A stretch of 64,000 bases of DNA. Source: Curtobacterium flaccumfaciens. Its GTDB lineage: Bacteria; Actinomycetota; Actinomycetes; Actinomycetales; Microbacteriaceae. Positions 1 through 64,000 of the stretch are shown here, one piece after another. Every line of letters starts with the position of its first letter. The stretch's first letter is position 1. The notes beneath the pieces were generated by a model, which saw nothing but the letters and a program-made list of their open reading frames with translations, had not been told where the DNA came from and made no database searches. The stretch lies in assembly GCF_013359815.1 (NCBI RefSeq), contig NZ_JABMCF010000033.1, forward strand, positions 248,001 through 312,000. Direction: 5' to 3'. A program made the position numbers and the translations under genes.

Positions 1-1
1 C

Positions 2-973
2 CTGTTCACCTACTCCGAGACCGCCCCCGTCGAGCAGGGCTACGACGGCGACAGCATGGACGTCGTCTCGACGTTCCTGAAGGTCCGCGACGGGTACTGC
101 GTGCACTTCTCGTCCGCGATGGCCGTGATGGCCCGCACGCTCGGCATCCCCTCGCGCATCGCGGTCGGGTACCGTGCCGGGTCGCCGCAGCCCGACGGCG
201 AGTACGCGGTGTCGAACCGGCAGCTGCACTCCTGGCCGGAGCTGTACATCCAGGGCGCCGGGTGGGTCGCCTTCGAGCCGACGCCCGACTCCGACGAGGC
301 CGCTCCGTCCGAGGAGCCCTCGGCCTCGCCGACCGCGGCGGCACCGGAGACCCCGCTGCCGGCACCCGAGCAGACCACCCCGGCGGACGAGTCAGCGTCA
401 CCGACCCCGTCGGCGTCCCCGGTTCCGGGTGCCACGGGTGCGTCCGGCACCGGCGGCGGCGGAGGACCGGTCGGGCTGCTCGTGGGCCTGCTGCTCGTGC
501 TCGCGGTCCTCGTCGCCCCGGGCCTCGTGCGTGCTGTCCGCCGCCGGTCGAGGCTGTCGGCGATCGCTGCCGGTCGGTCACCCGCCGTGCAGGCGTGGCG
601 CGAGTTGCTCGATGACGTCGCCGACCACGGGTACGCCCCGGGCCTCGCGCCGCCGGGTGACGCCGCCGCCGTGGCCCGGACCGCCCGAGCCGTGCTCGGA
701 CGCCTGCGGCCCGGGTTGCCGGAGTCGGTCGTGCCGCACCTGGAGGCCGCGGTCGACGCGGTCGATCGCGAGCGCTTCGCCGCCGGCGGGGCTGCATCGG
801 TGGACACGGCGGCGTTGGAACGTCACGTCCGCGACGCTCGCGGGGCTCTCGACGCCTCGGTCCCCACGGTGCGCGTCGTCCGGTCGCGCCTGTTGCCGCC
901 GAGCCTGCTGCCGTCGTCCGCCTGGTCCCACGACGGGCCGAAGCCCCGCCGTCGGGATCGTCGCACGGCCTGA
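2..973 (+). CDS. Transglutaminase-like membrane protein (TgpA/DUF3488 type), 3' part only
   Basis: The gene enters from outside the window; 323 residues are visible. It starts inside a transglutaminase core: 'GYCVHFSSAMAVMAR' holds the catalytic Cys (visible residue 33), 'LHSWPELYIQG' the His, and 'WVAFEPTP' leads to the Asp region. A Pro/Ala/Ser/Thr-rich linker (visible residues about 95-150), one membrane helix (about 155-180) and a cytoplasmic DUF4129-like tail follow. Proteins of this family carry several N-terminal membrane helices and an extracytoplasmic transglutaminase domain, often beside a MoxR ATPase and a DUF58 protein; those neighbours would lie upstream. The substrate is unknown. 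The family call is firm, the membrane topology of the missing part is inferred. Confidence 0.85.
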   Translation: MFTYSETAPVEQGYDGDSMDVVSTFLKVRDGYCVHFSSAMAVMARTLGIPSRIAVGYRAGSPQPDGEYAVSNRQLHSWPELYIQGAGWVAFEPTPDSDEAAPSEEPSASPTAAAPETPLPAPEQTTPADESASPTPSASPVPGATGASGTGGGGGPVGLLVGLLLVLAVLVAPGLVRAVRRRSRLSAIAAGRSPAVQAWRELLDDVADHGYAPGLAPPGDAAAVARTARAVLGRLRPGLPESVVPHLEAAVDAVDRERFAAGGAASVDTAALERHVRDARGALDASVPTVRVVRSRLLPPSLLPSSAWSHDGPKPRRRDRRTA

Positions 974-997
974 CGCGGGCGCGAGGGTGCGCCGAGT

Positions 998-1060
998 GGT
1001 GCGAGGTTCCGTACTCCGTGCGACCGGCGCGGCCTCGCACGGACTACGGAACCTCGCACC
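998..1060. terminator. Bidirectional stem-loop between convergent genes
   Basis: Arms 998-1023 and 1035-1060 (26 nt, one mismatch) flank an 11-nt loop. It lies between the convergent transglutaminase and TetR genes, so it can end both transcripts. There is no T-run, as usual in high-GC actinobacteria. Confidence 0.7.
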
Positions 1061-1083
1061 GTTCGGGCGCGGCGCCGCCAGCG

Positions 1084-1686
1084 TCAGCGCCGGCGGATGA
1101 CCGCCTCGACCAGGGTCGCGATGCGCTCGCCGGGGTCGACTCCGGGCAGCGCCGGCGCGTCGAACACCAGGCCGACGTTCGCCCCGATGAGCACGGTCGC
1201 GAACTCCTCCGGGGTCATGCCGACCTCGACCTCGGGGTGCGCCCCGAGCCACAACCGCACCAGCTCCAGTACCCCGTCCTGCAGGATCCGGCGTTGCCGG
1301 ATGAACTCGGGCAGGAACTCGGGGTGCCGGACGGCGTACCCGCGGAACGCCGAGAGCAGCGCGAACTGCTCGCTCTGGTCGTTCTGCCCGAACGCGGCGC
1401 GCAGGACGTCCCCGACGTCGACGGCGGCGATGTCCGCGTGCACGAGTTCCTGCAGTGAGCTGAGCACGACGTTCGTGGACCGCTGCATGACCTGGGCGAG
1501 CAGGTCTTCCTTCGACGAGAAGTTCGAGTAGACCGCACCCTTGCTGAACCCCGCGCGCGCGGCGACGTCGTCGAGCCGCGCTCCGTACACACCCTGTTCG
1601 GCGAAGACCGCGGCTCCGGCGGCGAGCAGGCGTTCCCGGACCTCGGCCCGCGGGATGCGCTGGGTGGGGGAAGCGTCGTCGCTCAT
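1084..1686 (-). CDS. TetR/AcrR family transcriptional regulator
   Basis: 200 residues, a typical TetR length. The N-terminal helix-turn-helix is clear: 'LLAAGAAVFAEQGVYGARL' followed by 'VAARAGFSKGAVYSNFSSK' and 'EDLLAQVM' at about residues 20-65. The C-terminal ligand-binding half is helical and gives no ligand clue. ATG start at 1686. It is convergent with the transglutaminase gene and separated from the TRIC-type gene by about 250 bp holding an imperfect TetR-like operator (1891-1907). Its target genes are not evident in the window. Confidence 0.9.
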   Translation of the reverse strand: MSDDASPTQRIPRAEVRERLLAAGAAVFAEQGVYGARLDDVAARAGFSKGAVYSNFSSKEDLLAQVMQRSTNVVLSSLQELVHADIAAVDVGDVLRAAFGQNDQSEQFALLSAFRGYAVRHPEFLPEFIRQRRILQDGVLELVRLWLGAHPEVEVGMTPEEFATVLIGANVGLVFDAPALPGVDPGERIATLVEAVIRRR

Positions 1687-1932
1687 CGGTTGCTGCTCCG
1701 ACCTGTGCCGGTGGTCGTCGGGGAGAGCATCGTGGTGGAGACCTGCCGCGCCGCGCGTCTGATCCCGCGCGGCATCAGCGAAGCCCCCATCCCCACGTCT
1801 GCTCGGAACCGCCGCGTTCGGGTCGCGTCGGTGCTGTGCGGACAGCGTTCACCGGGACGTGCCCGGCAGAACAGCCAGGTCGATACCCGGCGGTACTGAT
1901 CGTACCGTCGCGGAGCCGCGGAGGACAGCCCC
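1687..1932. other. Intergenic region with a candidate operator at 1891-1907
   Basis: No convincing gene in these 246 bp. At 1891-1907 lies CGGTACTGATCGTACCG, 6-bp inverted arms around TGATC, a plausible site for the TetR regulator transcribed leftward from 1686. The small open frames here lack start signals and family features. Confidence 0.35.
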
Positions 1933-2703
1933 TCAGTCCTCGTGCTCTTCTCGGACACTGCCGGCACCGGTCCGACGGCCCGGACGCCGGAGCAACCGGA
2001 GCGCGTCCGGTCGCAGGCTCCTACCCCGCCGCAGCAGCGAACCGAGGGTCGACTTCGGCTGCCAGTCACGGCCGTTCGGCAGCCCCCAACCCCGGCGGAC
2101 CGCTCCCCAGCGGAGCCCGAGCGACAGCGTGATCGCGAGCAGGATGCCGAGGGACGGCGACCCGAGCGCCGAGGCGATCACCATCACGGCCGACGCCGCG
2201 ACGGCCACGGTGGCGTACAGCGCGTTCCCGCCGAACACCGCCGGCACCCGCCGCAGGAGCAGGTCGCGCATGGCCCCGCCGCCGACCGCGGTGATGGTCC
2301 CCATGATGATCGCGGCGGGCCAGTCGAGCCCGGCGTCGTAGGTGCGCTGCACGCCGACCACGGCCCAGAACCCGATCACGGCGGCGTCGAGCACGGTGAA
2401 CAGCCGGTCCCAGGTGAGCTCGGAGAACGACACGAGGAACGCGATGAGCGCCCCGGCGACGGCGACCGGCACGTACAGCGGGTCGACGAGCGCGACGGGT
2501 GGTCCGTTCTGCAGCAGGGTGTCGCGGAGCATCCCGCCGCCGAGTCCGGAGACGAACCCGACGACCAGGAACCCGAACAGGTCGAAGTCCATCGCGCGGG
2601 CGATGGAGCCGCCGAGCAGGGCGGACGCGAAGACCCCGGCGAGGTCGAGCACGTTCGTGACCGACGCCAGGCCGTCGACGGACAGCAGGTTCATGAGAAC
2701 CAT
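1933..2703 (-). CDS. TRIC / UPF0126 family membrane protein (YicG/YadS-like)
   Basis: 256 residues with about seven membrane helices in two repeated UPF0126 units; each unit carries the family signature, 'GLGGGMLRDTLL' near residue 50 and 'AVGGGAMRDLLL' near residue 140. The family comprises bacterial relatives of trimeric intracellular cation channels, with glycine transport proposed for some members; the substrate here is unknown. A charged, Arg-rich tail of about 50 residues follows the last helix. Start choice is uncertain: TTG 2706, ATG 2703 and ATG 2694 are in frame and none has a clear ribosome binding site. Divergent from efeU with about 60 bp between. Confidence 0.85.
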   Translation of the reverse strand: MVLMNLLSVDGLASVTNVLDLAGVFASALLGGSIARAMDFDLFGFLVVGFVSGLGGGMLRDTLLQNGPPVALVDPLYVPVAVAGALIAFLVSFSELTWDRLFTVLDAAVIGFWAVVGVQRTYDAGLDWPAAIIMGTITAVGGGAMRDLLLRRVPAVFGGNALYATVAVAASAVMVIASALGSPSLGILLAITLSLGLRWGAVRRGWGLPNGRDWQPKSTLGSLLRRGRSLRPDALRLLRRPGRRTGAGSVREEHED

Positions 2704-2741
2704 CAAACATCACGTCGCACGACTGGCGGGCCGTTCGGCGG

Positions 2742-2760
2742 TTAGGTTAGCCTCACCTTC
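2742..2760 (+). promoter_or_regulatory. IdeR/DtxR iron box upstream of efeU
   Basis: TTAGGTTAGCCTCACCTTC matches the DtxR/IdeR 19-bp consensus in its left half exactly and its right half approximately. It ends three bases before the efeU ATG. TAGCCT (2748-2753) inside it can serve as a -10 hexamer, giving a transcript with almost no leader. Iron-bound regulator would block efeUOB transcription. Confidence 0.85.
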
Positions 2761-2763
2761 GTC

Positions 2764-4374
2764 ATGCTCGCCACTCTCGTCATCGGTCTCCGTGAAGGCC
2801 TCGAAGCCACGCTCATCGTCGGCATCATCGCCGCGTTCCTGCGTCGCAACCGCGTCCCGCTCGCCCCGATGTGGTCGGGCGTCGGGCTCGCGGTGCTGCT
2901 CAGCATCGCCGTCGGCTTCGGGCTGCAGGCCGTCGAGCAGGCGCTGCCGCAGGCCCAGCAGGAGGGCATGGAGACGGTCATCGGCATCATCGCCGTCGTC
3001 TTCGTCACGGGCATGATCGTCTGGATGCGCACGCACGCGCGCACCCTGACCGCCGACCTCGAGGCCAGTGCGACTGCAGCGCTCGGCCGTGGCACCGCCT
3101 GGGCCCTCGCCGGCATGGCGTTCCTCGCCGTCCTGAAGGAGGGCTTCGAGACCTCGGTGTTCCTCCTCGCCACGTTCCAGGCATCGTCGGACACCGGCCT
3201 CGCCGCACTCGGTGCCGTGATCGGCATCGCGGCCGCGGTCGTCGTCGGCTTCGGCATCTACACCGGTGGCGTCCGCCTCAACCTGTCGCGGTTCTTCACC
3301 GGCACCGGGGTCTTCCTGGTCTTCGTCGCGGGCGGCCTGGTGCTGACCGTCCTCCGCCGCGCGCACGAGGCCGGCTGGATCGTCATCGGCCAGCAGCGCA
3401 CCGTCGACCTGTCGTGGCTCGCCCCGAACGGTTCGGTGCAGGGCGCCCTGGTCACCGGCGTGCTCGGCATCCCGCCGGACCCGCGGGTCATCGAGGTGCT
3501 CGGCTGGGTCCTCTACGTCGTCCCGGTGCTGGCCCTGACGCTCTGGCCGCGCGCCTGGCGTCCGTCGCCGGACCGCGTGCCCCGGGTGCGCGCCGTCGTC
3601 GCCGGCGCACTCGCCGTGGCCGCAGCGGCACTCGCGATCGCCGTGCCGACGGGCGGGGTCGACCTGCCCCACACCACCGCGGTCAGCGGCGACGCCAGCT
3701 CCGTCTCGGCCAGCGTCGACGGTGCGTCCGGCGTCCTCCGCGTGGCCGGCACCGGAACCGGCCAGGAGGCCCGGATCACCCTGCCGACGTCGGCCCACCG
3801 CCGCGTCACCCGCGCGGGCGTGGCCGCCGACCGGTGGCGCGTCGTGCAGGACGGAACCAGTGAGCAGGGGAGCGGTGCCGACCGTCCGTCGACGCTGACG
3901 CTCGACGACCTCGTCACCCTGTTCGGCCGCCTGCCCGTCGGGGTCTCCCCGTCGACGAACCCCGGCCCCTTCGCGGCGCGCTGGGCCGTGCGCGACACGG
4001 TGACCCTGTGGACCGTCCGCGGTGGGGTCCTGGACGCGACCCGCGACGAACGCGAGGTGCTGACGCTGAGCGGTGGGGGCCTCCCGTCCGCGCGCACCAC
4101 GACCCTGGACCGCACCGTCTGGTCCGTCCCCGACGCCCGCGTCGAGCGGTCGGCCGCCTCGGTGGCCGCAGCGGACTCGCGGTCCGCCGACCTGCTGCTC
4201 TGGAAGGCCTGGCTGCCGATCGCCCTCGGCATCGCGGCCGCCGCGCAGGCGCTGCTGGCCCTCCGTGACCGCCGTCGCCGGCGACTCCCCACCACCCCCA
4301 CCCCCGAACCCGTCCCCGCTCGTGGCCCTCCGGCCGCGGACCCTGCAAGGAGCACCGACCATGTCCTTCGGTAA
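2764..4374 (+). CDS. efeU: EfeU, FTR1-family iron permease with extended C-terminal domain
   Basis: 536 residues; membrane permease of the EfeUOB iron importer. The FTR1 iron-binding motif REGLE is at residues 10-14 in helix 1, and a second, related 'KEGFE' motif lies near residue 125 in helix 4, with seven or so helices up to about residue 280. The start is fixed by the family N-terminus. EfeU proteins are usually about 280 residues; here about 230 more follow: a Ser/Thr/Val-rich, probably extracytoplasmic segment (residues 290-470), one more helix (about 480-500) and a basic cytoplasmic tail. It overlaps efeO by 14 nt and heads an iron-regulated operon efeU-efeO-efeB. Confidence 0.95.
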   Translation: MLATLVIGLREGLEATLIVGIIAAFLRRNRVPLAPMWSGVGLAVLLSIAVGFGLQAVEQALPQAQQEGMETVIGIIAVVFVTGMIVWMRTHARTLTADLEASATAALGRGTAWALAGMAFLAVLKEGFETSVFLLATFQASSDTGLAALGAVIGIAAAVVVGFGIYTGGVRLNLSRFFTGTGVFLVFVAGGLVLTVLRRAHEAGWIVIGQQRTVDLSWLAPNGSVQGALVTGVLGIPPDPRVIEVLGWVLYVVPVLALTLWPRAWRPSPDRVPRVRAVVAGALAVAAAALAIAVPTGGVDLPHTTAVSGDASSVSASVDGASGVLRVAGTGTGQEARITLPTSAHRRVTRAGVAADRWRVVQDGTSEQGSGADRPSTLTLDDLVTLFGRLPVGVSPSTNPGPFAARWAVRDTVTLWTVRGGVLDATRDEREVLTLSGGGLPSARTTTLDRTVWSVPDARVERSAASVAAADSRSADLLLWKAWLPIALGIAAAAQALLALRDRRRRRLPTTPTPEPVPARGPPAADPARSTDHVLR

Positions 4375-5584
4375 GCCCGTCCGACCCCTGATCACCCTGG
4401 GCGCCCTCGGCGCCGTCACCGCCCTCGCACTCACCGGGTGCGCCGGCGGGTCCACCGGAGCCGACGGCTCCGGCTCCGGCGACGCGAAGGTCTCCCGCGT
4501 CACCATCACGCTCACCAACGACGGGCAGGACGCCTGCGCGGTGTCCTCGACGAAGGTCCCCGCGGGCCCCGTCACCTTCACGGTGAAGAACGAGTCGTCG
4601 ACCGCGATCACCGAGGTCGAGCTGCTGCAGGACCAGCGGATCCTCGGCGAGAAGGAGAACCTGGCGCCCGGCCTCGACGCCGTCCGTTTCACCGCCACGC
4701 TGACCGGCGGGGAGTACCAGGTGTACTGCCCCGGTGCCGAGACCGAGCTGACGGACTTCACCGTCACCGGCAAGGCCGCGTCGACCGCGAACAGCAGCGC
4801 CTCGACCCTGCTCCGCGACGGGACGAAGGGCTACGCGACCTACGTCGACGGCCAGGTCACCGACATGGTCGCCGCGGTCGAGCAGATGCAGAAGCACATC
4901 GACGCCGGCGACCTCGACGCGGCGAAGACCGACTACGCGAACGCCCGTCCGTTCTACGAGCACGTCGAGAGCGACGTCGACGGCTTCGTCAAGAAGGGGT
5001 TCAAGGCCACCGACAACGCCGGCAACCTCGACTACCTGATCGACATGCGTGCCTCGAACCTCGACCCCGCCGTCGGCTGGAGCGGGTTCCACGCCGTCGA
5101 GAAGGACCTGTTCCAGGCCGGGAAGATCACCGCGTCGACCAAGCGGACCGCCGCGGACCTGACCGAGGACGTGCAGCTGCTCGCGAAGCTCGTGCCGACG
5201 CTCGACTACAAGCCGGAGGACCTGGCGAACGGTGCCGCCGGCCTGCTCGAAGAGGTGCAGTCGAACAAGATCACCGGCGAGGAAGAGGCGTACAGCCACA
5301 TCGACCTCGTCGACCTCGCCGCCAACGTCGAGGGTGCCCGTCAGGCCTTCGCGTACCTCAAGCCGGGGCTGACCAAGCTCGACCCGACCCTGACGAAGCA
5401 GATCGCGAAGCAGTTCGACGCCACGAACACGATGATGGACGGCTACCGCGACGCCGACGACCTGGGCGGCTTCGCCACGTGGGACGCCGCCACCAAGAAG
5501 TCCGACGCGAACACGATCTCGCAGCAGATCCAGGCGCTGCAGGACCCGCTGTCCCGTCTGGCCGAGAAGGTCGCGACCGCGTGA
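4361..5584 (+). CDS. efeO: EfeO, iron-binding lipoprotein (cupredoxin plus M75 domain)
   Basis: 407 residues. The ATG at 4361 has AAGGAG eight bases upstream (4347-4352) and overlaps the end of efeU. A lipoprotein signal peptide ends in LTGC (Cys27), so the protein is tethered outside the membrane. Residues about 45-130 form the EfeO cupredoxin-like domain with a short 'YCPGAETEL' region, and about 145-405 the M75/imelysin-like domain with the HxxE metal motif in 'GFHAVEKDLF' near residue 245. EfeO is thought to bind iron and pass it to EfeU. Translationally coupled to efeB by a GTGA overlap. Confidence 0.95.
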   Translation: MSFGKPVRPLITLGALGAVTALALTGCAGGSTGADGSGSGDAKVSRVTITLTNDGQDACAVSSTKVPAGPVTFTVKNESSTAITEVELLQDQRILGEKENLAPGLDAVRFTATLTGGEYQVYCPGAETELTDFTVTGKAASTANSSASTLLRDGTKGYATYVDGQVTDMVAAVEQMQKHIDAGDLDAAKTDYANARPFYEHVESDVDGFVKKGFKATDNAGNLDYLIDMRASNLDPAVGWSGFHAVEKDLFQAGKITASTKRTAADLTEDVQLLAKLVPTLDYKPEDLANGAAGLLEEVQSNKITGEEEAYSHIDLVDLAANVEGARQAFAYLKPGLTKLDPTLTKQIAKQFDATNTMMDGYRDADDLGGFATWDAATKKSDANTISQQIQALQDPLSRLAEKVATA

Positions 5585-6885
5585 CCGAGCCGGACGAGGC
5601 ACCCCGCGCGGACGAGGCACCCCGGGCGAACGTCTCCCGCCGTGGTCTGTTCGGCGCCGGCCTGGCCGTGGCCGGCGCCGGGGTCGGCGCGGCTGCGGGC
5701 ATCGGCGGCGCCACCGCGGCGACCGGCGTGAACCCGTTCACGGCGGCGACGAACGGCGACGAGTCGATCGACCTGTCGCAGAGCCAGCCGTTCTACGCCA
5801 CCGCGGCACGGCAGCCGCAGGGCGGGATCCGCACCACCCCGCAGCGGTACTGCGTCTACATGACGTTCGACCTGTCGACGACCGTCACGACCGAGCTGCA
5901 GGTGCTCCTCGCCCGATGGTCGGCCGCGATCGCCCAGCTGCAGGCCGGCAAGACCGTCGGCAGCGTCGAACCCGCGCACGGCAACGGGGTCGGCGCCGAC
6001 ACCGGCGAGGCGCTCGACCTCGGGCCGGCGTCCCTGACCGTCACGGTGGGCCTGGGCCCCGGTGTCTTCGACGAGCGCTTCGGGCTGTCCGACCGCCGTC
6101 CGGCCTCGCTCGCCGACATCCCGACGCTGCCGAGCGACAACCTGCAGGAGGGCCTGACCGGTGGGGACCTGTCCCTGCAGGCCTGCGCCGACGACCCCCA
6201 GGTGGCGTACCACGCGGTGCGCGACCTGGCACGGATGGCCCGCGGCACCGCGACCGTCCGCTGGACCGTGCTCGGCTTCGGCCGGGCATCGGCCGGGCCG
6301 CACCAGAGCACGCCCCGCAACCTGATGGGGTTCAAGGACGGCACCCGCAACATCACGACCGACGCCGACCACGACCGCTTCGTCTGGCTCGACCGCGACG
6401 CCGGGTGGATGGCCGGCGGCAGCTACCAGGTGGTGCGGAAGATCCGCATGAACATCGAGACCTGGGACGCCGACGTCGTCAGCGACCAGCAGCGGGTGTT
6501 CGGGCGGACGAAGATCCAGGGCGCACCGCTCTCCGGCGGGCAAGAGCACACCACCCCGGACTTCCACGCCAAGGACGACGACGGTGCGACGAAGATCGAC
6601 GCGACGTCGCACATCGCCCTCGCCGCGCACGAGGCGAACGGCGGCGTGAAGATCCTGCGCCGGCCGTACAACTACACCGACGGGCTCAACGAGTACGGCC
6701 AGCTCGACGCCGGGCTGCTGTTCATCGCCTACGTGAACGACCCGGACCACTTCACGCGCCTGCAGCGGAAGCTCGGCGCCTCGGACCGGCTGAACGAGTA
6801 CGTCTCGCACATCGGCTCCGCGGTGTTCGCCGTGCCGCCGGCACCGCGCAAGGGGTCGTACATCGGCGAGCAGCTCTTCCGCTGA
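5581..6885 (+). CDS. efeB: EfeB, Tat-exported DyP-type haem peroxidase
   Basis: 434 residues from GTG 5581, which overlaps the efeO stop; GAGAAGG lies about ten bases upstream. A twin-arginine signal ('SRRGLFGAGLAVAGAG') follows a short acidic leader in which DEAPRA is repeated. The DyP family GxxDG motif is 'GFKDGTRN' near residue 250 and the likely proximal haem His is in 'SHIALAAHEANG' near residue 340. EfeB exports with bound haem and oxidises Fe(II) or acts on haem in the EfeUOB system; which reaction operates here cannot be read from sequence. Last gene of the operon; a stem-loop follows. Confidence 0.95.
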   Translation: MTEPDEAPRADEAPRANVSRRGLFGAGLAVAGAGVGAAAGIGGATAATGVNPFTAATNGDESIDLSQSQPFYATAARQPQGGIRTTPQRYCVYMTFDLSTTVTTELQVLLARWSAAIAQLQAGKTVGSVEPAHGNGVGADTGEALDLGPASLTVTVGLGPGVFDERFGLSDRRPASLADIPTLPSDNLQEGLTGGDLSLQACADDPQVAYHAVRDLARMARGTATVRWTVLGFGRASAGPHQSTPRNLMGFKDGTRNITTDADHDRFVWLDRDAGWMAGGSYQVVRKIRMNIETWDADVVSDQQRVFGRTKIQGAPLSGGQEHTTPDFHAKDDDGATKIDATSHIALAAHEANGGVKILRRPYNYTDGLNEYGQLDAGLLFIAYVNDPDHFTRLQRKLGASDRLNEYVSHIGSAVFAVPPAPRKGSYIGEQLFR

Positions 6886-6909
6886 CCTGAGTCGCTGACC
6901 CGAAGGGGT

Positions 6910-6948
6910 GGGCGCCCTCCGCCGTTTCCCTGGAGGCGGAGGACGCCC
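6910..6948 (+). terminator. Terminator of the efeUOB operon
   Basis: Arms 6910-6923 and 6935-6948 (14 nt, one mismatch) with an 11-nt loop, 25 bp after the efeB stop. Confidence 0.75.
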
Positions 6949-7206
6949 GCGTCGCGGAGTCTCGCCGAACGGAACCACCGTCGACTTGCTGAAAGCGACC
7001 CGGCACGACGCGTCGCGGTGCGACAACCCCGAGAGTACCCCGCGGATCCGCGGTTCCGCAGTGATCGACCGGGATGGGACAGCAACCGTGACCGCCGGGT
7101 CGCGCGAGGTGTGCGCCGGACGTGCTCCGGGCCTCCTGGCCGACGCGAACGGGCCGCCTCACCAGGGTGAGACGGCCCGTTCGCGTGTGTGCCCGGAGGC
7201 TCTGGG
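6949..7206. other. Convergent intergenic region with a second stem-loop
   Basis: No gene supported. A strong stem-loop lies at 7144-7163 / 7166-7185 (20-nt arms, one mismatch, 2-nt loop), directly after the leftward nucleotidase gene and probably its terminator. I see nothing identifiable in 6950-7140. Confidence 0.65.
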
Positions 7207-9585
7207 TCAGTCCGTCAGGACCGTCGCGGCACGTCGTGCGCGGTTGCGGCGGAGGACCACGAGTGCCGCGATCCCGGCGAGCAGGAGCAGGCCCGCCGCG
7301 ATCGCCGGAGCGGTCAGGTCCGCACCCGTGTAGGCGAGGTCGCCACCGGCGCGCGGGTCGTCGTCGGTCCCGCCGACGCCACCGATGCCCGCGTCGTCAC
7401 CGTCACCCGCGCCGGGGATGACCCCGCCACCCGGGTTCGGGGTCGGAGCCGGGGTCGGGTCGACCGGGTCCGTGGGGTCGGTCGGGTCCGTCGGGTCGGT
7501 CGGGTCGACCGCTGCGGCGACCGGGATCGTCACGGCGAGGGTGACGGTCTGGCCACCCGGCAGGGTGACGACGAGTGGCGCGTCCGTCGTGGCGACCGGC
7601 TCGGCCACCGCGGCGAGCGAGACGGAACCTGCGGTGCGGGCGGAAGCGCGTGCGGCCGGCGCCTCGATCTCGGGGACCGTGACGGTCAGGGTCGCGCGAC
7701 CCTGCTCGTCGTTCTTGTCGGTGATCGTCGGGTCGATCGCCGACGATGCGAGCTCCTTGCCGTCCGCGGTGACCGAGACGGAGCCGGCCTTCGCCGGGTC
7801 CTCGCTGCTGAACACGAGCGACGACAGGTCGAGCTCGATTGCGTCACCGGGCTGGAAGCCACCGGCCGGGGTCGGTGTGACCGTGACGCCGACGGCGCGC
7901 TGGTCGACCGGGGGCGTGACCTTCGGGTTGGCGAGGAAGTAGTCCACCTGGGCCTGCAGGTCGACCTGGCCGGAGTCGGCGACGTTCGTGCCGGTCGCGA
8001 AGGCGGCGAAGTTGTCGCCACCGGTCGACAGGAACGAGTTGACGGTCACCTTGAGGGTGTCGGTCAGCGCGATCGCCTTGCCGTCGAGGGTCATGCCGGT
8101 GATGCGCTCGCCGCGACCCTTCGACGGGTCGTAGGTGTACGCGAAGCCGTCCGAGACGCCGAGCTTCAGGAACGGACGCTCGAGGCCGTCCGGCTGCCAC
8201 TGCTGCTCGAGGGCGTTCTTGATCTGCTGGCCGGTCATGTCCTTCGTCACCAGGGTGTTGGCGAACGGCTGGACGAGCGCGGCCTCCTTGTAGGTGACGG
8301 TGCCGTCCGGGTCGCCGGCGCCGCTGGACGCGTAGACCATGTCGGTGCGGAGACCGCCCGGGTTCATGAAGGCGACCTGCGAGCCGTTCCGCTCGGTGGC
8401 GCTGCGCTGGACCTCGGCGATGTAGTTGCCCAGGACGGACTCGCCGCCGCGGTTCTCGGCCTTGCGGTCGGACTGCACGGCGCGACGCAGGTCACCCGTG
8501 ATCTCGCCGAGCTTCTCGCCGCCCTTGACGTCGGCGACGGCCTTCGCGGCGGTCACGATGTCGCTCACGGCGTTGACCGAGGTGGTGTCGGCGGGGACAC
8601 GCTTGTCCTCGTTGACGGAGGTGACCGAGGACGTGATGCCGGTGAGCTGCTTGTCGGCGTCCACGGTGAGCTGCAGGTGTCCGAGGTTCACCCCGTAGGA
8701 CCCGGCCTGGATCACCGGACGCTTCGTGCCGTCGGGGCCGGCGATGGAGTGGTTGTACGTCGCGTGGGTGTGCGCCGACACGATGGCCGAGACCTTCGAC
8801 GAGACGCCCGAGGTGATCTTGCCGAACGCGCCGGTGCCGGTGGCGTCGGAGAGCGCGCTCGTGGTGGCGCCCTCGTGCACGAGCAGGACGAGCACGTCGG
8901 CCTCGCCGTTGTCGTCCTTGCCGTCGGTGAGCTGCTCGGCGTACCGGTTGACCTGGCTGACGATCGGGGCCATCGCGAGGCCCTTCACGCCGCCGGGGCT
9001 GACGAGCCCGGGGATGAGGTCCTCGGTGGTGGCACCGATGAAGCCGACCTTGACGCCACCCTTCTCCACGATGGAGTACGGCGTGAACGCGGGGTCGGTG
9101 GTGCCGGCCTTGACGATGTTCGCCGAGACGTACGGCCAGTCGGCGCGGTCCTCGATGCGGCCGGTCAGGTCGTCCTGGCCCTTGTCGAGCTCGTGGTTGC
9201 CGATCGCGCTGACGTCGAGGTCCATGGCGTTCAGGGCGTCGATCGTGGGGGAGTCCTGCTGGATGAGCGAGGTGAAGGTCGAGGCGCCCACGTTGTCGCC
9301 GACGCTGGCGAAGATCGTGTTCGGGTTGGCCTCGCGGTACGACTGCACGACGCCGGCGAGCTTCGCGGCGCCGGCGGCCTTGTCGGCGGCGGTGCCCTCG
9401 GACTCGATGCGACCGTGGAAGTCGTTGACGTCGATGATGTCGATCGTCGTGTCGCCCTCGGCGGCGACGGCTGCGGACGGGACGGACAGTGCGACCAGGA
9501 CCCCGGCGGTGGCGAGGGCCGCGCCGGCGCCGAGGCGTCGTCGGGTCGTCGCACCGGCGGTTCCGGTGGTGTGGGAAGTGTTCAT
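7207..9585 (-). CDS. Cell-wall-anchored 5'-nucleotidase / UDP-sugar hydrolase family protein
   Basis: 792 residues from ATG 9585, chosen because a Sec signal peptide (about residues 1-45) follows directly. The metallophosphatase domain shows 'DVNDFHGR', 'VGDNVGAS', 'GNHELDKG' and 'SAHTHATYNHS', all metal-site motifs of the calcineurin/5'-nucleotidase superfamily. The C-terminal 5'-nucleotidase domain spans about residues 340-530. A bacterial Ig-like stretch and a (DPT)n linker follow, then LAYTG 43 residues from the end, a helix and a basic tail: a class E-type LAXTG sorting signal. Role: extracellular nucleotide or nucleotide-sugar dephosphorylation for phosphate and nucleoside scavenging. 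The sortase is not in the window. Confidence 0.92.
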   Translation of the reverse strand: MNTSHTTGTAGATTRRRLGAGAALATAGVLVALSVPSAAVAAEGDTTIDIIDVNDFHGRIESEGTAADKAAGAAKLAGVVQSYREANPNTIFASVGDNVGASTFTSLIQQDSPTIDALNAMDLDVSAIGNHELDKGQDDLTGRIEDRADWPYVSANIVKAGTTDPAFTPYSIVEKGGVKVGFIGATTEDLIPGLVSPGGVKGLAMAPIVSQVNRYAEQLTDGKDDNGEADVLVLLVHEGATTSALSDATGTGAFGKITSGVSSKVSAIVSAHTHATYNHSIAGPDGTKRPVIQAGSYGVNLGHLQLTVDADKQLTGITSSVTSVNEDKRVPADTTSVNAVSDIVTAAKAVADVKGGEKLGEITGDLRRAVQSDRKAENRGGESVLGNYIAEVQRSATERNGSQVAFMNPGGLRTDMVYASSGAGDPDGTVTYKEAALVQPFANTLVTKDMTGQQIKNALEQQWQPDGLERPFLKLGVSDGFAYTYDPSKGRGERITGMTLDGKAIALTDTLKVTVNSFLSTGGDNFAAFATGTNVADSGQVDLQAQVDYFLANPKVTPPVDQRAVGVTVTPTPAGGFQPGDAIELDLSSLVFSSEDPAKAGSVSVTADGKELASSAIDPTITDKNDEQGRATLTVTVPEIEAPAARASARTAGSVSLAAVAEPVATTDAPLVVTLPGGQTVTLAVTIPVAAAVDPTDPTDPTDPTDPVDPTPAPTPNPGGGVIPGAGDGDDAGIGGVGGTDDDPRAGGDLAYTGADLTAPAIAAGLLLLAGIAALVVLRRNRARRAATVLTD

Positions 9586-9687
9586 CGCCGTCGAACCTAC
9601 GAAGACGCACAGGCGACCCGCCAGACCCCGTCGCAAGTCGTCACACGACGTTCACACGGCCGTCCCCCTGGGCCCGCCCGACCTGGT

Positions 9688-11502
9688 TCAGTCGCGGCCG
9701 AGGGCGCCCTTCACCCGCTCGGTGACCTCCGTCGCCATCGCCTTGGCGGAGTCCTTCACGACGTCGAACTCGACCGGGTCACCCTTCAGCAGGCTCTTCG
9801 CCGTGTTGATCGCGTACTCCTTCGTGATGTGCGGGGGCAGCGGCGGGACGCTCCGGCTGACGTACGCGTCGATGAGGGTCACCCCCTGGTGGGCGAAGGC
9901 CCGCTCGACCGCCGCCTCGACCTCGGAGTCCTCGTGCACCGCGATGCCCTGGAACCCGAGCAGCGTCGCGTACCCGGCGTAGTCGATCGACTCGACGTCC
10001 TGCGAGCCGCGCCACATCGGGTTGCCGTCCTCGGTGCGCATCTCCCACGACACCTGGCCGAGGTCGTCGTTGTGCATGACCACGATGACGAGCTGCTGGT
10101 TCGGCCAGGCCGCCAGGTACTTCTTCACGGTGATCAGCTCGTTCATGCCGAGCATCTGGAAGGCCCCGTCGCCGATCGTGCACACCGCCGGACGGTCCGG
10201 GAACGCGAACTTCGCCGTCACCGCGTACGGCATCGCCGCGAGCATCGTCGCGAGGCGGCCGGACATGTCGCCGCGCATGCCCTCGCGCAGCCGGATGTGG
10301 TGGCCGTACCAGTCGGCCGTCGTGCCGGCGTCCGCGGTGACCGTGACGCCGTCGGGCAGCCGGTCGTTCACGGCCTGGATCACCCGGCGCGGGTTCACGC
10401 CGTCGTCGTAGGCGACCTCGGACTGCGCACGCATCTCCGACTCCCACTCGCGCATCTCGTCGGCGACGGTCTGCTGGAAGGACTTGTCGGTCTTCTGCTC
10501 GAGCAGCGGGAGCACCGCGTCGAGCGTCGAGCCGACGTCGCCCCACAGGTTCAGCTCGGTCGGGTACCGCAGGCCGAGCTGCTCCGGCTTGATGTCGACC
10601 TGGATGCCCCGGGCCTGCCCCGTCTTCGGCATGTACTCGCCGTACGGGTAGTTCGTGCCGAGCAGCACGAGGGTGTCGCAGTCGCGGATCTGGTGCAGCG
10701 ACGGCAGCGACCCGAGCAGCCCGAGCTGCTGCGAGTGGTACGGCACGTCGGACGGGATCACGTCCTTGCCGCGGAGTGCCGTGATGATCCCCGCACCCGC
10801 CTTCTCGGCGGCGGCGAGCACCTGGGCCGTCGCACCGCGCGCACCCGCACCGACCAGGAACGTCACCTTCGACCCGGCGTTGATGATCTCCGCCATCTTC
10901 CGGACCTCGTCGGCGGGCGGCGTGATCCTGGTCGACGCGGGGACGTCGCTCGACCGCGAGGCCCAGTGCTCCAGCGGCGGTGCGTCGTACGCCATCGCCT
11001 GCACGTCGTGGGGCAGCACGACGACGGCCGGCTGCTTGCGCAGCGACGCCGTGCGGAACGCGGTGTCGAGCACCACACCGACGGCCTCGGGCGTGGCCAC
11101 CGTCTGCACGTAGCAGGCGACGTCGGCGAACACGCGCTCCAGGTTCGACTCCTGCTGCGTGAACGACCCCATCGCCGCGAGCCCCTGCTGGCCGACGATC
11201 GCCACCACCGGCTGGTTGTCCATCTGCGCGTCGTACAGACCGTTCAGCAGGTGGAAGGCACCGGGACTCGACGTCGCGACGCAGACCCCGACCTCGCCGG
11301 TGAACTTCGCGTGCGCGGTCGCCATCAGCGCCGCGATCTCCTCGTGCGTGGGGCGGACGTACTCCAGGCCGTCGCCCTTCGACGCCGCCTTGCCGAGCGC
11401 GCCGTCGAAGGCGCCGATCCCGTCGCCGGGGTACCCGAACACGCGGGAGACCCCCCACGCCTTGATGCGGTCGATGACGAAGTCGCTCACGGTCGTGCTC
11501 AT
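9688..11502 (-). CDS. Thiamine-pyrophosphate-dependent enzyme, pyruvate oxidase/dehydrogenase (quinone) type
   Basis: 604 residues with the three-domain TPP fold. The N-terminal PYR domain has 'RVFGYPGDGIGAFDGAL' and the catalytic Glu in 'THEEIAALMATAHA' near residue 55; the central domain (about 190-340) would bind FAD or a nucleotide; the PP domain has the TPP signature beginning 'IGDGAFQMLGMNEL' and ending 'VIVVMHNDDLGQ'. This resembles PoxB-like enzymes that decarboxylate pyruvate to acetate, and less the acetolactate synthases. The substrate is inferred. ATG 11502. It stands alone; a long palindrome (11550-11601) separates it from the sugar operon upstream on the same strand. Confidence 0.85.
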   Translation of the reverse strand: MSTTVSDFVIDRIKAWGVSRVFGYPGDGIGAFDGALGKAASKGDGLEYVRPTHEEIAALMATAHAKFTGEVGVCVATSSPGAFHLLNGLYDAQMDNQPVVAIVGQQGLAAMGSFTQQESNLERVFADVACYVQTVATPEAVGVVLDTAFRTASLRKQPAVVVLPHDVQAMAYDAPPLEHWASRSSDVPASTRITPPADEVRKMAEIINAGSKVTFLVGAGARGATAQVLAAAEKAGAGIITALRGKDVIPSDVPYHSQQLGLLGSLPSLHQIRDCDTLVLLGTNYPYGEYMPKTGQARGIQVDIKPEQLGLRYPTELNLWGDVGSTLDAVLPLLEQKTDKSFQQTVADEMREWESEMRAQSEVAYDDGVNPRRVIQAVNDRLPDGVTVTADAGTTADWYGHHIRLREGMRGDMSGRLATMLAAMPYAVTAKFAFPDRPAVCTIGDGAFQMLGMNELITVKKYLAAWPNQQLVIVVMHNDDLGQVSWEMRTEDGNPMWRGSQDVESIDYAGYATLLGFQGIAVHEDSEVEAAVERAFAHQGVTLIDAYVSRSVPPLPPHITKEYAINTAKSLLKGDPVEFDVVKDSAKAMATEVTERVKGALGRD

Positions 11503-11549
11503 GGCACCAGCGTGCGCGGGCGCGCACGGGTCCGTTCACAGGCACCGGA

Positions 11550-11601
11550 CTGGAGGCCCGGATCACGTGACCGACGTCGGTCACGTGATCCGGGCCTCCA
11601 G
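11550..11601. terminator. 52-bp perfect palindrome, terminator of the isomerase/dehydrogenase operon
   Basis: Arms 11550-11575 and 11576-11601 are exact reverse complements without a loop. The outer part is CTGGAGGCCCGG, the core of a palindrome family seen at several gene ends in this window. It follows the stop of the leftward isomerase gene by 35 bp. Confidence 0.7.
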
Positions 11602-11636
11602 ACCAGGGCCCTGTGCTCGTTGCCGGTGGGTGCTCG

Positions 11637-12563
11637 CTACTGCTCCTGCGCGATCAACGGTCGCAGCGTGCGGTGCGCGATGCGCAGCCCCTCGAGCACC
11701 CGGTCGTCGGTGCCGCCCCAGAGCGGGTCCTCGTGCTCGACGCTCAGCGTGCCGTCGAAGCCCGCCTCGTAGAGGCGGTCGACGACGCGCGGCCAGTCCA
11801 CGACACCGCGGCCCGGCACCCGGAACCGCCACCAGCCCATGTCCCACGGGTCGTCGCCCTTGTCGACCTTGCCGAAGAACCCGTACTCGTTGCGCCGCTC
11901 GGGGAACAGCTCCAGGTCCTTCGCCTGGGCGTGCACGATGTGCTCGGCGAACGGCAGGATCGTCTCGACCGGGTCGATGCCGATCCACGTCAGGTGCGAC
12001 GGGTCCCAGTTCAGGCCGAAGCCCAGGCCGGTGACCCAGCCCCAGAGCTCGGGGGAGTACGCGATGTTGCCGGGGTACCCGTCGGGGTGCCAGCCCTCCA
12101 TCACGCAGTTCTCGATGACGAGCCGCACGCCCCGCTCGCCGGCGTAGTCGACGAGCTCGGGCAGGACCCGGTTCCCCTCGGCCATGTTCTCGCGGACGGA
12201 CTTCGTGGTGTCGCGGCCGATGAACGTGCCGACGTACGGGATGCCGAGCGTCTGCGCGGTGTCGATCGCGTGCTTGAGGTGGGTCCGCACCGCCGCCCGG
12301 TGCTCCGGGTCCCGGTGCAGGTTGTTCTCGTAGTACGCGAGCGCGGAGATCTCGAGGCCGGTGCGGTCGAGCAGGGCGCGGGTGGCCAGGGCGTCCTCGT
12401 CCGTGAACGTGGCGACCGGCAGGTGCGCCGCCTCGAAGTCGCGGCCGCCGGTGCCCGGCCAGACGGCGACCTCGAGCCGCTCGTAGCCCTGCTGCTGGGC
12501 GAACCCGGCGATCCGGTCGAGCGACCAACCGGGCAGGCAGGCGGTCAGCATGCCGAGCTTCAC
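11637..12563 (-). CDS. Sugar phosphate isomerase/epimerase family protein (AP endonuclease 2 TIM barrel)
   Basis: 308 residues from GTG 12563; this start overlaps the TGA of the upstream dehydrogenase (GTGA) and gives the family N-terminus 'VKLGMLTACLPGWSL'. Metal-binding acidic and His residues of the xylose-isomerase-like barrel are visible in 'VIENCVMEG', 'NWDPSHLTW', 'VHAQAKDLE' and 'LSVEHEDPLW'. It is translationally coupled to the Gfo/Idh/MocA gene, a pairing common in inositol, hexose or trehalose-derivative catabolism (oxidation to a keto sugar, then isomerisation). Substrate not determinable. Confidence 0.88.
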   Translation of the reverse strand: MKLGMLTACLPGWSLDRIAGFAQQQGYERLEVAVWPGTGGRDFEAAHLPVATFTDEDALATRALLDRTGLEISALAYYENNLHRDPEHRAAVRTHLKHAIDTAQTLGIPYVGTFIGRDTTKSVRENMAEGNRVLPELVDYAGERGVRLVIENCVMEGWHPDGYPGNIAYSPELWGWVTGLGFGLNWDPSHLTWIGIDPVETILPFAEHIVHAQAKDLELFPERRNEYGFFGKVDKGDDPWDMGWWRFRVPGRGVVDWPRVVDRLYEAGFDGTLSVEHEDPLWGGTDDRVLEGLRIAHRTLRPLIAQEQ

Positions 12564-13717
12564 CGGATCTCCCGCCAGGTCGTCTCGGCCGCGCTGCCGA
12601 TCACGGCCTCGATGATGTCGGCGGAGCGGGCGCCGTCCGCGAACGTCGGCAGTCCGTCGGGGGCCACCCCGGTGCGGACCGCGGTGTAGGTGTCGGCGAC
12701 GAAGGCCGCGAAGGCGTCGAGGTACCCCTGCGGGTGCCCGGCCGGCACGATCGCCAGCCGGCGCTGGTCCGGGTACCCCTGCGACGGGTCGCGGACCACG
12801 ATCTGGGCGCCGCGCTCGTTGCCGAACCACGCGGACTCGGGCTGCTCTTGGTCGAACGCCGCGCTGCCGCGGGTGCCGTCGACCTCGAACCACAGGCGGT
12901 TCTTCCGGCCCGACGCGACCTGCGAGATCACGACGTTCCCGATGCGGCCCGTGGCGGTGCGGAAGGTGGCGACGGCGGTGTCCTCGGTGGTGACCTCGGC
13001 ACGCTCGGCCGCGTCGGCCACCGGGTCCGGGTCGGGGGAACCGGAGAACGACGGGCCGGACGCCGCCGGCCGCGTCGGGTAGACGATGTCGGTCGCCGCG
13101 GACACCGAGGCGAAGCGCTCACCCGTGACGAACTCGACCAGGTCGCACCAGTGCGAGCCGATGTCGGCGAACGCGCGGGACAGGCCGCTCGAGGTCGGGT
13201 CGACCCGCCAGCTCGAGGCGTCCTCGTCGAGCATCCAGTCCTGCAGGTAGTGACCGTGCACCGCGAGCAGCCGGCCGAGCTCACCGTCGGCGATGCGCGC
13301 CCGGATCTCGCGGACCATCGGGTGGTACCGGTACACGAACGGCACGGTGGCCACGACGCCGGCCTCGGCTGCGGCGGCGACGAGCTCGGCGGCCTGGGCG
13401 GGGTCGATCGCCAGGGGCTTCTCGCACACCACGTTGATGCCGGCCGCGATCACCGCGAGCGCCTGCGGGTGGTGCTGGTCGTTCGGGGTGCAGATGTGCA
13501 CGACGTCGGGGGCGTCGGCGATGACCTCGTCGAGGGAGGCGTAGCCACGGGGCAGGTCGAGCTGCGCCGCCACCTGCTCGGAGCGGGCGGCGTTCCGGCC
13601 GAGCACACCGAGGACCTCGGCACCGGAGGCCCGGGCCGCCCGGGCGTGGACGCCGGCGATCATGCCCGTCCCGACCACGGCGACACGGAGGCGTCGCCCT
13701 TCGTACCCACTGCTCAT
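12560..13717 (-). CDS. Gfo/Idh/MocA family NAD(P)-dependent sugar dehydrogenase
   Basis: 385 residues. The Rossmann motif 'VAVVGTGMIAGVHARAA' is near residue 12 and the catalytic-lysine motif 'VVCEKPLAI' near residue 95; the C-terminal alpha/beta domain follows. ATG 13717 with GAGGGAG upstream. First gene of a two-gene operon with the isomerase. It probably oxidises a hydroxyl of a sugar or cyclitol; the exact substrate is unknown. Confidence 0.9.
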   Translation of the reverse strand: MSSGYEGRRLRVAVVGTGMIAGVHARAARASGAEVLGVLGRNAARSEQVAAQLDLPRGYASLDEVIADAPDVVHICTPNDQHHPQALAVIAAGINVVCEKPLAIDPAQAAELVAAAAEAGVVATVPFVYRYHPMVREIRARIADGELGRLLAVHGHYLQDWMLDEDASSWRVDPTSSGLSRAFADIGSHWCDLVEFVTGERFASVSAATDIVYPTRPAASGPSFSGSPDPDPVADAAERAEVTTEDTAVATFRTATGRIGNVVISQVASGRKNRLWFEVDGTRGSAAFDQEQPESAWFGNERGAQIVVRDPSQGYPDQRRLAIVPAGHPQGYLDAFAAFVADTYTAVRTGVAPDGLPTFADGARSADIIEAVIGSAAETTWREIR

Positions 13718-13793
13718 GGTGCTCCCTCGCGCCGGAATGACACCACCGTAGCGGCCCGGTCATCCACCGGGGCCGATGAGTACCGTCTGCTGC

Positions 13794-15215
13794 ATGTCGA
13801 GCCTCCAGACCAGCCTGCTCATCCTCGGAGCCAGCGGCGACCTGTCCAAGCGCCTGCTCCTGCCCGGCCTCGCCACCCTGCTCCAGGTGAAGGACGACTG
13901 GGACGTCCAGCTCGTCGGGGCCGGTGTCGAGGACCTGTCCGACGCCGACTGGAAGGCGCAGGTGCGCGAGTCCTTCGAGAACGCGCAGGCGTCGAAGAAC
14001 GAGGAGGACGAGGGCGCCTCGGGTGACACAGCGCTGCCGGAGCGACTGCAGGCCGTGGTCGACGCCTCGACCTACCGGAAGGCCGACGTCACCGACCCCG
14101 ACGACCTGCGGGCACTGCTCGCCGTGTGCGAGCACGACCCCGCGATCTACTTCGCGCTGCCGCCCGCGGTCACCGAGAAGAGCTGCGAGCAGCTCGCCCA
14201 CCTCGACCTGCCCGCCGGCACCCGCCTGGCGCTCGAGAAGCCGTTCGGCACCGACGCCGACAGCGCCTCGCACCTGAACGACCTGCTGCACTCGTTCATC
14301 CCCGAGGAGCGCATCCACCGCGTCGACCACTTCCTCGGCCGCTCCACCGTGCTGAACCTGCTCGGGATGCGCTTCGCCAACCGCATCATCGAACCGCTGC
14401 TCTCGTCGCAGCACGTCGAGCGCGTCGACATCGTCTACGACGAGACCCTCGGGCTCGAGGGCCGGGCGCGCTACTACGACAAGGCCGGGGCGCTCACCGA
14501 CATGATCCAGAGCCACCTGCTGCAGGTGATGGCCGTCGTCGCGATGGAGGCCCCCGCCTCGATCAAGGCCGACGACCTGCGCACCCAGAAGGAGCTCGTG
14601 CTGCGGGCGGTCCGACCGTGGGGCGGCGACGTCGTCACCGCGGGCAAGCGCGCCCGGTACACCGCCGGCACCGTCGGGGACCGCCAGCTGCCGTCGTACG
14701 TCGACGAGGACGGCGTGGACCCGTCGCTCGGCACCGAGACCCTCGCCCAGCTCACCCTGGAGATCGCGAACTGGCGCTGGGCCGGCGTCCCCTTCACCCT
14801 GCGGTCCGGCAAGGCGCTCGCCGCGCAGCGCCGCGAGATCGTCATCACGTTCAAGGACTCCCCGCACGTGCCCGAGGGACTCACCGGCACCGAGTTGCCC
14901 GACCGGCTGCGCATCTGGATCGCCCCGGACGAGATGCAGCTCGAGCTCAACGTCAACGGCGCGGGTGACCCGTACACGATCGACCACACGAGCCTCGAGG
15001 TGACGTTCAACCCCGGGCGCCTGAGTGCCTACGGCGAGGTGCTGGCCGGCGTGCTCGAGGGCGACGCGACGCTGTCGGTCCGCGGCGACAGCGCCGTGCA
15101 GGGCTGGAAGGTCGTCGGGCCGTTCCTCGACGCGTGGAAGGCCGGCAGGGCTCCCCTCGACGAGTACGCCGCCGGGTCCGTCGGCCCGGACGGCTGGGAC
15201 AACATCGAGGCCTGA
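13794..15215 (+). CDS. Glucose-6-phosphate dehydrogenase family protein, active-site variant
   Basis: 473 residues from ATG 13794, preferred because 'SLLILGASGDLSKRLLLPG' is the normal N-terminus; ATG 13776 in frame is an alternative. The NADP Rossmann motif (GASGDL), 'ALEKPFG' and the C-terminal domain ('GALTDMIQSHLLQ', 'RSGKALA') are all present. The signature RIDHYLGKE is replaced by 'RVDHFLGRST': the conserved Lys is Arg. It is not beside opcA, transaldolase or 6-phosphogluconolactonase genes, so it is likely a second, specialised copy. Reaction by family: sugar 6-phosphate to lactone with NADP reduction. Divergent from the Gfo/Idh gene, about 75 bp between starts. Confidence 0.88.
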   Translation: MSSLQTSLLILGASGDLSKRLLLPGLATLLQVKDDWDVQLVGAGVEDLSDADWKAQVRESFENAQASKNEEDEGASGDTALPERLQAVVDASTYRKADVTDPDDLRALLAVCEHDPAIYFALPPAVTEKSCEQLAHLDLPAGTRLALEKPFGTDADSASHLNDLLHSFIPEERIHRVDHFLGRSTVLNLLGMRFANRIIEPLLSSQHVERVDIVYDETLGLEGRARYYDKAGALTDMIQSHLLQVMAVVAMEAPASIKADDLRTQKELVLRAVRPWGGDVVTAGKRARYTAGTVGDRQLPSYVDEDGVDPSLGTETLAQLTLEIANWRWAGVPFTLRSGKALAAQRREIVITFKDSPHVPEGLTGTELPDRLRIWIAPDEMQLELNVNGAGDPYTIDHTSLEVTFNPGRLSAYGEVLAGVLEGDATLSVRGDSAVQGWKVVGPFLDAWKAGRAPLDEYAAGSVGPDGWDNIEA

Positions 15216-15244
15216 GCCCGAGCGGCGGCGTAGCGTCGGGCGAC

Positions 15245-16030
15245 GTGAACACCACCGACGACGTCCTGCAGACCGTTCCCGAACCCGCCGGCGCCGACAT
15301 CCGTGTCGACGACGTCCCCTACGACCACGAGGGGACCGAACTGCTCGGTGTGCTCGCGAAGGACGCCGCGATCGCGGGCCGTCGTCCGGCCGTCCTCGTC
15401 GTGCACGACTGGCACGGCGTGAACGAGCACGTCGAGGCCCGGGTGACGATGCTCGCCCGGCTCGGCTACGTCGCGTTCGGCGCGGACATCTACGGAGCCG
15501 GCGTCCGCCCCGGTGACGACACCGCGGCCCAGGTCGCCGGCGGTTTCTACCAGGACCTGCCCCTGCTGCGCGCCCGCGCCACCGCCGGGCTCGAGCGACT
15601 GCTCGCCGACCCGGACGTCGACCCCGCCCGCGTCGTCGTCATGGGGTACTGCTTCGGCGGCTCCACCGCACTCGAACTCGCACGGACCGGGGCCGACCTG
15701 GTCGGTGCCGTGGCGTTCCACGGCGGCCTCATCGCGCACGACCCCTCGGACGCCGCGGACATCCGGGCGAAGCTGCTCGTCCTCACCGGGGGCGCCGACC
15801 CCGTCGTGCCGGACGAGGCCGTGCACGCGTGGCAGGACGAGATGCGGGCGGCGCCGGACGTCGACTGGCAGGTCGTGACGTACTCGGGCGCGATGCACGC
15901 GTTCGCGGTGCCGGGCACCGACGCCCCGGGCCACGGCGCGCAGTACCAGGAACGTGCCGACCGCCGGTCGTGGCAGGCACTCCGGGTGTTCCTGGCCGAG
16001 GTGTTCGACGAGGAGCCCGCGGCGCTGTGA
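15245..16030 (+). CDS. Dienelactone hydrolase family protein
   Basis: 261 residues from GTG 15245, 29 bp after the dehydrogenase, so probably the same transcript. Alpha/beta hydrolase fold with a Cys nucleophile in 'VMGYCFGGSTALE' (about residue 137), Asp in 'TGGADPVVPDE' and His in 'SGAMHAFAVPG', the catalytic triad of dienelactone hydrolases. Substrate unknown; these enzymes open lactones or hydrolyse esters. Being next to an enzyme that makes a lactone, it might act on a sugar lactone, which is speculation. Confidence 0.88.
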   Translation: MNTTDDVLQTVPEPAGADIRVDDVPYDHEGTELLGVLAKDAAIAGRRPAVLVVHDWHGVNEHVEARVTMLARLGYVAFGADIYGAGVRPGDDTAAQVAGGFYQDLPLLRARATAGLERLLADPDVDPARVVVMGYCFGGSTALELARTGADLVGAVAFHGGLIAHDPSDAADIRAKLLVLTGGADPVVPDEAVHAWQDEMRAAPDVDWQVVTYSGAMHAFAVPGTDAPGHGAQYQERADRRSWQALRVFLAEVFDEEPAAL

Positions 16031-16089
16031 CGGTGCGGCCGTCGGAGACCACTCGCGACACGCCGAGCACGGGGGCCGGAGCGCCTCGA

Positions 16090-16119
16090 TTGGCGCCCGG
16101 GCCGCACCTGTTGTAGAGT
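16090..16119 (+). promoter_or_regulatory. Promoter of the tRNA-Arg gene
   Basis: TTGGCG (16090-16095) and TAGAGT (16114-16119) with an 18-bp spacer, about 20 bp upstream of the mature tRNA. Confidence 0.6.
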
Positions 16120-16140
16120 CTTCCACGGCCGCAAGGCCAC

Positions 16141-16213
16141 GCGCTCGTAGCTCAATGGATAGAGCATCTGACTACGGATCAGAAGGTTGGGGGTTCGAGT
16201 CCCTTCGAGCGCA
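16141..16213 (+). tRNA. tRNA-Arg (anticodon ACG)
   Basis: 73 nt. Acceptor stem GCGCTCG pairs with CGAGCGC, the D arm is TAGCTCAATGGATAGAGCA, the anticodon stem TCTGA/TCAGA encloses CTACGGA with anticodon ACG, and the T arm contains GGTTCGAGTCC. The discriminator base is A and the CCA end is not encoded. ACG is read as ICG after deamination and decodes CGU/CGC/CGA. Confidence 0.97.
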
Positions 16214-16223
16214 CAGGCAAGCA

Positions 16224-16270
16224 GAACGACGAAGGGCCCCGGTGGATTCCACCGGGGCCCTTCGTCGTTC
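16224..16270 (+). terminator. Terminator of tRNA-Arg
   Basis: Perfect 23-bp arms (16224-16246 and 16248-16270) with a single-base loop, ten bases after the tRNA. Confidence 0.85.
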
Positions 16271-16319
16271 CAGCCAGCGTGCGCGCACGGGTCCGTCCGT
16301 CGCGCGTCAGCTCCGTGCG

Positions 16320-16380
16320 ACTTCGTGAGCAGGAACGGTCGAGTCCCCGAGACGGACTCGACCGTTCCTGCTCACGAAGT
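16320..16380. terminator. Palindromic repeat (GTGAGCAG family) forming the 3' end of the TetR gene
   Basis: Perfect 27-bp arms at 16320-16346 and 16354-16380 with a 7-nt loop. The right arm contains the last Ser codon and the TGA of the leftward TetR gene. The same core GTGAGCAGRAACGGTCG recurs at 61391-61441, again containing Ser-stop of the adjacent gene in the same phase. Confidence 0.75.
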
Positions 16381-17004
16381 GGCGGGCGTGTACGGCTGGG
16401 CCGCCTCGATGACCTCGGATGCACCGGCGATGCCGAACGACGTGAAGAGCGGTGCCCACAGGGCCTTGAGCTGCGCCACGAGTTCGTCGTCGGTCAGCTG
16501 CGTCGAACCGTCCACCATGCCCAGCGTCGTGTTGAGGAGCAGCAGGACGGACGGCTGGACCGCGGCCGCGTCGACGTCCGTCGCCGCGACACCGGCGCTG
16601 ACGAGTTCGCCCCGCGTCATCTCGAACCAGTCGAAGCCGCGCGGCACCGGCACGCCGGCCTTGCCGAGTTCGTGCAGGAGCCGGACCGCGCCGCCCGCGA
16701 CCGAGCCCCGGCGGACGTCCATCCCGGTGGTCAGGAGGAACACCGTCAGTCGCTCGATGCCCGGCTGCGCGGGGAGTGCGTCGAAGAGTGCACGCCAGCG
16801 CTGCTGCTGCAGTTCGATGACCGCCGTCGCCAGGTCCTTCTTCGACGGGAACAGGTGGTACCCGATCGCCGACTTCGGCTTCCCCATCGCCTCGGCGACA
16901 CGGGAGAACGTGGTCGCCTCGTAGCCGAAGGCCGCGAACTGCTGCCCTGCGGCGTCGATGATTGCTCGACGAGAGGCCTCCATGGCGAGCTGCCGCTGGT
17001 TCAT
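16372..17004 (-). CDS. TetR/AcrR family transcriptional regulator
   Basis: 210 residues from ATG 17004 with AGGAAGGA upstream. The HTH is 'AIIDAAGQQFAAFGYEAT' plus 'VAEAMGKPKSAIGYHLFPSK'; the 'GYHLFPSKKDLATAVIELQ' segment resembles the gamma-butyrolactone-receptor-like branch of TetR proteins, which is only a hint. No ligand or target is apparent. Its 3' end lies inside a long palindrome (16320-16380). It is head-to-tail with, but 90 bp from, the chorismate mutase gene. Confidence 0.9.
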   Translation of the reverse strand: MNQRQLAMEASRRAIIDAAGQQFAAFGYEATTFSRVAEAMGKPKSAIGYHLFPSKKDLATAVIELQQQRWRALFDALPAQPGIERLTVFLLTTGMDVRRGSVAGGAVRLLHELGKAGVPVPRGFDWFEMTRGELVSAGVAATDVDAAAVQPSVLLLLNTTLGMVDGSTQLTDDELVAQLKALWAPLFTSFGIAGASEVIEAAQPYTPATS

Positions 17005-17096
17005 CTGGCGCGGTGTCCTTCCTCGCCCGGAGCTGAGCGATCAGTGAACACCACATCCTAGGGCCGCTCATGATGACGGCCCGTCCCCTGCCCGCG

Positions 17097-17777
17097 TCAG
17101 GCGGCGCAGAACGTGTGCCAGGCCACGTCGATCCCCTTCCGGTGCAGCGAGTCGAGTCCGACGTCGAGGTGCTTCCGCTCCGCGTCCACCAGGTGTGCGC
17201 ACCGGTGGTCCTGGGCGACGGTCTGGGCCTGGCCGAGCGCCGTCACCAGGTCGGTGTCGATGGCGTCGAGCTGGGGCCGGATGGTCGTCAGGTCCGGTGC
17301 CGTCGTGGGTGCGGTCCACGGGTTGTGCGTCCAGTGGTTGATGAGGCCGCGCTGGACGACCTTGCTCGCGGCGATCTGTGCGCGGATCACCCGGGTCACC
17401 AGGACGGGGTCGACGCCCTGCTGCTCTGCCAGGGTCACCGCTTCGTCGACGACGGCCTGTTCGCGGACGGGGTCGGCGACCGGCTTGCCGCTGAGCCACT
17501 TCGACTCCGCCACCGGGTCGGCGAGCTCGAGCCGTCGGAGGATCAGCGTGCCGATGGTGTCGAGCTCCGCCGTCGACGCCGTGGGACGGGAACCGTCGTG
17601 GGAGATGGTCATCGTGGAACCCGTCGGTTCGGCGGACGTGGGCAGGGGATCGGCGTTCGCCGCCGAGGTCGGCAGGGCGATGCCCGCCGCGAGCAGCCCG
17701 AAGGCCAGGGCCGTCGCGGCGGTCCGGCGGGTGCGGTGCCGGGCGGTGGTCGGGGTGGTGGGGTGTGCGGTGTTCAC
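17097..17777 (-). CDS. Secreted chorismate mutase, AroQ-gamma class
   Basis: 226 residues. A Sec signal peptide (about residues 1-43, ending 'PTSAANA') is followed by an all-helical domain. Residues expected of periplasmic or secreted AroQ-gamma enzymes are visible: 'LILRRLELADPVAESKW' (Arg and Lys), 'DPVREQAV' (Arg), and 'VIRAQIAASKVVQ' (the family's RxQIxAxKxxQ). The enzyme converts chorismate to prephenate; secreted forms occur in Mycobacterium and in plant-associated organisms, with no settled role. GTG start at 17777 overlaps the stop of the small upstream gene (GTGA), so translation is coupled. Confidence 0.87.
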   Translation of the reverse strand: MNTAHPTTPTTARHRTRRTAATALAFGLLAAGIALPTSAANADPLPTSAEPTGSTMTISHDGSRPTASTAELDTIGTLILRRLELADPVAESKWLSGKPVADPVREQAVVDEAVTLAEQQGVDPVLVTRVIRAQIAASKVVQRGLINHWTHNPWTAPTTAPDLTTIRPQLDAIDTDLVTALGQAQTVAQDHRCAHLVDAERKHLDVGLDSLHRKGIDVAWHTFCAA

Positions 17778-17995
17778 GGGGTTTCCTTCCCGAACCGGCG
17801 CCGGACGCGTCGGGTCAGATCGTCGATGATCGGTTTGATGACCTCGTCGTAGAACGGGTAGACGCCGAAGTGGTCGGCGCCTTCGTCGCAGTAGCAGTCC
17901 ATCGAGATCGCCTCCTCGAAGTTCGAGAAGACGTAGGTGGCGCGGTGCGGGAACACGGCGTGCGGCTCGTCGTCACGCGGGGTCGTGGTGGTCAC
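17774..17995 (-). CDS. Small acidic protein of unknown function, coupled to chorismate mutase
   Basis: 73 residues from GTG 17995. No signal peptide or membrane helix. Visible features: a central 'SMDCYCDEGADHFGVYPFYD' with a CxC pair and aromatic/acidic residues, then an Arg-rich end ('LTRRVRRRFGKE'). I do not recognise a family. It lies 29 bp after the DUF1906 gene and overlaps the chorismate mutase start by four bases, so the three genes form one operon. Codon position 3 is GC-rich as in real genes here. Confidence 0.65.
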   Translation of the reverse strand: MTTTTPRDDEPHAVFPHRATYVFSNFEEAISMDCYCDEGADHFGVYPFYDEVIKPIIDDLTRRVRRRFGKETP

Positions 17996-18024
17996 GGCGG
18001 TGCTCGATCCCGGTCGGCGGCCGG

Positions 18025-19695
18025 TCAGTCGGCCAGCAGCGCCGCGGGGACGCCCGGGTCGCGCCCGGAGTCCACCACGGCGTCGATCTCGGTGGACCCG
18101 TTGCCCGACCCGACCGTGCGGTTCTGGATCTGGTTGAGCGACCAGTTGCCCGGCAGCGGCTCGAGCTGGTTGCCCGACCAGGCCGGCGACATCCCGGCGA
18201 CGAAGGAGAAGTGCGCCAGTCCGGCGCTGCTCACGGCGGTGCACGTGGCGCGGGAGCCGTAGACGCCCGCCTTGTACAGGTTCCCGCGGTCCCGCAGGCC
18301 GGCGGCGACGCCACGGAAGTACGGGACCACGAGCGCCTCGTCCTGCGCCGAGGTCGCGTCGAAGTCGGCGGCGAAGTAGACGGTGGTCTGCTTCGGGATC
18401 CCGAGCTTCCGGGCGGCGTCGTGGGCACGGTGGGCGTCGCGGACACCCTGTTCCTCCGTGAACCACGAGGCAGCGAACCCGCCCTCCTCGAAGATCGGCC
18501 ACAGCCCGAGCCCGGCGCTCGCCATCACACGGAGTTCCTCGGGGGTCAGGGCCTTGTCGAGTGCCCCGGAACGCTGGTGGTTCGTGAGGTACCGGCCGAC
18601 GCTGGTGGCACCGGACGCCCGGACGGCCGCCGCGCGGGCGTCGTCGAGGCGCACCGCGGTGTCGGCACCGGTCGTGGCGCGGTCCGGGTCACCCGTGCTC
18701 GCGGCCAGGGCTGCCCAGGTGCCGGCGTCGCACGTCCCGGTCTGCTCGGCGGGCGGGAACGCCTGGAACTGCTGGAACGCACGGACCACCGCGGCGTCCG
18801 CCGCCGAGTAGGCACTGCTGAACACGACGCGCTCGCCGTTCAGCACCAGGAGCGCCTTGACGAGCAGCACCCAGGCGCCGGTGGCCCCGACCCCGACGAC
18901 GCTCGGCCCCGCGGCACGGAGCGCGGCGGCCGTCCCCGGGCCCCAGGCACCGTCGACCGTGACGCCCACCGCGACCTGCACCGCGCGGATCGCCGCCGAG
19001 TACGTGCTCGTGTCGGCGAGTCCGCTCGTGCTGCCGTACGCGCCGCCGGTCGCCTCGGCGTAGGTGCGGTTGAGGTACTGCTGCACCGCGCGCACCGCTC
19101 GGGACCCGCCGGAGGCGAGTCGCACGGGGTCGACGGTCAGGAGCGCTCCGAACAGGTGGGCCGACAGCGGGAGTGCGCCGGGCTCGGCACCCAGGTCGGA
19201 CCGGAGCGCCTGCACGGCCGCGACGGTGGCCGCGTCGTACTCGCCGGTGAGCGTGACGGTCGAGGCGCCCTTGCAGACCAGTCCGGCCTGGACCAGCCGG
19301 CGCCAGGTCGCGGCGTCGTCGCCCGTCTCGGCCCCGACGTCGCCGTGCTGCTCGAGCTTCCGACGGGTCGTCGGCCCGAACGTCGCGACCACGGGGGAGA
19401 TGCCGAGCAGCGACTGGGTGGCCTGCACGATCCCGAGCACGGTGCCGCTGCCGGTCAGCCCGTCCTCGTCCACGTGCACCCACCCGTGCAGGTGCCCGAA
19501 GGTCGTGTTGAGCCAGCGCTGCACGGCGAGCACGCCCGAGTCGGCGGAGCCGGACGAAGCGGTCGAGCCGGTCGGCCCGGTGGAGCCGGCCTCGCCGGAC
19601 GGGGTGGCGGCGTCGGCCGGGGCCGCGAGCGCGGTCGTGACGAGCGGGACGGTGGCGGTGATGCCGATGAGCGCAGTTCGGCGCGAGATGTGCAC
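18025..19695 (-). CDS. Secreted DUF1906 (Rv2525c-like) glycoside-hydrolase-fold protein with peptidoglycan-binding-like repeats
   Basis: 556 residues. Starts with a twin-arginine-like signal ('HISRRTALIGITATVPLVTT') and a low-complexity Ser/Gly/Thr stretch. Residues about 60-345 contain three or four 'VQ.WLN..YG'-type repeats of the PG_binding_1 style ('AVQRWLNTTFGHLHGW', 'AVQQYLNRTYAEATGG', 'AVQVAVGVTVDGAWG'). Residues about 350-545 are a DUF1906 TIM-barrel domain ('SVGRYLTNHQRSG', 'WPIFEEGG', 'TVYFAADFDAT', 'AGVYGSRATC'). Mycobacterial Rv2525c is Tat-exported and linked to the cell envelope; the enzymatic activity is unproven. First gene of the operon with the small protein and chorismate mutase. 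Confidence 0.85.
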   Translation of the reverse strand: MHISRRTALIGITATVPLVTTALAAPADAATPSGEAGSTGPTGSTASSGSADSGVLAVQRWLNTTFGHLHGWVHVDEDGLTGSGTVLGIVQATQSLLGISPVVATFGPTTRRKLEQHGDVGAETGDDAATWRRLVQAGLVCKGASTVTLTGEYDAATVAAVQALRSDLGAEPGALPLSAHLFGALLTVDPVRLASGGSRAVRAVQQYLNRTYAEATGGAYGSTSGLADTSTYSAAIRAVQVAVGVTVDGAWGPGTAAALRAAGPSVVGVGATGAWVLLVKALLVLNGERVVFSSAYSAADAAVVRAFQQFQAFPPAEQTGTCDAGTWAALAASTGDPDRATTGADTAVRLDDARAAAVRASGATSVGRYLTNHQRSGALDKALTPEELRVMASAGLGLWPIFEEGGFAASWFTEEQGVRDAHRAHDAARKLGIPKQTTVYFAADFDATSAQDEALVVPYFRGVAAGLRDRGNLYKAGVYGSRATCTAVSSAGLAHFSFVAGMSPAWSGNQLEPLPGNWSLNQIQNRTVGSGNGSTEIDAVVDSGRDPGVPAALLAD

Positions 19696-19867
19696 GGGGG
19701 TGCCCCTTCAGTTGCCTCGAGCGTCCGCTGGCCGTCGATCGCGTTGTGCGATGCTGATGGCCGCGGCATGGTCCGAGCAACTTCGTCCCTCAACTTGGGA
19801 CGGTCCTGCAATTCGGCAGACGATCGTCTGATGAAGCGCTCAGTCCGCCCCTTCCGGGGCGTCCGGC
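19696..19867. other. Intergenic region with short palindromes
   Basis: 172 bp without a gene. CAGACGATCGTCTG (19817-19830) is a perfect 14-bp palindrome, and 19846-19861 is a small GC stem with a TTCC loop next to the acyltransferase stop, possibly its terminator. The leftward promoter of the DUF1906 gene must lie here but I cannot place it. Confidence 0.4.
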
Positions 19868-21982
19868 TCAGCGCGCGAAGGCCGCCAACCGGTCCTGCAG
19901 CGCACGTTCCAGGTACGGCTCGAGCGATGACGCCCACGTCGCCGTGATGTGCGTGCTGTCCCGGTAGACCAGGACGCCCCCGACGACCGCCGGGCACGTG
20001 GTGTCGGTGCAGTAGTAGCGGCTCAGGTCGATCGACGCTGCCCTGCCCCCGGCCGCCCGGAACGCGGCGACGGCCTCGACCGACGAGTCCGTCAGGCCGA
20101 GTGCTTCGGCGCGCGACCGGTCGCAGGCGTCCGTCGTCGGCCCGGACATCGTGCTCAGGCAGGCGACGACGTCGGGGCGGGGCACGGGGTTGTCACGGAC
20201 GGCGATGACGGGCAGCTCGTCACCGGCCGCCTGCTCCCACGCGTCGACCAGGCCGTTGCGGGTGGCCTTGTCGCGGGCCGTTCCGGGCGGCAGGCTGACC
20301 GGCATCTGCGTGGTGGAGTGGGTGACGACCAGGGCGTCGGCGTCGCGGTGCTCGCGGACGTAGTCGATGGCGGCGTGCTTCCACGAGTTGCAGCCCCGCA
20401 TCGACGAGGGGCTCAGTGAGTCCTGCTGCGCGGTGGTGAGGTAACACCCGCCGGCGCCGGCCAGGTCGATCCGCCAGCCGTTGTCGTCGGCGATCTTCTC
20501 GTACGCACCGAGCAGTGCGTTGCTGTGGGAGTCGCCGATGACAATGAGGTGCTTCGACCAGCCGGTGGTCTTGCCGAGGACGCAGGGCCGGAACGTGCCG
20601 CTCCAGCACTCGGCGCGGTTGTCGTCGTCGTCCTTGGCCACGGCCGGAGCGGGCACACGGACGTCGGCGAGCTCGGGGTCGACGCAGGGGTCCGCGAACC
20701 CGATGCGCGCGGCCGCACCGAAGCAGGACTCGTCGTCGTCCTCCTGCTCCGCGGTGACCTGCTTCGTGACCGTGGTCGCGTTGACCTCCTGCACGTAGAC
20801 GGCGGTCAGGGTGGCTGCCCCGAGCGTCACGACGGTGAAGCTGCAGATGACGGCGAGCGAGACGACGCCCCGGGGATGCAGGTCCCGCAGCCACGTCGAG
20901 AACCGGACGGGTTCCTCGAACCAGATCGTCGTCGCGGTGGCCAGACCGATCGCGACGAGCAGCACCGCCGAACTCGTCGCCCAGTCGAGCGGACGGCCCA
21001 GCATGATCGGCAGGATGACGACGAGCGGCCAGTGCCAGAGGTAGAGCGCGTACGAGATCCGACCGAAGAAGGCGACGGGCCGCAGTGCCCCGACGTCCTC
21101 GAACTCGGTCCCCGCGCCGAACAGCAGCACGAGTGCCGCACCGGCGACCGGCAGCAGCGCCGCGATCCCGGGGAACGCCGTCTCCGGGGTGATCACGACG
21201 AGGGACAGTGCGAGGGCCACGACGCCGATGCCGGTGGCGACCAGGCGGACCCGTCGGGCGACCTCGGTGCGGACCTCGGGCAGGTGCACGGTGGCGACGA
21301 GACCGCCGAGTGCGAACTCCCACGCGCGGGTGCCGGTGGAGAAGTAGGCGACGCCGGGGTCGGTGGCCGTCTGCACGATGCTCCACACGAGGGACAGCAC
21401 GACGACACTGCCGAGCAGCAGCCGCGCGGTCACCAGCGGCGTGAACCGCCGGCGCGCGAGCGCCCCGACGCCGAGCAGCAGGAGCGGCAGGAGGATGTAG
21501 AACTGCTCCTCGACCGACAGCGACCAGAAGTGCTGGAACGGTGAGGGGGCGTCGGCCGACGCCAGGTAGTCGACGGCGTTCGCCGCGAGCTCCCAGTTCT
21601 GCAGGTACACCGTCGAGGCGATCAGCTCGCGCCCGTACTGCCCCCACAGCGCGCTCGGCACGGCGACGAGCACCGCGACGCCCGTGACCACGATGGTGAG
21701 GAACGCGGCCGGCAGCAGGCGTTTGGCCCGGCGCGACCAGAACCGTCCGAGCCGGATCGTGCCGGTCGCGAGCTGTTCCCGCAGCAGGAGCCCGGTGATC
21801 AGGAAGCCGGAGATCACGAAGAAGACGTCGACGCCGACGAACCCGCCGTGCAGGGCGCCCGGCCACAGGTGGTAAACGACGACCGCGAGGACGGCGAACG
21901 CGCGGAGGCCCTGGATGTCCCACCGCGTGGTGTCGCGCGCTCGGTGCGCGGGGCCCCGCTCGCCCGGCGTTGCTGTACTCAC
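19868..21982 (-). CDS. Membrane acyltransferase 3 fused to an SGNH hydrolase domain (OatA-like)
   Basis: 704 residues from GTG 21982. The N-terminal AT3 domain (about residues 20-400, ten or so helices) begins 'DIQGLRAFAVLAVVVYHLWP' and contains 'VFFVISGFLITG', 'SRRAKRLLPA' and 'FWSLSVEEQFY'. The C-terminal extracytoplasmic SGNH domain has 'IVIGDSHSNALLG' (Ser nucleophile, about residue 480) and 'YRDSTHITATWA' (Asp/His) near the end. Such fusions O-acetylate peptidoglycan, exopolysaccharide or other envelope glycans. Monocistronic. Confidence 0.92.
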   Translation of the reverse strand: MSTATPGERGPAHRARDTTRWDIQGLRAFAVLAVVVYHLWPGALHGGFVGVDVFFVISGFLITGLLLREQLATGTIRLGRFWSRRAKRLLPAAFLTIVVTGVAVLVAVPSALWGQYGRELIASTVYLQNWELAANAVDYLASADAPSPFQHFWSLSVEEQFYILLPLLLLGVGALARRRFTPLVTARLLLGSVVVLSLVWSIVQTATDPGVAYFSTGTRAWEFALGGLVATVHLPEVRTEVARRVRLVATGIGVVALALSLVVITPETAFPGIAALLPVAGAALVLLFGAGTEFEDVGALRPVAFFGRISYALYLWHWPLVVILPIMLGRPLDWATSSAVLLVAIGLATATTIWFEEPVRFSTWLRDLHPRGVVSLAVICSFTVVTLGAATLTAVYVQEVNATTVTKQVTAEQEDDDESCFGAAARIGFADPCVDPELADVRVPAPAVAKDDDDNRAECWSGTFRPCVLGKTTGWSKHLIVIGDSHSNALLGAYEKIADDNGWRIDLAGAGGCYLTTAQQDSLSPSSMRGCNSWKHAAIDYVREHRDADALVVTHSTTQMPVSLPPGTARDKATRNGLVDAWEQAAGDELPVIAVRDNPVPRPDVVACLSTMSGPTTDACDRSRAEALGLTDSSVEAVAAFRAAGGRAASIDLSRYYCTDTTCPAVVGGVLVYRDSTHITATWASSLEPYLERALQDRLAAFAR

Positions 21983-22063
21983 TGCGTCGATCCTAGGAGA
22001 CGTGGACGGCTCCGCCGGGCGTTCTCGACGCGGACGCTACGATCCTTCTCCAGAGGGGGGCCG

Positions 22064-23146
22064 ATGGACCTGCGCTGGTTGACCGCGTCCGACGACGAGT
22101 TCGCGGCGGAGACGGCGCGACGACCGCGGATGCGCCGCCCGCGACAGGCTCCGCGGTGGTGGAACGCGCTGCTCCTGGCGATCGAGGTCCCGCTCGCGTG
22201 GCTCGCGTCCGCGCTCGTGGTCTGGGGCACCGGGCTCGTCCACAACGGTGCGGGCGTCGGCGACGTCGTCCACTGGGTGGCCTGGTTCGTGGTGCTCGTC
22301 GCCGGTGTGGTCGGGCTCGTCGTGCTCCTGGTCCGGGGCGAACGACCTCGGACCCTGCGTCCGGACGAGGTTCGGGCGGTGCTGACGGGGGAGGCCAGTG
22401 GGTACCCGGCGCGTCCGGTCCGTCCGAAGCCGCTCGACTCGATGATCACCCCGCGCTACTCCGGCATCCGCGTCCACCCCCGGTTCGGCGCCGCCCCCGT
22501 GCACGTCGACGGCGTCCCGGACGTCGAGTTCGGCTGCGTCCTGCGGCGCTGGATGGTCTCGCGGGACTGGACGTACCTGACCGTCCGGCTGCCCGGCACG
22601 TTGCCGCACCTGCTCCTCGACGCCACGGCGAACGACGGTCGTCGCAGCGACCTGCCGGTGGTGCTCCGTCACCGGCAACGGATGTCGCTGGAGGGCGACT
22701 TCGACCGGCACTTCCGGGTCTGGGCGCCGGAGGACTACGGCCAGGACGCGCTGTACGTCCTCACCCCTGACGTGATGGCAGCGCTCGTCGACCACGCGGC
22801 CGGCTGGAACGTCGAGATGGTCGACGACCGGCTGGTCTTCTCGGCGCCGGGGACCGCGGACTGGTCGCGCCCTGCGCCGTGGATGCAGGTCGAGGCAGTC
22901 CTGGGCGAGGTCGTGCCGCGCATCGTGCGCGCCGCCTCCCGGTACCAGGACGACCGCTCGCTGCTCGAGGACGGGCACGCCGACGCGATCGCCGCCGCGG
23001 GGCGTCGCCTCGTGCTCCGCGACCGGCGGAAGAGCCGTCTGCGAGCGACGTGGGCGGGGGCCGTGTGGATGGGCGTCGTCTGCGTCTCCTACAGCGGACC
23101 GTTGGCCGTCGCGGTGGTCGGTTCGATGTCGGTCCTCGACCACTGA
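22064..23146 (+). CDS. Membrane protein of unknown function
   Basis: 360 residues from ATG 22064 with AGAGGGGGG upstream. Two N-terminal helices (about residues 35-62 and 70-92) are followed by a long soluble domain (about 95-320) and a last helix near 335-355. The soluble part contains 'EGDFDRHFRVWAPEDYGQD' and 'LTPDVMAALVDHA', a pattern I associate with uncharacterised actinobacterial membrane proteins related in style to DUF3137, but I cannot name a family. Divergent from the acyltransferase with 81 bp between starts. Function unknown. Confidence 0.8.
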   Translation: MDLRWLTASDDEFAAETARRPRMRRPRQAPRWWNALLLAIEVPLAWLASALVVWGTGLVHNGAGVGDVVHWVAWFVVLVAGVVGLVVLLVRGERPRTLRPDEVRAVLTGEASGYPARPVRPKPLDSMITPRYSGIRVHPRFGAAPVHVDGVPDVEFGCVLRRWMVSRDWTYLTVRLPGTLPHLLLDATANDGRRSDLPVVLRHRQRMSLEGDFDRHFRVWAPEDYGQDALYVLTPDVMAALVDHAAGWNVEMVDDRLVFSAPGTADWSRPAPWMQVEAVLGEVVPRIVRAASRYQDDRSLLEDGHADAIAAAGRRLVLRDRRKSRLRATWAGAVWMGVVCVSYSGPLAVAVVGSMSVLDH

Positions 23147-23178
23147 CCGTCGGCGCACGCCTGCGACGTGGCCCCGGC

Positions 23179-23224
23179 ACGGACGGGAGGCCCGTGGCGG
23201 TGTCGCCACGGGCCTCCCGTCCGT
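23179..23224. terminator. Terminator palindrome (GGAGGCCCG family)
   Basis: Perfect 21-bp arms, 23179-23199 and 23204-23224, 4-nt loop, between two convergent genes. It shares CGGACGGGAGGCCCGTGGCG with the palindrome at 30276-30319. Confidence 0.8.
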
Positions 23225-23239
23225 CAGGTGGTGCGTCGA

Positions 23240-24361
23240 CTACGCGACGGTCGCGCGCGCCTCGGCCAGCGACGGGTAGTCGGTGTAGCCCTCGGCGGTC
23301 GCGCCGTAGAAGAGCTCCGGACGCGGCTCGTTGAGCTCGGCGTCGTGCTCCCAGCGGTGCGCGAGGTCCGGGTTGGCGATCGCGGCGCGGCCCACGGCGA
23401 CGGCGTCGGCGTGGTCGCCGTCGACGATCGCGATGGCCTCGTCGCGCGTGGTGAGCGACGAGAAGCCCGAGTTCACGATGAACGGCGCGCCCGCGGTACG
23501 GCGGACGTGCTGCACCAGGTCACCGGTCGGCTCGGCGTGCAGGACGTCGACGAAGGCGAGGCCCAGCGGCGCGAGGCCCTCGGCGACGGCGGTGTAGGTG
23601 GCGCGCACGTCGTCGGCGTCGTCCTCGATGACGCCCTGGATCCCGTGCTCGGGCGACAGGCGGATGCCGGTGCGGTCGGCGCCGATGGCCTCGGCGATGG
23701 CGGTGGTGACCTCGATCGCGAAGCGTGCGCGGTTCTCGGGGGAGCCGCCGTACTGGTCGGTGCGGGTGTTCGACACCGGCGACATGAACTCGTGCACCAG
23801 GTAGCCGTTGGCGCCGTGGACCTCGACCCCGTCGAGTCCGGCGGCGATCGCGTTGCGGGCGGCCTGCACGAAGCCCTGCACGGCCTCCTGCACCTCTGCG
23901 GTGGTCAGCTCGTGCGGGACGGGCATGTCGGCCTTCGAGCCGTCGGCCAGGTGCGTCTGCCCGGGGGCGGCGATGGCGGACGGGGCGACGATGCGCGGGG
24001 TCTGCGAGATGTCGGTGTGCGAGACACGGCCACCGTGCATGAGCTGCATGACGATCGTGCCGCCGGCGGCGTGCACGGCGTCGGTCACGCGGCGCCAGCC
24101 GGCGATCTGGTCGTCGGTCTCGATGCCGGGCTGCCCGGGGTACGAGCGGCCCTCCTGCACGGGCCAGGTGCCCTCGGTGATGATCATGCCGAGTCCGGCG
24201 CGCTGCCGGTAGTGCTCGACGAGCAGGTCGTTCGGGACGCCGTGCTCGCCGGCGCGGGTGCGCGTGAGCGGGGCCATGACGACGCGGTTCGACAGGGACA
24301 GGGCGCCGATGGAGGCGGGTTCGAAGAGCTTCACGTCAAGGCGAACGACGAGTTGTCCCAT
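23240..24361 (-). CDS. Old yellow enzyme family ene-reductase (NemA-like)
   Basis: 373 residues, FMN-dependent TIM barrel. Visible family features: 'SNRVVMAPLTRTRA' (FMN contact), 'MQLMHGGRVSH' , 'GVEVHGANGYLVHEFMSP' (active-site region with HxxN-like 'HGAN'), 'DQYGGSPENRARF' and 'PFIVNSGF'. ATG 24361 has GAGGCGG upstream; GTG 24334 would give the shorter, common N-terminus 'VKLFEPASIG'. It reduces alkene bonds of enals, enones, maleimides or nitro-compounds with NAD(P)H. It follows a small zinc-ribbon gene by 37 bp in an operon that carries a MarR operator. Confidence 0.93.
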   Translation of the reverse strand: MGQLVVRLDVKLFEPASIGALSLSNRVVMAPLTRTRAGEHGVPNDLLVEHYRQRAGLGMIITEGTWPVQEGRSYPGQPGIETDDQIAGWRRVTDAVHAAGGTIVMQLMHGGRVSHTDISQTPRIVAPSAIAAPGQTHLADGSKADMPVPHELTTAEVQEAVQGFVQAARNAIAAGLDGVEVHGANGYLVHEFMSPVSNTRTDQYGGSPENRARFAIEVTTAIAEAIGADRTGIRLSPEHGIQGVIEDDADDVRATYTAVAEGLAPLGLAFVDVLHAEPTGDLVQHVRRTAGAPFIVNSGFSSLTTRDEAIAIVDGDHADAVAVGRAAIANPDLAHRWEHDAELNEPRPELFYGATAEGYTDYPSLAEARATVA

Positions 24362-24398
24362 GCAATTCCGCCTCGGAGCACTTCTTCAGGCAGCGCGG

Positions 24399-24611
24399 TC
24401 AGTCGCGCGGGCACACCAGCGTCGACGAACGCACCTGGCCCTCGGGCCGGATCACCTGGTGCTGGGAGAGGGGCTTGCCGCACAGGGGGCAGCCCCGGTC
24501 GATCGTCCGGTCGTCGATGCCCTCGGGGCGACCGGCGCCGATCTGCGAGGGGCCCATCTTGTTGATGAGCGTCGTGTTCCACCGTTCGTACCACTGGCCG
24601 AAGCGTCCCAC
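24399..24611 (-). CDS. Small Cys-rich (zinc-ribbon-like) protein of unknown function
   Basis: 70 residues from GTG 24611 with AAAGGA seven bases upstream. The N-terminus 'VGRFGQWYERWNTTLINKMG' is aromatic and basic; the C-terminal half has CPLCG and a later CP ('LVCPRD'), suggesting a small metal site, though a fourth ligand (Cys or His) would have to be the His in 'SQHQVI'. No family recognised. It is the promoter-proximal gene of the old yellow enzyme operon, under -10 CATAAT and a MarR-type operator. Confidence 0.7.
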   Translation of the reverse strand: MGRFGQWYERWNTTLINKMGPSQIGAGRPEGIDDRTIDRGCPLCGKPLSQHQVIRPEGQVRSSTLVCPRD

Positions 24612-24625
24612 GGTGCATCCTTTCG

Positions 24626-24645
24626 TTCGTGCACGAACCATTATG
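24626..24645 (-). promoter_or_regulatory. MarR-type operator and -10 element of the ene-reductase operon
   Basis: TTCGTGCACGAA (24626-24637) lies just downstream of a leftward -10 CATAAT (24640-24645) and upstream of the small gene. The same 12-mer, with the same flanking CG, is found upstream of the neighbouring MarR gene at 25124-25135, so the MarR protein likely represses both. Confidence 0.7.
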
Positions 24646-24662
24646 GCACTGATGGCCGCGGA

Positions 24663-25106
24663 TCACACCTGGTCGACGCGCTCCAGCAGCTCCGTCAGTT
24701 CGTCCTTCAGGGACTCGAGTCGGGCGAGTGGCCACCCGAGCCGGTCGGCGACGGCGAGCGGCACCGCCTGCGCCCGGTCGCGCAGGGCGTGCCCGGCGGT
24801 CGTCAGGGACACCTCGAGCTGGCGTTCGTCGGCGGCGCTGCGGGTGCGGCGGACGTAGCCGGAGGCCTCCAGCCGCTTGAGCAGCGGGCTCAGTGTTGCG
24901 GAGTCGAGTCGCAGCTCGCCGGCGATCTCCCGCACCGACCGCGGGTCACGCTCCCACAGGGCGAGCATCACGAGGTACTGCGGGTGAGTCAGGCCCATCG
25001 GTTCGAGCAGGTCGCGGTACAGCCCGATGACGCTGCGGCTCGTCGCCGCGAGTGCGAAGCAGAGCTGCCGGTCGAGCGCGAGCGGTTCCGGTGCGGTCTG
25101 GGTCAT
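24663..25106 (-). CDS. MarR family regulator, OhrR-like redox sensor
   Basis: 147 residues from ATG 25106. Winged HTH at about residues 50-110 ('SVREIAGELRLDSATLSPL', 'VRRTRSAADERQLEV'). The N-terminal 'LDRQLCFALAATSRSVIGLY' and 'LTHPQYLVMLALWE' match the OhrR branch, where the Cys (residue 16) is the peroxide or electrophile sensor. That fits control of an ene-reductase. It has its own operator (25124-25135). Confidence 0.88.
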   Translation of the reverse strand: MTQTAPEPLALDRQLCFALAATSRSVIGLYRDLLEPMGLTHPQYLVMLALWERDPRSVREIAGELRLDSATLSPLLKRLEASGYVRRTRSAADERQLEVSLTTAGHALRDRAQAVPLAVADRLGWPLARLESLKDELTELLERVDQV

Positions 25107-25123
25107 GCCCTCAGGGTACTTCG

Positions 25124-25135
25124 TTCGTGCACGAA
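25124..25135 (-). promoter_or_regulatory. MarR operator upstream of the marR gene
   Basis: TTCGTGCACGAA, 18 bp upstream of the marR ATG. Here the palindrome extends outward as ACTTCGT / ACGAAGT. Indicates autoregulation. Confidence 0.65.
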
Positions 25136-25163
25136 GTGGTGTGGTCGCGACCCGGGGCGGTGG

Positions 25164-25229
25164 GCGCAACGGCCTGGAGGCCCGGTGCCGGTCTCGTGGA
25201 CCGGCACCGGGCCTCCAGGGTGGTTGCGC
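25164..25229. terminator. Terminator palindrome (GGAGGCCCG family) after the MMPL gene
   Basis: Inner arms 25173-25192 and 25200-25219 are perfect; an outer stem GCGCAAC/GTTGCGC (25164-25170, 25223-25229) extends it. The same inner and outer parts recur at 37973-38043. Confidence 0.75.
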
Positions 25230-25240
25230 TGCTGCGTCGA

Positions 25241-27892
25241 CTACGCGCGGTGCGCGGGCGGGTGGCCCGAGTCGTGCGCGTTCGCGTCCGGCTCCACGGG
25301 GAGCGCGTGGGTGCCGGTGTGCGTGTCCTCGTGGCCGGCGACCGGGTGGGTGCGCTCGAGCTTCGCGCCCTCCACGTCGACGTCCGGCACGATGCGGTCG
25401 AGCCACTTCGGGAACCACCAGGCGCTCTTGCCGAGCAGGTGCATCGCCGACGGGATGAGCAGCATGCGGACGACGAAGGCGTCGATCAGCACGCCGAACG
25501 CCAGCCCGAAGCCGATCGGCTTGATGGTGGACGAGTCCGAGAAGATGAAGCCCGCGAACACGGAGATCATGATGATCGCCGCCGCCGTGACCACCGCGCG
25601 ACCCGCGTGCAGACCGCGCTGGACGGCCACCTTCGCGCTCGCGCCGTGGGCGTAGGCCTCACGCATGCCGGACACCAGGAACAGCTGGTAGTCCATCGCC
25701 AGACCGAACAGGATGCCGATCTCGATGATGGGCAGGAAGCTCAGGATCGGTGCCGGGTCGTGCACACCGAAGACCGAGCCGAGCCAGCCGAACTGGTAGA
25801 TCGCGGTCAGCCCACCGAACGACGCCAGCACGGACAGGATGAACCCGGCGGTGGCGGTGATCGGCACGAGGAACGACCGGAACACGATGATCAGGATGAT
25901 CAGCGACAGCCCGACGACCACCACGAGGTAGAGCGGCAGCACGTTCGAGAGCTTCTCGGACACGTCGATGTTCGCCGACGCGTTGCCGGCGACGCCGAGG
26001 GTGACCTTGCCGTCGTCGGTGGAGACGGTCTGCTCGCGCAGGTCCTTCACGACGTTCTCGGTGGAGACGCTGTCCGGGCCGCCGGCGGGCTTCACCTGGA
26101 ACGCGACGATGTCACGGTCCTTCGAGGCGCCGATGGGCAGCACGGCCTCCACGTCGTCGTTCTTCGCGATGGCCTGGCCGATGGTGACCTCGGTCGCGGT
26201 GACGTCGCTCTTGCTGATCGACTCCGGCAGGGTCGCCACGACGAGCAGCGGGCCGTTCTGCCCGGCGCCGAACTCCTTCTCGAGCGTCTTGTAGGCCTTG
26301 TACTGGCTCGACTCGACGGCTTCGGACGAACCGCTCGGCAGGCCGAGGCGCATCTGGGTCGCGGGCAGGGCGATGGTGCCGAGCACCGCGACGCCGAGGA
26401 CGAGCGTGATGACCGCGCGCCAGCTCGACATCGGCTTGTTCGGGATCCGCGTGGAGTCGGTGTTGCCGATCTTCGTGCGCTCCTTCTTCCGCAGGATCCG
26501 CATGCCGATGAGCGACAGCAGGGCCGGGGTGAAGGACGTCGCGATGAGGATCGCGAAGAGCACCGCGACCGCGCCGACCGTGCCCATCAGGCCGAGGAAC
26601 GGGATGCCGGTGATGTTCAGCGCGAGCAGCGCGACGATGACCGTCGCACCGGCGAACACCACGGCGTTGCCCGAGGTGCCGTTCGCGAGCCCGATCGACT
26701 CGTGCACCTGCATGCCCTGCTTCAGCTGGGTCCGGTGCCGGTTCAGGATGAACAGCGAGTAGTCGATGCCGACCGCCAGGCCCAGCATCACCCCCAGGAC
26801 CGGCGTGACCGAGATGAACTCGACGACGCTCGAGAACGACAGGGCGGTGAGCGAGGCGACGCCGACGCCGAGCACGGCGCTGACGAGCGGGACCGCGGCG
26901 CCGATGACCGTGCGGAGCATCAGGAGCAGCACGATCGCGGCGATGATGACACCACCGATCTCACCCGGGCCGAGGATCGACGGCACACCCTGTGCGATGT
27001 CGTTCGAGACGTACACGTTGACGCCCTGGATGTCGGCCGACTCGGCGTCGTCCGCGATGGCGGTCTTCGTGTCCGCGGGGACCTCGTAGGTCGACTTCGT
27101 GAACTGCACGGTGCCGATCGCGGCGCTGCCGTTGTCCGACACGAAGCGGATGTCCTTCGACAGGTCGAGCAGGTCCGAGCCCTGTTCGAGCTCCTGCTCG
27201 TTGTCGTCGAGCTTCTGCTTGTTCGTGTCGATCGTCTTCTGGGCGTCGGCGATCTGCTGCTCACCGGCGTCGATCTGGGCCTGCTGGGCGTCGATCTGCG
27301 CCTGCGCCTGCTGGAGCTGGGCGGCCGCTGCCTGCGCCTGTGCGGCGGGGACGGCTGCGCCACCGGCTGCCTGCGCCTGGGCCTCCTGCGCGTCGAGCTG
27401 CGCCTGGGCGTCCTCGATCTTCTGCTTGCCGGACTCGAGCTGCGCCTTCTGGGCGTCGAGCTGGTCCTGGCCGGTCTCGATCTTCGCGCGACCGGACTCG
27501 ATCTGGTCACGGCCGTCGACGATCTTCTGCCGCTGGTCGTCGAGCTGGTCCTGGGTGGCGAAGCCGCTCGTCGTGCCCTTGACGCCGTCGAGCTTCTCGA
27601 GGCTGGTCAGGAAGTCGTCGATCTCGGACTGCTGCGACGACGAGAACGCCTTGCCGTCCTTCGTCTCGAAGACGATCGTGCCGTTGCCGCCGTTCGCCGA
27701 CGGGAACTTGTCGGCGAGCTGGTCCTGCACCTGACTGGTCTTGGTGTTCGGAATCGTGATCGACGACGAGATGGTGCCGGCGAAGAGCGTGTACGTGACG
27801 CCCGCGACGGCCATGATCACGACCCAGGTGATGATCACGAGCCAGTGGCGTCGTGCGGAGAACCGTCCGAGACGGTAGAGGAGACCGGCCAT
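25241..27892 (-). CDS. MMPL/RND family membrane transporter with long extracytoplasmic coiled coil
   Basis: 883 residues, about 12 helices in two RND halves. MMPL features include 'GLAVGIDYSLFILNRHRTQL' (Asp/Tyr pair in TM4) near residue 375 and 'FGLAMDYQLFLVSGMREAY' in the second half near residue 735. Between TM1 and the first porter-like region lies an unusual insertion at about residues 115-245 of repeated 'QIDAQQAQIDAG'-type heptads rich in Gln, Ala and Asp, predicted coiled coil. MMPL proteins export lipids, glycolipids or drugs. A TetR gene lies 86 bp upstream on the same strand and probably controls it. Substrate unknown. Confidence 0.92.
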   Translation of the reverse strand: MAGLLYRLGRFSARRHWLVIITWVVIMAVAGVTYTLFAGTISSSITIPNTKTSQVQDQLADKFPSANGGNGTIVFETKDGKAFSSSQQSEIDDFLTSLEKLDGVKGTTSGFATQDQLDDQRQKIVDGRDQIESGRAKIETGQDQLDAQKAQLESGKQKIEDAQAQLDAQEAQAQAAGGAAVPAAQAQAAAAQLQQAQAQIDAQQAQIDAGEQQIADAQKTIDTNKQKLDDNEQELEQGSDLLDLSKDIRFVSDNGSAAIGTVQFTKSTYEVPADTKTAIADDAESADIQGVNVYVSNDIAQGVPSILGPGEIGGVIIAAIVLLLMLRTVIGAAVPLVSAVLGVGVASLTALSFSSVVEFISVTPVLGVMLGLAVGIDYSLFILNRHRTQLKQGMQVHESIGLANGTSGNAVVFAGATVIVALLALNITGIPFLGLMGTVGAVAVLFAILIATSFTPALLSLIGMRILRKKERTKIGNTDSTRIPNKPMSSWRAVITLVLGVAVLGTIALPATQMRLGLPSGSSEAVESSQYKAYKTLEKEFGAGQNGPLLVVATLPESISKSDVTATEVTIGQAIAKNDDVEAVLPIGASKDRDIVAFQVKPAGGPDSVSTENVVKDLREQTVSTDDGKVTLGVAGNASANIDVSEKLSNVLPLYLVVVVGLSLIILIIVFRSFLVPITATAGFILSVLASFGGLTAIYQFGWLGSVFGVHDPAPILSFLPIIEIGILFGLAMDYQLFLVSGMREAYAHGASAKVAVQRGLHAGRAVVTAAAIIMISVFAGFIFSDSSTIKPIGFGLAFGVLIDAFVVRMLLIPSAMHLLGKSAWWFPKWLDRIVPDVDVEGAKLERTHPVAGHEDTHTGTHALPVEPDANAHDSGHPPAHRA

Positions 27893-27978
27893 GCGGTTGC
27901 CTGCGGTCCTTTCGTGTCAGGTGCTGGTGGTGCGGGGTGCGCCGGTGGACCCCTGGGGGATGAGGAGGTGGGGCGGTG

Positions 27979-28617
27979 TCAGTCGTCGGCCATGTAGCCG
28001 CTGCGGACGCTGTGCACGAGTCGTGCGAGCAGGTCGTCCCAGGCGTCGAGCGCCGGCTGGTCGAGCTCGGGGCCGGACGTCGCCAGCCAGTGCTCCGCGA
28101 TGACGACGATGCCGCTCATGAGCGACTCGACGAGCAGTGCGGCATCGAGGGGGTCGGCGGCCGGGTATCGCCGGGCGACCTCGTGCCGGAGCCGTTCGGT
28201 CACCCGCGAGAACGCCGTCTGGGTCAGCACCGCGGCCTTCGGGTCGTCCTTGCCCGGGTCGCCGAGGATCCGGTACATGCTGGCGATCGCCGGAGCCAGG
28301 TCGGCACCGCGGGCGGCGGACTCGAGCTCGTCGAACATCGAGGCCCGGCTGCCGTCGCCCACCGGGGTCCGGGCCATGTCGGCGAGGAACCGGTCGATGA
28401 TGACGGACAGCTCCTGCTCGCACACGGCCAGCAGGACCTCGTCGAGCGAGGCGAAGTGGTTGAACACGGTGCGCCGGGCGATGTCGGCCCGGGCGGCGAG
28501 GTCGTCCACGCTGAAGTCGCGGCCGCCGCGCTCGTCGATCAAGTCGCGAGCGGCCTGCAGGATCGCCGCACGGTGCTTCGCCTTGAGGGCAGCACGGCGG
28601 TCGGTCGCGATGGTCAC
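27979..28617 (-). CDS. TetR/AcrR family regulator of the MMPL exporter
   Basis: 212 residues if GTG 28617 is used; ATG 28638 in frame would add seven residues but lies inside the operator palindrome. HTH: 'AILQAARDLIDERGGRDF', 'LAARADIARRTVFNHFAS'. The position directly upstream of the MMPL gene, same strand, suggests local repression of the exporter. A set of TGCA-containing inverted repeats at 28633-28670 is the likely operator. Confidence 0.88.
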   Translation of the reverse strand: MTIATDRRAALKAKHRAAILQAARDLIDERGGRDFSVDDLAARADIARRTVFNHFASLDEVLLAVCEQELSVIIDRFLADMARTPVGDGSRASMFDELESAARGADLAPAIASMYRILGDPGKDDPKAAVLTQTAFSRVTERLRHEVARRYPAADPLDAALLVESLMSGIVVIAEHWLATSGPELDQPALDAWDDLLARLVHSVRSGYMADD

Positions 28618-28632
28618 GAGATGGAACACTAG

Positions 28633-28670
28633 GTGCATCGATGCACTCGGTGCAACGAGGTTGAGTGCAT
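28633..28670. promoter_or_regulatory. Probable TetR operator in the tetR/mannitol dehydrogenase divergent region
   Basis: GTGCATCGATGCAC (28633-28646) is a perfect 14-bp palindrome, and ATGCACTC (28641-28648) is inverted again as GAGTGCAT (28663-28670). Confidence 0.5.
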
Positions 28671-28686
28671 CCCCAGGTTCGTCCCC

Positions 28687-28712
28687 CGGTGCAGAACGTC
28701 TGTGCTGCACCG
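28687..28712 (+). promoter_or_regulatory. Inverted repeat upstream of the mannitol dehydrogenase gene
   Basis: CGGTGCAG and CTGCACCG (8-bp arms, 10-bp spacer) about 65 bp before the start codon. It could be a regulator site or a short leader hairpin. Confidence 0.35.
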
Positions 28713-28778
28713 CTGTTCAGTCGGAGGTACCGGGTGCCAGACTGGCCGGACGAACCGCCACCGTACGAAGGAGTACCG

Positions 28779-30260
28779 ATGCCCGTCCGCCTGTCCCCGG
28801 AGACCCTCGACGAGATCGCCGCGAGCGGCGTCGCCGTGCCCACCTACGACCGCGACGGCATCACCGCCGGCATCGTCCACTTCGGCGTCGGCGGGTTCCA
28901 CCGCGCGCACCAGGCGATGGTGATCGACCGGCTCCTGCAGCGAGGCGAGGCCCGCGAGTACGGCATCTGCGGCGTGGGCGTGCTCGAGCAGGACCGTCGG
29001 ATGGCGACCGCGATGGCCGAGCAGGGCGGCCTGTACACGCTCGTCCTCAAGCACCCGGACGGCACCCGTGAGTCACGCGTCGTCGGCAGCATCGTCGAGT
29101 ACCTGCTCGCGGTCGACGACCCCGACGCCGTCGTCGAGAAGATGGCGCACCCGGACACCAGGATCGTCAGCCTGACCATCACCGAGGGCGGCTACAACTT
29201 CGACCACGTCACCGGCGAGTTCGTCGCCGACGAGCCCGGCGTCGCGGCCGACCTGCGCGGCGACGGCCCGCGCCGCACGGTCTTCGGCCTGGTGGTCGAG
29301 GCACTGCGCCGCCGACGGGACCGCGGCCTCGACCCGTTCACCGTGATGTCCTGCGACAACATCCAGGGCAACGGGCACGTCGCACGGTCGATGTTCACCG
29401 CCTACGCCCGGCTGCAGGACCCGGCCTTCGCGGACTGGATGGACGAGCACGTGGCGTTCCCGAACTCGATGGTCGACCGCATCACCCCGGTCACCGCCGA
29501 CGAGGACCGCGCCTGGGTCCGCGACGAGCTCGGCATCGACGACGCCTGGCCCGTCGTCGCCGAACCGTTCTTCCAGTGGGTGCTCGAGGACGCCCACCCC
29601 GCCGGCCGCCCGCCCTACGAGGACGCCGACGTCCAGCTCGTCGACGACGTCGAGCCGTACGAACTCATGAAGCTCCGGCTCCTCAACGCCAGCCACCAGG
29701 GGCTCTGCTACTTCGGGTACCTGTCGGGGTACCGCTACGCGCACGAGGCCACGCAGGACCCGGCGATCGCGACCTTCCTGCGCCGCTACATGGACGAAGA
29801 GGGCACACCGACGCTGCACCCGGTGCCCGGCATCGACCTGGAGGACTACAAGTCGACCCTGATCGAGCGCTTCCAGAACCCCGAGGTGCGCGACACCCTC
29901 GCCCGGCTCTGCGCCGAGTCGAGCGACCGGATCCCGAAGTGGCTGCTCCCCGTCGTGCGCGAGAACCTGGCCGCCGGCCGACCCGTCACGCTGTCCGCCG
30001 GCATCGTCGCGTCGTGGGCCCGCTACGACGAGGGCACCGACGAGTCCGGCGAGCGCATCGAGATCGTCGACCGGCTCGCCGAGCCCCTGCAGCGCATCGC
30101 CCTCACCCAGCGCGACGACCGCCTCGCCTTCATCGCGAACCGCCAGGTCTTCGGCGACCTGGTCGACGACGAACGGTTCGTCGCCGCGTACCGCGACGCC
30201 CTGGACGGGCTCATCGCGGACGGCGCGAACGCCACCGTGGAGCGCCTGTCACGGTCCTGA
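28779..30260 (+). CDS. Mannitol 2-dehydrogenase family protein (polyol-specific long-chain dehydrogenase)
   Basis: 493 residues from ATG 28779 with AAGGAG upstream (28768-28773). The N-terminal Rossmann region has 'GIVHFGVGGFHRAHQ'; the catalytic Lys and surrounding family motif 'MKLRLLNASHQGL' is at about residue 300. Members oxidise D-mannitol to fructose, or fructuronate/tagaturonate-type substrates, with NAD. No sugar kinase or transporter lies next to it, so the substrate (mannitol, arabitol or a hexuronate product) is open. A GGAGGCCCG-family palindrome follows as terminator. Confidence 0.9.
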   Translation: MPVRLSPETLDEIAASGVAVPTYDRDGITAGIVHFGVGGFHRAHQAMVIDRLLQRGEAREYGICGVGVLEQDRRMATAMAEQGGLYTLVLKHPDGTRESRVVGSIVEYLLAVDDPDAVVEKMAHPDTRIVSLTITEGGYNFDHVTGEFVADEPGVAADLRGDGPRRTVFGLVVEALRRRRDRGLDPFTVMSCDNIQGNGHVARSMFTAYARLQDPAFADWMDEHVAFPNSMVDRITPVTADEDRAWVRDELGIDDAWPVVAEPFFQWVLEDAHPAGRPPYEDADVQLVDDVEPYELMKLRLLNASHQGLCYFGYLSGYRYAHEATQDPAIATFLRRYMDEEGTPTLHPVPGIDLEDYKSTLIERFQNPEVRDTLARLCAESSDRIPKWLLPVVRENLAAGRPVTLSAGIVASWARYDEGTDESGERIEIVDRLAEPLQRIALTQRDDRLAFIANRQVFGDLVDDERFVAAYRDALDGLIADGANATVERLSRS

Positions 30261-30275
30261 GACGCGACCGACCGA

Positions 30276-30319
30276 CGGACGGGAGGCCCGTGGCGGCGCC
30301 GCCACGGGCCTCCCGTCCG
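30276..30319. terminator. 44-bp perfect palindrome, terminator (GGAGGCCCG family)
   Basis: Arms 30276-30297 and 30298-30319, no loop, 15 bp after the dehydrogenase stop. Confidence 0.8.
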
Positions 30320-30367
30320 CCTGCTGCCCACGGGACGGGCGCGGGACGGCGGTTCGTGTCCGCGCGA

Positions 30368-30415
30368 TGACGGTTCCGGTTCGCGAACCCCGAGGATCGT
30401 GAACCAGAACCGTCA
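30368..30415. terminator. Stem-loop after the GNAT gene
   Basis: Arms 30368-30386 and 30397-30415 (19 nt, two mismatches) just beyond the stop of the leftward GNAT gene. Its sequence is unrelated to the palindrome next to it. Confidence 0.65.
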
Positions 30416-30420
30416 GCCGC

Positions 30421-30978
30421 TCACCGCGCAACGTCGTCCCACGGCACCGGAGTGGTCTCGCCCGTTTCCCAGTCGCGGCGCAGCACGCCGTAGCCGACCG
30501 ACCCGACGGCCGGGCCGCCGTCGACGGGCCACGCCTCGCGGTAGTGGGCCTCCTGCACCCAGCCTGCACGGATGAAGACCCGGCGCATGGCGGTGTTGTC
30601 CTCGCGGGTCTGGCCCTCGAAGCGCGTGATCGCCGGCATCGTCGTGAACACGTGGTCGGTCACCGCGCGCAGGGCGGGGACCCCGAGGCCGCGGCCCCGG
30701 AAGCGACCGGCCAGGCGCAGGTCGAACAGGGGGACGGGGTCGGCCAGGTCCTCGAGGCGGACCAGTCCGATCCGCCCGTGCTCGTCGTGGTCGAGCCAGG
30801 AGGTGTCGTGCTCGTCGTCGCGGTAGGCGCCGGAGTCGACGGCGCTCGCCGCGTCGGCCGCGCTGATGCGCCGTCGGACGTGGAACGGGAACTCCTCGGA
30901 CGTCAGGAACGCGAGCAGCTCCTGGCGGTCGGTGCCGGTGGGGTCCAGGCGGGTGAGGCGGACGGCGGGGGCTGGCAT
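30421..30978 (-). CDS. GNAT family N-acetyltransferase
   Basis: 185 residues. The acetyl-CoA binding motif A appears as '[19 protein letters not shown]' (RxxGxG/A type), preceded by the strand '[13 protein letters not shown]' and followed by the '[19 protein letters not shown]' motif B region typical of RimJ-like enzymes. It acetylates an amine of unknown nature (protein N-terminus, antibiotic or metabolite). Divergent from the beta-lactamase gene by about 40 bp. Confidence 0.88.
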
Positions 30979-31020
30979 GCCGCTCAGGGTAGTTGCACGG
31001 TCGTCGGGCAGGCTCGGGGC

Positions 31021-31983
31021 GTGCGAGGTGTGACGGGGATGACGGCCGCTGCTCTGACGGCGTTGGTGCTGGTCGGGCTGGTGGCGTGCTCCGGTGCGCC
31101 GGGTGGTGACACGACCGGGCCGACGTCGTCCACGTCAGTGTCGGCTTCTGCGTCTGGGTCGGCTTCGGTGGCGCCGTCGACCGATCCGGCGACCGACCCC
31201 GCCACCGCGCGGGCCTTCGCTGCGCTGGAGCGGCGGTACGACGCACGGCTCGGGGTCGCCGCGATCGACACCGGGAGCGGTCGGACGATCGCACACCGTG
31301 CGGGGGAGCGGTTCGCGTTCGCGTCGACCGTCAAGGTGTTCATCGCGGCCGCGGTCCTCGACGCCTCCTCCGACGCCGACCTGGCGACCGTGGTGCACTA
31401 CGACCGCGGCGACCTGCTCGAGTACGCGCCCGTGACGAGCGAGCACGTCGACACCGGGATGACGGTGCGCGAGCTCGTCGACGCGGCGCTCCGCTCCAGC
31501 GACAACACCGCGGCGAACCTGCTGGTGGAGCAGCTCGGCGGGCCGGACGCCGTCGAGCGGTGGCTGCGCGGCATCGGGGACCGGACGACGCGTGTCGACC
31601 GGGTCGAACCCGACCTGAACGAGGCGACCCCGGGCGACCCACGGGACACGACGACGCCGGAGCGGTTCGCGGCGGACCTCCGGACCGTGCTGCTCGGGGA
31701 CGCCCTCGACGCCGCCGACCGGCGGGTGCTCCGTGAGGCGATGCTCGGCAACACGACCGGGGACGCGACGATCCGTGCCGGGGTGGACCCGTCGTGGCGG
31801 GTCGCCGACAAGACCGGCACGGCGTCCTACGGGGTGCGGAACGACATCGCGGTCGTGACGCCGCCGGGGCGCGACCCCGTCGTGCTCGTGGTGATGACGA
31901 GCCGCGCCGATCCCGGTGCGGAGCCGTCGGACGCGCTCGTCGCCGCGGCGACCCGCACCGCGGTGGCCGGGCTGTCCGACTGA
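31021..31983 (+). CDS. bla: Class A beta-lactamase, lipoprotein
   Basis: 320 residues from GTG 31021; ATG 31039 is possible but leaves a very short signal. A lipoprotein signal ends at 'GLVAC' (Cys23), then a Ser/Thr/Ala linker. The penicillin-recognising motifs are all present: 'FASTVKVF' (SxxK, about residue 102), 'SDNTAAN' (SDN, about 160), '[11 protein letters not shown]' (omega loop with the deacylating Glu), and 'DKTGTASYG' (KTG, about 264). Hydrolyses beta-lactams outside the membrane. No LysR/BlaI-type regulator is beside it, so expression is probably constitutive. Confidence 0.95.
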
Positions 31984-32015
31984 GTCGCCAGCGTCGCGGG
32001 ACTGTCGTCGCGGGA

Positions 32016-33005
32016 CTACCGGAGGGTAGTCGCCCAGCGCCCGATGGCGTCGTACGCCCGTTCCCGCACGTCCGGCGCGGACAGCACCACGTCGTGCAGG
32101 GCGCCGGCGAGTCGGCGGACCGTGACCTCCTCGCCGAGGGAGAGCGAGCGGTGCGCCACCGTGTCGACGTTCAGGGCGACGTCGGCCCGCGCCATGCCCG
32201 GGTCCCACCGCGGCTGGAGCATGCTCTTGTCGCTCAGCATCACCAGGGTCGGGACCCCGATCCCGAGGCCCTTCTCGACCTGTGCCTGGCCGTCGAAGAC
32301 CGCTGCGAGCCATCCGGGGTGCAGGGGGAAGCCACGCTCCGGCCGCCACTGCTGCTCGTAGGTCCACGACCCCTCGCCCTCAGCCGAGACGGTGCGGGTG
32401 TAGAAGCCGGGGTCGACGGCGGGCATCGGTGCGAGGGGGTTCCGGCGGGCACCGAGCTTGATGACCGGTGCGACGATGGCCCGGCCGACCGCGGTGGCCT
32501 GGAACTCGAGCCACGGGCTGTTCAGCACGAGGCCGTGCACGAGCTCCGGGTGCCGAGCTGCCCAGAGCGACAGGGTCAGGCCGCCGGTGGAGTGGCCCAT
32601 CGGGACGAGTCGGCGGCGGTCCGAGCCGGGGTGCTCGGCCGAGATCGCGTCGAGCGCTGCGGCGATGTCCTCGTCGTACACCGCCAGGTCGTCGACCATG
32701 CCCGGGGTCTGGTACGGACGCAGGCTCCGACCGTACTTCCGCAGGTCCAGCGCGTGGAACCGGGCACCGAGCCGCTCGAGGCGTTCGGCGAGCTCCACCT
32801 GGAAGAAGTAGTCCGACCAGCCGTGCACGTAGAGCACGTCGACCCCGTGCAGTGGCCCGCGACCGTGCAGCAGCAGGTCCGTCGGGGTGTGCCGGCGGCG
32901 GACCAGGGTGGCGACGACGGGCCCCTCGGAGTCGGTGCCGAGCGGCAGTTCGAGCCGCTCGTACGGTGCTCCGAGCACGTCCTCGTGCCACCCCTGGTCC
33001 GTCAT
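32016..33005 (-). CDS. Alpha/beta hydrolase (monoacylglycerol lipase / lysophospholipase type)
   Basis: 329 residues. 'VLYVHGWSDYFFQ' carries the HG oxyanion strand, the nucleophile elbow is 'PMGHSTGGLTLSL' (about residue 155), and 'LMLSDKSM' and 'LAGALHDVVLS' supply Asp and His. No signal peptide, so cytoplasmic. Close to Hydrolase_4 enzymes acting on acylglycerols or lysophospholipids; the substrate is unproven. Convergent with the beta-lactamase and codirectional with the MDR gene, 55 bp apart. Confidence 0.88.
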   Translation of the reverse strand: MTDQGWHEDVLGAPYERLELPLGTDSEGPVVATLVRRRHTPTDLLLHGRGPLHGVDVLYVHGWSDYFFQVELAERLERLGARFHALDLRKYGRSLRPYQTPGMVDDLAVYDEDIAAALDAISAEHPGSDRRRLVPMGHSTGGLTLSLWAARHPELVHGLVLNSPWLEFQATAVGRAIVAPVIKLGARRNPLAPMPAVDPGFYTRTVSAEGEGSWTYEQQWRPERGFPLHPGWLAAVFDGQAQVEKGLGIGVPTLVMLSDKSMLQPRWDPGMARADVALNVDTVAHRSLSLGEEVTVRRLAGALHDVVLSAPDVRERAYDAIGRWATTLR

Positions 33006-33060
33006 GCGCCGAGCGTATCCGGCGCTGGTGCGGGCGGTGCTGGTGTGGGGTGTGCGGCCG

Positions 33061-33993
33061 TCACCCGACCAGGACCACGACCTTGCCGCTGATCCGTCCC
33101 GCGGCCGCCTCGGCGTGCAGGGACGGCAGTTCGGTCAGCGGGATGCGCCGGGTGACCTCGACCGTGAGCGCCCCGGCGTCGACCAGGGACACCAGCTCCG
33201 CCAGGCGTTCGCGGTTGCGCAGGACGAACACCGTCGCCGCCCGGACCCCGCGGGACTCGTCGTCCGGCGTGGCCATGAACGCCGTGGTGCTGACGACCGC
33301 GCCGCCGTCACGCACGACGTCGACGAGTGCCGCGAAGTCCTGCGGGTCGATCGGGGCGAGGTTGAGCAGCACGTCGACCGGCTCCGTCACGGCGGCACGG
33401 ACGTCGGTCGTGGTGTGGTCGATGACCTCGTGCGCGCCGGCTGCCCGGACGGCCTCGATGCTGCGCGGGCTCGCCGTCGCGATCACGTGGACCCCGGTGC
33501 GGACGGCGAGCTGGATCGCGTACTTGCCCACCACGCCGCCGGCTCCCACGACCAGCAGGCGTTGGCCTGCCTCGAGCCGCCCGTCGTCGAACAGTGCCTG
33601 CCACGCGGTGAGTGCCACGGAGGGCAGCGCCGCCGCGTCGGCCAATGGGATGCTCGTCGGTGCCGCGACCACCGCGTCCGCCGGGGCGATGACGTACTCG
33701 GCCGCCCCGCCGTCGAGTTCCATCGGCAGGAACGCGACGACGGCGTCCCCGACCGCGATCCCCTCGACACCGTCGCCGAGCGCGTCGACGGTGCCGGACA
33801 CGTCGTAGCCGGGGACGTGCGGCAGCTGGACCGGGATCGGCAGGAACCCGCCCCGCATCCCGTTGTCCGCCGCGTTGAACGCCGAGGCGGCGACGCGGAG
33901 TCGCACCTGCCCGGCGCCCGGGGTGGGCTGCTCGACGTCCTCGGTGCGGAGCACCTCGGGACCGCCGACCTCGTGGAACCGTACTGCCTGCAT
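33061..33993 (-). CDS. NADP-dependent MDR oxidoreductase (quinone-reductase-like)
   Basis: 310 residues from ATG 33993 with an AAGGGC ribosome site. Medium-chain dehydrogenase fold without zinc ligands: GroES-like domain ('HVPGYDVSGTVDALGDG') then Rossmann 'RLLVVGAGGVVGKYAIQLA' near residue 145. Such zinc-free enzymes reduce quinones or enones with NADPH. Divergent from a MarR gene; two copies of one operator lie between them, so the MarR protein probably represses both. Confidence 0.9.
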   Translation of the reverse strand: MQAVRFHEVGGPEVLRTEDVEQPTPGAGQVRLRVAASAFNAADNGMRGGFLPIPVQLPHVPGYDVSGTVDALGDGVEGIAVGDAVVAFLPMELDGGAAEYVIAPADAVVAAPTSIPLADAAALPSVALTAWQALFDDGRLEAGQRLLVVGAGGVVGKYAIQLAVRTGVHVIATASPRSIEAVRAAGAHEVIDHTTTDVRAAVTEPVDVLLNLAPIDPQDFAALVDVVRDGGAVVSTTAFMATPDDESRGVRAATVFVLRNRERLAELVSLVDAGALTVEVTRRIPLTELPSLHAEAAAGRISGKVVVLVG

Positions 33994-34022
33994 GATCGTG
34001 CCCTTCGTCGGTGTTGCTCGTG

Positions 34023-34040
34023 TGCTTCGAGTTCGAAGCA
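34023..34040. promoter_or_regulatory. MarR operator, site 1 (MDR side)
   Basis: TGCTTCGAGTTCGAAGCA, 8-bp inverted arms. Its exact reverse complement is present at 34061-34078. Confidence 0.75.
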
Positions 34041-34060
34041 ACCGACGGTGACGCTAGCAC

Positions 34061-34078
34061 TGCTTCGAACTCGAAGCA
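34061..34078. promoter_or_regulatory. MarR operator, site 2 (marR side)
   Basis: TGCTTCGAACTCGAAGCA, the reverse complement of site 1, centred 38 bp from it and ending ten bases before the marR ATG. Confidence 0.75.
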
Positions 34079-34087
34079 ACAGGTAGG

Positions 34088-34591
34088 ATGGATCTCGTGA
34101 CCGATGCGCCGAACTCCCTGACCCCGACGCAGCTCGGGGCGTACTTCGCCTTCACCGAGGTGAGCAGCCTGCTGCGCCACGCGGTCGAGCGGCAGCTGCG
34201 CGACGTGGGCGGCCTGAGCTACGTGCAGTTCCAGCTGCTCGCCCGGCTCGGTGACGCTCCGGGCGGGCAGCAGCGCATGACCGACCTCGCCGACGGGGTC
34301 GTCTACAGCCGCAGCGGGCTCACGTACCAGGCGCAACTGCTCGAGCAGCGTGGGCTGGTCACCCGTGGGCCCTCGCCCGACGACGAACGCAGCACGGTCG
34401 TGAAGATCACCCGGGCTGGTCGTGACGTCCTCGCCGCGGTCTTCCCCGGACACATCGAGGCGCTGCACACCCTGCTGTTCGCGTCGATGTCGGGCGCGGA
34501 CGTCGACGACCTGGCGCGGATCCTCGGGGGAGCGGCGGAGCACCTGCGCGCGAACCCGCCACGCTCCGCGGGCGCGCGGCGGCGCGGCTGA
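34088..34591 (+). CDS. MarR family transcriptional regulator
   Basis: 167 residues (ATG 34088; GTG 34097 is an alternative). Winged HTH at about residues 65-115: 'RMTDLADGVVYSRSGLTYQA' and 'LVTRGPSPDDERSTVV'. The last 15 residues are Arg-rich. Divergent from the MDR oxidoreductase with a shared double operator, the usual arrangement for a locally acting, autoregulated MarR repressor that responds to a phenolic or quinone-like compound. Confidence 0.9.
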   Translation: MDLVTDAPNSLTPTQLGAYFAFTEVSSLLRHAVERQLRDVGGLSYVQFQLLARLGDAPGGQQRMTDLADGVVYSRSGLTYQAQLLEQRGLVTRGPSPDDERSTVVKITRAGRDVLAAVFPGHIEALHTLLFASMSGADVDDLARILGGAAEHLRANPPRSAGARRRG

Positions 34592-34621
34592 CCGGCGGTC
34601 GCGCCGGCGGGTGAGCGCGGC

Positions 34622-34822
34622 CTAGCTGCGGGGCGCCCGCACCAGGAACAGCGTGATGGCGCCGAGGACGACCGCGGCGACGATGAGCGCCCAGGCGAGC
34701 ACGATGACCGGCCCGTCCCAGGGGGTGAAGAGCAGTCCGACCCCGATCACCAGGGCCACGGCGGCGCCGATGAGGGCGAGGCGGTGCGGTCGTACCGGAG
34801 CGGTGCGTGTCACGGTTCCCAC
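34622..34822 (-). CDS. Small membrane protein, two helices
   Basis: 66 residues from GTG 34822. A basic N-terminus is followed by two hydrophobic helices ('LALIGAAVALVIGVGLLF' and 'VIVLAWALIVAAVVLGAITL') and ends in 'VRAPRS'. No family recognised. Lies between the convergent marR gene and the upstream GNAT gene. Confidence 0.6.
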   Translation of the reverse strand: MGTVTRTAPVRPHRLALIGAAVALVIGVGLLFTPWDGPVIVLAWALIVAAVVLGAITLFLVRAPRS

Positions 34823-34868
34823 GGTACGCGCGACGGGCTGGCAGTGCGGCGTCGAGCGGGTGCGCCGG

Positions 34869-35438
34869 TCACACCGTCGTGCGCATCACCCACCGCCACT
34901 TGGCGATGCGGCGGTCGCGCACGAACCCGAACTGCGTGAACAGTGCTTCCGGCCCGGTGTGCAGGTAGGCCCCGCGCTGCGGCTTCCGCTCGACCGTCTG
35001 CTCCGGGTAGGCCTCGACGGTCCCGCCGCCGGCCCGCCGGATCTGGTCGAGTGCGGTCGTGACCGCGGCGCGTGCGACCCCCTGGCCGCGGTGCCGGGAC
35101 TCCACGAACACGCAGCCGATCCGCCAGTCGGGCGGCGTCGAGGCGTCGCGGGCGTACGCGCCGGGGTTCAGGATCGTCGGCAGCTCGACCGGCCGCCCGA
35201 ACTGGCACCAGCCGACCGCCGTGCCGTCGGCATAGACGAGCACCTGGTGGTTCGTGCCGTTCCGCACGTGGCGGTGCTTCGCCTCCTGGTGGGACACCGT
35301 CGGGTCGGGCGTCCCGCGTGGGCCGTCCGGGTGGAACCCGATGCACCAGCACCCGCCCCACACACCGTTGCTGCGGGTCACGAGCGCGGCGAAGTCGGGC
35401 CACGTCTCCTCGGTGAGCATCGCCGTCGAGTACTCCAT
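34869..35438 (-). CDS. GNAT family N-acetyltransferase
   Basis: 189 residues from ATG 35438. Motif A is 'VESRHRGQGVARAAVTTAL' near residue 110. The N-terminal half has 'GGCWCIGFHP' with a Cys-x-Cys and 'GWCQFGRP', as in a group of actinobacterial GNATs that acetylate unknown substrates. C-terminus 'FGFVRDRRIAKWRWVMRTTV' matches the same group. Function otherwise unknown. Confidence 0.85.
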   Translation of the reverse strand: MEYSTAMLTEETWPDFAALVTRSNGVWGGCWCIGFHPDGPRGTPDPTVSHQEAKHRHVRNGTNHQVLVYADGTAVGWCQFGRPVELPTILNPGAYARDASTPPDWRIGCVFVESRHRGQGVARAAVTTALDQIRRAGGGTVEAYPEQTVERKPQRGAYLHTGPEALFTQFGFVRDRRIAKWRWVMRTTV

Positions 35439-35513
35439 GGGCCGATGATCCTCCGGTCCTGGCGATCCCGCCACCACCGCGACCGTGGTGCTCGTATCGG
35501 CGCGGGACCGGTG

Positions 35514-35750
35514 TCAGGCCGCGCTGCGCCGGGCGGCGACGAGGCCGGAGACGAGCGCCGCGACGCCGAGCCCGATGCCGACCACGCCGGCGAGTGCACC
35601 GAAGAACATCAGCGCCCCGGCACCGATGTTCGCGCCGCCTTCGCCGGAGTCGTTCGCGTTCGCGTACCCACCGACGAACGAGGCCAGGAACGCCACGACG
35701 AGGAACGCCGTGCAGAGGATGTGCAGCACACGCGGCGCGATCGGGGTCAT
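35514..35750 (-). CDS. Small membrane protein, two helices
   Basis: 78 residues from ATG 35750. Two hydrophobic segments ('VLHILCTAFLVVAFLASFVG' and 'ALMFFGALAGVVGIGLGVAA') separated by an acidic/Asn-rich loop, with an 'AARRSAA' end. No family recognised. Divergent from the PBP gene; no sign of a shared operon. Confidence 0.6.
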   Translation of the reverse strand: MTPIAPRVLHILCTAFLVVAFLASFVGGYANANDSGEGGANIGAGALMFFGALAGVVGIGLGVAALVSGLVAARRSAA

Positions 35751-35908
35751 GCCCGGATCGTAGCGCGGCGGCGGGGAGCGGATCGCACCGGCACTTTCCC
35801 AGCGGACACGACGGTGTTCCGCGGGGAAGTCACGGCGACCGCCCGAGCAGGACTGGGAGCCTCTCCGGACCGCGCCGATGGCGGTGCGACCGAGGGGGAA
35901 CGGACGAC

Positions 35909-37963
35909 ATGACGATGCGACGTGCAGGGGGAGCCGCGCTCGGCTTCGTGGGTGGCAGTGTGCTCGCCGGGTTACTGGTGAGCGTCGGGGTGACACCGGT
36001 GATCGCGGTCGCCGGCGTCGGCACGACCTCGGCGATCGGGGTGTTCGAGACGTTGCCGGAGGACATCGAGATCGGGCAGCTGCCGCAGCGGAACCAGATC
36101 TGGGCGTACCGCGGCGGCGAGCCGGTGCACCTGGCGAACGTGTGGGACCAGGACCGGCAGGAGCTCACGCTCGACCAGATCAGCGACCACCTGGAGCACG
36201 CCGCGGTGGACGGCGAGGACAAGCGGTTCTACGAGACCGGCGGTGTCGACGCGACGTCCGTCGTCCGGTCGCTCGTGAGCGTCGCCACGTCCGGGACCGA
36301 GGGCGGGTCGGGTGGTTCGACCCTGACGATGCAGCTCGTGCGGAACATCAAGATCCAGCAGGCGAGCGAACTGCCCACCGCCGAGGAGCGCGAGGCCGCG
36401 TACAAGGATGCGACCCGGCGGACACCGCAGCGCAAGCTCGCCGAGATGAAGCTCGCCATCAGCCTGGCGAAGCAGTACACGAAGCAGCAGATCCTGGCGG
36501 CGTACCTGAACATTGCCTACTTCGGCGACCAGACCTACGGGGTGCAGTCGGCGGCGCAGCACTACTACGGCAAGTCGGCGACCGACCTGACCCCGGCCGA
36601 GGCGGCGTCCCTCATCGCGATCGTGCAGTGGCCGGAGCGACGGGACCTGTCGACGCCGGACCACCACCGCGACAACGCCGCCCGGCGGAACGTGATCCTG
36701 CGGTCGATGCACGAGCAGGGGCACCTGTCGACCGAGGAGTACCGCACGGCTCGGCTGTCCCGTGTCGCCGACTCCGTCCACCTGACGGCCCCGCAGCAGG
36801 GGTGCGAGGCGGTCGAGGTGGGCGCGGAGTTCTTCTGTGACCACGCGGAGACCATCGCCCAGCGGCTCCCGCAGCTCGGCGCGACGAAGCAGCAGCGGGC
36901 GGACGCCTGGCGCACCGGCGGGTACCGGATCCAGACCACGCTCGACCTCGACCTGAACGCGGAACAGAAGCGGCTGCTCGACCAGTACGACCCGAAGACC
37001 GAGACCCGGCTGGCGCTGGGGGCCACGTTCAACACGGTCGAGGCCGGGACGGGCCGCGTGCTGACGATGGCGCAGAACACCGACCACGACCGGTCGTCCG
37101 ACGCGCCCCGCACCGCGACCTCGCTGAACTACGCCACCGACCAGGCGGACGGCAGCTCGACGGGGTTCCAGACCGGGTCGACCTACAAGATGTTCACCCT
37201 GCTGGCGTGGATCGAGGCCGGCCGCAGCCCGGACACCGTCGTCAACGGCACCCCGCACCCGCACAGCGAGTGGACCGCCTGCGGCGGACCCGCCTCGGCG
37301 TTCTGGCAGCCGAAGAACGACTCACCCGGGCAGCGTGGTCCGTACTCGGTCCGGTCGGCGACGGCGCAGTCCGTGAACGCGGCGTACCAGTCGATGGCCG
37401 AACAGCTCGACCTGTGCGACATCCGCGACGTGGCCGAGCGGCTGGGGGTGCACCTGGCGACCGGTGGCGAGCTGCCCTGGAACCCGGGGTCCCTGCTCGG
37501 CACCGAGAGCATCGCCCCGCTGACGATGGCGTCGGCCTACGCCGGCATCGCGAACGGCGGGCGGTTCTGTGCACCCGTCGTGATCGACCAGGTCGTCGCA
37601 CCCGACGGCGAGGAACTCGGCGGACAACCCCGCACGTGCACGCAGGCGGTGTCGCCGCAGACCGCGGCCACCGCGTTCGACGTCATGCAGGGCGCGTTCC
37701 GCGGCGGCACGGCGAGCGGCGGGCAGACCCCCGACGGCGCGACCCTGTTCGGCAAGACCGGCACCACGGACGCTGCCGACCAGGTGTGGCTGGTGGGCGG
37801 GACCTCGCGTGCCGTCACCGCCTACTGGCAGGGCAACACGGACGGCGCGAAGCACAACCTGCGGTCGTTCTCCAACGGTCAGGGCGGCACCTACGCGGGG
37901 TCGCGCGCGGCCGTCTGGCGCTACGCGCAGACCGCGGTGAACGCGGCGCTGCCGGTCGGCTGA
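35909..37963 (+). CDS. Class A penicillin-binding protein (glycosyltransferase plus transpeptidase)
   Basis: 684 residues from ATG 35909 with GAGGGGG upstream. One N-terminal helix anchors it. The GT51 domain has 'GEDKRFYETGGVDATS' (catalytic Glu), 'GSTLTMQLVRN', and 'RKLAEMKLAISLAKQYTK'. The transpeptidase domain has 'GSTYKMFTLLAW' (SxxK), 'SVNAAY' (SxN) and 'FGKTGTTDAADQVW' (KTG). It polymerises and cross-links peptidoglycan outside the membrane. Cys residues in 'GCEAVEVGAEFFCDH' and 'WTACGGP...LDLCD' could form disulfides. Monocistronic, followed by a palindromic terminator. Confidence 0.94.
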   Translation: MTMRRAGGAALGFVGGSVLAGLLVSVGVTPVIAVAGVGTTSAIGVFETLPEDIEIGQLPQRNQIWAYRGGEPVHLANVWDQDRQELTLDQISDHLEHAAVDGEDKRFYETGGVDATSVVRSLVSVATSGTEGGSGGSTLTMQLVRNIKIQQASELPTAEEREAAYKDATRRTPQRKLAEMKLAISLAKQYTKQQILAAYLNIAYFGDQTYGVQSAAQHYYGKSATDLTPAEAASLIAIVQWPERRDLSTPDHHRDNAARRNVILRSMHEQGHLSTEEYRTARLSRVADSVHLTAPQQGCEAVEVGAEFFCDHAETIAQRLPQLGATKQQRADAWRTGGYRIQTTLDLDLNAEQKRLLDQYDPKTETRLALGATFNTVEAGTGRVLTMAQNTDHDRSSDAPRTATSLNYATDQADGSSTGFQTGSTYKMFTLLAWIEAGRSPDTVVNGTPHPHSEWTACGGPASAFWQPKNDSPGQRGPYSVRSATAQSVNAAYQSMAEQLDLCDIRDVAERLGVHLATGGELPWNPGSLLGTESIAPLTMASAYAGIANGGRFCAPVVIDQVVAPDGEELGGQPRTCTQAVSPQTAATAFDVMQGAFRGGTASGGQTPDGATLFGKTGTTDAADQVWLVGGTSRAVTAYWQGNTDGAKHNLRSFSNGQGGTYAGSRAAVWRYAQTAVNAALPVG

Positions 37964-37972
37964 CGGCCCGGA

Positions 37973-38043
37973 ACGCAACCACCAACGGCCTGGAGGCGCG
38001 GTGCCAGCTGGCACCGCGCCTCCAGGCCGGTTCTCGGTTGCGT
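37973..38043. terminator. Palindromic terminator (GGAGGC family) between PBP and fecB-like gene
   Basis: Inner 42-bp perfect palindrome (37987-38028) with outer stem ACGCAACC/GGTTGCGT (37973-37980, 38036-38043). It sits between convergent genes and is a paralogue of 25164-25229. Confidence 0.8.
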
Positions 38044-38044
38044 C

Positions 38045-39064
38045 CTACGACAGCTTCTTGCTGTCCTCGAGCCAGCCCGCGAGCTTGGTCATGTAGTCGG
38101 CCTGCGACGCGTAGTCGAGGGCCGGGAACGTCCAGCTGTGGACCTGGCCCGCCTCGAGCGCGGCGTTGTCGGCGAAGGTCGGCTGCTTCTCGAGGTCGGC
38201 GACCTGGTAGCCCTGCTGCGACAGCAGCAGCACGTCACCGGTGATCTGGCCGGCGTTCTCCCACGAGTAGATGCCCCAGTAGAAGCCCTCCGGCTTCGGG
38301 TTGACGAAGTCGACCCCGTACGACGCGTACATCTGCAGCGACGGCTCGTCGGTCGGGCGGGTGACGTACGCGCCGTCACCGTCGGCGTACATCGAGACGA
38401 CCGACAGGTCCTTCTCCTTCGAGACCTTCTCGAGCTCGTCGGCCGCGGTGTCGAAGCGCTCCTCGGCGGCGTCGACCGTCGACTCCTTCGCGCCGAGGGA
38501 CTCGGACAGTTCGGCGATCTTCTCGATGACGTCCTCGCCCTTGCCGCCCCACTTCACCTGGACGACCGGCGCGATGGCCTCGATCTGCTTCTCCTGCGCC
38601 TTGTCCTTGAAGCCGTAGCCGGGCTGCTTCGTGTCGAGCGTGCCCTTGGCGTCGGTCGGGTAGACCGAGGTGACGACGAGGTCGGGCTTGAGCGCGGCGA
38701 GCTGCTCGAGGTCGATGTCGCCGTAGGCCGTGCCGAGCTGCGTGATGCCGTCGGTGTCGAGGCCCTTGAACCGGGCGTCCTTCGCCATCGTCAGCTGCCC
38801 GAAGGTGCCGACGGGCTTCAGGCCGTACTCGATGAACGACAGGGCGATGTCGTTCAGCACGACGACGCGCTTCGGCGTGTGGTCGACCTTCACGGTGGCG
38901 CCCGTGGCGTCCTCGTACGACCATGCCTTCGACGCGGCGGTGCCGCCGTCGGAGTCGGAGTCGTTCGAGTTGCCGGTGCTCGAGCAGCCGGTCAGGAGGA
39001 GTGCCGAGACGGTCACGGAGGTCAGGAGGGCGGCGCGCAGGTGGCCACGTCGGGAGGTCTTCAC
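38045..39064 (-). CDS. Iron-siderophore ABC transporter substrate-binding lipoprotein
   Basis: 339 residues from GTG 39064. Lipoprotein signal ending 'LLLTGC' (Cys27), a Ser/Asp/Gly linker, then a type III periplasmic-binding fold: 'PKRVVVLNDIALSFIEYGL' begins the N lobe, 'AALKPDLVVTS' is the helix-loop of FecB/FhuD proteins, and 'VHSWTFPALDYASQADYM' lies near the end. It captures ferric siderophore for the permease pair upstream. An iron box lies one base before the start; the box also forms the last codons of the ATPase gene upstream, so this gene has its own promoter. Confidence 0.93.
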   Translation of the reverse strand: MKTSRRGHLRAALLTSVTVSALLLTGCSSTGNSNDSDSDGGTAASKAWSYEDATGATVKVDHTPKRVVVLNDIALSFIEYGLKPVGTFGQLTMAKDARFKGLDTDGITQLGTAYGDIDLEQLAALKPDLVVTSVYPTDAKGTLDTKQPGYGFKDKAQEKQIEAIAPVVQVKWGGKGEDVIEKIAELSESLGAKESTVDAAEERFDTAADELEKVSKEKDLSVVSMYADGDGAYVTRPTDEPSLQMYASYGVDFVNPKPEGFYWGIYSWENAGQITGDVLLLSQQGYQVADLEKQPTFADNAALEAGQVHSWTFPALDYASQADYMTKLAGWLEDSKKLS

Positions 39065-39065
39065 G

Positions 39066-39084
39066 TTAGGAGAGGCTAACCTAA
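39066..39084 (-). promoter_or_regulatory. IdeR/DtxR iron box of the substrate-binding protein gene
   Basis: Read leftward: TTAGGTTAGCCTCTCCTAA. TAGCCT inside it can act as -10, eight bases before the GTG. The box overlaps the last codons of the ATPase gene (Asn-Leu-Gly-stop read from AAC TTA GGT TAG). Confidence 0.85.
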
Positions 39085-40011
39085 GTTCGCGGTACTCGCC
39101 AGCACGTCTTCGGTTTTCGTCGGGACCGTGTGCTCGGTCGGGGCGCTGGGAGCCGTGTGTTCCGTCGGGGCACTCGGGTGCTCCGGCGGGGCACTCGGGA
39201 CGGGGTCGTGCTCGTCTGCTTCGGGCACGATCATCGGTGCACCGGTCACCGGGTCGGGGAACACCCGGGCGTGCAGGCCGAACGCGTGCTCGAGCAGTGC
39301 CGGGGTGAGGACCTCGTGCGGTGTGCCGTCGGCGACGACCCCGCCGTCGTGCAGCACCACGAGCCGGTCGGAGTACCGCGCCGCGAGCGACAGGTCGTGC
39401 AACACCATCACGATCGTCGACCCCTGCTCGCGGTTCAGCCGCCGGACGAGCCGCAGGACCTCGAGCTGGTGCGCGAGGTCGAGGTAGGTGGTCGGTTCGT
39501 CGAGCAGGAGCGTCTGGGCCTGCTGCGCGACGACCATGGCGATCCAGGCGCGCTGGCGCTGCCCGCCGGACAGGCTCGTGACGTCGCGGTGCGCGACCTC
39601 GGTCAGGCCGGTGGCGGCGATGGCATCTTCGGCGACGGCGGCGTCCTCGGCGGTCCACGGCTTCGCCCACGACTGGTGCGGGTTCCGGCCGCGCATCACC
39701 AGGTCGAGCACGCTGGTGCCCGCGGGCGCGACGGGGGACTGCGGCAGGATCGCGAGCTTGCGGGCGACCTGGCGGTTCGGCTCCCTGCGGATCGGGGTGC
39801 CGTCGAGCATGACCTCGCCGGCCTGCGGCTTGAGCACGCGGCCGAACGCCTTGAGTAGGGTCGACTTGCCGCAGCCGTTCGCCCCGAGGAACGTCGTGAC
39901 GGTGCCGCGTTCGATGCGCAGGTCGAGGTCGCGCAGCACGGGCTGGCGGTCGTAGCCGACGGACAGGCCCGTGGCTTCGAGCACGCTGTCTTGCGGGTGC
40001 GTTGTTGTCAT
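39076..40011 (-). CDS. Iron-siderophore ABC transporter ATP-binding protein
   Basis: 311 residues from ATG 40011, overlapping the permease stop (ATGA). Walker A 'LGANGCGKSTLLKAF' near residue 38, signature 'LSGGQRQRAW' near 145, Walker B 'TLLLDEPTTYLDL' near 168, H-loop 'VLHDLSLAARY'. The core ends near residue 255; an extra acidic Pro/Glu/His/Thr tail follows, with PTEHT repeated twice. FecE/FhuC proteins normally lack this tail. Drives import of ferric siderophore. Confidence 0.94.
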   Translation of the reverse strand: MTTTHPQDSVLEATGLSVGYDRQPVLRDLDLRIERGTVTTFLGANGCGKSTLLKAFGRVLKPQAGEVMLDGTPIRREPNRQVARKLAILPQSPVAPAGTSVLDLVMRGRNPHQSWAKPWTAEDAAVAEDAIAATGLTEVAHRDVTSLSGGQRQRAWIAMVVAQQAQTLLLDEPTTYLDLAHQLEVLRLVRRLNREQGSTIVMVLHDLSLAARYSDRLVVLHDGGVVADGTPHEVLTPALLEHAFGLHARVFPDPVTGAPMIVPEADEHDPVPSAPPEHPSAPTEHTAPSAPTEHTVPTKTEDVLASTANLG

Positions 40012-41177
40012 CGGGACATCTCCTTGCGGTGACGGACGAGGAGCCAGATCAGGTACGGTGCCCCGATCACGGTGGTGATGATGCCGACCGGCACCTGCCA
40101 CGGGAACGCGGAACGCGACAGCAGGTCGGCGGCGAGCACGAGCACGGCGCCGAGGGCACCGGCGAGCAGCAGCGGCGGCCGGTTCGTGCCGGCGAGCCGG
40201 AGCCCGACCTGCGGCACGACGAACGCGACGAAGCCGACCGGTCCCGCGGCGGCCACGGCGGCGGCGGTCAGCACGACTGCGAGCGCGATGACGAGCAGCC
40301 GGTGCCGCTGGACGCCGAGTCCGACGCCCGTCGCGACCTCGTCGCCGAGTTGCCCGATGCCGAGCGCGGCACTCGTCGCGAGCGCGATCGGCACCGCGAC
40401 GACGGCCACCACGAGCAGCGGCCAGACGCTCTCCCACGAGGTGCTCGACAGGCTGCCGACGAGCCACTGCGACGCCGCGGTGGCGACGGTGATCTTCGCG
40501 CGGACGAGCAGGTAGCTCGTCACCGCGTCGAGCGTCGCGCTCACGCCGATGCCGACCAGCACGAGCCGGTAGCTCTGCACGCCGCCGCGCCAGCCCAGGC
40601 CGTACACCAGGACCGCGGCGACCAGGGCGCCGATCGTCGCGGCCACCGGGATCCCGCCGCCGAGCACCAGGGACGACACCGAGTACGTCCCGCCGCCGAG
40701 CACGATCGCCGCGACGGCACCGACGCTGGCGCCCGCCGTGACACCGATGATGTCCGGGGTGCCGAGGGGGTTGCGGGTGAAGGTCTGGGTGAGCGCGCCG
40801 GCCACCCCGAGCGTCAGGCCGACGAGTGCGCCGGTGAGCACGCGGGGCAGGCGCAGGGTGGTGATGATGAAGGCGTCCGGCCCGGACTCCAGGCCGAGCA
40901 GGGACCGGATGACGACCCCGGGTGCGATCCACGTCGATCCGACCGCCGTGCCGAGGACGATGAGCACCAGGACTGTGGCGAGCGACCCGACCGTGTACCA
41001 GAACACCCGGGGGCGCCAGGCGAGGCCGACGGGGCCGATGCGGATGCCGGCGCGGCCGGGGGTTCGTGCAGCCGGGGCGGGCGTGCTCGGCGTGGTGGTC
41101 TCGGGCGTGCTGCTGGGCGTGCTGCTGGGCGCGCTGCCGGGCGTGCTGCCGGTGCTGCGCACCGCTGCCCCGCTCAC
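40008..41177 (-). CDS. Iron-siderophore ABC transporter permease (FecCD family), second subunit
   Basis: 389 residues from GTG 41177, overlapping the first permease stop (GTGA). A 55-residue cytoplasmic head rich in Ser/Thr/Pro ('SAPSSTPSSTPETTTPSTP') precedes ten or so helices. Family signature 'TRNPLGTPDIIGVTAGASV' near residue 130 and 'GPVGFVAFVVPQVGLRLAG' near 305. Pairs with the other permease to form the channel. The head is encoded by a short tandem DNA repeat around 41100-41160. Confidence 0.93.
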   Translation of the reverse strand: MSGAAVRSTGSTPGSAPSSTPSSTPETTTPSTPAPAARTPGRAGIRIGPVGLAWRPRVFWYTVGSLATVLVLIVLGTAVGSTWIAPGVVIRSLLGLESGPDAFIITTLRLPRVLTGALVGLTLGVAGALTQTFTRNPLGTPDIIGVTAGASVGAVAAIVLGGGTYSVSSLVLGGGIPVAATIGALVAAVLVYGLGWRGGVQSYRLVLVGIGVSATLDAVTSYLLVRAKITVATAASQWLVGSLSSTSWESVWPLLVVAVVAVPIALATSAALGIGQLGDEVATGVGLGVQRHRLLVIALAVVLTAAAVAAAGPVGFVAFVVPQVGLRLAGTNRPPLLLAGALGAVLVLAADLLSRSAFPWQVPVGIITTVIGAPYLIWLLVRHRKEMSR

Positions 41178-42286
41178 AGCGACACCAGCGATCGGCGACG
41201 GGCCACGGCGACGAACACGGGGCCACCGATGACGGCGAGCACGATGCCGACCTCGACCTCGGAGAACCCGCCGATCAGGCGACCGATGACGTCGGCGAGC
41301 AGCACGAGGGCTGCGCCGACCAGACCGGACACGGGCAGGGTCCAGCGGTGTCCGGTGCCCACGAGCGCGCGGGCGACGTGCGGCACCGTCAGGCCGACGA
41401 AGCCGATCGGGCCGGCAGCAGCGGTCGCCCCGGCGGCGAGCAGCGTGATCCCGCCCAGGCCGACGAGCCGGGCGACGAGCACGTTCTCGCCGAGCCCCTT
41501 CGCCAGTTCGGACCCGAGCCCGAGGGCGTCGAGGGCGCGGACGTTCAGCACCGCGAGCACGAGCCCGGCGGCCAGGAACGGCCACACCGCCCCGAGGATG
41601 TCGAGCTGCCGTGCCGCGAGGGACCCGACGACCCAGAGCCGGTACGCGTCGAGCGAGGCCTGGTCGGTCAGCACGACGAAGGAGGTCAGGGCGGCGAGCA
41701 GCGCCGAGACCGCGGCCCCGGCGAGGGCGAGCGGCACCGGACTGGCGGTGCCACTGCCGGCGATGGTCACCGAGAAGACGACGACGCTGGCGACCAGGGC
41801 CCCGACCAGCGCGAACCACACGGTCGCGCTCGTGCTCGTCACCCCGAACACGTAGACGCCGAGCACCACCGCGAGTCCCGCACCCGAGGAGACCCCGAAC
41901 AGGCCGGGGTCGGCGAGTGGGTTTCGGGTGTGTCCCTGCATGAGCAGCCCGGCGATGCCGAGGGCCGCCCCGACCGCAGCACCGATGAGCGTGCGCGGGA
42001 TGCGGGACCCCCACACGATCGCCTCGTCGGTGCTCGACCCGGAGCGGGTGAGCCCAGCCCACACCTCGGCGACACCGATGCGGTTGCTGCCGAGCAGCAT
42101 GCTCGCCACGGCGACGAGCACCAGGGCGACGACGAGGCCGATGATGACCGCGGTCCGTCGCCGCATCGCGGTCCGGTGCACACCGAGGGCGCGGGACGCG
42201 TCGCCGTCTCGGGCGCTGGACGCGACGGGTTCGGGGGCCTCCGGACCGGAAGCCAGAACGGGATTGGGGGCTGGCACGGAAGTCAT
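41174..42286 (-). CDS. Iron-siderophore ABC transporter permease (FecCD family), first subunit
   Basis: 370 residues from ATG 42286. After a 40-residue hydrophilic head come about ten helices, with 'TRNPLADPGLFGVSSGAGL' near residue 125 and 'GPIGFVGLTVPHVARALVG' near 295, both FecCD signatures. First gene of the importer operon (permease, permease, ATPase, binding protein). Its ATG is separated by exactly 19 bp from the ATG of the divergent siderophore-interacting protein gene; the iron box fills that gap. Confidence 0.94.
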   Translation of the reverse strand: MTSVPAPNPVLASGPEAPEPVASSARDGDASRALGVHRTAMRRRTAVIIGLVVALVLVAVASMLLGSNRIGVAEVWAGLTRSGSSTDEAIVWGSRIPRTLIGAAVGAALGIAGLLMQGHTRNPLADPGLFGVSSGAGLAVVLGVYVFGVTSTSATVWFALVGALVASVVVFSVTIAGSGTASPVPLALAGAAVSALLAALTSFVVLTDQASLDAYRLWVVGSLAARQLDILGAVWPFLAAGLVLAVLNVRALDALGLGSELAKGLGENVLVARLVGLGGITLLAAGATAAAGPIGFVGLTVPHVARALVGTGHRWTLPVSGLVGAALVLLADVIGRLIGGFSEVEVGIVLAVIGGPVFVAVARRRSLVSL

Positions 42287-42287
42287 C

Positions 42288-42306
42288 TTAGGTTAGCCTT
42301 GCCTCA
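42288..42306. promoter_or_regulatory. IdeR/DtxR iron box shared by divergent importer and SIP genes
   Basis: TTAGGTTAGCCTTGCCTCA. It starts two bases after the leftward ATG and its last base is the A of the rightward ATG. TAGCCT (42294-42299) six bases before the rightward ATG fits a leaderless -10. Confidence 0.88.
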
Positions 42307-43136
42307 TGGCGAAGACCCCGCGGCTCCTGCCGACGAACCCCCGGCTCTTCCGCGCCCGTGTCCTCCGGACCCAGCGGGTGACCCCCTCGATGCAGCGCGT
42401 CACCGTCACAGGCGACGACCTGCACGAGTTCGGCTACCTCGGTTTCGACCACTGGTTCCGCCTGTTCGTCCGACGCCCCGACCAGGACACCTTCCGGATG
42501 CCCGACCTGGACGGCAAGAAGTGGTGGCCGACGTTCCTCGGCATCCCCGAGGACATCCGCCCCCACTGCGCGAACTACACCGTCGCCGCCTACCGCCTGC
42601 TCGCCGACGGCACCGCCGAGCTCGACATCGACTTCGTCGTGCACCTGGACCACCGCGGCGAGCTCGAGGGCCGCGCCGCGATCTGGGCCTGCGCCGCACG
42701 CCCCGGCGAGGAGCTCGCGATGCTCGACCAGGGCTGCATCTTCGACGTCCCCGCCGGCACCAGCGAGGTCGTCGTCGCCGCAGAGGAGACCGGCCTGCCC
42801 GGCGTCGTCGGCATCGCCGCGTCGTTGCCGCGCGACACCGTCGGCCGCATCATCCAAGAGGTCCCGACCCCCGCCGACATCCGTGACCTCGACGCCCCCA
42901 CCGGCGTGCAGGTGACGTGGATCGTCCGGCAGCCCGGCGCCGTCCCCGGCAGTGGCGCCCTCGCCGAACTGCAGCGGCACGTGCCGTCCGACGACCAGGG
43001 GTACGCGTTCGTCGTGGGGGAGTCACGACTCGCAACGGAGGGCCGCCGCCACCTGCACCGTGCGGGCCTGCCGAAGTCGCGCATCACGTTCTCCGGCTTC
43101 TGGAAGCACGAGACGAAGGTCTCCATCCCCGCCTGA
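42306..43136 (+). CDS. Siderophore-interacting protein (ViuB/SIP ferric-siderophore reductase)
   Basis: 276 residues. FAD-binding domain first ('TPSMQRVTVTGDDLHEFGY', 'HWFRLFVRRP'), then the NAD(P)H-binding SIP domain with 'GTSEVVVAAEETGLPGVVGI' and the C-terminal family block 'DDQGYAFVVGESRLATEGR' and 'ITFSGFWKHE'. It releases iron from the imported siderophore by reduction in the cytoplasm. It shares an iron box with the divergent importer operon. The repeat array starts directly after it. Confidence 0.94.
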   Translation: MAKTPRLLPTNPRLFRARVLRTQRVTPSMQRVTVTGDDLHEFGYLGFDHWFRLFVRRPDQDTFRMPDLDGKKWWPTFLGIPEDIRPHCANYTVAAYRLLADGTAELDIDFVVHLDHRGELEGRAAIWACAARPGEELAMLDQGCIFDVPAGTSEVVVAAEETGLPGVVGIAASLPRDTVGRIIQEVPTPADIRDLDAPTGVQVTWIVRQPGAVPGSGALAELQRHVPSDDQGYAFVVGESRLATEGRRHLHRAGLPKSRITFSGFWKHETKVSIPA

Positions 43137-43139
43137 CCC

Positions 43140-43738
43140 GCGCTGCCTGGCAGGTATGCCCGTTCTCGCCAGGTACGCCCGATCCTTCCCCTTGCGCGCG
43201 CGATGCCTGGTCCTTTCGGGGGTACCGCCACAGAACTTCCGACCGGGTATGCCCGGTTCCGCCAGGTATGCCCGGTTCGGCCAGGTGCGCCCGGTCCTTC
43301 CTTTGGCGTGCGCGATGCCTGGTGCTTTCGGGCGTACCACCACGGAACTTCCGACCGGGTATGCCCGGTTCCGCCAGGCGCGCCCGTTCCCCCTAGGTAC
43401 GCCCGTTCCCGCCAGGTACGCCCGGTTCTTCCCCTGGCGTGCGCGATGCCTGGTGCTTTCGGGCATACCGCCACAGAACTTCCGACCGAGTACGCCCGGT
43501 TCCGCCAGGTACGCCCGGTTCCGGCAGGTACGCCCGGTTCCCCCTAGCTACGCCCGTTCCGGCCAGGTGCGCCCGGTTCCGCCCGGTGCGCCCGGTTCCG
43601 GTAGGCACGCCCGGTTCCGCCCGCTACGCCCGGTCCTTCCACTGGCGGGCGCGGTGCCTGGTGCTTTCGGGCGTACCGCCACAGAACTTCCGACCGGGTA
43701 CGCCCGGTTCCGCCAGGGACGCCCGAAAGCGCCAGCCG
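43140..43738. repeat. Non-coding tandem/composite repeat array
   Basis: About 600 bp made only of repeats. A 19-nt unit, consensus TACGCCCGGTTCCGCCAGG, occurs roughly 19 times with substitutions. It is interrupted by four copies of a 63-64-nt module at 43184-43247, 43296-43359, 43428-43490 and 43635-43698. The module contains GCGATGCCTGGTGCTTTCGG, then GGCGTACC and GGGTACGCC as a hairpin around GAACTTCCGACC. Groups of 2, 3, 4, 8 and 2 short units lie before, between and after the modules. Because 19 is not a multiple of three, the open frames through it do not encode a stable protein repeat. A diverged copy of the family is at 55776-55865. Confidence 0.92.
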
Positions 43739-43764
43739 CGCCGCGCCCGCGACGGACGGACGGA

Positions 43765-43808
43765 CGGGCGGGAGGCCCGGTGCCAGCTGGCACCGGGCCT
43801 CCCGTCCG
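43765..43808. terminator. Palindromic terminator (GGAGGCCCG family)
   Basis: 22-nt arms 43765-43786 and 43787-43808 with one mismatch and no loop, just after the stop of the leftward permease gene and at the end of the repeat array. Confidence 0.78.
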
Positions 43809-43821
43809 TGGTGGGGTCGCG

Positions 43822-44733
43822 TCAGCCCTTGAGGCCCGAGCCCGTCACGCCCTCCACGATCTGCCGCTGGAAGATCAGGTAGAGGATGATCAGCGGCAGC
43901 GCCGCGAGGATCGCACCGGCCTGGATGTCGGCGTAGCGCTGCCCGAAGCTGCCCTGGACCGTGGCGAGCCCGACCGGGATCGTCATGAGGTCCGGATTGG
44001 ACAGCACGAACAGCGGCAGCAGCAGGTTGTTCCACACCCCGACGAAGGTCAGGATCGTCACGGCCGCGATCACCGGACGCGACAGCGGCAGGATGACCGA
44101 CCAGTAGACCTTCCAGATGCCGGCGCCGTCGATGCGCGCCGCCTCTTCCAGCTCCTTCGGGATGCCGTCGAAGAACTGCTTGAAGATGAACACCGCGATC
44201 ACGGCGGGCACCTGCGGGAAGATCACCGACCAGTAGGTGTTGAGCAGGCCGACCGCGTTGAGCTCCTGGAAGATCGGGATGATCAGCACCTGGGTGGGGA
44301 TCATGATCCCGAGGATGATGAGCAGGAACGCGATGTTGCGGCCGCGGAACACCAGCCGCGACAGCGCGAACGCCGCCATCGACGCGAACAGCACGGTGAG
44401 TGCCGCCGTGACGACGCTCGTGATGGCGCTGGCGAGGTACCAGTTCCAGATGTCGCCGGCCTGGAACAGCGACGAGTACGAGTGCAGCGTCGGGTTCCAG
44501 TTCGACAGGATCGCGTTCGCGCCGAGTGCGGCGACGCCGTTGTCGGACAGCGACGTCTTCAGGGCGAACACGCTCGGGATGAGCCAGATGATCGCGAAGA
44601 TCGTCAGGACGATCCCCGACGCGATCGTGAAGCCGCGACCGCTGACGCCGATCTTCGCGGCGCTCGTCGGAGCGGCGGACGAGACGCCGGTGCGGAGCTT
44701 GCGGCCGGTGGTGATGCTCTCGGTGGCGGTCAT
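43822..44733 (-). CDS. Carbohydrate ABC transporter permease (MalG type)
   Basis: 303 residues, six helices after a 25-residue head. The ATPase-coupling EAA loop is 'EAARIDGAGIWKVYWSVIL' near residue 195. Third gene of the importer (binding protein, permease, permease); starts one base after the stop of the preceding gene. There is no ATPase gene in the cluster, so a shared MsmK-like ATPase elsewhere is expected. Confidence 0.92.
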   Translation of the reverse strand: MTATESITTGRKLRTGVSSAAPTSAAKIGVSGRGFTIASGIVLTIFAIIWLIPSVFALKTSLSDNGVAALGANAILSNWNPTLHSYSSLFQAGDIWNWYLASAITSVVTAALTVLFASMAAFALSRLVFRGRNIAFLLIILGIMIPTQVLIIPIFQELNAVGLLNTYWSVIFPQVPAVIAVFIFKQFFDGIPKELEEAARIDGAGIWKVYWSVILPLSRPVIAAVTILTFVGVWNNLLLPLFVLSNPDLMTIPVGLATVQGSFGQRYADIQAGAILAALPLIILYLIFQRQIVEGVTGSGLKG

Positions 44734-44734
44734 G

Positions 44735-45706
44735 TCAGGCCCCGATCTCTCGCTTGGCGGCAGCGCGCTCGACGAGCTGCCGGATGACCGCGATCGCCAC
44801 GATCACGATGAACAGGAGGACCGACGCGGCCGATGCGGCACCGAGCCGGTTGTCGGTGAAGCCGACCCCGGTGATGAGCTGCAGCGAGACCTGGGTCGAG
44901 ATGCCCGGCCCGCCGTTCGTCATCAGGTAGACCTGGTCGAAGATCTTCAGGCTCGCGATGATCTGCAGCAGGACGACCAGCGTCGTCGTGCGGCCGAGCA
45001 GGGGGAGCGTGATCGACTTGATCTGCTGCCAGTTCGACGCACCGTCGACGGCGGCTGCTTCGTACAGTTCGCGCGGGATCTCCTGCAGACCGGCCAGGTA
45101 GAGCACGAAGTTGAAGCCGAGGGTCCACCACACGGTGGCGATCGCGACACCGATCATGGCCGTGTTCGGGCTCGACAGCATGCCGGAGCCGGGCGTCATG
45201 CCGATCGCCGACTGCAGGCTCGCCCACAGACCGGTGCTCGGCGTGAAGATGAACACCCAGATCAGCGAGATCGTCGCCGACGGCAGGATGAACGGCAGGA
45301 AGAACGCCAGACGGAAGAACCACTGCCCGCGGTTCATCCGGTTCGTCAGCACGGCGAACACGAACGCCAGGATGACGAGCGGCGGGGTCGTGTACAGCGT
45401 GAACTGCAGCGTGTGCCAGAGCGACGACCAGAAGTCGCTGCGCCCGAGCATCTCGGCGTAGTTCGCGAACCCGGCGAAGCTGCCGAGCCCGGTGCGGACG
45501 GTCGAGGTGTTGAAGAAGCTCGTGACGATCATCCAGACCGTCGGGCCGAGCAGGAAGGCCACGTAGAACAGGCCGAACGGGGCGAGGAACAGCCAGCCGC
45601 TGCGGCCCTGGCCGCGGTTCACGCTGGAGCCGTAGGAGCGGTTCCGGCGGAGACGCGGCGCGGTGGCCGCGTCGGTCGGCCGGTCGAGGACAGGTGCTGT
45701 GGTCAC
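44735..45706 (-). CDS. Carbohydrate ABC transporter permease (MalF type)
   Basis: 323 residues with six helices starting near residue 40 ('SGWLFLAPFGLFYVAFLLG'). EAA loop 'EAAAVDGASNWQQIKSITL' near residue 215. Forms the membrane channel with the MalG-type subunit. The arrangement beside a GH51 arabinofuranosidase suggests arabino-oligosaccharide uptake. Confidence 0.92.
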   Translation of the reverse strand: MTTAPVLDRPTDAATAPRLRRNRSYGSSVNRGQGRSGWLFLAPFGLFYVAFLLGPTVWMIVTSFFNTSTVRTGLGSFAGFANYAEMLGRSDFWSSLWHTLQFTLYTTPPLVILAFVFAVLTNRMNRGQWFFRLAFFLPFILPSATISLIWVFIFTPSTGLWASLQSAIGMTPGSGMLSSPNTAMIGVAIATVWWTLGFNFVLYLAGLQEIPRELYEAAAVDGASNWQQIKSITLPLLGRTTTLVVLLQIIASLKIFDQVYLMTNGGPGISTQVSLQLITGVGFTDNRLGAASAASVLLFIVIVAIAVIRQLVERAAAKREIGA

Positions 45707-45790
45707 GTCATCGTGCCTTTCGCGCGGTGTTCACGGCGATCGCGGGGGTCGTCTGCCCGGCGTGGTCCGGCCGGGCGGTTGCGTGCCGGG

Positions 45791-47146
45791 TCACAGGGGG
45801 CTCGGGGTGTTGAGGTACGTCGCGAGCTGCGACTTGATGGCGCTGAGGGCCTGCGCTGGGGACGAGCTGCCCTGCTGCACGAGGGCGAGCTGGGCGCCCA
45901 CCGTGCCCTCGAACGTCGAACCCGACCCGCCGTACCAGGCGGCGTCGTCGAACACGGCGGTCTCGGCTGCGGCCGCGTAGTTCGACTGGGGCGTGAGCTT
46001 CTTGTACGCCGCGCTGTCGAACGTCGGGATGTAGGCCGGCACGTGCCCGCCCTCGGCCCACGTCAGGCTCTGCTCGAGCATCTGCTTGATGAAGAGCATG
46101 TGCTGCTTGCGCTGCTCCGGCGTGCGGGCCTTCTTCGGCAGGACGAACGTGTGCGAGTCCGCCTGGGTCGCCGGCTTGTCGTAGAGCTGGGGGATCGGCG
46201 CCATGCCGAAGTTCAGGCCCTTGATCGACTGCGCGGTGCTGATCTCCCACTCGCCCTGCATGAAGAAGCCGGCCTTGCCGTCGAACATGAGCGACTGCGC
46301 GGTGGCGTAGTCGAGGGCCTTGTTCAGCCAGCCCTCCTTCACCCACTTCTGGGTGCGGCTCGTGACCTCGTTGTAGGCGTCCTCGTTGACGGTGAGCTTC
46401 GACCCGCCGTCGCTGATGAAGGGGGTGGCGTCCTTCAGCTGGTTGTACATCGTCCAGAAGAAGCGCCACGGGGTGGCCGTCTCCGGCACCACGTTCGCGA
46501 CGTTGAGCGCCGTGCCACCGGTGACCTTGGCGACCGCGGCGAGGGCCTTCTCGAAGTTGTCCATGCCGTTGAGGTCGACGAGGTTGCCGTCGCCGTCGAT
46601 CAGGCCGGCCTTCTTGCAGACGTCGACGTTGTAGAAGAGGACGAAGGGGTGTGTGTCGAGCGGGACCGCGATGTTGTTGCCGTCGGTCTTCTGCGCCGCC
46701 CAGGCCTTCTGGTTGAAGTCGGCGGCGCTCAGGCCGACGCTCGCCAGGTCGTCCGACGTGATCGGGTCGAGCAGGTCACCGTCCCAGAGCGGCTTCGCGC
46801 GGGTCAGGTGCGCGACCGCGACGTCCGGCGGCTTGTTCCCGACGGTCGCCAGTGTCAGCTTCGAGTAGTACGGGTTGCCCCACGCGAACGTGGTGCCCTG
46901 CAGCGCGCTCGAGCCGCCGTGCTGCTTCGCGTAGCCGTCCTCCATGGCCTGCATGCGGACGCCGTCGCCGCCGCCGAACAGGTTCCAGAAGACGAGGGTC
47001 TCGGGGTTGAGTGCGCTGCCGGCGAGGCCGGCGGCGAGGGGGCTCGAGCAGGCGGCGAGCGGCAGGACCGTCGCGGCCGCTGCACCGGCGGCGAGGAAGC
47101 CCCGGCGCGAGAGGCGCGACGCGGGTGTTGCGGGTGGGATCGGCAT
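45791..47146 (-). CDS. Extracellular solute-binding lipoprotein of a carbohydrate ABC transporter
   Basis: 451 residues. Twin-arginine-style lipoprotein signal 'SRRGFLAAGAAAATVLPLAA' with Cys33. Cluster B/D-type binding-protein fold: 'TLVFWNLFGGGDGVRM' begins the N lobe, 'HLTRAKPLWDGDLLDP' and 'NIAVPLDTHPFVLFYNVDV' are family-like segments, 'GKAGFFMQGEWEIS' lies mid-protein. ATG 47146. Divergent from the GH51 gene; both promoters face GTGAGCGCTCAC operators, so binding protein and enzyme should be induced together. Confidence 0.92.
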   Translation of the reverse strand: MPIPPATPASRLSRRGFLAAGAAAATVLPLAACSSPLAAGLAGSALNPETLVFWNLFGGGDGVRMQAMEDGYAKQHGGSSALQGTTFAWGNPYYSKLTLATVGNKPPDVAVAHLTRAKPLWDGDLLDPITSDDLASVGLSAADFNQKAWAAQKTDGNNIAVPLDTHPFVLFYNVDVCKKAGLIDGDGNLVDLNGMDNFEKALAAVAKVTGGTALNVANVVPETATPWRFFWTMYNQLKDATPFISDGGSKLTVNEDAYNEVTSRTQKWVKEGWLNKALDYATAQSLMFDGKAGFFMQGEWEISTAQSIKGLNFGMAPIPQLYDKPATQADSHTFVLPKKARTPEQRKQHMLFIKQMLEQSLTWAEGGHVPAYIPTFDSAAYKKLTPQSNYAAAAETAVFDDAAWYGGSGSTFEGTVGAQLALVQQGSSSPAQALSAIKSQLATYLNTPSPL

Positions 47147-47198
47147 GGCATCACTCCATCGGGATGGGCCGGGCTCGGGAACAGGGTCGGTGCTCCCG

Positions 47199-47242
47199 CC
47201 GGAGCATCGCTGCTCCGGACCCGGAGCACTGCTGCTCCGGAC
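47199..47242. repeat. Two tandem 22-nt palindromic repeats in the leader of the binding-protein gene
   Basis: 47199-47220 and 47221-47242 differ at two positions; each has GGAGCA...TGCTCC inverted arms. They lie 50-100 bp upstream of the leftward ATG. Confidence 0.7.
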
Positions 47243-47265
47243 ACGGAACGACCTTCCGGTGCTCC

Positions 47266-47277
47266 GTGAGCGCTCAC
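47266..47277. promoter_or_regulatory. LacI-type operator, site 1
   Basis: GTGAGCGCTCAC, perfect 12-bp palindrome on the transporter side of the divergent region. Confidence 0.75.
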
Positions 47278-47346
47278 ATTAGCGCTCGCTCCCGGCATCC
47301 GCCACCCCTTTCGCGACGGCGTGGAACCCGGTAGCGTTTCCGTCAG

Positions 47347-47358
47347 GTGAGCGCTCAC
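47347..47358. promoter_or_regulatory. LacI-type operator, site 2
   Basis: GTGAGCGCTCAC, identical to site 1 and 81 bp from it, on the GH51 side. The regulator is not recognisable in the window; the nearby LacI gene has a different operator (TTGACGTCAA). Confidence 0.75.
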
Positions 47359-47441
47359 TTTCGTGACGGCCCGCTTCGGTTCCCGTCCGTGGCCCCACCC
47401 GCTCCCCGCACGAACCGCACTGCCACGATCGAAGGAGATCC

Positions 47442-48947
47442 ATGCCCCGCACACACCTCGTCCTCGACGCCGCGTTCACCGTGGGGCCGGTGCGACGTCG
47501 CCTGTTCGGCGGGTTCGTCGAGCACCTCGGCCGCCACGTCTACGACGGCATCCACGAGCCCACCCACGAGAGCGCCGACGAGCACGGCTTCCGCAAGGAC
47601 GTCGTCGAACTCGTCAAGGAACTCGGCGTCTCCGCCATCCGCTACCCCGGTGGCAACTTCGTCTCCGGCTACAAGTGGGAGGACGGCGTCGGCCCCGTCG
47701 AGCAGCGCCCCCGCCGCCTCGACCTGGCCTGGCACTCGACCGAGACCAACGAGGTCGGCCTGCACGAGTTCCAGCACTGGCTCGACCAGGTCGGCTCGGA
47801 GCTCATGCTCGCCGTGAACCTCGGCACCCGCGGCACGCAGGAGGCGATCGAGCTCCTCGAGTACGCGAACATCGACGCCGGGACCGCACTGTCCGAATAC
47901 CGTCGTTCGAACGGTCGCCAGGAACCCTTCGCCATCAAGATGTGGTGCCTCGGCAACGAGATGGACGGCCCGTGGCAGCTCGGCCACAAGAACGCCGACG
48001 ACTACGGCAAGCTCGCCGCCATGACCGCCAAGGCCATGCGGCAGATCCAGCCCGACCTCGAGCTCGTCGCTTGCGGTTCCTCCGGGGCGTCGATGCCGAC
48101 GTTCGGCGAGTGGGAGCGCACCGTCCTCGAGCACACCTACGACGACGTCGACTACATCTCCGCGCACGCCTACTACGAGGAGGACGACGACCTGCCGTCG
48201 TTCCTCGCCTCGGGCGCCAACATGGACCACTTCATCAAGACGGTCACCACGGCCGCCGACCACGTCCAGGCGCAGAAGAAGTCCGACAAGCGCATCGACA
48301 TCTCGTTCGACGAGTGGAACGTCTGGTCGATCAAGAAGTGGGAAGCGAAGGCCAAGACCTTCACGCTCGACGAGTGGCCCGTCGCCCCGCGTCTGCTCGA
48401 GGACGTCTACACCGTCGCCGACGCCGTCGTCGTGGGTGGCCTGCTCATCTCGCTGCTCCGGCACGCCGACCGCGTCGCCTCGGCCTCGCTCGCCCAGCTC
48501 GTCAACGTGATCGGCCCGATCATGACCGAGCCCGGCGGCCCGGCCTGGCGCCAGACGACCTTCTTCCCGTTCTCGGTCACCTCGCGCCTGGCGCAGGGCA
48601 CCTCGCTGCAGGTCAAGGCCTCTGGTGACACGGTCGACGGCGGCAAGCACGGCGAGGTCCCGGTCGTGGACTCCGCCGCCACCGTGTCCGAGGACGGCAA
48701 GGCCGCGGTCTTCCTGATCAACCGCCACCCGTCCGAGCCGACCACGGTGACGATCGACCTGGCCGGCATCGGTGCGACGGGTGACGTCCACGCCGAGGGC
48801 GTCTGGGACGACGACCTGCACGCCGTGAACGACCTGGAGAACACCTCGCGCGTGGGGCTCCGCACGAACGAGTCGGTCCGCCGCGAGGGCGACACCGTCA
48901 CGATCGAGCTCCCGCCGGTCTCCTGGACCGCCGTCTCGATCGGCTGA
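47442..48947 (+). CDS. abfA: Alpha-L-arabinofuranosidase, GH51
   Basis: 501 residues from ATG 47442 with AAGGAG upstream. No signal peptide, so intracellular. TIM barrel with the acid/base Glu in 'WCLGNEMDGPWQ' (about residue 172) and the nucleophile Glu in 'DISFDEWNVWS' (about 291); N-terminal 'RRLFGGFVEHLGRHVYDG' and the C-terminal beta domain ('PPVSWTAVSIG') are as in the family. Cleaves terminal arabinofuranosyl residues from imported arabino-oligosaccharides. Divergent from the importer genes under the same operators. Confidence 0.96.
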   Translation: MPRTHLVLDAAFTVGPVRRRLFGGFVEHLGRHVYDGIHEPTHESADEHGFRKDVVELVKELGVSAIRYPGGNFVSGYKWEDGVGPVEQRPRRLDLAWHSTETNEVGLHEFQHWLDQVGSELMLAVNLGTRGTQEAIELLEYANIDAGTALSEYRRSNGRQEPFAIKMWCLGNEMDGPWQLGHKNADDYGKLAAMTAKAMRQIQPDLELVACGSSGASMPTFGEWERTVLEHTYDDVDYISAHAYYEEDDDLPSFLASGANMDHFIKTVTTAADHVQAQKKSDKRIDISFDEWNVWSIKKWEAKAKTFTLDEWPVAPRLLEDVYTVADAVVVGGLLISLLRHADRVASASLAQLVNVIGPIMTEPGGPAWRQTTFFPFSVTSRLAQGTSLQVKASGDTVDGGKHGEVPVVDSAATVSEDGKAAVFLINRHPSEPTTVTIDLAGIGATGDVHAEGVWDDDLHAVNDLENTSRVGLRTNESVRREGDTVTIELPPVSWTAVSIG

Positions 48948-48990
48948 CAAGGCGCCTCGGCGCACGCCACGGCGGGCGTCGAGTGAGCAC

Positions 48991-49024
48991 AGAGGACGTC
49001 GGGCGCTCGCGCCCGACGTCCTCT
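48991..49024 (+). terminator. Terminator of the GH51 gene
   Basis: Perfect 16-bp arms 48991-49006 and 49009-49024, 2-nt loop, 43 bp after the stop. Confidence 0.8.
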
Positions 49025-49261
49025 GCTCGTTGTGGGGGCGCGGCGGCCGGGCGCGAGTTCACGTGCTGGGCGACAGTTCGCGGGGCGACGGGCGCGTGGA
49101 CTGTCGCTGGGCCCGTGACGCGGCCGGCGCGGCGGCCGGGAGGCGCGTGGCGGCCTGGCACCGGGCCTCCTGTCCGGCCCGGGCGCGAGTTCACGGGCTG
49201 GACGACAGTTCACGGGGCCGTGCGAGCGTGAGGTGTCGGTGAGCGCGAAACGCGCGCCGCG
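49025..49261. repeat. Intergenic region with a 40-nt direct repeat
   Basis: 49048-49087 and 49180-49220 are diverged direct repeats beginning CGGGCGCGAGTTCACG and containing GACAGTTC. Between them is a decayed member of the GGAGGC palindrome family (49134-49178). No gene is supported. Confidence 0.7.
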
Positions 49262-50293
49262 TCAGCGCGCCGGCGGCGCCGCCGTGCTCGCCCGCTCGAC
49301 GAGCCGCACCGGCACGAGGTCGGCCGCGACGCTGACCCGCTCGCCGTCGATCTGGGCGAGCAGGTTCGCGACCGCTCGGCGGCCGACCTCGTCGAAGGAC
49401 TGGTGCACGGTGGTCAGCGGCGGCCAGAACGAGTCGGACTCGGGGGAGTCGTCGAACCCCACCACGCTGAGCGACGACGGCACCGGGCGTCCGGACTCGT
49501 GTGCGGCGCGCAGGACACCGAGGGCGGTCTGGTCGTTCGCGGCGAACACCGCGGTGATCTCCGGGCGTGCAGCGATCTCGAGCCCGGCCTCGTAGCCGTG
49601 CTCGGTCGTCCAGCCGCCGCGGAACACCGGGGGGACCGGTCGACCGGCGCGCGTCAGGGTGTCCTGCCACGCGGCGAGGCGACGGGCTGCCGAGTACGAG
49701 GACTCCGGACCGGCGACGTGCCAGACGGTCTCGTGCCCCAGGTCGAGCAGGTGCTGCGTGGCCTGCCGGGCGCCGTCGGCCTGGTCGGTGTCGATCGCGG
49801 GGTGGTCGGTGCTGCCCGTGGAGTCGACGATGACCATCGGCACGCCGTCGGGCAGCACGACCTCGGCGGTGTCGATGATGTGCGACTCGATGATGATCAC
49901 GACGCCGTCGACGGCCTGTTCGTGCAGGCGCGAGAACGCGGAGCGGACGCCTGCTTCGGTGCGCGATGCCATCGGCAGCAGGGTGATCGTGAAGTCGGCG
50001 ACCCCGGCTGCGTCGGCGATCGCCTCGAGCGTGCGCATGTTGCCGAAGGACGCGAGCGTGAACATGATCACGCCGATGGTGCGGAAGCGGCCCGAGCGCA
50101 GGGCACGGGCGGCACGGTTGGGTCGGTAGCCCAGGGACTCCATCGCGCGCTGGACGCGGTCGCGGGTCTCCGGGCTGACGTTGTCGAAGCCCCGGGCGAC
50201 GCGCGAGACCGTCTGCATCGACACCCCGGCGGCGTCGGCCACTGCGGCCATCGAGGGGGCGCGGCGGGTGCCGGCGGGGGACTCCATCGTCAC
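49262..50293 (-). CDS. LacI family transcriptional regulator
   Basis: 343 residues from GTG 50293, chosen because GGAAGGAG lies seven bases upstream; ATG 50287 is an alternative. HTH 'SMAAVADAAGVSMQTVSRVA' plus hinge 'RPNRAARALRSGR', then the sugar-binding domain ('GVIMFTLASFG', 'VIVDSTGSTDHPAIDTDQ', 'AVFAANDQTALGVL', 'SVVGFDDSPES'). Divergent from the galactoside importer genes; ATGTTGACGTCAACAT in between is the typical operator of this group. It likely represses the importer and beta-galactosidase until a galactoside binds. Confidence 0.93.
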   Translation of the reverse strand: MTMESPAGTRRAPSMAAVADAAGVSMQTVSRVARGFDNVSPETRDRVQRAMESLGYRPNRAARALRSGRFRTIGVIMFTLASFGNMRTLEAIADAAGVADFTITLLPMASRTEAGVRSAFSRLHEQAVDGVVIIIESHIIDTAEVVLPDGVPMVIVDSTGSTDHPAIDTDQADGARQATQHLLDLGHETVWHVAGPESSYSAARRLAAWQDTLTRAGRPVPPVFRGGWTTEHGYEAGLEIAARPEITAVFAANDQTALGVLRAAHESGRPVPSSLSVVGFDDSPESDSFWPPLTTVHQSFDEVGRRAVANLLAQIDGERVSVAADLVPVRLVERASTAAPPAR

Positions 50294-50350
50294 GCTGGCG
50301 CTCCTTCCGGATCGAGGGGCCGAGCGGTCGGCCTCCCCGGACGCTAGCGC

Positions 50351-50366
50351 ATGTTGACGTTGCCAT
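50351..50366. promoter_or_regulatory. Imperfect LacI operator
   Basis: ATGTTGACGTTGCCAT, a degraded copy of the perfect site 35 bp to its right. Confidence 0.5.
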
Positions 50367-50385
50367 GCTATCGTCGCGTCGTTCG

Positions 50386-50401
50386 ATGTTGACGTCAACA
50401 T
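50386..50401. promoter_or_regulatory. LacI operator between lacI and importer genes
   Basis: ATGTTGACGTCAACAT, perfect 16-bp palindrome about 83 bp upstream of the permease ATG. Confidence 0.8.
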
Positions 50402-50483
50402 CGGTGACCGCCCGGACACCCTGATCCGGCCCGGGCCGAGCCGCCGACATCGACCACCCGAACGCAGCAGACGAAGGAGTCAC

Positions 50484-51428
50484 ATGAGCACGCTCGCAGC
50501 GCGCCCCGGTGAGGCAGCACCGCGCCCCACCGCCGAGCGCCCGGCCGGTCGCCGCCCCAAGCCGCGGGGACGGTTCACCGGATGGCTGTTCGTCGGCCCG
50601 TTCGTCGTCGTCCTGGTCCTGATGCTCATCGTGCCGATCGGCTACGCGCTCTGGCTCAGCCTGTTCCGCGACCAGCTCATCGGCGGCAACCAGTTCGTCT
50701 GGTTCGCCAACTACGTGCAGCTCTTCCAGGACGCCAAGTTCTGGTCCGGGTTCGGTCGGGTCGCGATCTTCCTGGTCGTCCAGGTGCCGATCATGCTCGG
50801 CCTCGCGCTCGTCGCCGCCCTCGCCCTGGACAGCGCCCGACTGTGGGGGACGAGCTTCTTCCGCATCGCGGTGTTCCTGCCCTACGCCGTCCCCGGGGTC
50901 GTCGCAGCCCTGATCTGGGGCTTCATCTACGGCAACCAGTTCGGGCTGACGGGCGCCGCCAACGACGCGCTCGGCATCGACCTGCTGCAGCCGTTCAGCC
51001 CGAGCTGGGTCCTGACGTCGATCGGCAACGTGGTCACGTGGGAGTTCCTCGGCTACAACATGCTGATCTTCTACGCCGCACTCCGCACCGTCCCCGGTGA
51101 GCTGTACGAGGCGGCCGAGCTCGACGGTGCCGGCCCGATGCGCACGGTCTTCTCGATCAAGCTCCCGGCGCTCCGCGGCCCGATGGTCATCGCCACGATC
51201 TTCTCGATCATCGGCAGCTTCCAGCTCTTCAACGAGCCGAACCTGCTCAAGACGCTCGCACCGAACGTCATCGGCAGCGCCTTCACCCCGAACATGTACG
51301 CCTACTCGCTGTCCTTCAGCGGTCAGCAGTTCAACTACTCCGCCACGGTCGCGATCGTGATGGGCGTGATCACCGCGGTGATCGCCTACGTCGTCCAGGT
51401 CCGCGGCACCCGCGAGGAGAACCGATGA
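50484..51428 (+). CDS. Sugar ABC transporter permease (MalF type)
   Basis: 314 residues from ATG 50484 with AAGGAG upstream. Six helices from about residue 33 ('GWLFVGPFVVVLVLMLIVPI'), EAA loop 'EAAELDGAGPMRTVFSIKL' near residue 215. First gene of a four-gene transcript: permease, permease, binding protein, beta-galactosidase. Overlaps the next permease by ATGA. Confidence 0.93.
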   Translation: MSTLAARPGEAAPRPTAERPAGRRPKPRGRFTGWLFVGPFVVVLVLMLIVPIGYALWLSLFRDQLIGGNQFVWFANYVQLFQDAKFWSGFGRVAIFLVVQVPIMLGLALVAALALDSARLWGTSFFRIAVFLPYAVPGVVAALIWGFIYGNQFGLTGAANDALGIDLLQPFSPSWVLTSIGNVVTWEFLGYNMLIFYAALRTVPGELYEAAELDGAGPMRTVFSIKLPALRGPMVIATIFSIIGSFQLFNEPNLLKTLAPNVIGSAFTPNMYAYSLSFSGQQFNYSATVAIVMGVITAVIAYVVQVRGTREENR

Positions 51429-52396
51429 GCACCATCCAGCACCCTGCCGGGCCCGCAGCGGCCACGGTGACCGAGGCGACCACGACGCAACGTGCGCCGC
51501 GCACCCGCTCGATCCGCGCCTCCAGGCAGCTCCGCACCACGGAAGGCGGACGCAAGCCGAAGCGTTCCGGCCTGCTCACCGCGGTCATGGTGGTCTTCGT
51601 CGTGTACTCGTTCGCGCCGCTGTTCTACCTGCTCGTGAACAGCACGAAGACGCAGGCGTCGCTGCTCTCGACGTTCGGTCTGTGGTTCGGCGGGGACTTC
51701 AACCTCTGGCAGAACATCGTCGACACGCTGACGTACAACGACGGCATCTTCCTGCAGTGGTTCGGCAACACGCTGCTCTACGTCGTCGTCGGTGCCGGCG
51801 GGGCCACCCTGCTCGCCACCGTCGCGGGCTACGGCATGGCGAAGTTCCAGTTCCCCGGTCGCCGCGCGGTCTTCGCCGTCGTCCTCGGTGCCATCGCGGT
51901 CCCCGGCACGGCCCTGGCGGTCCCGACCTTCCTGCTGTTCTCGCAGGTCGGCCTGACCAACACCCCGTGGGCGATCATCCTGCCCTCGCTGATCAGCCCG
52001 TTCGGCATGTACCTGATCTGGACCTACGCGGTCGACGCGATCCCGGCCGAACTGCTCGAGGCCGCCCGCATGGACGGCGCCGGTGAGTTCCGGATCTTCT
52101 TCACGATCGCGCTCCGCCTGCTCGCGCCCGGTGTCGTCACCGTCCTGCTGTTCGCGGTCGTCGCCACCTGGAACAACTACTTCCTGCCGCTCATCATGCT
52201 GAGCGACCCGAAGTGGTACCCGCTGACGGTCGGCCTGAACCAGTGGAACGCGCAGGCCACCGGGTCCGGCGCGCAGCCGATCTACAACCTCGTCGTCACG
52301 GGATCGCTCCTCACGATCATCCCGATCGTGGTCGCGTTCCTCTTCCTCCAGCGCTTCTGGCAGTCCGGCCTCGCGGCCGGGTCGGTCAAGGCCTGA
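51425..52396 (+). CDS. Carbohydrate ABC transporter permease (MalG type)
   Basis: 323 residues. A 55-residue basic head, then six helices; EAA loop 'EAARMDGAGEFRIFFTIAL' near residue 220. Partner of the preceding permease. As in the other importer here, no ATPase gene accompanies it. Confidence 0.93.
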   Translation: MSTIQHPAGPAAATVTEATTTQRAPRTRSIRASRQLRTTEGGRKPKRSGLLTAVMVVFVVYSFAPLFYLLVNSTKTQASLLSTFGLWFGGDFNLWQNIVDTLTYNDGIFLQWFGNTLLYVVVGAGGATLLATVAGYGMAKFQFPGRRAVFAVVLGAIAVPGTALAVPTFLLFSQVGLTNTPWAIILPSLISPFGMYLIWTYAVDAIPAELLEAARMDGAGEFRIFFTIALRLLAPGVVTVLLFAVVATWNNYFLPLIMLSDPKWYPLTVGLNQWNAQATGSGAQPIYNLVVTGSLLTIIPIVVAFLFLQRFWQSGLAAGSVKA

Positions 52397-52493
52397 CCCC
52401 TCGGACACCAGGCGCACGGCGACCCCGCCACGCGCCGCCTGGTCCGGCACACAGCAGCACCACCCCCTCCACGAAGAAGTGAAAGGCACTCCC

Positions 52494-53828
52494 ATGAACA
52501 AGCGTCTCCGGCGTGGGCTCAGCGCCCTCGCCATCGGCGTCACCGCCGCGATCGCCCTCGCCGCGTGCGCCTCCGGCGGCTCCGGCTCCGGCGGATCGGC
52601 CGACGACATCGACAAGGCCCTGCAGGACGGTGGCACCCTGACCTACTGGTCGTGGACCCCGTCGGCGAAGGCCCAGGTCGCCGCGTTCGAGAAGCAGTAC
52701 CCCAAGGTGAAGGTCAAGCTCGTCAACGCCGGCACCGGTGCCGACCAGTACACGAAGCTGCAGAACACGATCAAGGCCGGCTCGGGTGCCCCCGACGTCG
52801 CCCAGGTGGAGTACTACGCCCTGCCGCAGTTCGCGCTGTCGGAGTCGCTGCTGGACCTGTCGAGCTACGGCTTCGACTCGCTCGAGAAGGACTTCGCGAA
52901 GAGCACCTGGAGCTCGGTGTCGATCGACGGCAAGGTCTACGGCCTGCCGCAGGACTCCGGCCCCATGGCGCTGTTCTACAACAAGAAGGTCTTCGACAAG
53001 CACGACATCGCCGTGCCGAAGACGTGGGACGAGTACGTCACCGCGGCCAAGAAGCTGCACGAGGCGGACCCGAAGGCCTACATCGCGGCGGACTCCGGCG
53101 ACGCCGGCTTCACCACGAGCATGATCGCCCAGGCCGGTGGCACCCCCTTCACCACCGACGGTGACAAGGTGACCATCAACCTGCAGGACGAGGGCACCAA
53201 GAAGTGGACGAGCACCTGGAACGAGCTCGTCGAGCAGGGCCTGCTGTCGAAGACGGTCGGCTGGACCGACGACTGGTACAAGCAGCTCGGCAACGGTGAG
53301 ATCGCCACGATGATCACCGGCGCCTGGATGCCCGGCAACCTGGAGTCCGGCGTCGCCCAGGCCTCGGGTGACTGGCGCGTCGCCCCGATGCCGACCTACG
53401 ACGGTGGCACCGCCCAGACCGCGAACAACGGCGGCAGCGCCCAGGTCGTCATGAAGCAGTCGAAGAACCCGGCCCTCGCCGCGGGCTTCCTCAAGTGGCT
53501 GAACTCCTCGAAGGAGTCCACGAAGGTCTTCATGGAGTCCGGCGGCTTCCCGTCGACCACCGCTGACCTCGACTCATCGGCGTTCCTCGACGAGAAGCCG
53601 GAGTACTTCGGCGGCCAGCAGATCAACAAGGTGCTCGTCGACGCGTCGAAGTCCTCGGACAACGACTTCACCTACCTGCCGTACCAGGTGTACGCGAACA
53701 GCGTCTACGCCGACACCGTCGGTCAGGCGTACGAGAACGGCACCTCGCTCGACGCCGGCCTGCAGGCATGGCAGAAGGCCCTCGCCAAGTACGGCAAGGA
53801 CCAGGGCTTCACGGTCTCGTCGAAGTAG
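52494..53828 (+). CDS. Extracellular sugar-binding lipoprotein
   Basis: 444 residues from ATG 52494 with AAAGG upstream. Lipobox 'LAAC' (Cys25). Binding-protein fold with 'TLTYWSWTPSAKAQVAAFE', 'VEYYALPQFALSESLLDLS', 'GLPQDSGPMALFYNKKVFD' and 'MITGAWMPGNLE'. Binds galactosides, inferred from the GH35 gene downstream. A strong terminator-like hairpin follows, which would make this protein more abundant than the enzyme encoded after it. Confidence 0.93.
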   Translation: MNKRLRRGLSALAIGVTAAIALAACASGGSGSGGSADDIDKALQDGGTLTYWSWTPSAKAQVAAFEKQYPKVKVKLVNAGTGADQYTKLQNTIKAGSGAPDVAQVEYYALPQFALSESLLDLSSYGFDSLEKDFAKSTWSSVSIDGKVYGLPQDSGPMALFYNKKVFDKHDIAVPKTWDEYVTAAKKLHEADPKAYIAADSGDAGFTTSMIAQAGGTPFTTDGDKVTINLQDEGTKKWTSTWNELVEQGLLSKTVGWTDDWYKQLGNGEIATMITGAWMPGNLESGVAQASGDWRVAPMPTYDGGTAQTANNGGSAQVVMKQSKNPALAAGFLKWLNSSKESTKVFMESGGFPSTTADLDSSAFLDEKPEYFGGQQINKVLVDASKSSDNDFTYLPYQVYANSVYADTVGQAYENGTSLDAGLQAWQKALAKYGKDQGFTVSSK

Positions 53829-53843
53829 TTCGACAGCATCCCC

Positions 53844-53877
53844 GCGGGGCCGTGCGGACACGTCCGCACGGCCCCGC
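53844..53877 (+). terminator. Intra-operon stem-loop after the binding-protein gene
   Basis: Perfect 16-bp arms 53844-53859 and 53862-53877, 2-nt loop. A directly repeated CTCCACGCCCGGCCCGG follows (about 53877-53911). Probably attenuates read-through into the beta-galactosidase gene. Confidence 0.75.
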
Positions 53878-53932
53878 TCCACGCCCGGCCCGGCTCCACG
53901 CCCGGCCCGGCCGGCAACGAGAGAATGACACC

Positions 53933-55762
53933 ATGCGCTTCGCCATCGGCGACACCGACTTCCTGCTCGACGGCGAGCCGCACCGGGTCCTGTCCGGCGC
54001 GATCCACTACTTCCGCGTCCACCCCGACCTGTGGGCCGACCGGATCCGCAAGGCGAAGCTGATGGGCCTCAACACCATCGAGACCTACGTCGCCTGGAAT
54101 GCGCACGCGCCGTCGCCCGGGGTGTTCGACCTGTCGGGTGGCCTGGACCTCGGCCGCTTCCTCGACCTCGTCGCCGCCGAGGGCATGCACGCCATCGTCC
54201 GCCCCGGCCCCTACATCTGTGCCGAGTGGACGAACGGCGGCCTGCCGTACTGGTTGTTCGCCGACGGTTCCGTGGGTGTCCGGCGCAACGAGCCCGGGTT
54301 CCTCGCAGCGGTCGAGACGTACCTGCAGCACCTGGCCCCCGTGCTGGTCCCGCGGCAGATCGACCAGGGCGGGCCCATCGTCCTGGTGCAGGTCGAGAAC
54401 GAGTACGGCGCCTACGGGTCCGACCCCGAATACCTGCGCGCACTCGAGCAGATGCACCGCGACATCGGGCTGACCGTCCCCTTCACGAGCGTCGACCAGC
54501 CGATGGGCACGATGCTCGAGGACGGCTCCCTGCCCTCGCTGCACAAGACCGGTTCGTTCGGCTCACGCTCCGCCGCCCGCCTCGAGCGCCTGCGGCAGGC
54601 ACAGCCCACCGGGCCCCTGATGTGCTCGGAGTTCTGGGACGGCTGGTTCGACAGCTGGGGCGAGCACCACCACACCACGCCGGCGTCCGCCAGCGCCGAG
54701 GACCTGGACGTCCTGCTCGCCGCCGGCGGCTCGGTGAACATCTACATGTTCCACGGCGGCACGAACTTCGGCTTCACCAACGGCGCGAACGACAAGGGTG
54801 TCTACCGTCCGATCGCGACGTCGTACGACTACGACGCCCCGCTCGACGAGGCCGGTCGGCCGACCGAGAAGTTCCACGCCTTCCGCGCGGTGATCGCGCG
54901 CTACGCGCCCGTCCCGCCGCTGCCCGCGACGATGGAGCCGGGTGGATCGGGTCGCCTCGGTCCCGTGGCCGCGTCCGGCGACGGCCTGGAGGCCCGGATC
55001 ACCCCCGCCACGGACCTCGCCGTCCGGCTGGACCGCGTCGCGTCGCTCCGTTCCCTGCTGCCCACGCTCACGACGTGGTCCGCGCACGACGAGCCGCCGA
55101 CCTTCGACGCCCTCGGAGCCGCGAGCGGCTTCGTCGCCTACCGTGCCGAGGTCGACCTGCCCACCGGAGGGGTGCTGACCGTCGGCACCGAGGTGCGCGA
55201 CCGAGCGATCGTGTCGGCCGACGGTGTCGTCGTCGGGGTCCTGGAGCGTGAGCACCACGACCGCGCCATCACCCTGCCGCCGGTGACCGGCACGCTCGAG
55301 CTCCTCGTCGAGGACCAGGGGCGCGTCGACTACGGCGTCCGCATCGGTGAGCCGAAGGGCCTGATCGGGGGCGTCTCGATCGACGGCGTCCCGGTTGCCC
55401 GGTGGACGGCGTCGCCGCTCGCCCTCGACCCCATCGCACCGGCCGCCGTGACCGCGCTGTCCGAGGTCGCTCCGACCGGCGGCGACGTGCTCGCCGGGCC
55501 GACGTTCGCAGCTGGCTCGTTCGACCTCGACACCGTGGACGACCGGTACCTGTCGCTCGACGGGTTCCGGAAGGGTGTCGCCTGGGTCAACGGGTTCTGC
55601 CTCGGTCGGTACTGGTCGCGAGGCCCGCAGCAGACCCTGGCGATCCCGGGGCCGGTGCTCCGCCACGGTCGCAACGAGCTCGTCGTGCTCGAGCTGCACG
55701 CCGCCGCGTCCCGCACCGCGTGCCTGCTCGTCGAGCCCGACCTGGGTCACACCGAGGCCTAG
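53933..55762 (+). CDS. Beta-galactosidase, GH35
   Basis: 609 residues from ATG 53933. No signal peptide, hence cytoplasmic. The catalytic barrel begins 'LSGAIHYFRVHPDLWADRI'; the acid/base Glu is in 'PYICAEWTNGGLPYWL' (about residue 97), 'VQVENEYGAYG' follows, and the nucleophile Glu is in 'MCSEFWDGWFDSWG' (about 233). C-terminal beta domains carry 'GVAWVNGFCLGRYWSRGPQ' as in the family. Hydrolyses terminal beta-galactosyl residues of imported oligosaccharides; with the neighbouring GH51 this suggests plant arabinogalactan side chains as diet. Confidence 0.95.
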   Translation: MRFAIGDTDFLLDGEPHRVLSGAIHYFRVHPDLWADRIRKAKLMGLNTIETYVAWNAHAPSPGVFDLSGGLDLGRFLDLVAAEGMHAIVRPGPYICAEWTNGGLPYWLFADGSVGVRRNEPGFLAAVETYLQHLAPVLVPRQIDQGGPIVLVQVENEYGAYGSDPEYLRALEQMHRDIGLTVPFTSVDQPMGTMLEDGSLPSLHKTGSFGSRSAARLERLRQAQPTGPLMCSEFWDGWFDSWGEHHHTTPASASAEDLDVLLAAGGSVNIYMFHGGTNFGFTNGANDKGVYRPIATSYDYDAPLDEAGRPTEKFHAFRAVIARYAPVPPLPATMEPGGSGRLGPVAASGDGLEARITPATDLAVRLDRVASLRSLLPTLTTWSAHDEPPTFDALGAASGFVAYRAEVDLPTGGVLTVGTEVRDRAIVSADGVVVGVLEREHHDRAITLPPVTGTLELLVEDQGRVDYGVRIGEPKGLIGGVSIDGVPVARWTASPLALDPIAPAAVTALSEVAPTGGDVLAGPTFAAGSFDLDTVDDRYLSLDGFRKGVAWVNGFCLGRYWSRGPQQTLAIPGPVLRHGRNELVVLELHAAASRTACLLVEPDLGHTEA

Positions 55763-55775
55763 TCGGGCGCGCGGC

Positions 55776-55865
55776 CTGGTCGAATCGGGCGTACCTGGTC
55801 GAATCGGGCGTCCCTGGTCGAATCGGGCGTACCCGGTCGGAAGTTTCGACCAGGTACGCCCGATT
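55776..55865. repeat. Three 19-nt repeats plus long hairpin, relative of the 43.1-43.7 kb array
   Basis: Units at 55776-55794, 55795-55813 and 55814-55832, consensus CTGGTCGAATCGGGCGTAC, whose complement differs from the array unit at three of 19 positions. A hairpin follows with arms 55821-55839 and 55847-55865 (19 nt, one mismatch) around GAAGTTT. The complement strand reads ACTTCCGACCGGGTACGCCC, exactly as in the large array. Lies between convergent genes, so it may also terminate both. Confidence 0.85.
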
Positions 55866-55896
55866 CTGCTTTCCATCGCGGGCGTCATGGGAAGGA

Positions 55897-56202
55897 TCAG
55901 TCGTGGTCGAGGGCGTCCAGGTCGGCGAGGGCCTGCTCGGCATCGGCGATCCGGTCGGCCTCGGGGCGGGTCCACCACTCGGGGCCGCGTTCGCCCAGGC
56001 CGTGCTTGGCCAGGCCGTTCCGGTGCCGGACCGCCGCCAGGGCCTCCTCGTCGCCCGCGCGCTTCGCGGTCTTCACGGCGTTGCGCCCGCGTCCCAGGTG
56101 GGAGCGGAGTGCGGCGGCGAGTTCTTCGGGCAGGGCGGGGTCGGTGCGGCGCCAGCGTCGGCCGTCCACGACGAAGAAGTGGTCGTCGGGTTCGGCGGTC
56201 AT
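55897..56202 (-). CDS. Small soluble protein of unknown function
   Basis: 101 residues from ATG 56202. 'DHFFVVDGRRWRRTDPALPE' opens it, followed by a helical, basic middle ('NAVKTAKRAGDEEALAAVRH') and an acidic end. The pattern (xGRRWRxTDP..P, 'GLGERGPEWW') is one I have seen in uncharacterised bacterial proteins but I cannot give a family name. Divergent from the radical SAM gene with 44 bp between starts. Confidence 0.7.
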   Translation of the reverse strand: MTAEPDDHFFVVDGRRWRRTDPALPEELAAALRSHLGRGRNAVKTAKRAGDEEALAAVRHRNGLAKHGLGERGPEWWTRPEADRIADAEQALADLDALDHD

Positions 56203-56246
56203 GGTCCGAGTCTGCACCGTCGGTGGTGCCGGGTAGACAGGAGCCG

Positions 56247-57320
56247 ATGAGCCACGAACGCGTCCGCCCGATGCTCGACGTCCGACGCATCTACGCCGAG
56301 CCGGCCGCCCTCGAACTCCAGCGCGGGCAGGAGATCGTCGGGCGCTGGCCGGACGCTGAGATCGTCCCGGTCGAGTCGCACTGGAACATCCCCGAGGTGC
56401 ACGGCGACGAACGGAACGTCCAGCGCTGGGTGCGGATCAAGACCGAGGCGCTCGTGCTCGGCGTGAAGAAGTCGTTGGTGACCCGGCCGAACGGTCGCTC
56501 CGCCGACTTCATCGCACCGTCCACCGCGAACGGCTGCGCGATGGCGTGCGCCTACTGCTACGTGCCGCGGCGCAAGGGCTACAGCAACCCCGTGACGGTG
56601 TTCGCGAACATCGACCAGATCACCAAGCACGTGGCGCGGAACATCGCCAAGCAGGGGCCGAAGACCGAACCGAACCAGTGCGACCCGGAAGCCTGGGTCT
56701 ACGACATCGGCGAGAACAGCGACTGCTCGGTCGACGCGATGATCAGCGACAACGTCCGCGACCTCTGTGACCTGTTCCGGATGACGCCGACGGCCAAGGC
56801 CTCGTTCGCCACGAAGTACGTCAACCGCGACCTGCTCGACTGGGACCCGATGGGCCGGACCCGGATCCGCTTCTCGCTGATGCCACACGAGACCGCGAAG
56901 GTCACCGACATCCGCACGAGCCCGATCGCCGAGCGCATCGCCGCGGTGAACGACTTCGTCGACGCCGGCTACGAGGTCCACCTGAACTTCTCGCCGGTCA
57001 TCCTCACGCCGACGTGGGAGTCGGACTGGGCCGAGCTGCTCCGGCAGGTCGACGACGTGCTGTCCCCGGCCGCCAAGGCGCAGATCGCGGCCGAGGTGAT
57101 CTTCCTGACCCACAACCAGCCCCTGCACGAGGTCAACCTCGGGTGGCACCCCAAGGCCGAGGAGCTGCTCTGGCGTCCGGACCTGCAGGAGCAGAAGGTG
57201 TCCCAGAACGGTGCCGTGAACGTGCGCTACCGGTCCGGCATGAAGGGGCAGCTCGTCGAGCGCTTCCGCGAACTCGTGGCCGAGCACCTGCCGTCCTGCC
57301 GGATCCGGTACGCCTTCTGA
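56247..57320 (+). CDS. Spore photoproduct lyase family protein, radical SAM
   Basis: 357 residues from ATG 56247 with ACAGGAG upstream. The radical SAM cluster motif CxxxCxxC is 'CAMACAYCYV' (Cys97, 101, 104). Other SPL-like blocks: 'RPNGRSADFIAPSTANG' just before it, 'ENSDCSVDAM', 'FATKYVNRDLL', 'IRFSLMPHETAKVTDI' and 'VHLNFSPVIL'. Spore photoproduct lyases repair UV spore-photoproduct thymine dimers in endospores. Actinobacteria of this type do not make endospores, so the role is probably repair of related DNA damage or something else. Confidence 0.88.
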   Translation: MSHERVRPMLDVRRIYAEPAALELQRGQEIVGRWPDAEIVPVESHWNIPEVHGDERNVQRWVRIKTEALVLGVKKSLVTRPNGRSADFIAPSTANGCAMACAYCYVPRRKGYSNPVTVFANIDQITKHVARNIAKQGPKTEPNQCDPEAWVYDIGENSDCSVDAMISDNVRDLCDLFRMTPTAKASFATKYVNRDLLDWDPMGRTRIRFSLMPHETAKVTDIRTSPIAERIAAVNDFVDAGYEVHLNFSPVILTPTWESDWAELLRQVDDVLSPAAKAQIAAEVIFLTHNQPLHEVNLGWHPKAEELLWRPDLQEQKVSQNGAVNVRYRSGMKGQLVERFRELVAEHLPSCRIRYAF

Positions 57321-57336
57321 CCGGCCCCCCGACCGA

Positions 57337-58437
57337 TCAGGGGATGAGGCGGTCGGCCCGGTACCGGGCGAACAGGTCCGCGAAGGCCTGCTCGGTCCGC
57401 CGGAACGCCGTGAACCCGGCGTCGCGGCTCTTCCCCATGTCGGTGACGACCTCCATCGCACGACCGAGGTCGGCATCGGTGTGCCACCACGAGGCGAGCC
57501 GGGTGATGTCGGCTTCGGCGAGACCGTGGCGCTCGGCGATGCCGGCCCACTCGGACTCATACGGCGCCATCTGCTCCTCGAGCGGTCGCGGAGCGTCCTC
57601 GTAGCCCACCACGCGCGCGGGGTCGACGCCGAGGTGCGCGGCCAGGCGCGGCCACATCCAGCGCCACCGGAAGACGTCACCGTTGACGATGTTGAACGGC
57701 TCGTCCGCACCCTCGGGTGACGTCGAGGCCCACACCATGTGCTCGGCGAGGATGCCGGCGTCGGTCATGTCGGTCAGCCCGTTCCACTGTGCCTCGCTGC
57801 CCGGGAACACGAAGTCCAGGTCGAGTTCCTTCGCCAGCGTGGCCTGCACGGCGAGTGTGAGGCCCATGTTCATGGCGTTGCCGACCGCGTGCCCGATCAC
57901 GGTGTGCGAGCGGTGCACGGACCAGGTGAACCCCTGGCGTTTGGCAGCGGCGAAGAGCTCGTCCTCCTGCGCGTAGTAGAAGTTCGGGGTGTCGAGGCGC
58001 GGTTCCTCCTCGTGGAAGGGGGTGTCGGGCATCTCGCCCGCGGCGTACGCCTCGAACGGGCCGAGGTAGTGCTTCAGGCCGGTGACCAGGGCGACGTGCT
58101 CGAGCGGAGCGTGCGACAGCGCCGCGAGCAGGTCGCGGACCATGCCGCCGTTGACGCGGATGTTCTCCGCCTCGGTGTCCTGCCGCTGCCAGGCGGTGAA
58201 GAAGACGTGGGTCGGGTGCTCGTCGGCGAGTGCGGCCGCCAGGCTCTCCGGGTCGCGCAGGTCGGCTGCGACGGTCCGGACGCCCTGTTCAGCGAGCGGT
58301 CGGCGGGAGAGTGCCGTCACTGCCCAGCCGAGGTCGAGCAGGTGGCGCACCAGGGCGGAACCGGTGATGCCACTGGCTCCGACGACCAGGGCTTCGCGGC
58401 GGGCAGAGGTCTGTGCGGTCGATCCGGTTGCAGTCAT
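57337..58437 (-). CDS. SDR family NAD(P)-dependent oxidoreductase, PRISE (iridoid-synthase-like) type
   Basis: 366 residues from ATG 58437. 'EALVVGASGITGSALVRHLL' is the nucleotide-binding motif; 'HVALVTGLKHYLGPFEAY' holds the PRISE-type catalytic Lys and 'PNFYYAQEDEL' the Tyr. PRISE enzymes reduce enones (progesterone 5-beta-reductase, iridoid synthase) in plants and bacteria. The substrate is unknown. Convergent with the radical SAM gene, 16 bp apart. Confidence 0.87.
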   Translation of the reverse strand: MTATGSTAQTSARREALVVGASGITGSALVRHLLDLGWAVTALSRRPLAEQGVRTVAADLRDPESLAAALADEHPTHVFFTAWQRQDTEAENIRVNGGMVRDLLAALSHAPLEHVALVTGLKHYLGPFEAYAAGEMPDTPFHEEEPRLDTPNFYYAQEDELFAAAKRQGFTWSVHRSHTVIGHAVGNAMNMGLTLAVQATLAKELDLDFVFPGSEAQWNGLTDMTDAGILAEHMVWASTSPEGADEPFNIVNGDVFRWRWMWPRLAAHLGVDPARVVGYEDAPRPLEEQMAPYESEWAGIAERHGLAEADITRLASWWHTDADLGRAMEVVTDMGKSRDAGFTAFRRTEQAFADLFARYRADRLIP

Positions 58438-58520
58438 CCTTCGATGCAACCGACGTTGGACGACACGTGTTCCCTCCTCACGTACCGTCGCGCGCTGAGT
58501 GTGCACAAAAACGCCCCATG

Positions 58521-58539
58521 TGTACCGCTGATCGGTACA
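58521..58539 (+). promoter_or_regulatory. Operator of the HTH-nucleotidyltransferase/HEPN operon
   Basis: TGTACCGCTGATCGGTACA: 7-bp inverted arms around CTGAT. It overlaps a possible -10 (TACACT, 58536-58541) and lies 20 bp before the start codon, suited to autorepression by the HTH protein. Confidence 0.6.
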
Positions 58540-58559
58540 CTTCTTGCGGAGGCATCGAC

Positions 58560-59153
58560 ATGCAACTCGTGAAACCACTCGCCACACTGCTGGGGGCCAC
58601 GCAAGCTGACGCGCTCCGCGTCCTCGCCCGGACCGATTCCGGCATGACCGGACGCCAGGTGGCGCGGGTCGCGGGCGCTGCGCAGCACACCGGCATCAAA
58701 CGCGCGCTCGACAAGCTCGAGGCAGCAGGGCTCGTGCAGGTCGAGCGCGGTCTGCAGCACTCGGCCTACCGGGTCAACCGGGAACACCTGCTCTGGCCAG
58801 CGGTGGAACTCGGCCTCGAAGCAGGCGACGAACTCGAACGTCGGATCGGCGCCTACGTCGAGTCGGCGGAGGCCGGGGTCCTCTCGGTCTCGATCTTCGG
58901 GTCAGTCGCCCGGGGCACCGCGACGCCGGCGTCCGACCTGGACCTCCTCGTCGTCTTCGAGCAGACCGTCGACACCGACGTCGTCGTCCGCCTCGGTGAC
59001 CTCGTCCGGCGGTGGACCGGCAACGAGTGCCAGGTGTTCGACGTGACCCGCGCTGATCTCCGTCGGTTCGTGGCCGAGGGAGACCCGCTCGTCGGGTCGT
59101 GGCGAGAAGAAGCCCGAACAGTCTTCGGCGAGGAGATCAGGACGTACCTCTGA
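58560..59153 (+). CDS. HTH-domain nucleotidyltransferase (MNT-like)
   Basis: 197 residues from ATG 58560 with GGAGG upstream. Residues about 1-75 form a winged HTH ('MTGRQVARVAGAAQHTGIKR', 'LVQVERGLQHSAYRV'). Residues about 95-190 are a DNA-polymerase-beta-type nucleotidyltransferase: 'SIFGSVARGTATPASDLDLL' is the GS...D-x-D site with metal ligands, and 'QVFDVTRAD' may carry the third acidic residue. Classical MNT antitoxins are about 100 residues and lack the HTH. Its TGA overlaps the ATG of the next gene (TGATG). Confidence 0.88.
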   Translation: MQLVKPLATLLGATQADALRVLARTDSGMTGRQVARVAGAAQHTGIKRALDKLEAAGLVQVERGLQHSAYRVNREHLLWPAVELGLEAGDELERRIGAYVESAEAGVLSVSIFGSVARGTATPASDLDLLVVFEQTVDTDVVVRLGDLVRRWTGNECQVFDVTRADLRRFVAEGDPLVGSWREEARTVFGEEIRTYL

Positions 59154-59551
59154 TGGGCGCCCGCGTGCGCGCCGTCGACAGGGCCGCAGTCGCGATGCGC
59201 CGAGACGAAGCGCAGTCCTACCTCGAGGTCGCGCTCCTCTCCGTCGAGTCGACGAGTCACGCGGACTGGAAGGCCGCCGGTGCGAACGCTGTGCTCGGCG
59301 GGATCGCGGCGTCGGACGCTCTTTGCGGTGCGATCCTCGGCTACCACCACCTCGGTGACGACCACGCCGCCGCTCGTCGGCTGCTCGACCAGGCCTGCGC
59401 ACCGGACACGCGACCCGGCCTGCACTTCAAGCGTCTGACCGATGAGAAGACGAACTTCCAGTACTCGACGTCGCGCGTGACCCAGGAGAAGACACGGGCG
59501 CTGGTGACCGCGCTCGAGCGGCTCATCCGCACGGTTCACGAGCGCACCTGA
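59153..59551 (+). CDS. HEPN-domain-like helical protein
   Basis: 132 residues from ATG 59153, coupled to the nucleotidyltransferase. Mostly helical: 'YLEVALLSVESTSHADWKAA' and 'AVLGGIAASDALCGAILGYH' resemble the first long helices of HEPN proteins. The usual RX4-6H motif could be 'RLIRTVH' near the C-terminus, an unusual place. HEPN partners of MNT proteins are often RNases held inactive by AMPylation. Here the toxin role is inferred from pairing only. Confidence 0.7.
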   Translation: MGARVRAVDRAAVAMRRDEAQSYLEVALLSVESTSHADWKAAGANAVLGGIAASDALCGAILGYHHLGDDHAAARRLLDQACAPDTRPGLHFKRLTDEKTNFQYSTSRVTQEKTRALVTALERLIRTVHERT

Positions 59552-59573
59552 AACAGGCGCGCCGCGACCCGGA

Positions 59574-59972
59574 TCACCGCGGACGGCGGATGCGGATCGG
59601 GCCCTTGGCGGTCGACGGGTCGACGACGGACCCGCCCTGGGTGATCTCGACCTCGCCGCGCGCGACCATGCGCCGGGCGGCTCGACGTGCCGGCTCCATC
59701 AGCGGTCGCCAGTCGTCCGGGGCGAGTGAGCGTGCGACCTCGGACGGGCAGATGCTCGAGGTCCGCGCCCGTGCCGCGAGCAGTTCGTCGATGCGCTGCT
59801 CGAGGGCCCGGTCGGTGTCGTCGAGACCGTGTCGGCGGCAGGCTGCCGAACACCGCTTCGCCTCCGGTGCCGCCGAGGACGGCATCCGTCGCCCGCACGA
59901 GGCGCAGGTCCGTTCGGCGTGTGCCGACTCCGATGCCGACGCATCGGCTTCCGTCCTGATCGCCCGTCCCAT
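59574..59972 (-). CDS. DUF2256/DUF3253 fusion protein
   Basis: 132 residues from ATG 59972. Residues about 20-55 hold a small zinc site 'CASCGRRM' with 'KRCSAACRRHG' (DUF2256-like). Residues about 55-130 match DUF3253, with 'SSICPSEVARSLAPDDWRPL' and 'VARGEVEITQGGSVVDP' (winged-helix-like, ending 'KGPIRIRRP'). Function of both is unknown, a nucleic-acid-binding role is possible. Confidence 0.82.
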   Translation of the reverse strand: MGRAIRTEADASASESAHAERTCASCGRRMPSSAAPEAKRCSAACRRHGLDDTDRALEQRIDELLAARARTSSICPSEVARSLAPDDWRPLMEPARRAARRMVARGEVEITQGGSVVDPSTAKGPIRIRRPR

Positions 59973-60053
59973 GGCCCCATCCTCGTCCTGCTCGGCAGGG
60001 CGGTCCACAGCCACCACGCGCACGGTCCAGGTGCGCCTGGCAGCATCGGAGCA

Positions 60054-61394
60054 GTGAATCCCGACACCGCCCCCGCCCGTCCGTCCGAGCCGGCCTGGGT
60101 CCAGCACGTCATGTGGTGGCACGTCTACCCGCTCGGCTTCGTCGGCGCCGAGGTCCGCCCCGCGTCACCGGTGGGGGAGCGTCCGCTCGAACACCGCCTC
60201 GACCGCCTGACCGGCTGGCTCGACCACGTCGTCGACCTCGGTCTGAACGGCCTGCTGCTCGGCCCCGTGTTCGCGAGCTCGACCCACGGGTACGACACGG
60301 TCGACCACTTCCGCATCGACCCGCGCCTGGGCGACGACGCCGACTTCGACGCCCTGGTCACCGCGGCGCACGAGCGGGGCGTGCGGGTGCTGCTGGACGG
60401 GGTGTTCAACCACGTCGGCCGTGAGCACCCGGCGTTCCGTGCGTTGTCGGACCAGGGCCCGGAGGCGCCCACCGCCGACCTGTTCGCCATCGACTGGTCC
60501 GGGTGGCAGTCGGGGCAGCCCGTGCCCGTCGGACTGTTCGAGGGCCACGACATCCTCGTCGCGCTCGACCACGGCAGCCGTGCCACCGAGGACCTCGTGG
60601 TGGAGGTGATGACGCACTGGCTGGCCCGCGGCGTCGACGGTTGGCGGCTCGACGCGGCGTACGCGGTGCCGCCGGCGTTCTGGGCGCGGGTCCTGCCGCG
60701 GGTGCGGGAGCGTTTCCCGGACGCCTGGTTCAGCGGCGAGGTGATCCACGGCGACGCGGCCGCGATCGCACGCGACTCGACGATGGACTCGCTGACCCAG
60801 TACGAGCTGTGGCAGGGGATCTGGCACGGCATCGCGGACCGCAACGGCCACGAGCTCGCACACGCGGTCGAGCGGCACGACGCGCTGCTGTCGACCTTCG
60901 CCCCGACCACGTTCGTCGGCAACCACGACGTCACCCGGATCGCGAGCGCGGTGGGGGAGCGGTTCGCCGGGCACGCCGCCGCGGTGCTGTTCACGGTGGC
61001 GGGGACCCCGGTGGTCTACGCCGGCGACGAGTACGGCTGGACCGGGGTGAAGGAGGAACGCGAGGGCGGCGACGACGCGGTCCGCCCGGAGTTCCCAGCC
61101 GAGGTGCCGGCGCCGACGGACCTGACCCACGCGCACGAGGCGCTCATCGCCCTGCGCCGTCGGAACCCGTGGCTGCACCGCGCGCACACCGACGTCGTGC
61201 ACCTGACCAACACCGCCGTGGTGCTGCGGACCGCGACGGCGGACGCCGCCGTGGTGACCGCCCTGAACCTGTCGGACGACCCCGTCGAGGTGCCCGTGGC
61301 CGACGCGACGCAGGTCGAGGCGGGCGGGGCCGATCTCGGGGACGGGACCCTGCGCCTCCCGGCCGGGGGTTGGGCCGTCCTGTCGCGTTCGTGA
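60054..61394 (+). CDS. Alpha-amylase family glycosidase, GH13
   Basis: 446 residues from GTG 60054. Barrel motifs: 'DGVFNHVGREHP' (region I), 'GWRLDAAYAV' (nucleophile Asp, about residue 200), 'FSGEVIHGD' (Glu, about 228) and 'VGNHDVTRIAS' (Asp, about 291). It lacks a signal peptide and has no separate N-terminal domain; the length suits a compact neopullulanase or maltogenic-amylase relative. It acts on alpha-glucans or maltodextrins inside the cell; the specificity is open. Its last Ser codon and TGA lie inside the palindrome that follows. Confidence 0.9.
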   Translation: MNPDTAPARPSEPAWVQHVMWWHVYPLGFVGAEVRPASPVGERPLEHRLDRLTGWLDHVVDLGLNGLLLGPVFASSTHGYDTVDHFRIDPRLGDDADFDALVTAAHERGVRVLLDGVFNHVGREHPAFRALSDQGPEAPTADLFAIDWSGWQSGQPVPVGLFEGHDILVALDHGSRATEDLVVEVMTHWLARGVDGWRLDAAYAVPPAFWARVLPRVRERFPDAWFSGEVIHGDAAAIARDSTMDSLTQYELWQGIWHGIADRNGHELAHAVERHDALLSTFAPTTFVGNHDVTRIASAVGERFAGHAAAVLFTVAGTPVVYAGDEYGWTGVKEEREGGDDAVRPEFPAEVPAPTDLTHAHEALIALRRRNPWLHRAHTDVVHLTNTAVVLRTATADAAVVTALNLSDDPVEVPVADATQVEAGGADLGDGTLRLPAGGWAVLSRS

Positions 61395-61441
61395 GCAGAA
61401 ACGGTCGGGTCCCCATCGAGGACCCGACCGTTTCTGCTCAC
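61391..61441. terminator. Palindromic repeat (GTGAGCAG family) forming the 3' end of the GH13 gene
   Basis: Perfect 22-bp arms 61391-61412 and 61420-61441 with a 7-nt loop. The left arm contains the TGA (61392-61394) of the amylase gene, exactly as in 16320-16380. Confidence 0.8.
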
Positions 61442-61474
61442 CAAGCGAACACGCGCACGCGCACGCGCGCCCCG

Positions 61475-62642
61475 CTACTTGCGCGCGGACGCCGCCCGGC
61501 GCTTGTTGAACACGTCGAACGCGACGGCGGCGAGCAGCACCAGGCCCTTGATCAGGGACTGGAACTCGGTGCCGACACCGAGGATCGACATGCCGTTGTT
61601 CAGCAGACCGATGATCAGACCGCCGACGATGGCTCCCGGCACGGTGCCGATGCCACCGGTGACGGCCGCGCCACCGATGAAGACGGCGGCGATGGCGTCG
61701 AGCTCGAAGCCGTTGCCCGCGCCCGGTGCCGCCAGGTTGAGCTGGCCGGTGAAGACCACGCCCGCCAGGGCCGAGATGACACCCATGTTGACGAAGAGCA
61801 GGAACGTCACGCGCTTCGTCTTCACACCCGACAGCTGCGCGGCCAGGGCGTTGCCACCGATCGCGTAGATGTGACGGCCGAACACCGCGCTCCGCATGAC
61901 GACCGAGTAGATCACCACGAGGGCGCCGAGCACGACGAGCACGATCGGGGTGCCGTTGTAGCTGGCGAGCAGGAGCGCCACGTAGATCACGAGCACGGCG
62001 CCGAAGGCCGTCTTCACGATGAACCAGGCGAACGGCTCGCTCTCGAGCTGGTACTTGCGACGCGTGATGCGACCGCGGAACGCCGCGATCACCATGACGG
62101 CCGCGGCGGCGAAGCCGAGGATCATCGTGAGCGGCTCGTACCCGGTGGTGCCGAAGGACGGCAGGAAGCCGGAGCCGAGCGAGCGGAAGCCGGCGGGGAA
62201 CGGCGAGATCTGCTGGTTCTGCAGGACGATCTGGGCCGCGCCGCGGAAGGCGAGCATGCCCGCCAGCGTCACGATGAACGCCGGGATCCCGAAGTACGCG
62301 ATCCAGAAGCCCTGCCAGGCGCCGACGAGTGCACCGACCACCAGGCAGAGCACGACCGCGATCGGCCACGGGATGTTCCACTGCGTGATCATCACGCCGG
62401 CCATGGCACCGGTGAAGGCGACCACCGACCCGACCGACAGGTCGATGTGGCCGGCGATGATGACCATGACCATGCCGATGGCCAGGATGAGGATGTAGCT
62501 GTTCTGGACGATCAGGTTCGAGACGTTGATCGGGGCCAGCGTGATGCCGTTCGTGGTCACCTGGAAGAAGATGACGATGACGATCAGCGCGATGAACAGG
62601 CCGATCTGTCGGAGCTGCCCGGTGAGGTAGCCGACGGCGGAC

Positions 62643-62656
<14 letters not shown>
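61475..62656 (-). CDS. mmsB: Monosaccharide ABC transporter permease (MmsB/XylH/GguB type)
   Basis: 393 residues with about ten helices; '[20 protein letters not shown]' near residue 55 is the signature of this branched-type sugar permease family, and '[17 protein letters not shown]' follows the cytoplasmic loop. It overlaps the upstream ATPase gene by 14 nt. Transports pentoses or hexoses such as xylose, galactose or arabinose, with a binding protein expected beyond the window. Confidence 0.92.

Positions 62657-64000
<1,344 letters not shown>

Follow-up and report, generated by a model that had tools for sequence, protein, structure and literature searches.

REPIN/RAYT systems are the known example of dispersed palindromes linked to an enzyme, which in their case is HUH-based. 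The palindromes are extragenic and occur as inverted doublets or pairs, and a single-copy chromosomal gene bears the same repeat in its flank (PMC3116915). A GTAG or CGTC tag marks one end of the palindrome (PMC3733652). BOX elements of Streptococcus pneumoniae are modular intergenic repeats with variable middle units and predicted stem-loops, and similarity to ISSpn2 terminal repeats, not a nuclease gene, has been proposed as the basis of their mobilization (PMC3049150). STAR elements of Staphylococcus aureus are direct repeats interspersed between genes, at loci that grow and shrink, and neither an inverted-unit palindrome nor a linked gene is mentioned for them in the abstract of PMC3532100. 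Among proteins, AbiEi antitoxin and Rv2827c bind inverted repeats 5′ of their own genes (PMC7319586).

The repeat family described here, from the genus Curtobacterium, resembles REPIN/RAYT in its dispersed extragenic palindromes, in their inverted pairing and in having a chromosomal gene, present once per genome, that is flanked by a copy of the repeat. It differs in carrying a boxA and tandem arrays of a 19-nt unit, and in the linked protein, which looks AbiEi-like and Vsr-like and is not an HUH Y1 transposase. The Y1_Tnp domain (Pfam PF01797) has no match in the genome under study (G000), while 5 of 14 control genomes are positive, and domain and fold searches found no Y1 (HUH) domain in the linked gene. 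A RAYT was therefore rejected as the mobilizer, and the family is not filed under REPIN/RAYT because this enzyme test failed. The best reading is a REPIN/RAYT-like way of working in which an unrelated enzyme, a protein of different make-up, appears to take the same part.

With BOX, the family shares a modular intergenic build and predicted stem-loops, whereas host and plan are different; measured against the boxA-boxB(n)-boxC plan, modules and changes in unit number are seen, and no conserved right end is visible by eye. The direct repeats that expand and contract recall STAR, to which the inverted-unit palindrome and the linked gene would be additions. The predicted N-terminal fold of the linked protein is that of AbiEi and Rv2827c, yet here it is fused to a nuclease-like half and its presumed sites are also dispersed over the genome. 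The C-terminal half matches, in a predicted model, the catalytic domains of both Vsr and I-Bth0305I; the difference is that this putative nuclease is encoded outside any intron or intein and is tied to dispersed intergenic repeats. No description of the repeat, or of any such nuclease-linked repeat, was found in the literature searched, a scope that most subscription journals fall outside. Nuclease-linked repeat spread of this kind would add an as yet undescribed route by which DNA can spread inside a bacterial genome.

A compound repeat array

The window, the whole 64,000-nt stretch of Curtobacterium flaccumfaciens DNA that was analyzed, carries the largest family copy observed, at positions 43144-43736 of the forward strand. 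The array begins just 3′ of a siderophore-interacting gene that stops at 43136 and is named from its Pfam SIP and FAD_binding_9 matches; a converging gene (43822-44733) lies on the far side. A sequence-only reading of this DNA had described 19-nt units and four longer modules directly after the siderophore-interacting gene, with units in groups of 2, 3, 4, 8 and 2. The array was confirmed, as was the grouping, by eye from unit positions. The unit is TAYGCCCGNTTCNNCCAGG. With up to 3 mismatches allowed, the window contains 24 matches to its pattern; 100 shuffles average 1.26, and none of them reaches 24. The longest direct run has 8 units and spans 43491-43643 (+).

The four modules also stand, but not as something separate from the units. 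Each has boxA (GTTCYTTCCCA plus a GC-rich stretch) followed by the unit in inverted orientation (CCTGGTGCTTTCGGGCGTACC) and by a 9-nt loop, which leads into the direct unit that opens the next direct-unit run. All lie on the forward strand. Module 1 (43179-43255) has a boxA-like head followed by a palindrome of inverted unit, loop and direct unit at 43217-43255; modules 2 (43291-43367), 3 (43422-43498) and 4 (43630-43706) have their palindromes at 43329-43367, 43460-43498 and 43668-43706. A second family copy lies on the reverse strand of the window at 55775-55900 and comprises boxA, palindrome and three direct units. It sits between the converging 3′ ends of a gene with a Pfam beta-galactosidase match (53933-55762, +) and a gene at 55897-56202 (-).

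The same array, with four palindromes and a span 74 nt shorter, occurs at the same place in G007, a genome labelled as the same species, so an assembly artefact is unlikely, as had been supposed from divergence between copies. At the gathering score, the only match of Rfam models in the window is a tRNA, and no known RNA family was found for the repeat. Separately from the array, a near-perfect long hairpin, ACGGACGGGAGGCCCGGTGCCAG/CTGGCACCGGGCCTCCCGTCCGT and variants, recurs 3′ of genes, at 43764-43809 in the window and in most of the ffh gaps read; it is probably a terminator.

The family within the genome and across the genus

The genome (3.83 Mb, 41 contigs) holds 52 palindromes of the family at 32 loci. 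At up to 1 mismatch the unit matches 68 times (35 forward, 33 reverse) and at up to 3 mismatches the loop-and-arm pattern matches 63 times; the reversed-pattern control for the unit and the control for the loop-and-arm pattern both give 0. The common plan is rigid: boxA, an inverted 19-nt unit, the 9-nt loop, then up to 8 direct units, and 39 boxA-bearing copies align gap-free over 105 nt. A set of loci, most of them brought in by the repeat itself, gave 174 boxA-like matches taken with no pairing rule. In 157 of these, 11-15 of the 15 arm pairs are complementary at an offset of exactly +36; at five other offsets from boxA the number is never above 10.

The loci follow genes, as called by a codon-usage caller made for this analysis. 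They lie in 16 convergent, 15 tandem and 0 divergent gaps, with 1 at a contig edge, whereas other gaps of at least 100 bp in the same stretches are convergent in 12, tandem in 31 and divergent in 24 cases (divergent, 0/31 versus 24/67; Fisher p 2.7e-5). The direction of the repeat relative to transcription appears mixed. In plasmids and phages, the composite repeat consensus has no match.

All 32 loci of G000 have a counterpart in G007, so no new G000 insertion is visible at the strain level; one G007 locus (L258) has no match among the G000 loci compared. The array had been taken to be old, and the loci do seem so from these counterparts, though the sequences stay similar. In 28 simple locus pairs the span differs in 21, 9 of them by exactly 19 or 38 nt. 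Arrays gain and lose units between strains, which is the kind of copy-number variation that the first reading had proposed to look at. The G007 copies run from 0.13 to 3.53 Mb of a 3.70-Mb contig, by inspection the whole length of the chromosome, and a position signal for replication or partition was rejected on this ground.

Two cores occur on an identical plan, A (GGTACGCCCG) and B (CCTACGCGCG). The A-core covariance model (R1) finds the family in 49 of 66 Curtobacterium genomes and the B-core model matches 50; 16 match neither, and G051 has only two weak B matches. Four R1-negative genomes (G046, G056, G064 and G051) rescored with 150 candidates at E up to 0.1 still gave zero matches to the A model. 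An exact scan returned 12 stretches, every one named Curtobacterium. In a draw of 398 Microbacteriaceae genomes from a larger group, with 9 candidates scored in each, 9 matched and 8 of these were Curtobacterium. The ninth, G421 from another genus, is a doubtful member; its palindrome is different and no boxA is seen there by eye. That palindrome, GGGCATTCCGGGCC/GGCCCGGAATGCCC, recurs at three places 3′ of genes (L211-L213). The wider search for copies, which the first reading had called for, thus shows that the array is not unique, with one more copy in the window and others throughout the genome.

Two shared sites illustrate change between species. Gene names here (ffh, pfkA) rest on Pfam, as do those of the siderophore-interacting, mannosidase and NAD(P)H-hydrate dehydratase genes. 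The repeat lies 3′ of ffh and of pfkA in some species and is replaced by a short clean gap in others, in comparisons limited to the 46 of 65 genomes with the same next gene at ffh and to 30 of 66 genomes read at pfkA, where 20 further genomes entered the tree only. The sister species G041 and G047 have the repeat at both sites and G046 at neither. At ffh, in most genomes read, the repeat lies beyond a separate terminator-like hairpin, which stays when the repeat is absent. No clear target duplication is visible by eye at ffh and pfkA; a possible one at ffh was inconsistent across species and is not claimed. In the almost repeat-free G051, the ffh site (L162) shows by eye two diverged copies of another inverted repeat around GTCGTACGAC.

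The left junction at ffh, GTCGCGAC|GTTC, is identical in genomes with the A core (G003, G014, G041) and in genomes with the B core (G009, G019, G063), and differs by one base in G000. Since the junction is common to both, a single old insertion that later had its core altered in situ is the simplest reading; separate insertions into one preferred site would also give a shared junction.

The structured RNA suggested by the first reading is weakly supported at most. Across genomes the arms do change together: in 26 B-type copies, 12 of 19 stem pairs changed on both sides, and for the whole tested structure of 29 pairs 0 of 500 shuffles reach the covariation score. These copies (26 aligned of 28 listed rows) were chosen for having 11 or more of 15 arm pairs, so the pairing percentage of this alignment is inflated, and the covariation controls share the set. 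Among A copies within G000, stem covariation is not clearly above shuffles (60 of 500), RNAalifold predicts 7 pairs of which none has double changes, and an RNA-structure reading within this genome was rejected accordingly. In several species the other core is found throughout the element, in the inverted unit as well as in the direct and tandem units. Because the direct tandem units change too, the joint change of the arms fits a DNA site better than an RNA.

A chromosomal gene linked to the repeats

The linked gene lies outside the window, at C31:231136-232092 of G000. A genus-wide search with its 319-aa protein found a gene encoding an at least 60% identical protein in 41 of 49 R1-positive genomes, one per genome, and in 0 of 17 R1-negative genomes (Fisher 4.3e-10). 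The best matches in the negatives are paralogs, the top one at E 3.0e-67 and 45% identity (G023). On a 65-genome tree the gene is present in 40 of 48 repeat-positive and 0 of 17 negative genomes. When 6 independent pairs are formed 200 times over, gene and repeats agree in 4.6 of the pairs, disagree in 0.0, and the gene does not differ in 1.4; the median p of the phylogenetic-pair sign test is 0.0625, above 0.05. There are only 6-7 independent contrasts because the 17 negatives include one clade of 8 plus basal lineages. The direction of the association is clear and the independent events are few.

At least two neighbour genes from G000 flank the linked gene in 41 of 41 genomes, namely among those for alpha-mannosidase, histidine phosphatase, NAD(P)H-hydrate dehydratase and OmdA. 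No AbiEii nucleotidyltransferase toxin partner was found among these neighbours. In 30 of 37 full-length genes a repeat in opposite orientation lies 92-95 bp 5′ of the start (~94 bp), and three more have the palindrome at 116-130 bp; G005 and G059 have, by eye, a diverged copy 5′ of the gene. With all kinds pooled, 35 of 37 full-length genes have a repeat 5′, and the remaining two genes (G013 and G010) lie so near a contig edge that no more than 175 bp separate it from their start. Close copies on both sides, with boxA facing the gene from each side, occur in G028, G017 and G021. Set against the terminal inverted repeats and target duplication that mark a MITE, the observations are these paired inward copies and, at ffh and pfkA, no clear duplication by eye.

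Three genomes with few repeats (G028 with 4 places, G060 with 3, and G027) keep copies beside this one gene, 3′ of the alpha-mannosidase gene, and a fourth, G012, is without the linked gene and has its copies elsewhere. Eight R1-positive genomes are without the gene (G012, G014, G029, G041, G052, G054, G055, G058), some with about 50 matches, an approximate count given that at most 60 candidates per genome were scored in searches of more than 40 genomes and both palindrome strands were counted. The gene is therefore not needed for short-term persistence of the repeats. Remnants are seen as two pieces in G055 and, by eye, a short one in G014, while G041 has the repeat alone. Two of the 41 genes, those of G060 (L404) and G039 (L403), match in two separate pieces, perhaps through a recent break.

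Predicted make-up of the linked protein

Pfam and NCBIfam give no match for the linked protein up to E 0.01, DUF559 appears weakly in 14 of 37 sequences (best E 0.024), and for two proteins the PADLOC AbiEi models score E 1.5e-12 and 1.4e-15. A search of solved structures with the protein alignment returned nothing up to E 1. An AlphaFold2 model built from 37 sequences has a pLDDT of 83.7 and a pTM of 0.82. In the VIA comparison of this predicted model, residues 195-305 match the I-Bth0305I catalytic domain in the PDB (Z 10.5, rmsd 2.5, 94 aligned), as well as 3hrl (Z 9.8) and Vsr (Z 9.6). For residues 5-190 the matches are to AbiEi antitoxin, at Z 9.5 with 160 residues aligned and rmsd 5.8, and to Rv2827c (Z 6.6). 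All these values are to be read with a best Z of 7-8 attainable by chance in VIA and with families absent from its list possibly fitting too. Foldseek alone had no match against the PDB at E ≤ 0.001. Four acidic residues of the catalytic kind, E198, D229, E240 and D242, are invariant in 37 of 37 sequences. Taken together, the protein appears to join an AbiEi-type DNA-binding half to a domain resembling Vsr and homing endonucleases.

Protein class and repeat core

The core of the repeats and the class of the linked protein covary, a few genomes being mixed. Class A proteins are at least 70% identical to that of G000 and adjoin an A core; class B proteins are 60-67% identical and adjoin a B core. 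A neighbouring copy was detected for 33 genes; all 17 of these that encode Asp19 have C at core base 13, and all 16 that encode Ser, Thr or Val19 have G. Core base 13 divides without exception along residues 19-20 (D-A/P versus S/T/V-G), and core base 7 along residue 18. G057 is intermediate, its protein and its core each combining an A-like with a B-like feature. Many columns besides 19-20 separate the classes perfectly, so that this covariation alone cannot locate contacts.

The match extends to copies away from the gene. Outside the stretches of the nuclease locus, class A genomes (n=21) have 90 A and 4 B copies, and class B genomes (n=16) have 9 A, 28 B and 1 undecided (Fisher 1.1e-16 by copy, the undecided one dropped, and 2.1e-7 by genome), in a table that over-samples strong copies, its loci being drawn by the best matches of two models plus two genes, and that can count copies 2-3 kb from the linked gene as elsewhere. 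Mixed cores occur in class A G008 and G017, in their class B sisters G033 and G019, and in G063; each of these two sister pairs, G008 with G033 and G017 with G019, is split in gene class. In G038, which lies in an A clade, the gene is of class B but the copies elsewhere are all A.

Proposed mechanism and alternatives

The array is probably a compound member of a non-autonomous repeat family, dependent on a nuclease-like gene located elsewhere on the chromosome. On the best reading, the AbiEi-Vsr-like nuclease keeps the repeats uniform and probably spreads them, and from the comparisons above we infer binding, cutting and copying. The AbiEi-like winged-helix N-terminal half would bind the palindrome and units, the copy 5′ of the linked gene would be its operator, as for AbiEi proteins, and the dispersed copies would be that operator site multiplied. 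The Vsr/homing-endonuclease-like C-terminal half may nick or cut at or near bound repeats, and repair from other copies would homogenize the family and expand and shrink the arrays. Rarely, repair may carry a copy to a new site, by break-repair copying or a transposition-like reaction. Replacement of the gene allele would bring a new specificity that drags the dispersed copies to a new core, and after loss of the gene the copies would no longer be renewed and would eventually be deleted. Repair of breaks or nicks provoked by a nuclease would account for the growth of arrays, for their uniformity inside one genome, for cores that change in place after an allele swap, and for the disappearance of repeats once the gene is gone. 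Of the possibilities raised by the sequence-only reading, a self-spreading repeat family is the one supported, by the dispersed copies, their presence and absence at shared sites, their change in length and the linked nuclease-like gene. Protein binding survives in a new form, with the AbiEi-like half as candidate binder in place of a partition protein.

The repeats could also be ordinary MITE- or REP-like elements moved by some other enzyme, with the nuclease-like gene a passenger that has a copy in its flank by chance. Bacteria commonly carry non-autonomous repeats that form strong palindromes (PMC3049150), and 8 of 49 repeat-positive genomes are without the gene. However, the gene is missing from 17 of 17 negatives, its class matches the core, the low-copy G028, G060 and G027 retain their copies beside it, several paralogs have palindromes of their own, and the genome contains no Y1 transposase. 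These observations make a passenger gene unlikely. It is similarly improbable that the protein is only a DNA-binding regulator, with the repeats as its sites for gene control or chromosome organization and the nuclease-like half inert or otherwise used. Such a regulon would agree with the AbiEi habit of binding inverted repeats 5′ of the own gene (PMC7319586), here matched by a copy at a fixed distance, and with sites distributed along the G007 chromosome; but none of the 31 placed loci falls in a divergent gap, the expected place for promoters, the sites come and go between species, neither model finds any in 16 Curtobacterium genomes, and the four acidic residues, of a kind used in catalysis, are invariant in 37 sequences. 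Transcription terminators or 3′ RNA stabilizers kept for expression are very unlikely, although the repeats lie 3′ of genes and half of them between converging ones, since the separate terminator-like hairpin at ffh persists without the repeat in most genomes read, no T-run is seen by eye, the stem pairs do not clearly covary within G000, and the same genes in sister species do without the repeat.

The genus amounts to a natural experiment. It offers genomes with gene and repeats, genomes where the gene is freshly broken and the repeats are left, genomes with neither, and genomes where the allele was swapped and the repeats are half converted. Two questions become directly testable through it: what keeps small non-coding repeats uniform genome-wide, and whether intergenic DNA can be driven by a nuclease of the homing type.

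Paralogs and other palindrome families

Related AbiEi-Vsr-like genes number up to about six per genome at E ≤ 1e-30, and 64 of 66 genomes of the genus hold them at this threshold, orthologs counted in. Ten paralog loci, 37-43% identical over the match, were read. Related palindromes flank the gene on both sides at L407, L410 and L411, each family unlike the others; by eye the same holds for L413 and, more weakly, L414. A strong palindrome lies on one side at L406, L408 and L412, L409 has just a 9-bp one, and the flanks of L405 have none. Shuffled-palindrome controls gave 0-9 hits at loose thresholds, so that only low-mismatch copies of these families count, and the L408 palindrome has no excess of copies over controls.

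We tentatively raise the possibility, short of an even chance, that chromosomal AbiEi-Vsr-like nucleases form a general class, each with private operator-derived palindromes spread by nuclease-triggered break repair, a homing-like drive on intergenic sites. This would suggest a role for the related genes found in 64 of 66 genomes, and it would mean that swapping a nuclease allele rewrites a repeat core genome-wide. Low-mismatch copies distant from their genes are L079:800, with 4 of 36 arm mismatches, and, in 400 kb of G051, L451:51 (4 of 32) and L445:3291 (5 of 32). The window itself contains a palindrome of such another family, at 1001-1057 between the converging genes 2-973 (+) and 1084-1686 (-). 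Its arms differ at 2 of 36 positions from the palindrome beside the L406 paralog gene of the same genome.
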